Shown here one piece after another: positions 1 to 39,055 of a DNA stretch of 39,055 nucleotides. Source of the stretch: Methanomassiliicoccaceae archaeon (GTDB lineage Archaea; Thermoplasmatota; Thermoplasmata; Methanomassiliicoccales; Methanomethylophilaceae); NCBI GenBank assembly GCA_009778575.1, contig WRJJ01000006.1, positions 1 to 39,055 on the forward strand, read 5' to 3'. Position 1 is the stretch's first letter, and the number at the start of each line of letters is the position of its first letter. Under the pieces are notes generated by a model. It had not been told where the DNA came from, ran no database searches, and saw only the letters and a list, made by a program, of their open reading frames with translations. Both the position numbers and the translations under genes were made by a program.

Positions 1-33
1 GTTCTCACAATATATCTCTTCTGACGGGTGCAT
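1..33 (-). CDS. 5' end of a gene running off the window
   Basis: The ATG at 33-31 overlaps the TGA of the thymidylate kinase gene in an ATGA arrangement. It opens a frame of 11 codons (MHPSEEIYCEN) that runs out of the window without a stop. The four-base overlap is the usual coupling signal in this genome, so a co-transcribed downstream gene is likely. Too little is visible to name a product. Confidence 0.45.
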   Translation of the reverse strand, partial: MHPSEEIYCEN

Positions 34-1061
34 CAAAATCTCTCCTTCAATCTTGCGACGATCTTGTCCGCTATTTCGATCTGGCTCTCTTCTGCGTCTA
101 TTATCATGAAGTCGAATTCGTCGGCTAGCCTCAGGTATTCTCTCCTGGTGTTCTCCAGATATCTGGACTCTTCGTACTTGCTCAGTTCCCCCCTCCCGCC
201 GATCCTGCCGAGACCCTTTTTCGGGTCGATGTCAAGAAGCACGGTGAGGTCCGGTTCGGTGATCACCGGCATATTGAGGGAGATCAGCCACTCCCTGTCG
301 AGGGCCTCTCCGTTCAGTCCGGAGGATTGGTATGCGACCGTGGACGCGAAATACCTGTCGCATATCACGATGTACCCCTCATCCACCCATTTCAGCATTC
401 TTTCGGTGTGTACGGCGCGGTCAGCCACGAAAAGAAGGGCCTCCGCCTTCTGCGAGATGCCTTTCACCCTTCCCTCTCTTATGAATCCGCCTATCTCATC
501 GTAGGTGGGTTCCTGGGTCACTTTTACCTTGTATCCTTCATCCGAGAGCTTCTTTTCCAATACACCGCAAAGCGTGGATTTCCCCGCACCGTCGATGCCT
601 TCTATCACAAGGAACGCTCCTTTCAGAAACCCACTCTCCGTGACCGTATCATATCCCGCATTAATACCGCTTGCGTTGGCGGACAGCCTTTCCAACAGCG
701 TACCCAGCGATTCAATGTCTTTTATGTCCTTTTTGCAAAGGAAAGAGAGCTTTGCCCTTATCTCGCTGTCAAACTCGACCCCCAGAGAGAACAGTTGGAA
801 CCCCAGTTCGCGGGCGATCGTTCCTCCTCTGCGGTCCCAATCGGTCAGTATCACGGCCTTCTTGCCGCTTCTGTGTACATATTCGGCGGCTTTCAGCGGA
901 CCTCCCTCCGACTGTATCATGAAGACCTCGCCTCTTATGCCCAAAGACTCCAGGGCCCTTCTGTCCTTGAGCCCTTCCACCAGTACGATGCGGTCCTCAG
1001 AGAGCCTTTTGAGCTCTTCGAGCACGTCCTTTATTTCGGCAAGCCTTTCTTCGTCATTCAC
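33..1061 (-). CDS. tmk: TOPRIM domain-thymidylate kinase fusion
   Basis: The 342-residue protein has two parts. Residues about 22-125 look like a TOPRIM domain, with an acidic VEG motif (Glu29) and a DWD motif (Asp74, Asp76) that would bind metal. Residues about 148-342 are a dTMP kinase, which phosphorylates dTMP to dTDP for DNA synthesis. The kinase part has a P-loop GIDGAGKST at 155-163, the DRY motif in VICDRYFAS, and a lid rich in Arg. A stand-alone Tmk is usually about 200-215 residues, so the first 145 residues are an addition. The gene overlaps the DUF167 gene upstream by 8 bp and the next gene downstream by 3 bp, so it sits in an operon close to GINS51. The kinase call is firm. The role of the TOPRIM part is unknown; it could bind nucleic acid or simply be a fused neighbour. 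Confidence 0.93.
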   Translation of the reverse strand: MNDEERLAEIKDVLEELKRLSEDRIVLVEGLKDRRALESLGIRGEVFMIQSEGGPLKAAEYVHRSGKKAVILTDWDRRGGTIARELGFQLFSLGVEFDSEIRAKLSFLCKKDIKDIESLGTLLERLSANASGINAGYDTVTESGFLKGAFLVIEGIDGAGKSTLCGVLEKKLSDEGYKVKVTQEPTYDEIGGFIREGRVKGISQKAEALLFVADRAVHTERMLKWVDEGYIVICDRYFASTVAYQSSGLNGEALDREWLISLNMPVITEPDLTVLLDIDPKKGLGRIGGRGELSKYEESRYLENTRREYLRLADEFDFMIIDAEESQIEIADKIVARLKERF

Positions 1062-1353
1062 TGTGTTCCCTCAGTTTTGAGATAATTGCATCAGGGTTCC
1101 CTTCGATGAATATGGTCTTCTGCCTGCTTGTGTGCCCGGATATGACCAGTGCGGGGGAGTTCGCAGCCTTGCGGAGGATCTCTTCCGCCTCTTTGTTCGC
1201 CTTTCCGTCGAGGGGCGGGGACCTCACTTTGATCATCAGTCTCTTTCTCCATTCATCGACCCCTTCGATGCCGGACCTGTCAGACCTTGGAGAGACCAGC
1301 ACATCCACCTCCACTCCGAGGTCCCTGACCCTCAAGACTTCCTCAAATGACAT
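1054..1353 (-). CDS. DUF167 (YggU-like) family protein
   Basis: This 99-residue protein matches the DUF167/YggU family in length and pattern. It has V-V-SPRS near residue 20, then KV--PP-DGKAN in the middle and a SGH-S-QK strand (SGHTSRQKTIFIEG) near the C-terminus. The family is a small alpha/beta fold found in all domains of life and its function is not settled. The gene is first in its operon and overlaps the TOPRIM-Tmk gene by 8 bp. A TATA-like AT-rich element lies about 30 bp upstream of its ATG. Identification of the family is confident; no biochemical role can be assigned. Confidence 0.88.
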   Translation of the reverse strand: MSFEEVLRVRDLGVEVDVLVSPRSDRSGIEGVDEWRKRLMIKVRSPPLDGKANKEAEEILRKAANSPALVISGHTSRQKTIFIEGNPDAIISKLREHSE

Positions 1354-1377
1354 TGCGTTCGATATCTCTGTTGGACA

Positions 1378-1388
1378 TTATCTTTATT
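1378..1388 (-). promoter_or_regulatory. TATA-like element for the DUF167-tmk operon
   Basis: On the minus strand the AT-rich string AATAAAGATAAT is centred about 30 bp before the DUF167 ATG. No Shine-Dalgarno is visible, so the mRNA is probably leaderless or nearly so. Confidence 0.45.
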
Positions 1389-1427
1389 TTCTTCGGTATT
1401 GCGTTTCAGAGATGTGTGAATAAAACC

Positions 1428-1433
1428 ATATAT
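1428..1433 (+). promoter_or_regulatory. TATA box for GINS51
   Basis: CCATATATC is centred about 26 bp before the ATG at 1457, the spacing of an archaeal TATA box to a start near the ATG. An AGGGG stretch just before the ATG could also act as a weak ribosome-binding site. Confidence 0.5.
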
Positions 1434-1456
1434 CGACATGAAAATAGGGGTAACAG

Positions 1457-2191
1457 ATGTCAAAGAACTCTGATCCCATGTCCTTCGAGGACCTTGGCGC
1501 CATATACAGGACGGAGAAGAAGTCCCCCACGCTGTCAACGGTCAGGAAGGACCTCTATTCCGCCATGGCGGGCCTAATAGTGGGCCTTAGAGCAGAGTAT
1601 GAGAAGCATCTCTCCGCCGACCCCGATTCGATAATATGCGAGGGGGTTAATCAACGCCGCAAAAGAGCGGTGTCCATGTCGAGGGAGATCACCGAACTCC
1701 GAATGGGGAAGATCGCATCGCTCGCCCTCATCGGCGCAAGGGGCGGACAGAACGTTCTCAACAATCTTACGCCGGAGGAACGGGAGTACTACGACGATAT
1801 GCTGAACATTTCCAGAAGGCACGTTGGGATAATGGACAGACTGAGCGGCAAAAGGAAGTTCGAAACGCCCGACATAGATCCGGAACCTGTCGCCGAGAAA
1901 GAGGTCCCGCCGCCGAAGGCGGAGGCCTGCCCGGAGATCGAACCTGAGGTAGAGGATACTTCCGAGCCTGCTGCGGAGGAGCCGCCGGAAGATCTGCCTG
2001 CAGCACCGCCGGCGGAGATGCCGGAAGAGGAAGAGATGGTCGTCATAAGGGTCTTGGAAGATCTGCCGCCGTTCTCCGGCCCCGACAGGAATTACGAACT
2101 TTCCAAGGAAGACATCGTTCGAATGCCAAAGACCATGGCGATGGCGCTCATCAACAGAGATAAAGCGGTCCTGCTCAACCCCGGACCCTGA
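1457..2191 (+). CDS. gins51: Archaeal GINS51 replication factor
   Basis: This is a subunit of the GINS complex, which joins MCM helicase and RecJ/Cdc45-like protein at the replication fork. The N-terminal helical A domain (about 1-135) contains the ITELRMGKIASLA segment and the LTPEEREYYDDML helix. A long Pro/Glu-rich linker follows (about 140-195). The small B domain is at the C-terminus, with V-RVLEDLPPF, a Gly-Pro-Asp turn, and KEDIVRMPKTMAMALI--DKAV. This order, A then B, is that of Sld5/Psf1-type GINS51. At 244 residues it is longer than many archaeal homologues because of the linker. It is transcribed away from DUF167-tmk, and its 3' end overlaps the convergent MBL hydrolase by 17 bp. 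Confidence 0.85.
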   Translation: MSKNSDPMSFEDLGAIYRTEKKSPTLSTVRKDLYSAMAGLIVGLRAEYEKHLSADPDSIICEGVNQRRKRAVSMSREITELRMGKIASLALIGARGGQNVLNNLTPEEREYYDDMLNISRRHVGIMDRLSGKRKFETPDIDPEPVAEKEVPPPKAEACPEIEPEVEDTSEPAAEEPPEDLPAAPPAEMPEEEEMVVIRVLEDLPPFSGPDRNYELSKEDIVRMPKTMAMALINRDKAVLLNPGP

Positions 2192-2936
2192 GCGTCCTGG
2201 TGTCCCCTTGGAACTCGAGACAGTCGATCTGCAGTCTTTTCAGCCCTGTCATCTCCGCTACCGTTTCCCTCGCGATATCCGGTGCATTGTTGGTCTTGCT
2301 CAGATGTGCCAGGAATATCTGTCTGTTGTCTCTCATTGTCCTTTTTATCGCTTCGGCGCAGTCGACATTGGCCAAATGCCCGGTGTCGGAAGCGATGAGC
2401 CTTTTCAGGTATATGGGGTATGGGCCTTCCGCGAGCATCTTCTTGTCATAATTGGCTTCTATTACTGCAACATCCGCTTCTTTCAGCGCATGCTCCACTT
2501 GAAAAGTGAGTTTCCCCGTGTCGGTGGCGACAAGCACCCTTCTTCCATCAGCTTCAACCAAGAAAGCGTTCGGCTCCGCCGCATTGTGGGATGTGGGGAG
2601 AGGAGTGATGTTCATGCTCCCCACGCAGAAGGAGCCCATGGTCCTGATCTCAGCGTATTCAACGCTGCCTATCTCGCTGCAGTCGAACGTCGCTTTGTTG
2701 CACATGACCGGGATATTGAACTTCCTTGACACCGGCCCCGCACCTCCGATGTGATCGGAATGCTCGTGGGTCACAAGCAGGGCCTTCAGCGACCTGTGGT
2801 CTATGCCTTCTTTCCCCATCAGTTCCATCGTCTTTTTGCAGCTGATCCCCGCATCTATCATTATGGCCTCATCGTCGAGCTGTATGACCGCGCAATTCCC
2901 ATCGCTTCCGCTTGCAAGGACATGTACCTCGAACAT
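2175..2936 (-). CDS. MBL-fold metallohydrolase, YycJ/WalJ-like
   Basis: This 253-residue metallo-beta-lactamase-fold protein has the metal motif THEHSDH (His57, His59, Asp61, His62). An early DAGISCKK strand, a later SHNA histidine, VATDTGKL with its metal-bridging Asp, and a final LAHLSKTNN histidine complete the site. The order resembles the YycJ/WalJ branch of single-domain MBL hydrolases, some of which are thought to be nucleases. The start LASGSDGNC is also typical of that branch. It lies 6 bp downstream of the CBS gene on the same strand, so the two are probably co-transcribed. The natural substrate is unknown. Confidence 0.85.
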   Translation of the reverse strand: MFEVHVLASGSDGNCAVIQLDDEAIMIDAGISCKKTMELMGKEGIDHRSLKALLVTHEHSDHIGGAGPVSRKFNIPVMCNKATFDCSEIGSVEYAEIRTMGSFCVGSMNITPLPTSHNAAEPNAFLVEADGRRVLVATDTGKLTFQVEHALKEADVAVIEANYDKKMLAEGPYPIYLKRLIASDTGHLANVDCAEAIKRTMRDNRQIFLAHLSKTNNAPDIARETVAEMTGLKRLQIDCLEFQGDTRTLRVRG

Positions 2937-2942
2937 CGGCCC

Positions 2943-3425
2943 TCAGACCTTCTTTTTGTAGATGTAGAAAATTATGTCCGATCTTACCAATACTCCGACG
3001 AGTACCCCCTGTTCCAGGACCGGCAGGCGGTTGACATTGAGCTGCATCATCTTCCTGAGCGCTTCCACGATCTTCTCGTCGGGAGTGGTGGTCAGGACGC
3101 TTCTGGTCATTATGTCCTCTACCTTGACCTCGGATATCGCTTTGTTGGCGTCGGCAAGGGCGGTATCCGTCGTGACCCCGTCCATAGGCAGGCTGAGAAG
3201 AGAGTGAGAACTCGTGTCCTTGTCCAGTTTGTCCTGGTACTTCAAGATCAGATTGAGAATGTCGTTCTCCGTTATCATGCCGATGACGTGGCTCCTGTTA
3301 TCCACCACCGGCGCACCGGTAACGTTGTCCACGGCGAACTTTATCGTGGCCCGCTTTATCGTGTCCGTCGGCTTGACTGTTACCACCTGAGTGGTCATAA
3401 GGTCCCTGACCCTGAGTTCGTTCAT
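2943..3425 (-). CDS. Tandem CBS-domain protein
   Basis: Two CBS motifs make up nearly the whole protein. The first (about residues 3-55) has VRDLMTTQVVTV, GAPVVDN and VIGMITENDIL. The second (about 95-155) has VEDIMTRSVLTT, NRLPVLEQ and LVGVLVRSDII. CBS pairs bind adenine nucleotides or SAM and usually act as cytoplasmic regulators; no partner domain is fused here. I place the start at the ATG at 3425 because a TATATT element is centred 27 bp upstream. An upstream in-frame GTG at 3434 would add three residues. A GGAGG lies too close to the ATG to be a good ribosome-binding site. The gene probably shares a transcript with the MBL hydrolase. Confidence 0.88.
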   Translation of the reverse strand: MNELRVRDLMTTQVVTVKPTDTIKRATIKFAVDNVTGAPVVDNRSHVIGMITENDILNLILKYQDKLDKDTSSHSLLSLPMDGVTTDTALADANKAISEVKVEDIMTRSVLTTTPDEKIVEALRKMMQLNVNRLPVLEQGVLVGVLVRSDIIFYIYKKKV

Positions 3426-3448
3426 CGCCTCCACATATGTACCCGCGA

Positions 3449-3455
3449 ATATATG
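3449..3455 (-). promoter_or_regulatory. TATA box for the CBS-MBL operon
   Basis: TATATT on the minus strand is centred about 27 bp before the ATG at 3425, which fits a leaderless transcript. Confidence 0.45.
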
Positions 3456-3506
3456 AGTTTGTATTCGTTGATCGCCGTAGTTCTCGCTCTTTGTAAAAAC
3501 AGACAG

Positions 3507-3513
3507 TTTTATC
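3507..3513 (+). promoter_or_regulatory. TATA box for tRNA-Lys(CUU)
   Basis: TTTTATC is centred about 31 bp before the first base of the tRNA. The same heptamer appears at similar spacing before hypB and the HAD gene, so it looks like a common box A in this genome. Confidence 0.5.
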
Positions 3514-3540
3514 TATCTTAATGTAATCAAGAGGCGCACG

Positions 3541-3614
3541 GGGCCTGTAGCTCAGCTAGGTAGAGCGATCGACTCTTAATCGATCGGCCAAGGGTTCGAA
3601 TCCCTTCAGGCCCG
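3541..3614 (+). tRNA. tRNA-Lys (anticodon CUU)
   Basis: The 74-base cloverleaf is complete. The acceptor stem GGGCCTG pairs with CAGGCCC and the discriminator is G. The D-stem is GCTC/GAGC. The anticodon stem ATCGA/TCGAT carries the loop CTCTTAA, so the anticodon CTT is at 3575-3577. The T arm is AAGGG-TTCGAAT-CCCTT. CCA is not encoded and there is no intron. It reads AAG codons and is the partner of tRNA-Lys(UUU) at 35025-35098. Five T residues follow directly. Confidence 0.96.
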
Positions 3615-3615
3615 C

Positions 3616-3620
3616 TTTTT
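3616..3620 (+). terminator. Oligo-T stop after tRNA-Lys
   Basis: A run of five T begins two bases after the tRNA discriminator. Archaeal RNA polymerase commonly terminates at such runs. Confidence 0.45.
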
Positions 3621-3842
3621 AGATTTCAAGCTGAGATTAGATATTTCCCCCTTCTTTCATATCTGGAACTATTTGTCTATTACGGAATAACTGCAATTTG
3701 CAGTAGGATTCTATTACACCGGGCGGACGACGACAGCGAACATACCCGAGAATAGCAATGTCTGGCTGTCGTGAGATGACAAATATATAAATCCGAATAA
3801 AGCGGATACTGTGAACACAAAATGGCATCATGGGAACCCGTT

Positions 3843-3884
3843 GATCGATTAATATCGGTGACCAAATCCCTTCATGCCCGCTTT
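3843..3884 (+). repeat. Degenerate copy of the tRNA-Lys 3' half (att-like scar)
   Basis: Bases 3865-3884 match the end of the tRNA and its flank (3599-3618) at 19 of 20 positions, from the T loop through the acceptor strand into the CTTT flank. Upstream, GATCGA, TTAAT, ATCGG and CCA appear in the same order as in the anticodon arm and variable loop, with small gaps. The 5' half of the tRNA is absent. A copied tRNA 3' half beside an intact tRNA is the classic mark of integrase-mediated insertion. Only about 250 bp lie between the copies, so any element is gone or reduced to a remnant. A decayed tandem tRNA duplicate is the alternative. Confidence 0.55.
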
Positions 3885-3914
3885 GCGTCAAATGGAAAAG
3901 AGAGTGGGAAAGAA

Positions 3915-4139
3915 ATGGAGAAAAGACTGATCGCACCTGTAATAATAACGGCCTGCATCGTTCTGTTCTGCGTTCTTTCCGCGGTCGTGGGCCTTATCCT
4001 CATTGACGAAGTGGGCCTTGCGGCAGCGGCCGTGTGGCTGGTCATCATGCTGGCCATCATCGGCATCCACATTTTCATATTGGCGCAGAGAGTAAAAGAA
4101 ATAAGGAGCGGTGAAGAGGATGATCTTGGTAAGTACTAA
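3915..4139 (+). CDS. Small two-helix membrane protein
   Basis: The protein is 74 residues long, with hydrophobic segments at about 7-28 and 36-58 and a charged tail (QRVKEIRSGEEDD). I start it at the ATG at 3915 rather than at 3822, because the longer form would translate the tRNA remnant. It overlaps the start of the YbjQ-like gene by about 20 bp, so the two are very likely co-translated. No family is recognised. The pairing suggests a membrane partner for the YbjQ-type protein, which is inference from position only. Confidence 0.6.
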   Translation: MEKRLIAPVIITACIVLFCVLSAVVGLILIDEVGLAAAAVWLVIMLAIIGIHIFILAQRVKEIRSGEEDDLGKY

Positions 4140-4431
4140 CTATATCTCGGGAAAGGAACTGGAAATGCTTGGGCTCGTGAAGGGCAGCACTGTCCAGACG
4201 AAGCACATCGGAAAGGACATCACGCAGGGACTCAAGAGCGTGGTGGGCGGTGAGCTGAAAGCGTACACAGAGATGATGAATGAAGCAAGGGCTCAGGCGA
4301 CGAAGAGGATGGTCGAGGAAGCGGAGGCCCTTAAGGCGGACGCCGTCGTGAACATCCGCTATTCAACATCGGCGATCGTCCAGGGCGCGGCAGAGGTCAT
4401 TGCATACGGAACGGCCGTAAGGTTTGTCTGA
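4120..4431 (+). CDS. YbjQ/UPF0145 (DUF74) family protein
   Basis: This 103-residue protein matches the YbjQ family closely. It begins MILVSTNYISGKE and continues with LGLVKGSTVQTKHIGKD and a helix with ARAQATKRM. It then has ADAVVNIRYSTS and ends in EVIAYGTAVRFV. Family members form small oligomers and have been called putative heavy-metal-binding proteins, but the role is not proven. An in-frame GTG lies at 4111. I choose the ATG at 4120 because the family normally starts at this point and a GGAG lies 11 bases upstream. It is coupled to the membrane protein before it. The downstream gene is convergent. Confidence 0.88.
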   Translation: MILVSTNYISGKELEMLGLVKGSTVQTKHIGKDITQGLKSVVGGELKAYTEMMNEARAQATKRMVEEAEALKADAVVNIRYSTSAIVQGAAEVIAYGTAVRFV

Positions 4432-4501
4432 GACCGCCGATCGGCGCAACGCGCCTAAGAAAGGGGACCTTCCGGCCCTTCATTAGTGAGAGGTCGGAAG
4501 T

Positions 4502-5275
4502 TTACCGCTTTCCCGGTTTGTATGCCTTGAGATACTTCACCAGGTCCTTGTCCGCATCCGTCCATTCCGGGGTCTGACCGTTCTTCATAAACTCATTGTA
4601 CCAGTCAGCGGCCTCCTTCATGTACGGCGCCATATCCAGCTTCTTTTTGATGATTATCTTGGTGTTGTCCTCATTGGGTATCCAATTCTTAGGTCTGTCA
4701 TAATCGGCATCGCCCAGGAACCCTACCAGAAACACGATCTTGTCCAAGCGGGACAGCTCCGCATACAGCGATGCCTGCAGCATGTATTGCTCCGCAACGT
4801 TGGTGTAGTCCCCATTCTCGTCCAGCCACTTCTCCCTCTCGCCGGAGGTCTTGATCTCCAGAATGGAATTCCTTTTGCCGTCGACCGTAACGTAACCGTC
4901 CACAAGCCCGCCGAATACTTTCTCGTTATGGAAGTGATCATAACCGCACATTTCTCCGGGAGCGGGTTCCTCTATGACCGTCTTGGATCCGTCCGGGAGT
5001 TCCAACAGAGGTACAAGCGAGGAAACGTTCTTCCTCATGTAGGATCTGAGCACAGGCTCGAGGATATTGCCTGCCTCGATGTATTTTGTTTTGGTATCCT
5101 CGCGATAGATGCCCGCAAGATCCAGCGCAACGGAGAAAGGTGTCTGGAAATCCCCTCTCCCCAATATCGGAGCGAGTCTTGTTCCCGTGATCTTCTTGAT
5201 CTTGTACGGATCGAAGTAGACGATCCTGCCGTCATCGTCGATATCCTCGATCCTGTGTCTGCCGTCGAATGCCAT
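4502..5275 (-). CDS. YqaJ/lambda-exonuclease-type PD-(D/E)XK nuclease
   Basis: The 257-residue protein has the layout of YqaJ-type viral recombination exonucleases, which chew one strand of double-stranded DNA ends. ITGTRLAPILGR (29-40) is the typical N-terminal 'G-S-' region. Glu73 lies in AGNILEP. Asp126 in GGLVDGYV, Glu140 and Lys142 in ILEIKTS, and Gln167 in the QASLYAEL helix complete the catalytic set, so it looks active. No single-strand annealing partner (RecT/Bet) or other phage gene is next to it. A TATA-like CATAAAAT is centred 27 bp before the ATG, so it has its own promoter. Its place between a tRNA scar and unknown membrane genes fits a leftover from a mobile element, but domestication is also possible. 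Confidence 0.82.
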   Translation of the reverse strand: MAFDGRHRIEDIDDDGRIVYFDPYKIKKITGTRLAPILGRGDFQTPFSVALDLAGIYREDTKTKYIEAGNILEPVLRSYMRKNVSSLVPLLELPDGSKTVIEEPAPGEMCGYDHFHNEKVFGGLVDGYVTVDGKRNSILEIKTSGEREKWLDENGDYTNVAEQYMLQASLYAELSRLDKIVFLVGFLGDADYDRPKNWIPNEDNTKIIIKKKLDMAPYMKEAADWYNEFMKNGQTPEWTDADKDLVKYLKAYKPGKR

Positions 5276-5297
5276 ACCTGAGAATGGCCGGAGGAGG

Positions 5298-5305
5298 ATT
5301 TTATG
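5298..5305 (-). promoter_or_regulatory. TATA-like box for the YqaJ-type gene
   Basis: CATAAAAT on the minus strand is centred 27 bp before the ATG at 5275. There is no Shine-Dalgarno, so a leaderless mRNA is likely. Confidence 0.4.
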
Positions 5306-5352
5306 GTGTCGGGTGTCTTTTCGCTTTTTGGATTATGACCGCTGTGAGCATA

Positions 5353-5511
5353 TTATCCGTTCAACCTGTATACCGGCATGGGGTTCATTTTGTGGCGGCC
5401 CGCTTTGTGAAGCTTGTCCATCCTTTCTTTTGCTGCCTCGTTCTCACATACGCCTTCGCGTGTCGTGCTCGACGTACCGCGGAAATTTTTGCCCGCCGCA
5501 TCCCATAACAT
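5353..5511 (-). CDS. Possible small hydrophilic protein (52 residues)
   Basis: A minus-strand frame from the ATG at 5511 reads MLWDAAGKNFRG and ends in PMPVYRLNG. The second half (ENEAAKERMDKLHKAG) is a charged helix. Its codons resemble the real genes here: AAC, GAG, AAG and AGG are common and third positions are G/C-rich. A GTTATAATG element on the same strand lies about 55 bp upstream. No family is recognised and no ribosome-binding site is visible. It may be chance, since the frame also extends upstream over the neighbouring gene. Confidence 0.22.
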   Translation of the reverse strand: MLWDAAGKNFRGTSSTTREGVCENEAAKERMDKLHKAGRHKMNPMPVYRLNG

Positions 5512-5578
5512 TTGCCGGAGGGTCAACTGGCATGTAACGACGAAACCCAGAAATACGCACGCATTATAACGGCGGTCA

Positions 5579-6184
5579 ATGGACGGAAAAAGAGCGTTGG
5601 CCATATTCTGCATCATCATCGCAGCCGTATCCGTTGCGGCAGGGGTCTGGGGGCGGGACGGCGCGACGATAGCGTTGTCCTCTCTGGCGGTCTTTTTCTC
5701 GATACTGTGTTTCATTTACTGTTCAAACACCGTTTACCGCTATTCCGCAATAATGTCAATAACGGTGCTGATATGCACTGTCCTTATGGTGTCTGTCGCT
5801 TCGTATGATTCGCTTGTGGACGGAGGGGTCATGTCCGGACACCAATGGATGTGCGTCTGCGGTATCATACATGGGGCTGCGATCATCCCTCTGATAGTCA
5901 TGTTCTTTTTCTCTGTTGCGGCAATCTTTAACGCCTCATTCAACTGGGTGGTCGTGCCCGGGCTCGGCTGGCTGGTTGGTATGAGTATGCAGCTTCCAAA
6001 GAGTGCGCTTATGCTTATAACCCAATATTCTGAGCTGGAACAGGAGATAATCTCCAATACAACCCTCGTGGTGGTGATGCTGGTGAACCTCATCATGTTC
6101 ATAGCGTTCTCCCTGATCCTCCGCTCTGTCTTCAAGAAGAACCGTTATCTCATTACAGCGAACGGTCTGGAGGTCATGGGATGA
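5579..6184 (+). CDS. Multi-pass membrane protein, unknown
   Basis: The 201-residue protein is mostly hydrophobic, with about five or six membrane segments (roughly 7-24, 30-48, 57-76, 93-118, 122-140 and 160-180). Between them are short polar loops, one holding SGHQWMCVCG. It has no recognised catalytic motif. Its stop overlaps the ATG of the next membrane protein gene (ATGA), so the two are translationally coupled and probably act together. The promoter is unclear: a TATA-like ATTATAAC lies too close to the start codon. The family is not recognised. Confidence 0.7.
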   Translation: MDGKRALAIFCIIIAAVSVAAGVWGRDGATIALSSLAVFFSILCFIYCSNTVYRYSAIMSITVLICTVLMVSVASYDSLVDGGVMSGHQWMCVCGIIHGAAIIPLIVMFFFSVAAIFNASFNWVVVPGLGWLVGMSMQLPKSALMLITQYSELEQEIISNTTLVVVMLVNLIMFIAFSLILRSVFKKNRYLITANGLEVMG

Positions 6185-6855
6185 ACGCCGAGGATGTGAA
6201 AGAAAGGCGCATCGCATGGGCCATGCTGATCCTCTGCCCCCTTTCGATCATGATGATGTTCGTGTACGTCACCCTGGGCTATGCCCGCGGCCTTGCCGCC
6301 GGGCACCCGGTGGAATATCTTCAGCTGACATGCGTCCTTTGGGCGATCATCATGACCGTGCTTCCTATTCTGAGGCTTGCCAGGCTGGTGTCGCTGCCCC
6401 TCTGGTTCATTGTGTTGGTCTACGGCAATATGTACATGTACGTGATCTCATTGTGCGAAGGACTGTATTTCAACATGCTCTGGTGGCCGGACTTCACCCA
6501 CGTGATCTCGTCCATGGTCATCGCATCGATCGTCTTCATTGCCTTATGCTGCATGGAGGCGGGCTCTCCCAAGCACGTAACTTTCGGATCAAGAGGAGGC
6601 ATCATCGCAATGACGATCTTTGCGGCCTTCAGCTTTGGCGCCATCTGGGAGATCATGGAGGGTTTCACTGATATCCTTACCGGCGTCGATTATATGTCGT
6701 ACGGCGCGCTGCACACGATGGGCAACCTGGTCGCGGACATGTTGGGCGTCATCATCATGGCGGCGGTGGCATGGCTGCTGTTGAGCAGCCATGAAGTGAA
6801 GGACATTGCATCAAAGGTACGCCTGGGAAGAAAGAAGATAGACACCAACGAGTGA
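6181..6855 (+). CDS. Membrane protein, YjdF/DUF2238-like
   Basis: The 224-residue protein has about six membrane segments. Two motifs recall the YjdF/DUF2238 group. WWPDFTHVISSM (101-112) resembles its 'D--LH--SG' region. FGAIWEIMEGFTD (152-164) is followed by a GALHTMGNLVADMLG stretch (175-189), with a conserved acidic residue inside a membrane helix. The function of that family is unknown. The gene is coupled to the 201-residue membrane protein by an ATGA overlap. The C-terminus is cytoplasmic-looking and basic (SKVRLGRKKID). The family link is by eye and moderate. Confidence 0.72.
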   Translation: MNAEDVKERRIAWAMLILCPLSIMMMFVYVTLGYARGLAAGHPVEYLQLTCVLWAIIMTVLPILRLARLVSLPLWFIVLVYGNMYMYVISLCEGLYFNMLWWPDFTHVISSMVIASIVFIALCCMEAGSPKHVTFGSRGGIIAMTIFAAFSFGAIWEIMEGFTDILTGVDYMSYGALHTMGNLVADMLGVIIMAAVAWLLLSSHEVKDIASKVRLGRKKIDTNE

Positions 6856-7086
6856 TCCCGATCGGCGGTCGATTGGCATACAGACACCTATGTCAGCGCA
6901 TTTAGATATTGTTAGTAAAAACATATATTTTTGAAAAAGAAAAAACCAGTTCGCAGGCGGCCGGCGACAACGGGAAAGAAAAGGACGAAAGCGACCTGTG
7001 GGCCGATCATCACGGCAGTGGCTGCCGTAGCGTTGCTGTTGGGCGCGCCGGGCGCAGGATCGTTCTTAGTGAAAAACTGCCAATCA

Positions 7087-7094
7087 TTTTATCC
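7087..7094 (+). promoter_or_regulatory. TATA-like box for the HAD phosphatase gene
   Basis: TTTTATCC is centred 27 bp before the ATG at 7117, matching the spacing seen at hypB. A second AT-rich box (CATATATTTT, 6922-6931) lies further upstream. Confidence 0.4.
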
Positions 7095-7116
7095 AAAATC
7101 CGACATACCTCCGTCA

Positions 7117-7782
7117 ATGAGAAGATATGATCTGGTTTGTTTCGATATGGACGGCGTCCTCACTTCTCTGAGAAGTTCATGGCATTGGCTCAATCTGTGT
7201 CTGGACGTTAACAACGATGCTTCGTATCATGCGTACATCTGCGGAGAGATAGACGAGCCGGAGTTCATGAGAAGAGACATCGCCCTGTGGAAGGGAGTGA
7301 AACCGGACATAAAGATCTCCGATCTCATTGGATTCTTCCAAGATATGCCGCTTACCCACGGCATACAGGAGACGGTGGCGTGCCTCAGGAGCAATGGGAT
7401 AAGATGCGTGATAGTCAGCGGCGGCGTCGACCTTGCTGCAAGGATGATCGCGGAAGAGTTCGGGTTCGATGACTATGCGGCCGATGAGATATGCAGCAAC
7501 CCCGACGGGACCCTGACCGGCGAGGGAAAGATGAACGTTGACCTTAAGGACAAGGGCATTACAGTCAGACATTTCATAGAAAGATACGGCACTGTGATGG
7601 ACAGGACCGTCTCTATCGGCAACTCCTTCACGGACATACCGATGTTCAAGAACAGCGGGATGTCTATCGCTTTCAATCCGACGGATGAGTTCACCGCAGA
7701 AGCCGCTACGTACGTGGTGCGGTCGGCCAACATCTCGGATGTTCTGGACCACATCCTCTCCGACGAGGACGGTCATTCCTGA
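7117..7782 (+). CDS. HAD-family phosphatase, phosphoserine phosphatase-like
   Basis: The 221-residue protein opens with the HAD nucleophile motif VCFDMDGVLT (Asp10, Asp12). It continues with a small cap, motif II in CVIVSGGVDLA, a lysine-bearing region around GEGKMNVDLKDKG, and motif IV in SIGNSFTDIPMF. The layout resembles SerB-type phosphatases, but the substrate cannot be fixed. In motif IV the first acidic residue is Asn (GNSFTD rather than GD---D), while the second Asp is kept. The frame stays open upstream to a TTG at 6931, giving a basic stretch plus a hydrophobic one. I prefer the ATG at 7117 because of the TATA-like box 27 bp before it and because HAD proteins begin just before the DMD motif. 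The stop overlaps the convergent zinc-finger gene. Confidence 0.85.
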   Translation: MRRYDLVCFDMDGVLTSLRSSWHWLNLCLDVNNDASYHAYICGEIDEPEFMRRDIALWKGVKPDIKISDLIGFFQDMPLTHGIQETVACLRSNGIRCVIVSGGVDLAARMIAEEFGFDDYAADEICSNPDGTLTGEGKMNVDLKDKGITVRHFIERYGTVMDRTVSIGNSFTDIPMFKNSGMSIAFNPTDEFTAEAATYVVRSANISDVLDHILSDEDGHS

Positions 7783-8438
7783 TCGAAGTCAAACCCGTCC
7801 TGATCGTCGTCCTCTTCAAGATCCAGGACCTCATATCTCTTCTTCCTGATCTTGCCGTATATCCTTGTGATGTCCCTCGCTTCGGCTGAGCCTCTTTTCA
7901 GAATGCGGTCCTTCGTCTTTATCGCATGTATGAGAGCATCAAAATCGTCAAAGGCGAGGATCGTCCCGATAACGAACTCGTCATCCGGTTCCGCCTCCGT
8001 CCTTACGGAATAGGTCTTGTGCCCGTCGTTCACTGATACCTTCACGCTGAGGACGTCAAACTGTTTGACCCAGAGAGCCTTGATCTCATCGGCCTCGAAC
8101 TTCTTTCCTTTCTTTCCGTCCTTGGTCTCGATGTGGGTGATGCACACCCACCTTCCGTCATCAAGATAGAATTCCTCTCCTACGACCAGGACCTCATTCG
8201 ATTCGAGTTCCGTTTCTGTGGTCTCCGTTACATCGCCATCGCTGAAAAGCACTTTTATCTTTAGGACCTCGGGTATCCTTACGGTGTCTGAGAAAACCCT
8301 CCCGCACTCGGTACATCTGAATGTGCCCGTGATGTTGTCCTTCCCCATCCTTCCTTTCAGTACATCGTGTTCCGTGAGGTCATCGCAATTCGGACATTGG
8401 ATGTAAAGGTAATCTTCCATCTCTCTTCTGTCTGCCAC
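7773..8438 (-). CDS. HVO_0476-type archaeal zinc finger protein
   Basis: The 221-residue protein carries a zinc ribbon near the N-terminus, with CPNC at about 15-18 and CTEC at about 42-45. A beta-rich middle follows with VLVVGEEFYLDDGRWVCITHIE, and the C-terminal tail is acidic (LEEDDDQDGFDFDQE). This matches an archaeal family named after HVO_0476; its function is not established. I choose the GTG at 8438 because a GGTGA lies about five bases before it. A GTG at 8447 overlaps the preceding stop, and an ATG at 8420 gives a shorter form. It is the second gene of a two-gene operon with the MBL hydrolase and converges on the HAD gene with a 10-bp overlap. Confidence 0.8.
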   Translation of the reverse strand: MADRREMEDYLYIQCPNCDDLTEHDVLKGRMGKDNITGTFRCTECGRVFSDTVRIPEVLKIKVLFSDGDVTETTETELESNEVLVVGEEFYLDDGRWVCITHIETKDGKKGKKFEADEIKALWVKQFDVLSVKVSVNDGHKTYSVRTEAEPDDEFVIGTILAFDDFDALIHAIKTKDRILKRGSAEARDITRIYGKIRKKRYEVLDLEEDDDQDGFDFDQE

Positions 8439-8443
8439 TTTTA

Positions 8444-9019
8444 TCACCTGTTCGTTACGAAGGGGGGATCGTGCCCCGGTATTATCACATCAGCATACTT
8501 GGTTATCAACTTTATACTTTCCATTGCGGCCCTTTCATCAATATTTATCGCCGGAGGCACCATTCTTTCATAATTCCCGTATTTCGGTATCGCGTCTCCG
8601 ACGATCGCGTATTTCTTGTCAGCGCAGACAAAGACGCTTACGGATCCCGCTGTGTGCCCGGGAGTGTGCATGACCTTTACTCCCTGTGCCAACTTCATAT
8701 CGGCCTCCAAAGACTTGGAGCCTTCCACAAGGCCGTGCTCGTCCGGATGTACCAGTATGTCCGCGTTCTCGAACATGTCGTTGTTCCCCGCGTGATCCTG
8801 GTGGGAGTGGGTCAGGACCACGGTGTCAACATCCTTTGGGAAAACGCCTATCTGTTTGAAGGACGTCTTCAACGCGGGCCTCATGTAAGGGGTGCTGGTA
8901 TCCACCACGATCGTCCTCACATCCGTCCTGATGAGAACCGACGAGGAATGCGCATCGAACACATTCCCCTTTTCGTCTCTTTGGAAACTTCCGATCGACA
9001 GCACGTCCAATTTTATCAT
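8444..9019 (-). CDS. MBL-fold hydrolase, glyoxalase II-like
   Basis: The 191-residue single-domain metallo-beta-lactamase-fold protein has the metal motif THSHQDH, then MHTPGHTAGS, AIVGDAIP and a final VIIPGHDPP. Two metals should be bound. The size and the short helical insert resemble the small MBLAC1-like or glyoxalase II-like hydrolases, so a thioester or phosphodiester substrate is possible, but none is shown. I start at the ATG at 9019 because a TATA box (AATATAATTC) is centred 29 bp before it. An ATG at 9034 would add five residues but leaves only 14 bp. The stop overlaps the first possible start of the zinc-finger gene, so the two are co-expressed. Confidence 0.85.
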   Translation of the reverse strand: MIKLDVLSIGSFQRDEKGNVFDAHSSSVLIRTDVRTIVVDTSTPYMRPALKTSFKQIGVFPKDVDTVVLTHSHQDHAGNNDMFENADILVHPDEHGLVEGSKSLEADMKLAQGVKVMHTPGHTAGSVSVFVCADKKYAIVGDAIPKYGNYERMVPPAINIDERAAMESIKLITKYADVIIPGHDPPFVTNR

Positions 9020-9042
9020 GCTCCCGAATATCATTCACATTA

Positions 9043-9053
9043 GAATTATATTG
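9043..9053 (-). promoter_or_regulatory. TATA box for the MBL-zinc finger operon
   Basis: CAATATAATTC on the minus strand is centred 29 bp before the ATG at 9019. Confidence 0.45.
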
Positions 9054-9171
9054 TCACATCTCGTGGGTCATGTTAGCATTTTGTCTGAATGAAATAGATA
9101 CATGTTGCACCCTTTAGACTAAAATATTAAAAATATAGGGAGGGGAAATCCCCCGTTTGCTGTAAAAATGT

Positions 9172-10326
9172 TTATGGGCTGATGTGGGACGTAAGAGTAA
9201 TCTCCGAATCACTGATAAGCACTTCGTAGTAGTAAACATCTTTAAACGAATATATCAGGCCATTTGATTGTCCAACGTACATTTCCTGATCATATGTTGA
9301 AGAAAAGGACTGAGTCTTTTTCTCGTACACATCGCAGACAACATTTCCATCTATCGTGCTGATCACTTCTGACCTGACTGGCATATATCCGAAAAGAATG
9401 TTGTGCACCAAGAAAGAAAGTGCATTTTCCAGCCTAAAATCACCATTCGGCACAGAACCACTAAAGCCTACTTCATTAACATAAGTCAGCGGCGGCAATA
9501 TCGCTTCAAATATTGAATCGACACCATCTCTGGTACCTGAGAAACAGCATGATACAAATTTTACATCTGTCCCTGAAAGTGACCCTTCGGCTACGCTTTT
9601 CAGAGTAAAGGTTCCACTTACTTCCTTCCCATGGTGGATGCCATTCCAAGTATACACTAGCCCCTTGCCTAAATCGCTGGGCATCGAATAATCCTCTGAA
9701 TCTTTTATTTCATATGCAATCAGCCTGAATGACTCCGAACGAACCTCTCCCGAATCTAGGTCTGTATGGGTAATACTAAATTTGTATGGTATTACATCTT
9801 GGGAGGAGGTCATCAGAGAAACATTCGATTGACCAAAAAAGTCGTTCAATATTGTTTCCCACTTGTTGACAGATACATTTTTACCATTATATTCCACAGA
9901 CTCTGTTCCCGTTTTTGACGAGAACATTACTTCTCCCGTCAATTTATGGACCATAAAAAGACCAAAAGATTGTGATTGGCTTGTTTGCTGGTATGTCCCT
10001 GCTCCGTAGCTCCTTTGATGAATCCAACTGAAATACAGTACATAATAGCTTCCGCTTTGTCCTACGATCTCAGCCTTTATTTCAACATACGTTCCTGGGC
10101 TGTCGGTGGTTTCGTCTGGGATGGACTCATAAAAAAATGTGCTGCCCATCCCCATTTTACCTTGGATCACAGGTTCATTGACACCAGTTGTACGATCTTT
10201 CGAATCACCATTTTTCGACTCATCATCGCTAAGAAGCACATATGCGCCGCCGGCTGACACGCCTACAAGCAGAACAACGACCAATACTGCCACTATGCTA
10301 GAAATTCCATTTCTGTCAAATCTCAT
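9172..10326 (-). CDS. Membrane-anchored surface protein with pilin-like N-terminus
   Basis: The 384-residue protein begins MRFDRNGISSIVAVL, a short basic stretch, then a hydrophobic helix (about 8-32). This is the layout of archaeal type IV pilin (class III) signals, where a PibD/FlaK-type peptidase would cut near RNG/IS. The rest is polar, beta-rich and Ser/Thr-rich, with two NVS sequons that could be N-glycosylated. I recognise no domain. It is clearly AT-richer by eye than its neighbours, uses AT-ending codons, and stands alone with a strong TATA box, so it may be acquired. It is too long for a simple pilin, and an N-terminally anchored envelope protein is equally likely. The 137 bp beyond its stop are AT-rich and hold nothing I can name. 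Confidence 0.78.
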   Translation of the reverse strand: MRFDRNGISSIVAVLVVVLLVGVSAGGAYVLLSDDESKNGDSKDRTTGVNEPVIQGKMGMGSTFFYESIPDETTDSPGTYVEIKAEIVGQSGSYYVLYFSWIHQRSYGAGTYQQTSQSQSFGLFMVHKLTGEVMFSSKTGTESVEYNGKNVSVNKWETILNDFFGQSNVSLMTSSQDVIPYKFSITHTDLDSGEVRSESFRLIAYEIKDSEDYSMPSDLGKGLVYTWNGIHHGKEVSGTFTLKSVAEGSLSGTDVKFVSCCFSGTRDGVDSIFEAILPPLTYVNEVGFSGSVPNGDFRLENALSFLVHNILFGYMPVRSEVISTIDGNVVCDVYEKKTQSFSSTYDQEMYVGQSNGLIYSFKDVYYYEVLISDSEITLTSHISP

Positions 10327-10342
10327 AACGTTTGGAGTGTCC

Positions 10343-10353
10343 TATATATATAT
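10343..10353 (-). promoter_or_regulatory. Strong TATA box for the surface protein gene
   Basis: An alternating TATATATATA tract, preceded on the minus strand by an A-rich BRE-like stretch (GAAAACG), is centred about 22 bp before the ATG at 10326. Confidence 0.6.
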
Positions 10354-10470
10354 CGTTTTCTCCATAAAATATGGTGCAACTGCATTTCATGCGCCGCCGG
10401 TGTTCATCTCAAAAAATTGCGCAGCACCACTACCTCGCCGCAATACGCCAATTCTGCAAGCGCACCCCTG

Positions 10471-10476
10471 TTATAC
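10471..10476 (+). promoter_or_regulatory. TATA-like box for the HemK-like gene
   Basis: TTATAC is centred about 24 bp before the ATG at 10498, with no ribosome-binding site between. This supports that ATG as the start of a leaderless mRNA. Confidence 0.45.
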
Positions 10477-10497
10477 GCGCATCCCCATTGCCCTCTA

Positions 10498-11064
10498 ATG
10501 AGATACGACCCGAACCTTATCGTCGAGAAGGACGAGGACGTCTATCCTCCTTCGGATGACAGCCTTCTTTTGATAAGATCGCTTGATGTCCATGCCGGAG
10601 AGAGGATACTGGAGATCGGGTGCGGCTCCGGCATCGTTTCAATGCATTGCGCGGTGAACGGCGGGATCGTCACATGCGGGGACATCAACCCCAAGGCAGT
10701 TGCCCTGACAAAGAAGAACATGGAACTCAACTCTCTGTGCGCGGCGGTCGCGGAGACCGACCTTTACTCCAACATTGAGGGAAGGTTCGACACGGTGATC
10801 TTCAACCTCCCTTATCTCCCTGTTGATGAAGAAGGGGATCTGGCACTTGCGTGGTCGGGAGGGGAGGACGGCCTCGGGCCTCTTCCGCGGCTGATCTCCG
10901 GCGCACACGATCATCTTCTGCCCGGCGGCAGATTGGTCATCGTGGTGTCGTCGCTTATGGATCAGGATGCCCTGCGGTCAGCATTGGAAGGGCTTGACGT
11001 GAAAGTGCTGTCGGAACTCCCTCTCTTTTTCGAGAGGCTCAGCGTGCTTGAGATCAGCCTATGA
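10498..11064 (+). CDS. HemK/Mtq2-like glutamine methyltransferase
   Basis: The 188-residue SAM-dependent methyltransferase is of the size of archaeal and eukaryal HemK2/Mtq2 enzymes, which methylate the Gln of the GGQ motif in class I release factors. VYPPSDDSLLL (15-25) matches their conserved 'YPP-EDS' opening. The SAM loop is EIGCGSG (39-45) and the acidic ribose binder is in CGDINPKA. The substrate motif reads FNLPYLP (102-108) rather than the usual NPPY; Asn103, Pro105 and Tyr106 are kept. The frame is open 27 codons further upstream, but the ATG at 10498 has a TATA-like box at the right distance and the family starts here. The end overlaps the convergent gatE gene. Confidence 0.83.
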   Translation: MRYDPNLIVEKDEDVYPPSDDSLLLIRSLDVHAGERILEIGCGSGIVSMHCAVNGGIVTCGDINPKAVALTKKNMELNSLCAAVAETDLYSNIEGRFDTVIFNLPYLPVDEEGDLALAWSGGEDGLGPLPRLISGAHDHLLPGGRLVIVVSSLMDQDALRSALEGLDVKVLSELPLFFERLSVLEISL

Positions 11065-12916
11065 GCTTCTTTATCGCTTCCGCAAGGAGTTCGTTGGCCT
11101 GCTTCCCGTCGATCTTTCCCCTCAGCGCGGCCATGACCGGCCCCATCAGCGGTCCGATCGCATCAAGTCCCTTGGATCTTATGAACTCCTCGCGCTCCTT
11201 GACCATCGCCGCTATCAATTCGGCCGCCTCGTCGCTGCCCACCGCTTCCAATCCCAGTTTGCCTACCGCGGCCTCCGCGTCCGAGCCTTTTGCCATCTCC
11301 CTCAGCAGGGACGGGAGCGCCTCTTTCGAGAATCTGTTCGCTTTCAGAAGTTCGAACAGCCCCAGCAGCTGAGCGTCCCCTATCGAATCCGGGTCCAGCT
11401 CTTCATGTTCCAGCTCTGTGTAGGTGTTTGTAAGGATGGTCGCGGCAACGGCCGGCATGCCCGATCCCTCCGATATCTTGACGAAAAGCTCATCGCGGCT
11501 CCTTCTCACTATCTGGTTGGCCTGCTGCGCGTTTATTCCGTACGAGGATACGAGTCTTTTCTCTATCTCCTCGGGGAACTCCGGCAGGTTCTCTCTGATG
11601 CGCCTTATCCTCTCTTCCGTCAGCAGCATCGGCGGCACATCCGTCTCCGGATACATCCTTGCTGCGCCCGGAAGCGGCCTCGAGTACCTTGTGGTGCCGT
11701 CCGGCAGCGGATCCCTGGTTTCCTGCGGAACGCCTTCGATCGCATAGTTCGCCCGTTCCACGGACACTCTCAGCGCATCCAGCGCCTTCTTCTCTTTTGC
11801 GGCGCAGATGACGAACGCGTCCTCCGAGGACAATTTCAGATACTCCCTCAGAGAATCCACATATTCTTTCTCTATTCCGTAGTTGGGAAGCTCGTCGGAA
11901 TGGAATATCCCTTTCACCCCTCTGGTCCTGGCATATTGCGCCATTTCCGACCCCAGCCTCAATTTTCCGCCGTCGCCGTTCAGCACTCCGGAGAAGCCCG
12001 GCAGTCTTACGGCAATTACTTTCCCTTTATCTTCAATGGCCCCTTTGATGACCTTCGAACTGCTTTTTGAGAATAATTCGGTCACATCCTCCGGGATGAT
12101 ATCTGCCGGCTTTGTGCCCCTCTCGTTCAGGATATCCTTTATCCTGATGAGCATCTTCTGCCTTTCCATCTCGTTCCTTACGTAATCGGGAAGCAGCCTG
12201 AGTTCCTGAGCCCCTTTGATCTCTACCCTGGCCCCTCTCGGGATCGATATGTTGATGTCCTCTCTGATGGTCCCTATCCCTCTCTTCACCCTTTTTGTCG
12301 CCCTCAGTATGGCGCCGAGCCTGAGCGCGACCTCCATTACCTCTTCCGGGGTCTCCATGTCGGGTGCGGTCGCAACCTCTATCAAAGGGATCCCCAGCCT
12401 GTCAAGGCGGTACAGGACCTCATTTCCGGCCGCCTCTACCTTCCTTGCGGAATCCTCTTCCAGACAGACCGACGATATTCCTATCTTTTTGCCTTTGACC
12501 TCTATCGACCCGTCGGTGGCGATCATGGCCGTTCTTTGATAGCCTGTGGTGTTCGAACCGTCGATGGCCATCTTCCTCATGAAGTGTATCTCGTCTATCA
12601 TCCGTCCGTTCAGCATCATCGAGAAGGTCAGTACCGTGTCCATGGCATCCTCGTTCACGGAATGGGGAGGCTCCTCGTCCAGGTCCGCAAGGCAGGTGCA
12701 GCCTTCGCAGCACTGATATCTGAACCCTACGTCCTTCTGGAACTGTACCAAGGCCGCCTTGTCCATCTCCCCCATCTCGCTGGCGGTGGGTCTCAGCCTC
12801 CTGTAGTATGCTCCGTATCCGTCGTCCCTGAGATCGCTTTCGCAATCGCAGAACAGCTTCTTCGTATCAAGCTGCTGATGGATCTCTATGCCGCAGGTCA
12901 GCTCTCTTTCAGACAT
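11054..12916 (-). CDS. gatE: Glu-tRNA(Gln) amidotransferase subunit E
   Basis: GatE activates glutamate on misacylated Glu-tRNA(Gln), and with GatD converts it to Gln-tRNA(Gln); this is the archaeal route to Gln-tRNA. The 620-residue length is normal. The start CGIEIHQQLDTKKLFC is characteristic. A Cys-rich zinc-binding region follows (QCCEGCTC), then ETDVPP, which is well conserved in GatB/GatE kinases. An AspRS-like insert is expected in the middle, and the helical GatB/YqeY-like tail is at about 470-620. It overlaps gatD by 8 bp. AGGAGG lies seven bases before the ATG, a proper internal ribosome-binding site. The 3' end overlaps the convergent methyltransferase gene. Confidence 0.97.
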   Translation of the reverse strand: MSERELTCGIEIHQQLDTKKLFCDCESDLRDDGYGAYYRRLRPTASEMGEMDKAALVQFQKDVGFRYQCCEGCTCLADLDEEPPHSVNEDAMDTVLTFSMMLNGRMIDEIHFMRKMAIDGSNTTGYQRTAMIATDGSIEVKGKKIGISSVCLEEDSARKVEAAGNEVLYRLDRLGIPLIEVATAPDMETPEEVMEVALRLGAILRATKRVKRGIGTIREDINISIPRGARVEIKGAQELRLLPDYVRNEMERQKMLIRIKDILNERGTKPADIIPEDVTELFSKSSSKVIKGAIEDKGKVIAVRLPGFSGVLNGDGGKLRLGSEMAQYARTRGVKGIFHSDELPNYGIEKEYVDSLREYLKLSSEDAFVICAAKEKKALDALRVSVERANYAIEGVPQETRDPLPDGTTRYSRPLPGAARMYPETDVPPMLLTEERIRRIRENLPEFPEEIEKRLVSSYGINAQQANQIVRRSRDELFVKISEGSGMPAVAATILTNTYTELEHEELDPDSIGDAQLLGLFELLKANRFSKEALPSLLREMAKGSDAEAAVGKLGLEAVGSDEAAELIAAMVKEREEFIRSKGLDAIGPLMGPVMAALRGKIDGKQANELLAEAIKKLIG

Positions 12917-14207
12917 CTACGGTCCTCCTGTCTCCCATCTCTCCCGCAAGAGGCGTCATCATCAGCCTCTTCGCCTCTTCCGCATCCTTGGAATTGGCCA
13001 ATACCCACATGAGTTTCACATAAGCCGTCTCGGGAAGCATGTCCAGAACGGATATCGCACCGGCTGCCAGCATATCCCTTCCCGTGTTGTAAACGTTAAG
13101 GTTCGTCCGGCCGCCGAGGCATTGAGATGTGACGACCACGACCGAGCCGCTGCCGCATGCCTTCTTTATCAGAGGGATCATGCTCTCGCTCACATGTCCG
13201 AGACCCGAGCCGGCTATCACGATGCCTTTGCTCTTCATCATTATCTCTTCAAAGAGCGACGGGTCCATGCCCGGATAGTATTGCAGGAGTACCGTCGATC
13301 TCTCCATGTCCGTCCTTGCGGCGGCTTTTCCGGAAGCGGCGGCTCTTTTTTCCCTTGTGAATCTGATCGTGCCTTCTTCGTCCAAAAATGCGATGGGGGA
13401 TGCGTTGATGCTCTCGAACGCGTCGCGCCTGGAGGTGTGCATCTTCCTTACTCTGGTCCCGGTGTGGACGGCAAACGAATCGTCTCCCAAGGTATCATGC
13501 ATTACGACGAATACCCCCGCCGCCCCTCCGTTGATGCAGAATCTTACGGCGGCCGTGAGGTTTGAGGGGGCATCGGATGACGGTCTGTCGGGAGATCTCT
13601 GCGCGCCTACCAGCACAACGGGTTTTGGAACATCTCCCAGCATGAACGACAGGGCCGCCGCGGTGTATCCCATGGTGTCGGTACCGTGGAGGACCATCAC
13701 CGCATCGGCGCCGCCGTTGATCTCTTCGGCCACCGCTTTCGCAAGCTCCTGCCAATGTTCAACATTCATGTTCTCTGAGAACAGAGACAGCATCGCCTTC
13801 GCAGATATGTTCGCTATGTCCGTTATCCCGGGGACCAACGCTATCATCTCAGATGCGGATAATGCCGGGCGTACCGCCCCGGTCCTGTAATCGGCGCCTG
13901 AGGCGATCGTTCCGCCGGTGCCGATGAACACTATATTCGGGCGCCCCTCTTTCCTTTCGAACGCGACCTCTTTTTTCAGAGCCGGCGCCGAATGCTCCAG
14001 CACCTTCACTTCGGAATCCGGATATATCCTTATGCCGACGTTGTAGCCGCTGCTGAGTTTTATGACCAATATGTCGCCGTCACTGAAATCGTGGTGGGGC
14101 ATAAGCCTGCCTATATATGTTTTGTCTTTGGATGACACCGAAAGATTGGAACCTTCCTTTGCCCCGATGCTTTCCAACAATTTGGATAGAGAAACTGAAT
14201 AGCTCAT
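12909..14207 (-). CDS. gatD: Glu-tRNA(Gln) amidotransferase subunit D
   Basis: GatD is the L-asparaginase-like subunit that frees ammonia from Asn or Gln and channels it to GatE. The 432-residue protein has an N-terminal beta-barrel (about 1-80) and then the asparaginase core. The first catalytic Thr is in FIGTGGTIASG (Thr100). The second Thr and the Asp are in LHGTDTMGY (Thr176, Asp177). VGAQRSPDRPSSD follows. The family signature ASG-DYRTGAV is present. It is first in the gatDE operon. A TATA-like element lies about 30 bp before the ATG, in the short region shared with the divergent hypB gene. Confidence 0.97.
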   Translation of the reverse strand: MSYSVSLSKLLESIGAKEGSNLSVSSKDKTYIGRLMPHHDFSDGDILVIKLSSGYNVGIRIYPDSEVKVLEHSAPALKKEVAFERKEGRPNIVFIGTGGTIASGADYRTGAVRPALSASEMIALVPGITDIANISAKAMLSLFSENMNVEHWQELAKAVAEEINGGADAVMVLHGTDTMGYTAAALSFMLGDVPKPVVLVGAQRSPDRPSSDAPSNLTAAVRFCINGGAAGVFVVMHDTLGDDSFAVHTGTRVRKMHTSRRDAFESINASPIAFLDEEGTIRFTREKRAAASGKAAARTDMERSTVLLQYYPGMDPSLFEEIMMKSKGIVIAGSGLGHVSESMIPLIKKACGSGSVVVVTSQCLGGRTNLNVYNTGRDMLAAGAISVLDMLPETAYVKLMWVLANSKDAEEAKRLMMTPLAGEMGDRRTVDV

Positions 14208-14234
14208 CTGCTCGCTCTGTGTAATACAATCGAA

Positions 14235-14243
14235 TGTATAAGG
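14235..14243 (-). promoter_or_regulatory. TATA-like box for gatDE
   Basis: CCTTATACA on the minus strand is centred about 31 bp before the gatD ATG. Confidence 0.4.
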
Positions 14244-14250
14244 ATAATGC

Positions 14251-14259
14251 TTTTATCAT
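14251..14259 (+). promoter_or_regulatory. TATA box for hypB
   Basis: TTTTATCAT is centred 24 bp before the ATG at 14278. It sits back to back with the gatDE box. Confidence 0.5.
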
Positions 14260-14277
14260 AGAACGCATCCCGCCTTC

Positions 14278-14928
14278 ATGCACATCGTCCAAGTGGGGAT
14301 GGAGTATGACGTTCTGAAAGAGAACAACAGAATAGCGAACTCCAACTATCGCCTACTGAAAGAAAATGGCATCAGAACGATAGAACTCATGGGTTCCATA
14401 GGGTCCGGTAAGACCTCCCTTATAATCAAATTGGCCGAGAGAATGAGAAGCAAAGGCCTCAGAGTATACGCAATTGCGGGGGATGTTACCGGCGATGACG
14501 ATCAGAGAAGAATGAGGGGATCCGGCCTGGAAGCGATCAGCTGCAACACAGGCCACGAATGTCATCTCGACGCCAACCTTGTGAGAAAGAGCCTTGAGAA
14601 AATAGACTTGGACAAATACGATGTGGTCTTTATAGAAAATGTCGGCAACTTGGTGTGCCCTGCCGATTTTCCGCTGGGGGCGGATTACAGGGCGGTCGTG
14701 ATATCCACGACGGAGGGGGACGACATGGTGAGAAAACATCACGACATATTCCTGCATTCCGACGTCGCCATATTGAATAAGATGGATATCGCGGATGCGG
14801 TGGGGGTCGACCCAGAAGTGATCATGAGTGATTACAGGAAACTCACCGGGGGATTGAAGGCCATGTATGGGTGCAGTGTAAAAACAGAAGAAGGCGTGGA
14901 TGAGATAGTTTCCGCGCTGGGATTCTGA
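14278..14928 (+). CDS. hypB: HypB, hydrogenase nickel-insertion GTPase
   Basis: HypB delivers nickel to [NiFe]-hydrogenase precursors with HypA and hydrolyses GTP in the process. The 216-residue protein has the P-loop GSIGSGKTS (39-47), a switch region GDVTGDDD, and the NKMD guanine motif (167-170). The metal site Cys95-His96 in GHECHLDA and Cys127 in LVCP match the positions known in the Methanocaldococcus enzyme. There is no His-rich nickel-storage stretch at the N-terminus. The start is the ATG at 14278, placed by its TATA box. It heads a run of same-strand genes (hypB-purD-truA-translin) that are not functionally related. No hypA or hydrogenase gene is in the window. Confidence 0.95.
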   Translation: MHIVQVGMEYDVLKENNRIANSNYRLLKENGIRTIELMGSIGSGKTSLIIKLAERMRSKGLRVYAIAGDVTGDDDQRRMRGSGLEAISCNTGHECHLDANLVRKSLEKIDLDKYDVVFIENVGNLVCPADFPLGADYRAVVISTTEGDDMVRKHHDIFLHSDVAILNKMDIADAVGVDPEVIMSDYRKLTGGLKAMYGCSVKTEEGVDEIVSALGF

Positions 14929-14929
14929 A

Positions 14930-14934
14930 GGTGA
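14930..14934 (+). promoter_or_regulatory. Ribosome-binding site of purD
   Basis: GGTGA lies just after the hypB stop and four bases before the purD ATG, within GGTGAGGTC. It fixes the purD start and shows the internal-gene pattern of this genome. Confidence 0.6.
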
Positions 14935-14938
14935 GGTC

Positions 14939-16258
14939 ATGAGAATTCTAACTGTAGGCGGCGGAGGACGGGAGCATGCGGCCGTAGAGGCGCTCTACCG
15001 TTCCGGCGCCGTAATATATGCCGTAATGAAGAACGCGAACCCTGGCATCATTAACAGGGCAGAGGCATACAAACTTGTTGACGAGAGAAGTATCGATGAG
15101 ATATGCGATTTTGCGATCGAGCATGACGTCGCTCATGCATTCATAGGGCCGGAGGCACCTCTGGAGGCCGGCCTGGTCGATGCGCTGGAGAATATCGGCG
15201 TCAAATGTGCGGCGCCCAACAAAAGCGCGGCACGGATCGAAACGTCCAAATCCTTCATGAGGGACCTGGTATCGAAATACGAGATCGAGGGGAACATCAA
15301 ATACGCATCCTTCGACAACGCGGAGGATGCCGAGAAGTACCTTAAGGCGCAGACGGCGGAGATCGTCGTCAAGCCCATCGGACTGACAGGCGGAAAAGGC
15401 GTTAAAGTACAAGGGGAGCAGCTCCACGGCCACGAAGAAACGATGTCCTACATTTTGGATATTCTGGGAACGAACGGTATGGGCGGCGTCATCATAGAGG
15501 AAAAGCTGATCGGCGAAGAGTTCACACAGATGGTTTTCGTCGACGGCAAGCACATAGTGCCTATGCCGCTGGTACAAGACCATAAGCGTGCATACGAAGG
15601 CGATATCGGCCCCAACACCGGCGGAATGGGCTCCTACTCGGATGCGAACCACCTCCTGCCTTTCGTCACGGAAGAGGCCAGGGAAAAGGCGCTGGATATA
15701 CTAGAGAACATCGTGGAGGCCATGAGGGCGGAAGGCTGCCCATACCGCGGCCCGATGTACGGCCAGTTCATGCTTACAAAGGACGGCCCCAAGATCATAG
15801 AGATAAACGCCAGATTCGGGGACCCGGAGGCCATGAACGTCCTCCCGATCCTGGAGAGCGACTTCCTTGCCCTTGTAAAGGGCATGGCGGCGGGAAAGAT
15901 AAAAAGGGACAGCGTCAAATTCAGGGATGTCGCCACCGTTTGCAAATACGTCGTGCCGAAAGGATACGGGACCAAACCCGCATCGGGGCATGAGATACGC
16001 ATCGATGAGGACGGTATTCGCGACAGCGGCGCCGAATTTTTCTACGGGAATGTCGACATGATCAACGGCAAGCTATTCACGGGAACCTCCAGATCGATAG
16101 GGGTGGTCGGAATAGGCGAAACGATCGAAGAGGCAGAGCGCAGATGCGAGATCGCCTTGGGATTCATTGAGGGCGAGGCTGTCTGCGTACGCCATGACAT
16201 CGGCAAACTCTACATGATCCAGAAAAAGATAGACCGCATCAAGAACCTCCTGACATGA
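14939..16258 (+). CDS. purD: Phosphoribosylamine-glycine ligase
   Basis: PurD joins glycine to phosphoribosylamine using ATP, the second step of purine synthesis. At 439 residues it has the normal length. It opens with VGGGGREHA, the N-domain motif of the family. The ATP-grasp core contains VVKPIGLTGGKGV, IIEEKLIGEEFT, the GGMGSYS loop, and KIIEINARFGDPEAM with the metal-binding Glu and Asn residues. The C-terminal domain holds CKYVVPKGYG. It follows hypB with a 10-bp gap and a GGTGA site, and its stop overlaps the truA start in ATGA. Confidence 0.97.
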   Translation: MRILTVGGGGREHAAVEALYRSGAVIYAVMKNANPGIINRAEAYKLVDERSIDEICDFAIEHDVAHAFIGPEAPLEAGLVDALENIGVKCAAPNKSAARIETSKSFMRDLVSKYEIEGNIKYASFDNAEDAEKYLKAQTAEIVVKPIGLTGGKGVKVQGEQLHGHEETMSYILDILGTNGMGGVIIEEKLIGEEFTQMVFVDGKHIVPMPLVQDHKRAYEGDIGPNTGGMGSYSDANHLLPFVTEEAREKALDILENIVEAMRAEGCPYRGPMYGQFMLTKDGPKIIEINARFGDPEAMNVLPILESDFLALVKGMAAGKIKRDSVKFRDVATVCKYVVPKGYGTKPASGHEIRIDEDGIRDSGAEFFYGNVDMINGKLFTGTSRSIGVVGIGETIEEAERRCEIALGFIEGEAVCVRHDIGKLYMIQKKIDRIKNLLT

Positions 16259-17031
16259 TCAGGGCCGCCTTGAAGGTAGCCTATCTTGGCGAGCATTTCT
16301 CAGGTTCCCAGAGACAGCCGTCCCTCAGGACGGTCGAAGGAGACATCCTGTCTGACGTGAAGGCCATCACAAAGATGTCCGATACGGATATCGATCTGAG
16401 ACTCGCAAGCAGGACCGACAAGGGAGTGAACTCCCTCGGCAATGTTGCGGTCTTCAACAGCAGCATCGATGACCCAGACATATTGTTGAAAGCATTAAAT
16501 GCCGTATCCGAAGATATTTTTTACAGAGGCGCCGCCTTGGTAGGCGGAGATTTCAATCCGAGATTCGCCGATGTGAGGAGATACAGATACGTCCTCCGCT
16601 CAGACGGCATGGACATATCTGCGATGAAAAAATGTGCCGAGCTGTTCGTGGGAGAGCACGACTTCACAAGGTTCTGCAGACCGGAGCAACGTTCGGCGAT
16701 ACTTACACTGAACTCCATAGAAGTGAACGAAAAAAACGGCATGATGATGCTGGACTTTACGGCGAGATATTTCCTTTGGAACATGGTACGCCGCATCTCG
16801 GCCGCCGTAATGTCGGTGGGGGCGGGAGATTCCTCGCTTTCCGATGTGAAGGATGCGCTTGACGGGAAGGACATCACATTCGGCCTCGCCCGGGCCGATG
16901 CGCTGACGCTTATGGATGTATGCTACAAAGATCTGGAATTCACTCCTCCTACGATGGAAATGTTCAAAAAAAGGACAGAAGAGGAGATGTTCAGAGATAT
17001 GCTCCGGAACACATTCCTTACATCATTGTAA
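16255..17031 (+). CDS. truA: tRNA pseudouridine synthase, TruA type
   Basis: TruA makes pseudouridine at positions 38-40 of tRNA anticodon arms. The 258-residue protein shows the family order. YLGEHFSGSQRQP (10-22) contacts tRNA. SRTDKGVNS carries the catalytic Asp55. DFNPRFADVRRYRYVL is the conserved Arg-Tyr strand. GEHDFTRFCRP follows, and FLWNMVRRI lies near the end. The length is typical for archaea. It overlaps purD by four bases and should be translated with it. Confidence in the family is high; the exact positions modified are known only from the family. Confidence 0.94.
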   Translation: MIRAALKVAYLGEHFSGSQRQPSLRTVEGDILSDVKAITKMSDTDIDLRLASRTDKGVNSLGNVAVFNSSIDDPDILLKALNAVSEDIFYRGAALVGGDFNPRFADVRRYRYVLRSDGMDISAMKKCAELFVGEHDFTRFCRPEQRSAILTLNSIEVNEKNGMMMLDFTARYFLWNMVRRISAAVMSVGAGDSSLSDVKDALDGKDITFGLARADALTLMDVCYKDLEFTPPTMEMFKKRTEEEMFRDMLRNTFLTSL

Positions 17032-17037
17032 TAATCA

Positions 17038-17658
17038 ATGACCCGTTATCTTCTCATGGAAAAATTGGCAGGGGCCGCCGAGGAAGCACAGACGATACTG
17101 CAGGACGCCGAGTCCCGCAGAGAGCATGCCATCAAGTGCTCCAGGAACATTATACGGGAAACGAAGAGGATGATACATATGATACATGTGTCGGAAGATC
17201 ACGAAGGATCGAAGAAAGCCCTCCTCGGACTCGTTTCGGAACTCACCGCCCAGATGGGGGATGATCCTCTCATGAAAGGCCTGGGCCCCGCGGATGATGC
17301 TTTGGCGGAATACGCTGAAGCCCTGATCCTGGAGGCCGTCGCCAAAGAGGAAGAGATACCGTCATTCGGCGATCTTGGGATCGGCCCCGGGCCGTGGGTG
17401 CTCGGTCTCGCTGATTGTATCGGAGAGATGAGGAGGATAGTGCTGACCTCGCTCATGGCAGAGAACGTTCAGCGGGCCGTGTCAATGTTCTCTCGGATGG
17501 AAGAAGTATTCCGCATCGTGATGATGTTCGACACCCCTGACCCGATACTGCCCATAAGAAGGAAACAGGACATAGCCAGAGGTGTTATGGAAAGGACCCG
17601 CACCGACATAACGAATGCGGTGATGATGTCAAAAATAGGGACCTTAAAAAGTTTATAA
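17038..17658 (+). CDS. Translin family protein
   Basis: The 206-residue, mostly helical protein matches archaeal translin. An early basic helix (SRNIIRETKRMIHMIH) is followed by a region with YAEALILEAV. WVLGLADCIGEMRRIVL is the family's 'GL-D--GELRR' signature. The C-terminal part is LPIRRKQDIARGVMERTRTDI, with the Arg/Lys residues that bind nucleic acid. Translin forms ring-like octamers that bind single-stranded RNA or DNA. The nuclease residues of TRAX-type paralogues are not clear here. It lies 6 bp after truA and is the last gene of the hypB-purD-truA run. A second ATG at 17056 would remove six residues. Confidence 0.85.
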   Translation: MTRYLLMEKLAGAAEEAQTILQDAESRREHAIKCSRNIIRETKRMIHMIHVSEDHEGSKKALLGLVSELTAQMGDDPLMKGLGPADDALAEYAEALILEAVAKEEEIPSFGDLGIGPGPWVLGLADCIGEMRRIVLTSLMAENVQRAVSMFSRMEEVFRIVMMFDTPDPILPIRRKQDIARGVMERTRTDITNAVMMSKIGTLKSL

Positions 17659-17665
17659 AAGGCGC

Positions 17666-18454
17666 TCAGCGCCTTGATTTGGGTTTGCCGTAGTTCTTGA
17701 CAGGCTTCCGGTAAAGATAGACGACCATTATGATGAACACCACCAAGAGAATGGCGAGCATGATATTGATCAGTCCGTAATCCGAGTGGCCGACGTAGAA
17801 ATCGCCTTCCCCTCCCAGGAATGATGCCTTGCTCCCGATGTTCTCGTCGCCCGCCACCACCTGGAAGGTATGCCTTCCGTTGGAAAGGGACTCCGCGACC
17901 CATTCGTGCGTCACCGTCGTCTTCCCTCCCACTTCCACGGACACCGTCGTCTTGCTGTCCTCCACCAGGACTCCGTCGACCTTGAAGTAGACAACGAAGT
18001 TGGTAAAGTCCACATTGCTGTTGTTCATCAGGACTGCAGTCAATACAACAGGCTCCACGACCGTTATGGTCTGGGTCCTTTCCGTCTTTACGCTGGGATC
18101 GTCATCTTTCTCCGCGGTGAAGGTAACAACAAGTGTATACTTCCCCGCAGAGGCCGGTGCGTTGATCGTCAGATCTGACTCTATGCCGTTCGAAAGCGTT
18201 CCCGATGAAGGGGACACTGCGCCGGATTGGTTATCTCCGCTGCCGTTCTTCAGCACAGCTGAATAGGTTATCACCAGCGTATCGAACTCCTCTGACTCGA
18301 AATACATTATCTGGTAGGTAAGATAGCCTTTGGTCTTTACGACGTTCGTGTCACCTTTGATATATGTGCTGGCCCCGTCAACGTCCGATGAGCTTTCCAA
18401 AAGGACAGCTCCCGCTGCGAACACCATTGCGAATACCGCTATCGCGGCGATCAT
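17666..18454 (-). CDS. Membrane-anchored surface protein with CARDB-like domain
   Basis: The 262-residue protein has a signal-peptide-like N-terminus (hydrophobic 1-19, then SSSDVDGAST). Two beta-sandwich regions (about 32-133 and 135-205) follow, then one membrane helix at about 229-248 and a basic cytoplasmic tail. The second beta region, with VLMNNSNVDFTNF, VYFKVDGV and VEVGGKTTVTHEW, has the look of a CARDB (cell adhesion-related) domain. The chain would be outside with a C-terminal anchor. The start overlaps the stop of the giant AglB-like gene in ATGA, so both come from one mRNA and the proteins may form an envelope complex. The N-glycosylation sequon NGS at 70-72 is visible. The exact function is unknown. 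Confidence 0.75.
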   Translation of the reverse strand: MIAAIAVFAMVFAAGAVLLESSSDVDGASTYIKGDTNVVKTKGYLTYQIMYFESEEFDTLVITYSAVLKNGSGDNQSGAVSPSSGTLSNGIESDLTINAPASAGKYTLVVTFTAEKDDDPSVKTERTQTITVVEPVVLTAVLMNNSNVDFTNFVVYFKVDGVLVEDSKTTVSVEVGGKTTVTHEWVAESLSNGRHTFQVVAGDENIGSKASFLGGEGDFYVGHSDYGLINIMLAILLVVFIIMVVYLYRKPVKNYGKPKSRR

Positions 18455-21400
18455 CTTTTTCGTACGAACACCCCCTTCTTAATTCCAAACCACAGCATGG
18501 CAATGAACGCCAGTATGGCCAAGGCCACCAGCGCTATTGTCAGCGGCGGTGCCGGACTCGGACCGCCGAAGATGTTGTTGCCAGATGCGGACATGTCCTC
18601 CGCTTCCATTTCGGCGGGCTGCGCGCTCATGTTGTTGATCGTTGCGGTGCTTCCTATGACCGATACCTTGCTGCTGCTGTTGGTATCGAGCGTCTGACCC
18701 GGCATGGTGACCGTCACATTTATGGCGGGGACCTCCGTGACCGATGCGCTCCTTGACATCAGTTTTATGTATATTACCGTTGAATCAAACCCGTTGACCT
18801 TGAATGAATTCGTTCCCGTCTGAGGGAAGATCATTCCTCCGTCCTTATCGGAATAGACCAGCGTCCAGTTGCTGCCGCCGCCCACTATCGTTGCGGAAAC
18901 GGTTGCCGTCTTGAGGAATCTGTCGTTGTTGGTTATCGTCACCGCATACATGTACTCATTACCGCTTACCGCATCGGCGAATGCCTCCGCGGTCCCGCTT
19001 ATGTCCACATATGTCGGGCTGCTCGGGCCTGATGAGAACGCGCTGCCGTCAAGCACATACGTTCCGACGGTATTGCCGTTTATCGATCTGACCATTACGG
19101 CCAGTTCCTCGTTGCCGGCGCCTACCGTGTCTGGGTTATAGCGGCCTTCCACCACTACGGTCCCGGTCATGCCTGCGTTCACGGAAAGCGCATATGCCTT
19201 GTCAAGTACCCATCCGGGCCCGCCTATCACATTGTATGTGGCATTGTAGCTGCCGGTGTTCTTCACGCTCAGAGTGAACGAACCGCGTCCGTTCACGAAG
19301 TTGAAGCTGCTTCCCGACAGCTCTACCAGCGTGTTGCTCGATGAGGATGTTGTCACGGGGAAACGTATCGTGGCCCCGTCGATCACCTCGCTCGGGATCA
19401 TCGATGTGGAACCTGTGTAAGTATATTCCATGTAGTCTATCGTCTGAGATAGTTTAGCGCTTAGGTTCAGGCTTGTTCCCCTGGGCACCGTGATGTCGAA
19501 CGACCCTCCGCTTATCGAGAATGGGATCGTCACGCCGCCGTACGTAACGGTGAGCGTTCCGTCCGCGGTCACTCCCACGTATCCGCTTATGACGGCCTTT
19601 TCCGCCTTGTTTGACAGATTCAGGGTTGTCGGGCTTGTGATATTAGTAACGGATGCGTACGCTATCTGTTCAGTATCACCGGTGCCTGACAGGGCCGTGA
19701 AATAGAAACTCTTGTTTCTTTCGAGGTAGTAGACAAGCGGATTGCTTGAATCCACAAAGTATTCTCCTCTTTCATCATCTGTAGCCGTTACCGTTATAAC
19801 GTCATTCGTTGACGCATTGAGTTCCACCCTTACAACATTCGTTGTCTGGATGTTCAGGGACCCGCTCTGCCCCGGGTATATGTAGACCGTTCCGTTGAAA
19901 GAGGAGCCTGAGGTCCCCTTTATCTCGGCGGTGTACTGTCCGGGTATCACGCCGGTCAAACTGGTACCCTCATATGTCGTCGAAGAGCTGTTGTACAGCG
20001 TCAGTTTCACAGAGACGCTGTTCGTCACGCTGACCGTTTTGACATATGAGCCTGAAGATCCGCTGGCTGCGATGCTCCATGTGTTGGAAGTGTTGCTTGT
20101 GCCTGCGGCGAAATTGGACGTTTGATCTTCCAAGACGAACCTGGAGGTGTTGAACCCGGGCGTCGTCATCACTGCAGAGTATCCCTGAGGCACGGTGAAC
20201 ACCGATTTGCCCGTGGGATCCGTCTTTATCGTGATGAAGTGCTCTCTGTCGGTGGAGATGGACATTTTGATGTCCACGAACGCCACTCCCCTCGTTGTCG
20301 ATGAGGACATGTTCGTCCTGTAGTTCAAATTCATGGTAAGGTCGCGGGATGCCGTAGTGCGGACATCTCCCAGATCTGTGCTGCCTGAGATCGTCTGACC
20401 CCTTATCAGCGCGCTTCCCGATCCGAAGATGTACATTGTGTATGTTCCGTTGGGCAGCATGACGTCGAATGCGCCGTCCTCATCCGATGTGAATATGAAC
20501 GTCGCGCCGCTTGCCATTATGAACGATACCGTGGCGGAGAACGGATTGCCGTCCTTGTCTTTCACTACCCCTTTCACGCTGTACCCGTCGGAATTGGTGA
20601 GCGTTATCGAGGTGCCGGTTGTCGTACCGTAGTACACCTTGCCGCCGCTTACCGCATATGCGGTGTACATGTCATTGGGGGCTCCGGTGCTGGCCGGCAC
20701 TGAGAACGATGTTGTGGTCAGCGATGCCATGTATCCGAAGGACATCAGGGTAACGAGGCTTCCTGAGGGGGCCCCGGAAACGGAGATGTTCCTTGCATCA
20801 TACACTGTCAGCGATGCGGTGGAGTTCCCGCCGTTTGAAACGGTCGTCGTTGGGTTAGAGGCCGAGACCTTCGATCCCGTGGCGTATATTGTGTATGTTG
20901 ACGGCACGACGTAGATCTTCGCTTGACCGTCATCCACTACTCCGGTGTACTTGACGCCCGTGGATATATCCTGCGCCTCTATCACGGTCCCGTTCGGGGC
21001 CTTGGCGCCTACGTCGGTCGTGACCGTTACTGTTATCATTCCCGTTGTCGCAGATGCGCGGTACCCTACATTGGCGCCGACATTGACGATCACGGTTCCG
21101 GAGTTGATCGTTGTTCCAGATGGAGAGAACAGGGTGACCGTGTAAATATCGGGTATGATGTCATTGAATACGAAATTCCCGCCTATCATATCCGTCTGAT
21201 ATTTAGTTCCGGATGCGGCCCCCTCGATCACCACATATGCGTCCCCGGTGTACGGTTTGAACGGATCATTGCTTATGTATGCGGTTCCGGACAGACTTGT
21301 AGCCGGTATGGTCAGGTTCGAAGCGGACGACGTCATGTTCTGGCGGGTCTCTATGACCGACCCGGTCGCAAGCGTGGTTGTTCCGGATGAGAACACAACA

Positions 21401-24132
21401 TAGTAATCCGCACCCTTCGGTACCAGTACGGTGTACGAGCCGTCATCGCCCGTGAACACGGTCGACCTCTTTACATATCCCGTCACTCCGGAGGAGTCGT
21501 AGTCTGTCTCAACAAAGACGGATACCTGGATGCCTCCCACTCCGGGTGATCCCAAAGTGGCATAGCTCACTTTGCCGGATACCTCATTGTTCATAGTGGG
21601 GTCGTATTCAAGCATGACCACACCGTTGACGAAGTTTATGGTCCCGCCTTCGGAATTCTGTTTTGCTATCGCGTCGAATGCGTCCATGTCCTCCCACCCG
21701 TCTGTGGCGTGGGTGGCTTTGTCTTCAGGATTATAGAGTACATGCCAGTATGCTATCTTGTAGTTGGCGAGACCGTATCCCGGATTGGCCTTTACCGATC
21801 CGTCGCTGAGCGCGAGGTAGTTGAGGTAGTCGATCGAGGAGTAGAATCCGGCCTCGGCCGGAGACATCCCGATCAGCGCCTTCCAGAAGAAGGTCTCGTA
21901 CATAGCGTCCTTGTAGGAGGCATATCCCGAGTATGTGTCGTATGTGAAGAAATTGGTCGGGGCGCCGTACATATCCACGGAGTAGTTTCCGAGATATGCC
22001 AGCGTTGAGAAATATGACCTGTCGCCGTAGTACAGCGGAAGCATCGACCTGTCTACCGCCACATACGTTATCGATTCGCCGCTGATGCTGCATATGCTGT
22101 TGTAAAGGTCGTTAACCTTGGGCTCTGAGATCGTGCTTGTGATGTAGTGTGTGAGAACAAGATACAGCGCGTTCTCCTCGGTGACGCTTTGGCTTATTCC
22201 GCCGTATATGTCGGTCTCTTTCTTTACCTCATCCACTGCAGTGGAGGGGTTGTCGATGTACCCTTTGATGATATTGTAGTTCAATCCGGCTGCCCCTATT
22301 GCCGATGCATATTTTGAAATGTCCTTGTCAAGAAGCAGACGTACCGCCATTGTCGCCGTTGCCGCCGAACCGCTGTTTGCCAGCAATATCGCGGACATGG
22401 CGGATGCTCCGCCGCCGGTAAGATCTGTTACCGAATCGAACCCGCCGCGGGAAACCGCTTCCGTTGAATAACCGAACCACGCCACCAGCGCTCCGTTCTT
22501 GTTGACATCGCTGAACTCGCCCCACATCGTGTTGATCGAGTTGACGTCATCGGTCATTATCGTGTACCCGAGCCCTCCGAAGTATCCGTTGCCGTCCTCC
22601 GTGTTGGTGGGTGTGCTTGCGTCTACCGCGTTCACAAGGTTGGGTGCCAGTATGAGTACCACTATCGCAACGGTGGTCGCGAGCGGTATCGGTTTGAGCG
22701 CTTTTCTTGCTGCAGCTTTTATTCCGTTGCCTCTCATGTCGGCAAAATAGCCCTTCAGGTCCGTCATCCTAATGGCCATGAGGATCAATGCCGCCGAGGC
22801 CACGGCGAACCCTGCTCCCGCAAGGACCGCATATGATGTCGAGAACCATCCGATGCAGAACATGGCGATTATCCACCACATTGTGAAAGTGTACTTTCTG
22901 GAGTCCATGTTTGCGCGGTATTTGTAGAACATATACAGGAACATCACGAGCGGCAGCCAAACGGTCAGCCAGCCGAAGAATGCGGCCATTGACGATATGG
23001 ATGTCCTGCTTGACGACGATGCCAGGTTGGCCATCAGTTCGTTCGTGTATGTCGAGTTGCCGTTTACCACGGCGGAGAACAGATCGCCTGATATCAGGCT
23101 GATCACTAAGAGCGCGGCCCCCGCTATTATCAAAGTGATGGGAAGCATCAGCACCCATGTTGTCTTTGCCGTCTTGCCGAAGAAGACCGCAAGGGCCACC
23201 GATAGTATTGCGACTATGAACGGTCCCGAAAAGACGGCGTCCCAGAGGCCTGCGGCGATGTAGATCGGTGCTGAGAGCAGTATCCCCATCATGATGACGG
23301 AAGAATAGATCCCCACCGTCGGCGTGATCTCCTTCCCCCTTAGGCGGTCAACGACTGCCTGAGCGGCCATGAAGAACACCAATGCCAAAAGGATTATGCG
23401 GAACTGATTCCATGACATGGCGATCATTGCGAACAGTATCCCCGTGATGAGCAGATTCTTGAGTATGGTCTTTTCCTTGAGCATGACCCTGAATCCGCTG
23501 GGCTGTGCCTTGTCGCAGCCTTCCAGTGTTTTCAGCAGGAAGTATATCATGAATGCGAACAGGAACCCTACGAATGCAAATTCCGTGCCGTTCGAGAAGA
23601 CTGTGGTCATTATCAGGAGCGCAAAGAATGCGTACAAGAGCGCTGCCAAAAGGCCTATCTTCTCATCATTGAACATATTCCTCCCTATGAGGTACACGGG
23701 CCAGCATGTGAGCGCCGCGAATATCGGCGCGGAGAACGCCAGCGTTCCGGCTGCAGCGGTTCCCGCCGATACACCGAAAGCCGACACTATCATGGCAACC
23801 CCCGAGAGGAGGATATCCATCAGCGGCGGGTTGACGCCGACGGACCCGTATGGATAGTTGAGGGCCGGATCCGTGAACGCGAACGAACCGTTGATTATGC
23901 TTTCGATCATATGAGCGTGACTTGATGCCCCTGACCCGCCTGACAGAGCGAAATCGCTGCCGGCGGATACACCATAGGCAAAAATGAATCTTATGACAAA
24001 AGCCACGATCATGATCGCTAACAGTGTTATCAGGCGCCATTCTCTTTTGTACCATACTTCCTCGTCATCGCCCGATGCCGGCAGGAAGCCCCCGTCTGTG
24101 GGTTTGGCAGACCTAATTCCAATTTTGCGCAT
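18451..24132 (-). CDS. Giant STT3/AglB-like protein with altered catalytic motifs
   Basis: The 1893-residue protein has an AglB/STT3 plan. About 12 membrane helices span roughly 32-500, with the family's NYPYG (92-96) in the first loop. A globular part runs to about 850, ending in NGVVMLEYDP--N-EVSG like the end of archaeal AglB. About 1000 extra residues follow: carboxypeptidase-regulatory-like beta repeats (about 851-1240), further Ser/Thr-rich beta regions, and a final membrane helix near 1865-1885 with a basic tail. AglB transfers lipid-linked glycans to Asn in N-X-S/T. Here the sequon-binding WWDYG appears as WFGYS (552-556), and the first-loop DPYYH region reads GASSH (68-72), both losing Asp. 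It may not be an active transferase. An ATG with GGAG eight bases upstream and a TATA box further out marks the start. Confidence 0.85.
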   Translation of the reverse strand: MRKIGIRSAKPTDGGFLPASGDDEEVWYKREWRLITLLAIMIVAFVIRFIFAYGVSAGSDFALSGGSGASSHAHMIESIINGSFAFTDPALNYPYGSVGVNPPLMDILLSGVAMIVSAFGVSAGTAAAGTLAFSAPIFAALTCWPVYLIGRNMFNDEKIGLLAALLYAFFALLIMTTVFSNGTEFAFVGFLFAFMIYFLLKTLEGCDKAQPSGFRVMLKEKTILKNLLITGILFAMIAMSWNQFRIILLALVFFMAAQAVVDRLRGKEITPTVGIYSSVIMMGILLSAPIYIAAGLWDAVFSGPFIVAILSVALAVFFGKTAKTTWVLMLPITLIIAGAALLVISLISGDLFSAVVNGNSTYTNELMANLASSSSRTSISSMAAFFGWLTVWLPLVMFLYMFYKYRANMDSRKYTFTMWWIIAMFCIGWFSTSYAVLAGAGFAVASAALILMAIRMTDLKGYFADMRGNGIKAAARKALKPIPLATTVAIVVLILAPNLVNAVDASTPTNTEDGNGYFGGLGYTIMTDDVNSINTMWGEFSDVNKNGALVAWFGYSTEAVSRGGFDSVTDLTGGGASAMSAILLANSGSAATATMAVRLLLDKDISKYASAIGAAGLNYNIIKGYIDNPSTAVDEVKKETDIYGGISQSVTEENALYLVLTHYITSTISEPKVNDLYNSICSISGESITYVAVDRSMLPLYYGDRSYFSTLAYLGNYSVDMYGAPTNFFTYDTYSGYASYKDAMYETFFWKALIGMSPAEAGFYSSIDYLNYLALSDGSVKANPGYGLANYKIAYWHVLYNPEDKATHATDGWEDMDAFDAIAKQNSEGGTINFVNGVVMLEYDPTMNNEVSGKVSYATLGSPGVGGIQVSVFVETDYDSSGVTGYVKRSTVFTGDDGSYTVLVPKGADYYVVFSSGTTTLATGSVIETRQNMTSSASNLTIPATSLSGTAYISNDPFKPYTGDAYVVIEGAASGTKYQTDMIGGNFVFNDIIPDIYTVTLFSPSGTTINSGTVIVNVGANVGYRASATTGMITVTVTTDVGAKAPNGTVIEAQDISTGVKYTGVVDDGQAKIYVVPSTYTIYATGSKVSASNPTTTVSNGGNSTASLTVYDARNISVSGAPSGSLVTLMSFGYMASLTTTSFSVPASTGAPNDMYTAYAVSGGKVYYGTTTGTSITLTNSDGYSVKGVVKDKDGNPFSATVSFIMASGATFIFTSDEDGAFDVMLPNGTYTMYIFGSGSALIRGQTISGSTDLGDVRTTASRDLTMNLNYRTNMSSSTTRGVAFVDIKMSISTDREHFITIKTDPTGKSVFTVPQGYSAVMTTPGFNTSRFVLEDQTSNFAAGTSNTSNTWSIAASGSSGSYVKTVSVTNSVSVKLTLYNSSSTTYEGTSLTGVIPGQYTAEIKGTSGSSFNGTVYIYPGQSGSLNIQTTNVVRVELNASTNDVITVTATDDERGEYFVDSSNPLVYYLERNKSFYFTALSGTGDTEQIAYASVTNITSPTTLNLSNKAEKAVISGYVGVTADGTLTVTYGGVTIPFSISGGSFDITVPRGTSLNLSAKLSQTIDYMEYTYTGSTSMIPSEVIDGATIRFPVTTSSSSNTLVELSGSSFNFVNGRGSFTLSVKNTGSYNATYNVIGGPGWVLDKAYALSVNAGMTGTVVVEGRYNPDTVGAGNEELAVMVRSINGNTVGTYVLDGSAFSSGPSSPTYVDISGTAEAFADAVSGNEYMYAVTITNNDRFLKTATVSATIVGGGSNWTLVYSDKDGGMIFPQTGTNSFKVNGFDSTVIYIKLMSRSASVTEVPAINVTVTMPGQTLDTNSSSKVSVIGSTATINNMSAQPAEMEAEDMSASGNNIFGGPSPAPPLTIALVALAILAFIAMLWFGIKKGVFVRKR

Positions 24133-24180
24133 TCTATAGTCTCCATTGATTTAGAGTATTGGCTCCATGCCCTAATGTCT

Positions 24181-24187
24181 ATTTATA
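24181..24187 (-). promoter_or_regulatory. TATA box for the AglB-like operon
   Basis: On the minus strand CCTATAAATAG lies about 50 bp before the ATG at 24132. Transcription should begin near 24158, leaving a short leader that holds the GGAG ribosome-binding site. Confidence 0.55.
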
Positions 24188-24231
24188 GGTTTATGGGCAG
24201 GCGCGCGCATTATTTTGTCCAGATAATAAAT

Positions 24232-24876
24232 TCACAGAAGAGAACGTATCTCATCCCTTACGGCGGATGCCGCGGACAGAGGGTCCTTTGCGCCGTATAC
24301 CGCCCTCCCCACAATGACATAATCCGCTCCGGCGGATATCGCCGATGATGCGCTCCCGCCCTGCGCCCCCACTCCGGGAGAGAGTATCTTCAGGTCTCCT
24401 GCGACCGACCTTATCGCCTTTATTCTGTCCGGCCTGGTGGCCGGCGCGATGAACCCCGCCACTCCGCACCTCACTCCCATTGCGGCCATCTCTTCCGCAT
24501 GGGGGGCGGTGAACATCATTCCGCCCGGGTGGCTCATCTCTGTGACAGCGTAGACATCGGCCTTACCGGCTGCGGAGACGGCCTCCCTCAGAGAGTCCTC
24601 GCCGGTGAAGGCGTGCACTATCACTCCGGAGGCCTTTCTGGATACCGCCTCCTCCACGATGAGGCGCACGGTGTTGGGAATGTCTGCTATCTTGAAATCG
24701 CATATCACGTCGGATATCTCAGAAAGCTGGGTAATGATCTCCGGTCCGGCAGAAAGTATCAGCGGCCAGTTGATCTTTATTGCGTCAGCCATGCTTGAGA
24801 CCGTTCCCGCTATCTTCAGGGCCTTGTCGGCGTCCGTTTCGTCCAAAGCGATTATGAGTCCCGTGTCTCTTCTCAT
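24232..24876 (-). CDS. pyrF: Orotidine 5'-phosphate decarboxylase
   Basis: PyrF decarboxylates OMP to UMP, the last step of pyrimidine synthesis. The 214-residue protein has the catalytic tetrad elements: ALDE near the start (Asp11), KINWPLIL (Lys34), and DFKIADIPNT with Asp60, Lys62 and Asp65. SPGVGAQGG, which closes over the phosphate, and YVIVGRAVYG follow near the end. The length is typical of archaeal PyrF. A TATA-like CTTAATAAAC is centred about 29 bp before the ATG and is shared with the divergent radical SAM gene. It is transcribed alone, toward the AglB-like operon. Confidence 0.96.
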   Translation of the reverse strand: MRRDTGLIIALDETDADKALKIAGTVSSMADAIKINWPLILSAGPEIITQLSEISDVICDFKIADIPNTVRLIVEEAVSRKASGVIVHAFTGEDSLREAVSAAGKADVYAVTEMSHPGGMMFTAPHAEEMAAMGVRCGVAGFIAPATRPDRIKAIRSVAGDLKILSPGVGAQGGSASSAISAGADYVIVGRAVYGAKDPLSAASAVRDEIRSLL

Positions 24877-24898
24877 GGCCGCAACAACAATTCCTCTA

Positions 24899-25987
24899 AT
24901 GTTTATTAAGACATCGCACTATCACATATCGATCGTCTTGAAGAGATACGAATATGGCTCGGCCTCCAACTGCCCTCTGCCGGAAGGGTGCAGGCACTGC
25001 GTGAACGGCTCAAAGATGGTGCTCCTGATAACGGGAAGATGCGGCACCGATTGTTTCTATTGTCCCATTTCCCCGGAGAAGAAGGGAAAGGATGTAATGT
25101 ATGCCAATGAAAGAAAGATATCAGACCCGGGCGAGATGCTGGAGGAGGCGGTATCGATGGATGCCACCGGCACGGGAATAACCGGCGGTGACCCCCTCAT
25201 CGAAATGGAGCGCACCCTTTCCGCAATAAAGATGCTGAAAGACCGTTTCGGGCCGGACCATCATATACATCTGTATACATCGATCGTCGACCTTAACAAA
25301 GCAAAGGAACTCTGCAACGCAGGTCTGGACGAAATAAGGTTCCATCCCCCAATGTCAAAATGGGAGACCATGGGCTTCGGAGAGATATCGAAGATAATGT
25401 CGGAGACCTCCCTGGATGTCGGCATCGAGGTGCCTGCCATACCCGGCAACGAGGAGCGGCTTGAGAAGCTCGTTGTGTCAGCTTCCGAGGCCGGTGTTGA
25501 TTTCATCAACATCAACGAATTCGAGTTCTCGGAGAGCAACTGGAACATGATGGAGGAGATGGGATACAGAGTAAAGGATGACCTTTCTTCCGCAGTCGCC
25601 GGCTCCGAGGAGATGGCGGCGGACCTGATGAAAAGATACCCCGATCTTCCCATACATTTCTGCTCATCCGCTTTCAAGGACGGCGTCCAACTGAGAAAAA
25701 GACTGATCAGAAGGGCCAACGTGATCGCCGGCAGGCATGACATCGTGACCGACGACGGCACGCTGATAAAGGGGATCGTTCTCGCGGAGGATCTGGACGA
25801 GGCGGTCTCCGCCCTTTTGAAACTGAGGGTCCCCGGGGATCTTATCCGGATAGACCGCGAACGGAACAGGATAGAGGTCGCATCGTGGAAGCTGAGGAAG
25901 ATCGCAAAGAAGCTTCCTTACAAAGCGTACATAACGGAAGAATATCCCACTTTCGACAGGATGGAAGTGGAGAGGACGCCGCTGTAA
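24899..25987 (+). CDS. Radical SAM protein, archaeal COG2108-like
   Basis: The 362-residue protein carries the radical SAM cluster motif CGTDCFYC (Cys48, Cys52, Cys55) in a context TGRCGTDCFYCP. It is preceded by a second cysteine set, CPLPEGCRHC (25-34), which may hold an extra Fe-S cluster. ITGGDPL follows the pattern GGEP/GGDP for SAM binding. The order GCRHCVNGSKMVLLITG, then DVMYANE, matches an archaeal group described as related to pyruvate formate-lyase activating enzymes; its reaction is unknown. The C-terminal 100 residues form a separate domain with no motif I know. The ATG at 24899 gives 13 extra residues before a TTG at 24938; the TTG fits the family and the promoter better, so the start is uncertain. 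Confidence 0.83.
   Translation: MFIKTSHYHISIVLKRYEYGSASNCPLPEGCRHCVNGSKMVLLITGRCGTDCFYCPISPEKKGKDVMYANERKISDPGEMLEEAVSMDATGTGITGGDPLIEMERTLSAIKMLKDRFGPDHHIHLYTSIVDLNKAKELCNAGLDEIRFHPPMSKWETMGFGEISKIMSETSLDVGIEVPAIPGNEERLEKLVVSASEAGVDFININEFEFSESNWNMMEEMGYRVKDDLSSAVAGSEEMAADLMKRYPDLPIHFCSSAFKDGVQLRKRLIRRANVIAGRHDIVTDDGTLIKGIVLAEDLDEAVSALLKLRVPGDLIRIDRERNRIEVASWKLRKIAKKLPYKAYITEEYPTFDRMEVERTPL
24902..24911. promoter_or_regulatory. Shared TATA-like element between pyrF and the radical SAM gene
   Basis: The sequence TTTATTAAGA reads CTTAATAAA on the other strand. It lies about 29 bp before the pyrF ATG, and about 31 bp before a possible TTG start (24938) of the divergent gene, so one near-palindromic box may serve both directions. 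Confidence 0.4.
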
Positions 25988-25993
25988 AGCGAG

Positions 25994-26021
25994 CGACCTC
26001 CCTCTTCGGACTGAAAGGTCG
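25994..26021. other. Imperfect hairpin between convergent genes
   Basis: CGACCT and AGGTCG, six base pairs, enclose 16 bases in the 82-bp gap between the convergent radical SAM and nusA genes. No T-run follows on either side, so it is only a weak candidate for a transcription end signal. Confidence 0.2.
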
Positions 26022-26069
26022 GGAGAAGGGTGTTTCGAATGGGTTTCTCACACCGGTCGGGGGAGTAGT

Positions 26070-26498
26070 TCAGTCTACGCTGATGCTCTGGATCTCGTGA
26101 TGCCTGTTCACGATGTCCCTTGCAATACGGAGATTCTTTCCGGCCTTGCCGATCGCACGCCCTTTGAGCTTGGGGTCCACTGTGATCGTGGCGTGGGTTA
26201 TGTTCCCGCGTTGTTCGATAACGACCTTCTGAGGGCTGTATATGTGGAACACGTTCTTCACGAACTGCTCAGGATCCTCCGAGTATTCTACGACCTGTAT
26301 GTTCTTCCCGGTCTTCTCCTTGAGTTTGATGACGTGCTCCCCCTTCTTTCCAACGGCGATGTTCCCCTGTCCTTTCTCGACGACGAACACGAGTTTCTCG
26401 TCAGCGTCCATGCAGTCGATGGGGCTGGCCTTTGTTATGGCCGAGAACAGCGCTATGTATCTGAGGGTATCCTCATTGAGTACGATATCTGCCGACAT
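26070..26498 (-). CDS. nusA: Archaeal NusA-like KH-domain protein
   Basis: The 142-residue protein consists mainly of two KH domains, as in archaeal NusA, which lacks the N-terminal and S1 parts of bacterial NusA. The first KH loop is GKKGEHV, the second GKAGKNL, each a proper GxxG RNA-binding loop. The start TLRYIALFSAITKAS is typical. It is the last gene of the RNA polymerase operon, as expected of a factor that binds nascent RNA near polymerase. I use the ATG at 26498; a GTG at 26507 overlaps the preceding stop. In many archaea rps12, rps7 and elongation factor genes follow, but here a convergent gene follows instead. Confidence 0.92.
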   Translation of the reverse strand: MSADIVLNEDTLRYIALFSAITKASPIDCMDADEKLVFVVEKGQGNIAVGKKGEHVIKLKEKTGKNIQVVEYSEDPEQFVKNVFHIYSPQKVVIEQRGNITHATITVDPKLKGRAIGKAGKNLRIARDIVNRHHEIQSISVD

Positions 26499-26503
26499 GG
26501 TCC

Positions 26504-26788
26504 TCACAGCGTTAAGATGTTAGAAGAGCCTTTGTCGATGACCGCCAGGGCCGAGACCGAGAATGGCTTTCCGCAGAGGGCTCCCAACTCCATGTTGTTC
26601 CCCTCAAATACGTGCACCTTCACGTCTACACCCCCGGTCAGCATCTCGCTGGGGCAGTTCCTGGACAGGATGACCATCTGCGCCTTTCCCGCCTTTATTG
26701 CTTTCTCTGTCTGGTCTATGCCGAATTCCACCTTTCCGGTGGTGATCGCGGCTTTCAATGCTCTGCTTATATCTATTTTCTCGCTCAT
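26504..26788 (-). CDS. rpl30e: Ribosomal protein L30e
   Basis: The 94-residue protein belongs to the L7Ae/L30e group of RNA-binding ribosomal proteins. It has the expected ALKAAITTGKVEFG start, then KAGKAQMVILSRNCP, and a C-terminal GALCGKPFSVSALAVID, where L30e proteins bind kink-turn RNA. Size and place in the operon, between rpoA2 and nusA, are exactly those of archaeal rpl30e. It overlaps rpoA2 by four bases (ATGA) and its stop overlaps the first possible start of nusA, so all three are translated in series. Confidence 0.95.
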   Translation of the reverse strand: MSEKIDISRALKAAITTGKVEFGIDQTEKAIKAGKAQMVILSRNCPSEMLTGGVDVKVHVFEGNNMELGALCGKPFSVSALAVIDKGSSNILTL

Positions 26789-28227
26789 TCATTCTCCCCC
26801 TTTCTGGGTGTGTAAATAAGGTTTACTGCGCCGGTGCCTAATGTCACCGGCTGTCCGACTATGATATTCTCGGTAACTCCTTCGAGGCTGTCGACCTCTC
26901 CCACCATCGCCGCATGCAGCAGGTGGGCCGCCGTTATCTCGAACGCCGCCCTTGCCAGGACCGAGGATTTCTTTCCCGACACGCCGTGCCTTCCGATCGC
27001 CTTGACCTGACCATCATTGGTCATCAGGTCGGCCACCAGCATGATGTGCCTGATATCGACGTCCAATCCCGCTTCTCCGAGGGTCCCCATCGCCTCATGG
27101 ATGATGGAGTTCCTTGCCGCCTCAATGCCGAGCACCTCGGCAACTTCCAATATGCTGTTGGTCATTACCTTGTTCGCGTTCACGCCCTCGATCTTCAGGA
27201 CCTCTTTGAGGTTGCTCCCTTCGGTGATTATCTTCCAGGAGCCTCCAACTTTGCTCAGGACCGCCCTTGTGATCCCGTCAATGCCCTTTATTTTGGCATT
27301 TTTAACGGAATCGTACATCATCTGCAGTTTCTTGTAAGAAGGCTCGTCGGATGTGATCACTATCTGGAAATCAGACATCCTGACGAGGCCGCGGACCGCT
27401 TTCACTTTGTTGAGCTTGTCGACGATATCGTCCGCCTCAAGGCCGCGCAGCGCCATTTTTCTCGTGTTCGGGGTGATCATCAGCCTCATGTTGGTAATGT
27501 CCGTTTCCACCGACGCTATGTCCAGCAGCGAGGTCACCTCGATCTCTGACGCAACGTGCCTCGCGACGCTCTCGTCCTCCGCGGCTATGCCGATCAGAGG
27601 TATCTCCATCGACGGAGTGCTCGGCACGCGCCTTGCGTCCACTATCTCTATCAGCCTCGGAAGGCCCTGGGTAACGTTGATGTTGGCCACTCCCGCATAG
27701 TGGAAGGTACGCATGTTCATCTGAGTACCCGGCTCTCCGAGGGAGTGCGCCGCCATGACCCCGGTGGACTCGTTCTTGTCCATGAGGTGGGAGGAGTACA
27801 TCCGTCCGGCGGTGGCGATCAGCTTCTCGTATATCTCATTGCTGAGGTCGGCTTTCTCGATCACGCCCGCTATATCGGTGATTATCTTCATCGGCAGGAA
27901 TATCCCCGCCGCGTCCGCCATCTCCTTGAGTTTGATCTCGGCGGCCGTAAGCGTGCGCTCGCGGAAGACCTCCTCCATCGCTTCGCTCTTCAGTTCCGGG
28001 ACCGCCTTCTTGACCTTGGCCACGGGGGCGGTCTTGCGGGTAGTGCGTTTGCCTATCTTCGACAGGACGGTCTCGGCCGCCTCCTCCGACAGCCCCACCT
28101 CGATGAGCTCTTCGACGCTGGCCGCGGATATTGCGCTGAGCGTGTTGTATTTTGTCAGGAGGAGTTCCGCGACCTCATCCGATATCTCCCTGTTGACAAG
28201 CGCGTTGAATGTATCTTTCTTAGCCAT
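26785..28227 (-). CDS. rpoA2: RNA polymerase subunit A'' with added N-terminal HhH
   Basis: This is the C-terminal half of the largest RNA polymerase subunit, holding the bridge-helix end, trigger loop and jaw. The A'' core (from about residue 85) shows GVMAAHSLGEPGTQMN and MRTFHYAGVAN, the trigger-loop region, and ends in VTLGTGAVNLIY. The gene gives 480 residues, against about 390 for most archaeal A''. The surplus is at the N-terminus. A stretch at about 13-60 (SDEVAELLL, ISAASVEELI, LSEEAAETVLSKI) looks like a helix-hairpin-helix unit. A basic linker with RTTRKTAPVAKVKKA follows. The ATG at 28227 lies one base beyond the rpoA1 stop. An in-frame GTG at 28236 would add three residues; GGAGG lies 11 bases before the ATG. 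Confidence 0.93.
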   Translation of the reverse strand: MAKKDTFNALVNREISDEVAELLLTKYNTLSAISAASVEELIEVGLSEEAAETVLSKIGKRTTRKTAPVAKVKKAVPELKSEAMEEVFRERTLTAAEIKLKEMADAAGIFLPMKIITDIAGVIEKADLSNEIYEKLIATAGRMYSSHLMDKNESTGVMAAHSLGEPGTQMNMRTFHYAGVANINVTQGLPRLIEIVDARRVPSTPSMEIPLIGIAAEDESVARHVASEIEVTSLLDIASVETDITNMRLMITPNTRKMALRGLEADDIVDKLNKVKAVRGLVRMSDFQIVITSDEPSYKKLQMMYDSVKNAKIKGIDGITRAVLSKVGGSWKIITEGSNLKEVLKIEGVNANKVMTNSILEVAEVLGIEAARNSIIHEAMGTLGEAGLDVDIRHIMLVADLMTNDGQVKAIGRHGVSGKKSSVLARAAFEITAAHLLHAAMVGEVDSLEGVTENIIVGQPVTLGTGAVNLIYTPRKGENE

Positions 28228-28228
28228 T

Positions 28229-31030
28229 TCACTCACTTCCTCCTTCGAAGTCGGTATCGATATCGTCGTACTCCTCTCCGTCTTCCTCTTCGGTGTACTC
28301 CATCTCGTCCTTCTCTCTGGACCCGTAGTCCTCGCCTGTGTCCATGTCCTCTATGTGGAGAAGAGTATCGGCGTCGTCGCCGAGCACCTCCGCGAAAAGG
28401 TCGTCGAGGTCGATCGCCTTTCCCCTCACCGTTCTGGACGGGTCCACCCCGTCCTCTCCGTATTTGAATTGTATGACTGTCCCGACGGTGTTCCTCACGG
28501 TCCCGTCGGATGTCAGCTTAAGGTCCTCCAAGGCGGAAACGAGCCTCCTCTGCATGTAACCGGACCTGGAGGTCCTCACCGCAGTGTCGACCAGTCCTTC
28601 CCTTCCTCCCATCGCGTGGAAGAAGAACTCCGTCGGGCTCAGGCCCGATTTGTATGAGTTGGAGCAGAAGCCTCTCGCGTGCGCTCCGAGGTCGCCTTTA
28701 TTGAAATGGGGGAGGGTCCTGTTCCAGTATCCTCTGGAGAGCCTCTCTCCTCTGACCGCCTGCTGTCCGACGCAGCCCGCCATCTGGGACAGGTTGAGCA
28801 TGGACCCGCGGGCGCCCGCTTTCGCCATCACGACCGCCGGGTTCATGAGACCCAGGTGTTTTCCGGCGACGCGTCCTGCCTCGTCACGGGCCTGCCCCAG
28901 GACCTTCATGACCCTGACCTCCAATGTCTCCCTGTGGGAACGGCCGGGCATCTGATCAAGAGTTCCGCTCTGGTACGATTCGACGAGCTCCGACACCTCA
29001 TTGATGCATTCCTGGTTGTAGTTGGCTATCTGGAGCGCGGCCTCTTCGGGGATGTCCTCGTCGCCTATGCCCGTACTGAACCCGCGGTTCATGAGCGCGC
29101 CGAGAGCCAGCCTTGTCACTTCGTTAATGAACCTGGCCGCTCTTTCCGCACCGTAGTCGCGCGCTATCCTGTCAAGGATCTTTCCCTTGCTGTTCCCTAT
29201 GCCTTTCGTATCGATGGTGCCGCAGAGAAGCTGTCCGTTGCGCACTTTCACGTATGCGTCGAACTCACAGTCCTCTTTTTTGCAGAAGTCGCAGTTTTGG
29301 CAGATGTTCGCTTTGAAGGTCGTCCTGAAGTTGTCGGGGAGGACTATCGAGAACAGCTGCTTTCCCGTCCAATATTCCTTTCCTTCCTCATCGATCATCG
29401 GAAGGGGCACATCTATGTCCTTGAGTTTCGAGAGTATGTCCATTGCCTCGAACCTGTCGAACCTCGGGTTCTTGTGGGTCAGGAAATACGCCCCCGTTAT
29501 GTGATCGTGTATGGCGCCGATGATCGGACCGCCGTATCTGGGAGAGAGTATGTTCTCCTGCACCTGCATCAGTATGCGGGCCTCGGCGCGAGCTTCGTCC
29601 GACTGCAGCACGTGCAGGTTCATCTCGTCGCCGTCAAAGTCAGCGTTGTACGGAGGGCAGTCGCAGAGGTTGAACCTGAACGTCCTTCCCTCCATCACCT
29701 TGACGCGGTGCGCCATCATGGACATCCTGTGGAGCGAGGGCTGCCTGTTGAAAAGAACTACGTCCCCGTCCATAAGCTGCCTTTCTATCGTATAATCTAT
29801 ATCAATATTCTCCGACACTTCTTCCGCGTTGCGTTCCGTAACTCTGATCCTCCTTCCGTCAGACCTTATGACATAGTTCACGCCGGGCAGGTATCCGTTA
29901 TCCATCGGCGGTTCCGGCCCGCGTGCGACCATCTTCCTCAGCTTGTCGATGTTGTGCTCGTTCACATGCACCGGGACCGTAAGCTCCCTGGCCGCGATGA
30001 ACGGCACCCCCACCTCATTTATCGAGAGCAGAGGGTCGGGGGATATGACCGTACGCGCCGAAAAGTTCACACGCTTACCTGAAAGGTTCGACCTGAATCT
30101 CCCCTCCTTGCCTTTGAGCCTTTGTGCCAGCGTCTTCAGCGGGCGGCCGGATCTGTGTCTTGCCGGAGGTATCCCGGACGTTTGGTTGTCGAAGTATGTG
30201 GTTACGTGATACTGCAGCAGTTCCCAGAGGTCCTCCACTATCAGCTGGGGCGCTCCCGCGTCGCGGTTCTCCCTCAGCCTCTGGTTGATCCTGAGAACAT
30301 CCACAAGCTTGTGGGTAAGGTCATCCTCCGATCTGTCTCCCGAGTCCAGGGTGATCGACGGCCTGACCGTCACGGGCGGAACGGCGAGCGCCGTCAGGAC
30401 CATCCATTCCGGCCTGCACGTCGCAGGGTCCATCCCGAGCGTTCTGAGGTCCTCGTCCGAGATGCGCTCCAGTCTTTCGCGCACTTCTTTGGGGGTAAGC
30501 TTGTGGTTGTCGTCCACCTCCCTGAAAGTGGTGGGCTTGTCCAATTTTATCTTTATTTGTTCTGTACTGCAGTACGGACACACTCCTTTGTTGGATGCAT
30601 CCTTCGCGGTCTCCTTGGAGAAGTTCTTCAGATCTATCGTGCCTCCTCCCAGGTCCTTCATTTCGGACATGTCGTCCCTGCGGGCCTCTATCTGCTCCGC
30701 CGTGAGCATGATCCTGCCGCAGTTGCGGCAGGTGCTTTCCAGCATCAGTTTTATGTCCTTGATGAATCCCACGTGAATGACGGGCATCGCAAGGTCAATG
30801 TGGCCGAAGTGCCCCGGGCATTCGTCGACCTTGCATCCGCAGGTCTTGCATCTGAGCCCCGGTTCAATGACCCCCATATGGGGATCCATGAGCCCCATTT
30901 CGATGGGGTAGCCTTCATCATCGTATGTGTCAGCAGTGATGATCTTCGTTGCGGACATCCTCCTTATCTCGTCCGGCGAGACACAGGAGAATTTGATCGA
31001 TCCGATCCTTTTCGTTATGCCGCGCATCAT
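28229..31030 (-). CDS. rpoA1: RNA polymerase subunit A' with acidic tail
   Basis: This is the N-terminal half of the largest subunit, with the clamp and active-site aspartates. The 933-residue protein has zinc-binding Cys sets at about 61-71 ([14 protein letters not shown]) and 101-104 with 151-154, and NADFDGD at 462-468, which holds the catalytic magnesium. It also has the [13 protein letters not shown] switch and the [17 protein letters not shown] lid/rudder region. The last 50 residues or so are strongly acidic ([17 protein letters not shown]), which is longer than I expect of archaeal A'. The first ATG overlaps the rpoB stop. GGAGG lies seven bases before it, supporting the first of two adjacent ATGs. 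Confidence 0.97.
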
Positions 31031-34000
31031 GTCAGGTCCTCCAGCTGAAGCCTCATGGCCACACCTAAAGACAGAAGTTCATCCATCAGCAGTTTGAAAG
31101 CGTAAGATGTCTGCACCAGATATATGCTCGAATTGTTCTTGCACACGGGACAGTAAAGCGATCCGTGCCTGTCCATTATTGCAACGTGGCCGCAGGACAG
31201 GTTCCCGCATATGTATTGCTGGGTACCGTCGGACTCGTCGAGAAGACGGTCCTTGATGACCATCGCCGCTCCGTGTCCTATCAGGCAGTCGCGCTCCATC
31301 TCACCGAATCTCAGGCCTCCCTGTCTGGAACGCCCCTCGGTGGGCTGTCTCGTGAGTATCTGGACCGGGCCTCTCGAACGTACGTGGAGCTTTCCGCTGA
31401 CCATGTGGTGCAGCTTCTCGTAGAATATCACTCCCGTGTAGACCTCCGTTTGGATCAGCCTTCCCGTCCTCCCGTCATACATGGCCTCCTTGCCGTGCAT
31501 ACCGAAACCGTTCTTGACCAGAGCGTCGCGTATGGCGCCCTCTCTTTCTCCGGAGAATGCCGTTCCGTCGATGATGCGGCCCTCCATGGCCCCGACCTTG
31601 CCGGCTATCATCTCCAGCACGTGCCCTATGGTCATACGCGAAGGTATGCCGTGTGGGTTGACGACCAGATCCGGAGTGACGCCTTCGGCGGTGAACGGCA
31701 TATCGCACTGGTCGACCAGCCTTCCGATGACGCCTTTCTGCCCGAATCTCGAGCAGAACTTGTCGCCCAGTTCGGGGATCCTTTCATCCCTTACTTTGAC
31801 GCGGACCAATCTTGACCCGTTCTCTGATTCCGTTACCATCACGGAATCCACGAATCCTTTCTCTCCGGGCCTTACCGTGACGGATGTCTCCCTTCTCTTC
31901 TGAGGCGTCAGGAAGTCCGTTTCCTCCTCCAAGAATCTCGGAGGGGATGTCTTTCCGATCAGGACGTCGCTGCCGGACACCTCTGATTCGGGCGATATAA
32001 GACCGTCCTCTCCCAGTGAGGCGTAGGCGAAATCCGCACGCGCGCCCATGATGTCGGGGGATGGGATCTCGAAATGATCTTCCTGGCCTCCGGGGTAGCG
32101 GCGCTCCTCCGCGCGGTATGATCTCATGAAAGTGGATCTTCCGAGACCTCTCTGCACAGAGCTGTTGTTCATGACGAGCGCATCTTCTATGTTGTATCCG
32201 TGGTATGAAAGGACGGCGACGCAGAAGTTCTGGCCGGCCGGCCTGTGGTTGTATCTCATGAATTCCATTGTCTGGGTCTGCACCATCGGGACCTCAGGAT
32301 AATGCATTATGTGTCCCCTGGTGTCCGGCCTTATGCGGTAGTTCGCGGCGGGTATCCCCAGTGCCTGTTTCGCCATTCCCGCCCCCATTGTCACACGGGG
32401 GGCGGAGTTGTGCTCGGGGTACGGAACTATCCCGGACGCCACTCCCAGTATCACCATGGGGTCTATCTCCATGTGGGTGTGCTCTCTGGTTATCTTGACC
32501 GGTACCGCGAAGTCCTCGCCGCACCATTTGCATTTGAGTACCGGCCCCTCCTCCTGCCCGGGATTCAGCCAGTCCACGTCGGTCGGCGACAGGGCATGTC
32601 CGCAGCGCTCGCACCTTTTCGGTACGTCGTAAGCGTCCACGACGACGAGGGAGTCCTCCTCTTCCTCGGCATCGATCCATTCTATTATCCCTTCTTTGAA
32701 GAGACTGTTCCAGGTCACTTTGGTTTCGCGTATGCCGTCGAGATGCTTTCTGGTTATCATCGTCCTGCCGTCCTTCAGGATCAGGAGCGGGCGTCTGAGA
32801 CGTCCCTCATCGCAGTTGATGATCACTTCTTTCATCTCTTCGTCGTGGCGGATGTTGATGCAGTTCGACAGTATGCCGTATCTCCTTTGGTCCCTTATCT
32901 CGGAGACCAGTTTGTCTGCATCCCGGTGTGTTCCCACCAGGTCCCCGTTGATGTATATCCTCGTTCCCTCTTCTTTGACGGGCCCGAGTCCGAGCTCTTT
33001 GAGCTTCCATTTCACATCCTGTTCCGGATATCCTTCCGAAACATCGATTATCAACGCCAGGTTCTTGACGAGACCGCAGTTCTGTCCTTCGGGGGTCTCC
33101 GATGGGCAGAGCCTTCCCCACTGCGTGGGGTGAAGGTCACGGGCCTCGAAATGAGGCTGGCTTCTCGTAAGGGAAGATGTCACTCTTCTAAGGTGCGACA
33201 TGGCCGACATATTTGATGTTCTGTCCAGAAGCTGCGACACGCCTGCGCGGCCTCCTACCCAGTTGCCCGTCGCCAGAGCGTGCAGGAGCTTGTGGGTGAG
33301 AAGGTCCGGCCTTATCGATGATGCGATGTTGAGCTCGCTCTTCTTCCTTCCCCAGTTCCTTTCCAGTTGGTATTTCAGATCCTTCATCAAACTGCTGAAG
33401 CTTGTCCTGAAAAGGTCCTCCATGAGGTCCCCGGAAAGCTTCAGTCTTTTGTTTGCGTAGTGGTCCTTGTCATCCTCTTTCCTTTTCTTGAGCGACAGCT
33501 CAAGCACGGAACGGGCAATGCGCCCGAGGAAGATCGCCTTTTTCATGCGGTCCGCTTCCGTGTCTCCCAAGTGCGGGAGGAGAGAGCGGTCCAGGATGCT
33601 CTCCACCTTTTTCGTTCTGTACTCTTTGGCCTGCCCTGCCGCGAAATTCCTCTCAAGGAACAATATCGCATCTTCCTTTGTGTGGTATCCGTTCGGAGGG
33701 AAGCCTTTCTTGTCGAGGGAGCTCTCTATGTTGGCATAAACTATGTTCGCCATCGCCTCGTCGGACACTATCGTCTCGTAGATCTCCGCATCGGATTCCA
33801 TTCCGAGAGCTTTCATGAGAGCTATCAGCGGTATGGAGCCTGACGCTACAGGGACGGAGACCATGACCATTCCGTCCTTTTTCTTCTCCACCAGCGTCAG
33901 CGCGCGGTATCCGTCCTTCTGGGAGAACACTTTTGCGATCTCCACCGCGGACCCGTATTTCTCATTGTATTCGACCATGACCCTGTTGGGCGCAAGGTCC

Positions 34001-34626
34001 TCCAGCGTGATCAGCACCCTCTCGGTGCCTCCGATGATGAAGTACCCTCCGGGCTCTCTTGGGTCCTCCTTCTGTTTCACCAGTTCCGCCTGGTATTCGT
34101 TGTCCGACATCTTGTGCTCTCTGCTCTCTTCCAACACGAGCTTGTTCAGATTGCATCCGTTGGACTTGACCATCATGGGCAGGTCGCCGATGTGCACCCA
34201 CCTTTCGTTCTCCTGCTTGTCGTCAAGCACTCCTTCCTCGTACACTTCGAACCTGACGAACACCGGCGAGAGATAGTTCAGGTTCCTGAGCCTGGCCTCC
34301 ATCGGCGTAAGCTCATGGCTGTATCCGTTCGCCTCCATTACCTTCGGCTGGTCTATCCGGATGGTGGGCTTCGCCTGGGGGTCGATGTCGCCGTCCTCAT
34401 TCCTTTTCCTTCCTATCCTGATCTCTATGTTCTTGCCGCCGGTACGCTCCGGGTCCAGCTTTATCACGCCGCGCTCGGCGTCATCGGTGGGCACCCTGAT
34501 GTCGTCCACTATCTTCTGCATCCTGCTGTTTGGGTTCCTGGCGGTGGCGAGGAAATCATCGAACGATGCGATGTGATGGTTCACGATGTTCTTTTCCGTA
34601 AAATATAACTTAACCAAATCTCTCAA
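31027..34626 (-). CDS. rpoB: RNA polymerase subunit B (unsplit)
   Basis: This is the second-largest subunit, forming the other wall of the active centre. It is one 1199-residue chain, whereas most methanogens split it into B' and B''; the fused form is normal for Thermoplasmata. [15 protein letters not shown], the [11 protein letters not shown] loop, [14 protein letters not shown] and [15 protein letters not shown] are diagnostic. A CERCGH...CKWCGE zinc-ribbon-like site lies in the middle (near residues 660-700), and the C-terminal zinc ribbon has CGNLSCG and CPVCKN. The start is TTG at 34626, with GGTGA six bases before it. That ribosome-binding site overlaps the rpoH stop, so the two genes are coupled. 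Confidence 0.97.
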
Positions 34627-34632
34627 AATAGA

Positions 34633-34637
34633 TCACC
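34633..34637 (-). promoter_or_regulatory. Ribosome-binding site supporting the TTG start of rpoB
   Basis: GGTGA, within GGGTGATC, ends six bases before the TTG at 34626-34624. Its TGA is the stop codon of rpoH, tying rpoB translation to rpoH. Confidence 0.6.
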
Positions 34638-34899
34638 CTTTGGTCACAAGCCTGTAGGCCACGAACTCCTGCGCTGTCTCACTTTTCCTGACGATCTTGA
34701 CTACGCGTCCTTCCGTTATCGGCCCATGGATACTCTCCAGCACTCTTATTCCCGCATCGCTGTTCCTTATCTTAGGAAGCTGGTCACAGGTCATCCCCAT
34801 TTGGGAGAGGACCGTTTTCGCTTCTTCCTCGGAAAGAAGATGGTGTTCAGGTACAAGGTCGTGCTTGAGCACGTTAAATGAGATATTGTCTGCTGCCAA
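34633..34899 (-). CDS. rpoH: RNA polymerase subunit H
   Basis: The 88-residue protein is the archaeal homologue of the C-terminal domain of eukaryotic Rpb5, at the polymerase jaw. LKHDLVPEHHLLSEEEAK (11-28) is the hallmark, followed by QLPKIRNSDAG and VVKIVRKSETAQ, and it ends in AYRLVTKG. It has about ten extra residues at the N-terminus compared with the shortest forms. The start codon is TTG, supported by a GGTGA six bases upstream. It is the first gene of the polymerase operon. The 125-bp region upstream, up to tRNA-Lys, holds a six-pair hairpin in the presumed leader. Confidence 0.95.
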   Translation of the reverse strand: MAADNISFNVLKHDLVPEHHLLSEEEAKTVLSQMGMTCDQLPKIRNSDAGIRVLESIHGPITEGRVVKIVRKSETAQEFVAYRLVTKG

Positions 34900-34905
34900 A
34901 TTGAT

Positions 34906-34910
34906 TCACC
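34906..34910 (-). promoter_or_regulatory. Ribosome-binding site supporting the TTG start of rpoH
   Basis: GGTGA lies six bases before the TTG at 34899-34897, the same spacing as at rpoB. No ATG lies between it and the conserved part of RpoH. Confidence 0.6.
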
Positions 34911-34922
34911 TGCCACTAATTA

Positions 34923-34941
34923 CCCGCTCCCGGTCAGCGGG
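34923..34941. other. Hairpin in the rpoH leader region
   Basis: CCCGCT and AGCGGG pair over a seven-base loop, about 25-45 bp before the rpoH start. It could form in the leader RNA of the polymerase operon. There is no T-run, so it is not an obvious terminator. Its role is unknown and it may be chance. Confidence 0.25.
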
Positions 34942-35024
34942 AACCCCCGTTTGTAAAGAAATTTGCTTTTGTCATTCCTTTCCTCATACTTGATCTGCGG
35001 CTGATCGCTCATGAAGACTCTCAG

Positions 35025-35098
35025 CGGGCCTGAAGGGATTCGAACCCCTGACCACCTGATTAAAAGTCAGATGCTCTACCTAGCTGAGCTACAGGCCC
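35025..35098 (-). tRNA. tRNA-Lys (anticodon UUU)
   Basis: The 74-base cloverleaf on the minus strand has acceptor GGGCCTG/CAGGCCC and discriminator G. Its D arm is identical to that of tRNA-Lys(CUU). The anticodon stem TCTGA/TCAGG carries the loop CTTTTAA, giving anticodon TTT. The T arm is AGGGG-TTCGAAT-CCCTT. CCA is not encoded. It reads AAA and AAG codons. Unlike the CUU gene, no remnant copy of its 3' end lies nearby. Confidence 0.95.
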
Positions 35099-35140
35099 TT
35101 GAAATCTTGAAGCTTGTAATGCGGAAGGAACTCTTCATTG

Positions 35141-35148
35141 TATATAAT
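35141..35148 (-). promoter_or_regulatory. TATA-like element upstream of tRNA-Lys(UUU)
   Basis: ATTATATA on the minus strand is centred about 46 bp before the tRNA. This suggests a short 5' leader removed by RNase P. Confidence 0.35.
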
Positions 35149-35226
35149 ATCTTTCAAGAGAACGAGTGCCGCCGGGCCGTGCCGGCCTGACGGCGGAAGA
35201 GGTGTGTACCGGGTTTCGGCAGCGTT

Positions 35227-35658
35227 TCACCACGGGCGGTTCCCGTTCGCCATAAGGTGGTCGTTGTACCTGTTTGCCAGTTTGTGCGCGTCGAATATGT
35301 TCCAAACCCACAGGACAAGATAGCACACCGAAATGATGATGACAAGTACACCCACGCCTGCAAGGTCATCTATCCCATCGGTGGACAGGACCGCTAAGGC
35401 GGTAACGACAACGCCTATGCAGACGAATACTATGTAAGCCATCATCAGCAAGAGGCCGCGGCCTATCTTGCCCACATATATCTGCCCGAGACCTATCATA
35501 AAGAATGAGAGAACGGCCGCTATGCCGGCGCTTTTGTCTCTGATATTTATCACACATTGGGGCCCCTGCCCCCCTCCTCTGCCGCCTGCCCTGCTTCCGC
35601 ACTCGTCGCAGAACATCTGGCCATCTTCCATTAGGCTACCGCAACTGCTACAATACAC
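35227..35658 (-). CDS. Zinc ribbon plus TM2-domain membrane protein
   Basis: The 143-residue protein begins with a zinc ribbon (Cys3, Cys6, Cys17, Cys20 in YCSSCG and CDECG). A Gly-rich link follows (GGRGGGQG). The rest has three or four hydrophobic segments; the first pair, with KSAGIAAVLSFFMIGLGQIYVGKIGRG, matches the TM2 domain. Such proteins are common in archaea and bacteria and their role is unknown. The start is a GTG directly before the first Cys pair, with a TATATATC box 22 bp upstream. It lies between tRNA genes and is probably transcribed alone. Confidence 0.83.
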   Translation of the reverse strand: MYCSSCGSLMEDGQMFCDECGSRAGGRGGGQGPQCVINIRDKSAGIAAVLSFFMIGLGQIYVGKIGRGLLLMMAYIVFVCIGVVVTALAVLSTDGIDDLAGVGVLVIIISVCYLVLWVWNIFDAHKLANRYNDHLMANGNRPW

Positions 35659-35674
35659 TTTCTCTTCCCCCAGA

Positions 35675-35683
35675 GATATATAG
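35675..35683 (-). promoter_or_regulatory. TATA box for the TM2-domain gene
   Basis: CTATATATC on the minus strand is centred about 22 bp before the GTG at 35658, so the mRNA would be nearly leaderless. Confidence 0.4.
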
Positions 35684-35799
35684 ATATGTTATTACTGGAT
35701 ATTTAACTCTTAGTACCTACGTGTGGATATACAGAGTTCAAGATCCCGCCGAAGGTACGCACCGCTTTCATCCTCTCGGCGAGTCTGGAAGAAGAGTAG

Positions 35800-35873
35800 T
35801 GGGCCCAGCCGGATTTGAACCAGCGACCACCTGGTTATGAGCCAGGCGCTCTACCTGTCTAAGCTATGAGCCC
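35800..35873 (-). tRNA. tRNA with CAU anticodon (probably Ile2, else elongator Met)
   Basis: The 74-base minus-strand cloverleaf has acceptor GGGCTCA/TGGGCCC with one G-T pair and discriminator A. The anticodon stem CCTGG/CCAGG carries CTCATAA, so the anticodon is CAT. The T arm is GCTGG-TTCAAAT-CCGGC. It lacks the A1 start of archaeal initiator tRNA. The GGGC acceptor start resembles archaeal tRNA-Ile2, whose C34 is changed to agmatidine to read AUA, more than elongator Met, but I cannot decide by eye. It follows tRNA-Asn with a 22-bp gap and is likely co-transcribed with it. Confidence 0.85.
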
Positions 35874-35895
35874 TTTTCTTTAAAAGGGAGTATGG

Positions 35896-35968
35896 CGCCG
35901 CCGCACGGGATCGAACCGTGGACCTTGTGATTAACAGTCACACGCTCTACCTACTGAGCTACAGCGGC
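35896..35968 (-). tRNA. tRNA-Asn (anticodon GUU)
   Basis: The 73-base minus-strand cloverleaf has acceptor GCCGCTG/CGGCGGC and discriminator G. The anticodon stem TGTGA/TCACA carries loop CTGTTAA, anticodon GTT. The T arm is CACGG-TTCGATC-CCGTG. CCA is not encoded. A TATA-like element lies about 30 bp upstream, and tRNA(CAU) follows downstream, so the two form a small tRNA operon. Confidence 0.95.
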
Positions 35969-35994
35969 CTGTGGAAAAAGCGAAAGTGTGACGA

Positions 35995-36002
35995 ATATTA
36001 AA
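35995..36002 (-). promoter_or_regulatory. TATA box for the tRNA-Asn/tRNA(CAU) pair
   Basis: TTTAATAT on the minus strand is centred about 31 bp before the tRNA-Asn, in a short AT-rich tract. Confidence 0.5.
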
Positions 36003-36090
36003 TAATTACGTTAAACCGCCGTCTGCCGCAGGCGGAAACCGGAGTAAAGAGCGGGATTGTCCGCATTGTTCATATAAAGAAGCAGCTATT

Positions 36091-37002
36091 GTGACCGATC
36101 GTGAAGAATTGACCATCGAAAAAGAGAGACTGCCACATCTGTCGGCTTTCCTGATCGTCTGCATGATATGGGGACTGAGCCTTGTCATCGCATATGATCT
36201 CCTTGACACCGGGATACCTCCGTTCTTCCTGATCGCCGTGACCTATGGCATCGGTGCTTTGACCCTTCTGTGCGCGAAACTGATCGTCAGACCATCACCG
36301 GCGGTCAGCCGCGACGAGTGGAGATACGGCATCCTGGTGGGGCTGCTGATATTCGTCGCTTTCGGCCTTCAGACCGTGGGTCTGGTGTATACCACTCCCG
36401 CAAAGAGCGGGATCCTGACCGTTCTCTACGTTCTGTTCGTGCCCGTGATCATCTCCGTCATAAGAAAAAAGCTGTCAATGAGATCAATGGGGTTCGCATT
36501 GATAGGCTTCACGGGAGTGTTGGTGATGTCGGGGGTCACCGGAGGCGACGGATCGCTGAACATAGGCGATCTCCTGACGATCTTGTGCGCGGTGGCGTTC
36601 GCGGCGCACTTCGTGACCTTGGAGAAGTTCTCGTCCCGCCTGAACACCATTAACTTCACCTTGGTCCAAATGACCGCCGCGGCCATCGTGGGACTGGGAG
36701 TGAGCTTTGCGTTGGAGGGCGGCTCGTACCAAGGCATGGACCTCATCGGGTCCTGGGCCGGTCTTGCGTTCATGGGGCTTATAGTCACGGGATTGGGCTT
36801 CTTTGTGCAGACGGCCGCCCAGAAGAAGATACCGTCGACGACGATATCCGTAATGTGCTGCAGCGAATCCGTGTTCGCCATGATATTCTCCTGGTCCCTT
36901 GGGTATGATGAGGTCACCGTCGCGCTGTCGATCGGCGCCGCCCTGATAGTCGCATCGACCGTGCTCTCATCGATATATGAAAGAAGAGAACTCATCGGCT
37001 GA
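36091..37002 (+). CDS. EamA/DMT-superfamily transporter
   Basis: The 303-residue protein has about ten membrane segments and two EamA repeats (about 15-145 and 158-297). Typical marks are MIWGLSLVIAYDLL at the start, GLQTVGLVYTTPAKSGILTVLYVLFVPV at the end of the first half, and TTISVMCCSESVFAMIFSW in the second. The family exports or imports small metabolites; the substrate is not predictable. The start is a GTG at 36091. A TATA-like ATATAAA is only about 16 bp before it, so transcription may begin just after this codon and a TTG at 36109 could be the true start. It converges on the small HTH gene. Confidence 0.87.
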   Translation: MTDREELTIEKERLPHLSAFLIVCMIWGLSLVIAYDLLDTGIPPFFLIAVTYGIGALTLLCAKLIVRPSPAVSRDEWRYGILVGLLIFVAFGLQTVGLVYTTPAKSGILTVLYVLFVPVIISVIRKKLSMRSMGFALIGFTGVLVMSGVTGGDGSLNIGDLLTILCAVAFAAHFVTLEKFSSRLNTINFTLVQMTAAAIVGLGVSFALEGGSYQGMDLIGSWAGLAFMGLIVTGLGFFVQTAAQKKIPSTTISVMCCSESVFAMIFSWSLGYDEVTVALSIGAALIVASTVLSSIYERRELIG

Positions 37003-37009
37003 GGCGGCG

Positions 37010-37312
37010 TCAGCTCTGTCTGATGCGGTTTATGCGTCCGATCAGATCCTCAAACTGCCCTGAGACCCCTCCGATGAACTCTTCATACTTGTCCGAGACC
37101 ATGGCGCCTTCGTTGGTGGCGATTATCAGGCCCTCCTTTTCCAGCAGCCTGAGGGAATACCTCACTTTGTGCTTGGGTATGTTGAGGACCTCCGACAATC
37201 GTATTATGCCGATCGGCTGCATCTCCTTGGTGACCTTCAGCATATCGATGTGCCTGCCGATCAATTCTATTTCCTCAAAAGCACGATCGAACAAGGATGC
37301 CTCTTCCGCCAT
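37010..37312 (-). CDS. Small winged-helix regulator
   Basis: The 100-residue protein looks like a winged helix-turn-helix DNA-binding protein. A recognition region IIRLSEVLNIPKHKVRYSLRLLEKEGLI (about 36-63) has the helix-turn-helix spacing, with NEGAMVSD as the wing. Helices flank it on both sides and may dimerise. It is an archaeal-type predicted transcriptional regulator with unknown targets. The GTTAATAAC element about 32 bp upstream may be its TATA box. Its neighbours are a small Cys-rich protein upstream on the same strand and the convergent transporter. Confidence 0.78.
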   Translation of the reverse strand: MAEEASLFDRAFEEIELIGRHIDMLKVTKEMQPIGIIRLSEVLNIPKHKVRYSLRLLEKEGLIIATNEGAMVSDKYEEFIGGVSGQFEDLIGRINRIRQS

Positions 37313-37388
37313 GGGGACGGAGATTACGTTGTTTGTTATTAACTATGATGTCAGGCGATAAGCTCATGCCGCAAGAAAGAACGGCCGC

Positions 37389-37556
37389 TCAGCGCCCGTA
37401 CCACTTCTGCTTTCCCCATTTCGAATAGTTCTTCCAGTATCCCTGTATGAACGATCCGCAGCAGTCCAATGCCTTCTTCTCTGCGTCAGGGCCGCGGTGG
37501 GTCTTGTAACAGTTGAGGCACTGCCATCTCAATTCAAGGGGTTTCTCCTTTGCCAT
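37389..37556 (-). CDS. Small Cys-rich (zinc-binding) protein
   Basis: The 55-residue protein starts MAKEKPLELRWQC and has Cys13-x-x-Cys16 and an adjacent Cys32-Cys33 pair, enough for one zinc site. The C-terminal half is aromatic and basic (GYWKNYSKWGKQKWYGR). I start at the ATG at 37556 because a TTTATTAA box is centred 27 bp upstream; the frame stays open for 23 more codons, but these overlap the promoter. No family is recognised with certainty. It is divergent from the regulator gene at 37669, and about 110 bp separate the two starts. Confidence 0.68.
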   Translation of the reverse strand: MAKEKPLELRWQCLNCYKTHRGPDAEKKALDCCGSFIQGYWKNYSKWGKQKWYGR

Positions 37557-37578
37557 CGCAACGTGATGGCCAAATCTG

Positions 37579-37586
37579 TTAATAAA
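37579..37586 (-). promoter_or_regulatory. TATA box for the small Cys-rich gene
   Basis: TTTATTAA on the minus strand is centred 27 bp before the ATG at 37556. Confidence 0.45.
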
Positions 37587-37635
37587 TCTTGGCAAATGCC
37601 AACAGTCGAAAAAAAGGCAGCGCATTTAAGAACCG

Positions 37636-37643
37636 TTATATAC
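37636..37643 (+). promoter_or_regulatory. TATA box for the regulator-trm56 operon
   Basis: TTATATAC is centred about 29 bp before the ATG at 37669, with no Shine-Dalgarno, which fits a leaderless mRNA. Confidence 0.5.
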
Positions 37644-37668
37644 ATTTATAGCAATAAGGGAAATTCTT

Positions 37669-38169
37669 ATGAACAGAATCAAGGTCATAAATGAGCCTTC
37701 AGAGTTGGTTCCGATGCTCAGATCCGTCGATACGCCCGTAAAACGGGACGTGTTGAAAGAGGTGACCTTAGAGTGGAAGACGGCCGATGACATAGAAAAG
37801 AAGTTCGGTCCCGAAGGCAGGGATGCCATCATATTCTTTGAGAAGATGAAGCTTGTCGAGACCCGCTGGCTGTCTGTGAACGGGGGGTACCCCGAAAAAT
37901 CATATCACACTTACTACACCTCATTCAACATAAACGCGCAGTGGCCCGTTTACGAGATCAGCGATGTTCTTGCCGCTGCGATGATGAATGAGGAAGAATA
38001 TGCCGCGATCGAGGCGAAGATACTTGCCGAGGTCGGCAAGGGCGGAAGATTCTCCGGCGATGTGGCGGAGGCGCTTGGCCTTTCCTCCACGATGTTGAAG
38101 AGCCTGGTGAGACGGTCCGTTAAGATGGACTACCGCGGCCACAGGATAGAACCTATCAGAGAAGAGTGA
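37669..38169 (+). CDS. ArsR-like winged-helix regulator
   Basis: The 166-residue protein belongs to an archaeal ArsR-like family. It starts INEPSELVPMLRSVDTPVKRDVLKEV, a winged-helix N-domain. LVETRWLSVNGGYPEKSYHTYYTSF follows, where the wing is expected. EISDVLAAAM and GRFSGDVAEALGLSSTMLKSLVRRS, a second helix-turn-helix-like part, come next, and it ends in MDYRGHRIEPI. This arrangement is widespread in methanogens and is annotated as a transcriptional regulator without known targets. It lies one base before trm56, so they are co-transcribed. Confidence 0.82.
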   Translation: MNRIKVINEPSELVPMLRSVDTPVKRDVLKEVTLEWKTADDIEKKFGPEGRDAIIFFEKMKLVETRWLSVNGGYPEKSYHTYYTSFNINAQWPVYEISDVLAAAMMNEEEYAAIEAKILAEVGKGGRFSGDVAEALGLSSTMLKSLVRRSVKMDYRGHRIEPIREE

Positions 38170-38170
38170 G

Positions 38171-38689
38171 ATGCCGAACATCTGGATATTGAGGATAGGC
38201 CATCGTCCGCAGAGAGATAAGAGAGTGACAACGCATGTTGCGCTGTCCTCACGGGCGCTGGGCGCCTCCGGGATATTCGTGGATACTAAGGACAGCGTCC
38301 TCGAGACGAACATCGGCAGCGTGGCAGACCGTTTCGGCGGAGATTTCAAGATAGAGACCGGCGTCCAATGGAAAAGGATCCTGAGGGATTTTGACGGAGA
38401 GGTGGTCCACCTCACTATGTACGGACAGAGGATCGATGAGGCGATGCCGAAGATCTCGAAGGAAAAGGACCTGCTCATCGTCGTCGGTGCCGAAAAAGTG
38501 CCTCCGGAGGTGTATCAGGCGGCGGACCACAACATCTCCGTCGGGAATCAGCCGCACTCGGAGATAGCCGCACTGGCGATATTCCTATACAGCTTCACAG
38601 ACGGCAAGAATCTATACTCCGACCGCGATGGACAGATGACAGTGATACCTAACGAGAGGGGAAAGACCGTTGTCGAAAAACATTCCTGA
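38171..38689 (+). CDS. trm56: tRNA (cytidine-56) 2'-O-methyltransferase
   Basis: Trm56 is an archaea-specific SPOUT methyltransferase that methylates the 2'-OH of C56 in the T loop of tRNAs. The 172-residue protein has the family start WILRIGHRPQRDKRVTTHV. The SAM-binding knot is LLIVVGAEKVPPEVYQAADHNISVGNQPHSEIAALAIFL (split here only by reading: VVGAEKVP then ISVGNQPHSE). It lies in an operon with the ArsR-like gene and the HD-domain gene, which begins inside its 3' end. The tRNA genes nearby are natural substrates but the linkage is not evidence of it. Confidence 0.93.
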   Translation: MPNIWILRIGHRPQRDKRVTTHVALSSRALGASGIFVDTKDSVLETNIGSVADRFGGDFKIETGVQWKRILRDFDGEVVHLTMYGQRIDEAMPKISKEKDLLIVVGAEKVPPEVYQAADHNISVGNQPHSEIAALAIFLYSFTDGKNLYSDRDGQMTVIPNERGKTVVEKHS

Positions 38690-39055
38690 TGAATCGGCCT
38701 GCATACGCATCCTTGGGGAGAACGGGTGCAAGAAAAGAGTGATCGTACATTGCTGTACTGTCGGTGCCGTCGCCGACGAGATGCTCAACGGCATCAAAGC
38801 GGACAGGCGGCTTGTCATGGCCGGCGCCCTTTTGCATGATATCGGGAGGTCTGTGGACAACGGCATCATGCACGCTTCGATAGGGAGCGAGATGGTGGAG
38901 AGGATGGGTTTTCCGAAAGAACTCGTGGACATAATAAAAAAACACACCGGTGCGGGGCTTGATGATACCGATGCGGAAGAGATGGGCCTTCCGCCCGGCG
39001 ACTATATGCCCAGAACGGTAGAGGAGAAGATAGTCGCGCATGCGGACAACCTTGT
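38670..39055 (+). CDS. HD-domain phosphohydrolase, cut by window end
   Basis: The frame runs off the right edge; about 128 residues are visible. They carry an HD motif in AGALLHDIGRS, VIVHCCTVGAVAD upstream with the first His, and a second His-Asp pair at KIVAHADNL. This matches a small HDIG family (TIGR00295-like) of predicted phosphohydrolases. No ATG fits the frame. A TTG at 38670, with GAGGGG about ten bases upstream, is the best start and lies inside the end of trm56, so translation is coupled. The substrate is unknown. Confidence 0.8.
   Translation, partial: MSKNIPDESACIRILGENGCKKRVIVHCCTVGAVADEMLNGIKADRRLVMAGALLHDIGRSVDNGIMHASIGSEMVERMGFPKELVDIIKKHTGAGLDDTDAEEMGLPPGDYMPRTVEEKIVAHADNL

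Follow-up and report, generated by a model that had tools for sequence, protein, structure and literature searches.

A giant archaeal STT3/AglB orthologue, predicted to be a retired oligosaccharyltransferase, is likely retained as a cell-surface scaffold after a probable loss of N-glycosylation

The window analyzed here, a 39,055-nucleotide stretch of DNA, encodes a giant STT3/AglB-derived protein in which, as is well supported by bridged sequence alignment, all catalytic residues known from A. fulgidus AglB have been lost. From this we infer that the protein is enzymatically inactive, and its present role at the cell surface is probably not that of an enzyme. Our favored reading, which we consider fairly likely, is that a retired oligosaccharyltransferase (OST) has been kept as a membrane or cell-surface scaffold after its family lost N-glycosylation. 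The fuller version of this proposal receives slightly better than even credence from us: that the whole family lacks N-glycosylation and that its sole OST is a conserved pseudoenzyme which, together with a CARDB companion, forms a non-catalytic surface or export scaffold.

STT3 is the signature enzyme of N-glycosylation. N-glycosylation in Archaea has been described as "seemingly universal" (PMC8674786). If the proposal is true, the giant OSTs of Thermoplasmata serve a structural purpose besides catalysis, and an inactive yet retained sole STT3 in a large gut-type methanogen family offers a natural experiment on the catalytic versus structural role of OST. It would also caution that the presence of aglB alone does not prove N-glycosylation, and the claim is directly testable in a cultured gut isolate of the family. 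In line with the proposal, the isolated M. alvi, of the gut family Methanomethylophilaceae, is without S-layer, wall or archaellum (PMC10673518); its placement in the affected clade is conditional on its own STT3 sequence.

Architecture and active site of the giant STT3-like protein

The gene (18451..24132, minus strand, running from 24132 to 18451) is an intact, real ORF of 1893 aa, annotated from the ORF, TIGR04154 and AlphaFold2/Foldseek as a giant STT3/AglB-derived protein predicted to be catalytically inactive. Encoded in order on the minus strand are a multi-pass OST membrane domain (approximately residues 35-500; 22633..24030), whose AlphaFold2 model resembles AglB, STT3 and PglB and which is the best-conserved portion of the protein within the genus; a soluble AglB-like core domain (approximately residues 505-860; 21553..22620); an all-beta extracellular region of approximately 1000 residues built of Ig/prealbumin-like sandwiches (18553..21552); and a C-terminal transmembrane helix (residues 1863-1887; 18472..18546), followed by a basic tail, KKGVFVRKR, that is common to canonical relatives. 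The AlphaFold2 model (pLDDT 87, pTM 0.83) contains the GT-C membrane domain and the AglB/STT3 core fold, and its top Foldseek matches are all AglB/STT3, led by AglB structures (7e9s, E 3.5e-16, TM 0.61), bearing out the AglB-like fold of the original prediction. For the ectodomain, Foldseek returned only generic Ig-like multi-domain matches with whole-chain TM <0.15 (query-normalised) and no specific homologue. A direct phmmer comparison of the window protein with the PDB gave zero matches, and the alignment to A. fulgidus AglB was bridged via canonical relatives. The Pfam STT3 model PF02516 had no match in the protein's own genome, so that its curated cut-off was unmet, and at E<=0.01 it matches 20/54 relatives (set A2). 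The NCBIfam model TIGR04154 scored the window protein at 103.6 bits, below its cut-off of 450, which is passed by no genome in the order Methanomassiliicoccales, even canonical ones.

In the bridged alignment, the AglB residues D47, D161, H163 and R426 correspond to G68, T183, F185 and S433 of the window protein, and W551, D552 and G554 correspond to F553, G554 and S556. Catalytic roles are described for the residues of all these motifs and of TIXE (PMC8342417). External loop 1 (EL1) reads GGSGASSH (residues 65-72; 23917..23940, minus strand) in place of canonical GGSDSYYH, with Gly68 in the D47 column. External loop 2 (EL2) reads SNGTEF (residues 180-185; 23578..23595, minus strand) in place of SNADHD, so that both metal ligands are gone. 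The canonical YSTISEAQAP motif has disappeared from external loop 5 (EL5; residues 361-380; 22993..23052, minus strand), and the TIXE/SVSE glutamate is absent. The phosphate-site arginine region, canonically RFxFN, carries Ser433 (22822..22854, minus strand), and the WWDYG equivalent is WFGYS (residues 552-556; 22465..22479, minus strand). The original prediction had located GASSH at residues 68-72, NYPYG at 92-96 and WFGYS at 552-556, all correctly, and had rightly reported the loss of catalytic and sequon-binding aspartates, but it understated the extent, seeing two losses where the whole set is gone. Its suggestion that Asp60 might take over as a metal ligand cannot be assumed, and the candidate was rejected: this column is Gly in 34/39 canonical proteins and D, N or G in affected ones. 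A replacement site at EL1 D88 or EL2 E184 was likewise rejected, as neither residue is invariant in the affected clade (58/71 and 55/71 proteins, respectively), and no acidic residue conserved across the whole clade was found at the metal, EL2 or EL5 sites.

The same pattern extends across the relatives. Canonical proteins carry the EL1 motif in 38/39 cases, DHD, TIxEA and RxFN in 39/39 each and WWDYG in 38/39, the EL1 and WWDYG misses being two proteins truncated at contig ends; the phosphate-site column holds Arg in all 39. Among 72 affected proteins, comprising 71 in the window's family and one independent loss elsewhere (G016), the EL1 motif is present in 2 and the other four in none. Against this pattern, the EL1 Asp is retained in g8 and g11 together with a WLDYG/WLEY motif, and WIDY or WLDYG persists in some affected genera. 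EL5 is the top conserved block in active relatives and among the least conserved in affected proteins (0.87 versus 0.39), and NYPxG and other EL1 residues are still conserved in the latter. Since the same loss is seen in 72 independent proteins, a sequencing accident is excluded.

N-glycosylation signals and the proposed scaffold

Three signals agree with a loss of N-glycosylation: the sequon excess is gone, glycosyltransferases are fewer and the constraint on EL5 has been lifted. In the ectodomains of the related proteins, sequons outnumber the reversed motif in canonical members (413 versus 229) and barely do so in affected ones (1116 versus 1084); a genome-wide test on exported proteins was weaker and mixed (overall ratio 1.04 in G135, 1.51 in G016). 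Mean counts per genome fall from 9.5 to 2.7 for GT2 and from 10.3 to 2.6 for GT1 between canonical and affected genomes, and G016, with its independent loss, has only 3 GT2. Host-associated methanogens show general genome reduction (PMC9723798), and the lower glycosyltransferase numbers would also fit such a process. PF00953 (GPT-type starter) is absent throughout the order and does not discriminate. The window's own genome encodes another GT-C protein, PMT_2-like and 449 aa long (L243), which is not an STT3; it could use whatever dolichol-phosphate sugar remains.

Next to the STT3-like gene lies a companion encoding a 262-aa exported, CARDB-like protein with a C-terminal transmembrane segment and the tail YRKPVKNYGKPKSRR (17666..18454, minus strand), its start falling inside the STT3-like stop codon with a 4-bp overlap. 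The companion overlaps or immediately follows the STT3-like gene in 59/59 complete family loci. Outside the affected clade it adjoins the STT3 gene in 62/68 genomes, and it occurs class-wide. In the literature searched, this class-wide OST companion is apparently undescribed.

We propose that the gene represents the sole STT3/AglB orthologue both in its host, a Candidatus Methanoplasma species, and in the surrounding family, whose ancestor would have lost N-glycosylation after splitting from two genera that still have a canonical site. The metal ligands, the TIXE glutamate, the phosphate arginine and the sequon pocket have decayed, and the membrane domain, the giant beta-sandwich ectodomain and the co-encoded CARDB companion have all been retained. 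Most likely, on this proposal, the giant OST and its companion, a putative partner, would always have served as a scaffold anchored in the membrane and facing outward, there to receive or organize exported polypeptides, and only the structural half of the giant OST's job would remain.

Possible but clearly less likely is an option raised by the original prediction, a pseudo-transferase whose binding of lipid-linked glycan or of acceptor chains has outlived its sugar transfer. Such a protein would act as a sensor, a flippase aid or a chaperone. The conservation of the membrane domain within the genus and of NYPxG with its EL1 neighbors would suit it, as would the one DPM-like GT2 left in the window's own genome, through which a dolichol-phosphate sugar may still exist. 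However, R426, TIXE and EL5, which in AglB bind phosphate/LLO and peptide (PMC8342417), are gone, and the closed genomes G072 and G077 have zero GT2 at E<=1e-8 and still keep the STT3-like protein.

An active transferase relying on other residues, a different chemistry or a different acceptor rule, the last raised by the original prediction, is improbable. Although the whole protein is strongly conserved, E184 and D88 are frequent and WIDY or WLDYG survives in some genera, the clade has no conserved active-site carboxylate, EL5 is unconstrained, and the sequon excess and the glycosyltransferases drop along with the motifs.

Descent, copy number and selection

The relatives make up a single group of orthologues, passed on vertically throughout the order Methanomassiliicoccales, in which the gene tree tracks the genome groups and places two changes, one in the family clade and one in G016. 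The canonical state is ancestral: when the class's other families were sampled, WWDYG was intact in 25/26 proteins, and GGSD and TIxE were present as well in nearly all of them. One STT3 match per genome was found throughout the order, including the closed genomes G071, G072, G077, G034 and G037, and no canonical STT3 was found in closed genomes of the family. The description of the protein as a "non-transferring paralogue" holds in its first half, since it is probably non-transferring, and fails in its second, since it is the sole vertically inherited STT3 orthologue. That the protein is a paralogue beside a canonical STT3 at another locus is very improbable: a second gene could be absent from the 92.6%-complete assembly, but PF02516, TIGR04154 and the family profile found no other convincing STT3 there, and the closed genome G071, of the same genus, gave a single match.

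The gene is kept in 73/74 high-quality genomes of the order. The inactive form shows dN/dS values of mostly ~0.1-0.25, similar to canonical pairs, demonstrating purifying selection on its membrane and core domains. It is present in closed genomes, in which neither frameshifts nor dN/dS near 1 was seen. With catalytic residues lost across a conserved clade that is under purifying selection, the protein matches the definition of a pseudoenzyme, its inactivity being predicted. A decaying pseudogene or assembly artefact, suggested by the long branch (0.95) leading to the affected clade, is hardly credible given intact frames of 1830-2550 aa in dozens of genomes and a conserved operon, and the pseudogene reading was rejected on the dN/dS values.

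Comparison with known systems

The window protein resembles A. fulgidus AglB-L (7e9s/3waj/5gmy; GT66, STT3 family) in its membrane and core fold (TM 0.61) and is its vertically inherited orthologue, linked via canonical relatives. By contrast with AglB-L, it is without the metal ligands, TIXE, the phosphate Arg and the WWDYG pocket, and its ectodomain is longer by approximately 1000 residues, with a further anchor in the membrane. PglB, eukaryotic STT3A/B and DPY19, which share the GT-C fold, ranked lower as structural matches. All of these are catalytically active and have their active sites intact. Close counterparts in form are the giant canonical AglB proteins of other Thermoplasmata (TIGR04154-like, ~2050-2300 aa), which share its length, architecture, companion gene and C-terminal transmembrane helix with basic tail; they possess the catalytic motifs and, within the order, an ectodomain sequon excess, whereas the motifs are lost in the window protein and the excess in the affected clade. 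Methanimicrococcus blatticola shows reduced N-glycosylation, a pathway to which its two conserved glycosyltransferases, described as AglJ and AglB, are assigned (PMC9723798), and is likewise a host-associated methanogen with very few glycosyltransferases; in the family described here, however, it is the AglB orthologue itself that is without an active site.

Active site of the STT3-like protein

The STT3-like gene is a single intact ORF (24132..18451, minus strand) with a product of 1893 aa. Among curated models, this product scores best against TIGR04154, which describes archaeal STT3 (residues 35-509; 103.6 bits, below the model cut-off of 450 bits). A profile search of its own genome (completeness 92.6%) found no match to PF02516 anywhere. 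The AglB-like fold expected from the original prediction was borne out by a confident AlphaFold2 model of residues 25-860 (pLDDT 87, pTM 0.83), for which the top PDB matches were AglB, STT3A/B, and PglB.

Residue numbering was carried over from A. fulgidus AglB (AfAglB) through L006, a relative from the same order with intact oligosaccharyltransferase (OST) motifs (hereafter canonical), which aligns with AfAglB across 600 residues (E 8.6e-16). In AfAglB, the metal ligands are Asp47, Asp161, and His163, Glu360 of the TIXE motif reaches the metal via water, Arg426 is close to the phosphate, and Asp552 is close to the peptide (PMC8342417). The window protein has Gly68, Thr183, and Phe185 in place of the three ligands, Ser433 in place of Arg426, and Gly554 in place of Asp552, and TIXE is gone. 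Every catalytic residue is therefore lost, including the first-loop metal Asp and the sequon-site Asp whose absence had been predicted. Asp60 was rejected as a substitute metal ligand, since 34 of the 39 canonical relatives have Gly at that position.

Elsewhere in the window, a 384-aa ORF (9172-10326, minus strand) has no Pfam match at E<=0.01, and a YqaJ-like gene (phage-type recombinase; 4502-5275, minus strand) lies close to a tRNA-Lys (3541-3615).

Distribution and ancestry of the motif loss

Of the order's 147 genomes, 134 carry the STT3-like protein (73 of 74 among those of high quality), normally in a single copy; where a few genomes gave additional matches, these were fragments of one gene or reflected contig breaks. 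The window protein is the sole STT3 orthologue, not the paralogue initially proposed. We compared motifs across 111 aligned proteins, 39 canonical and 72 affected (motifs lost). All canonical proteins keep the motifs, except two cut by contig ends. Among the affected proteins, two match the pattern of external loop 1 (EL1) and none matches the EL2, TIXE, Arg, or WWDYG patterns.

The affected set comprises one clade within family f1 (all sampled genera except g10 and g13) and genome G016 of family f5, implying two changes on the tree and apparent convergence. Family f1 is probably the published gut family Methanomethylophilaceae (PMC10673518); Candidatus Methanoplasma belongs to the order Methanomassiliicoccales, class Thermoplasmata (NCBI taxonomy). 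Genera g8 and g11 are intermediates, having kept the EL1 Asp and WLDYG/WLEY and lost EL2 and TIXE. At the G016 locus (L044, G016:C2:228831-235931), the same motifs are partly and independently lost, with three GT2 genes. WWDYG is kept in 25 of 26 sampled proteins from other families of the class, the lone exception probably reflecting a wrongly picked reading frame, and GGSD and TIxE are kept in nearly all, so the active state is ancestral. The giant length (about 2050-2300 aa) is likewise found class-wide.

Signs of lost N-glycosylation

From independent signs in EL5, sequons, glycosyltransferases, and the surface of M. alvi, we infer that N-glycosylation was lost in the affected clade. EL5, the loop binding sequon and donor (PMC8342417), has a conservation of 0.87 in canonical proteins (the top 20-residue block) versus 0.39 in affected ones (among the lowest). 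Extracytoplasmic NX[S/T] outnumbered its reversed control in canonical proteins (413 vs 229; 10 genera up, 1 down), whereas the two were similar in affected proteins (1116 vs 1084; 4 up, 6 down); control tripeptides with other first residues gave forward/reversed ratios of 0.58-1.26, and the signal in other exported proteins was weaker and mixed.

Mean numbers per genome of the glycosyltransferase families GT2 and GT1 fall from 9.5 to 2.7 and from 10.3 to 2.6, respectively, between canonical and affected genomes, with the caveat that glycosyltransferase loss is a known general trend in gut methanogens (PMC9723798). G016 has 3 GT2 genes versus 8-14 elsewhere in its family, and the closed genomes G072 and G077 have none at E<=1e-8 and nonetheless keep the STT3-like protein. 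The gut-family isolate M. alvi lacks a cell wall, an S-layer, and an archaellum (PMC10673518), and hence the best-known archaeal N-glycoproteins.

The window's own genome retains one DPM-like GT2 (L241:1129-1863, minus strand) and one PMT_2-like GT-C (L243:1198-2547, plus strand), possibly a leftover dolichol-phosphate sugar pathway separate from STT3. GT2 genes in two other genomes (G032:C2:165369-165830 and G085:C21:48484-48933) each carry one in-frame TAG; the order uses pyrrolysine, and these codons may be read through.

Selection, companion gene, and proposed role

Affected STT3 is under purifying selection, with architecture and operon conserved. Membrane-domain dN/dS within genera is mostly 0.1-0.25, the range also seen in canonical relatives, and this domain is the best-conserved part among close genus members (71-78% identity versus 56-70% for ectodomain segments). 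Together with the confident AglB-like model, these values show a gene that is not decaying. The ectodomain (18553-21552, minus strand) is built from beta-sandwich domains in series and closes with a TM helix; a structure search with it gave generic matches and nothing more specific. Its relatives weakly match Pfam CarboxypepD_reg, EMC7, and NOMO-type beta-sandwich domains; EMC7 and NOMO-type domains are translocon- or insertase-associated in eukaryotes.

A companion gene (17666-18454, minus strand), whose first base lies within the stop codon that closes the STT3-like frame, encodes an exported product of 262 aa with a C-terminal TM segment and basic tail; its relatives match CARDB. It follows the STT3-like gene in all 59 complete family loci and lies immediately downstream of the giant STT3 in 62 of 68 compared genomes outside the affected family clade; across the class, 92 of 121 genomes have a homologue. 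The companion thus outlasts the loss of catalysis, which suggests that the two proteins share a non-catalytic function. We propose that affected STT3 would transfer no glycan and that the giant STT3 and its companion would form a scaffold, a role older than the enzyme activity and outliving it. The main rival is a protein that transfers nothing but still binds lipid-linked glycan or peptide. An altered but active enzyme is unlikely, because no carboxylate is conserved at the active site.

A search of non-subscription literature found nothing joining Methanomassiliicoccales with "oligosaccharyltransferase", and a sole OST standing as a pseudoenzyme throughout an archaeal family appears unreported in that literature. 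The companion, class-wide in Thermoplasmata, is possibly an undescribed accessory subunit of the archaeal OST.
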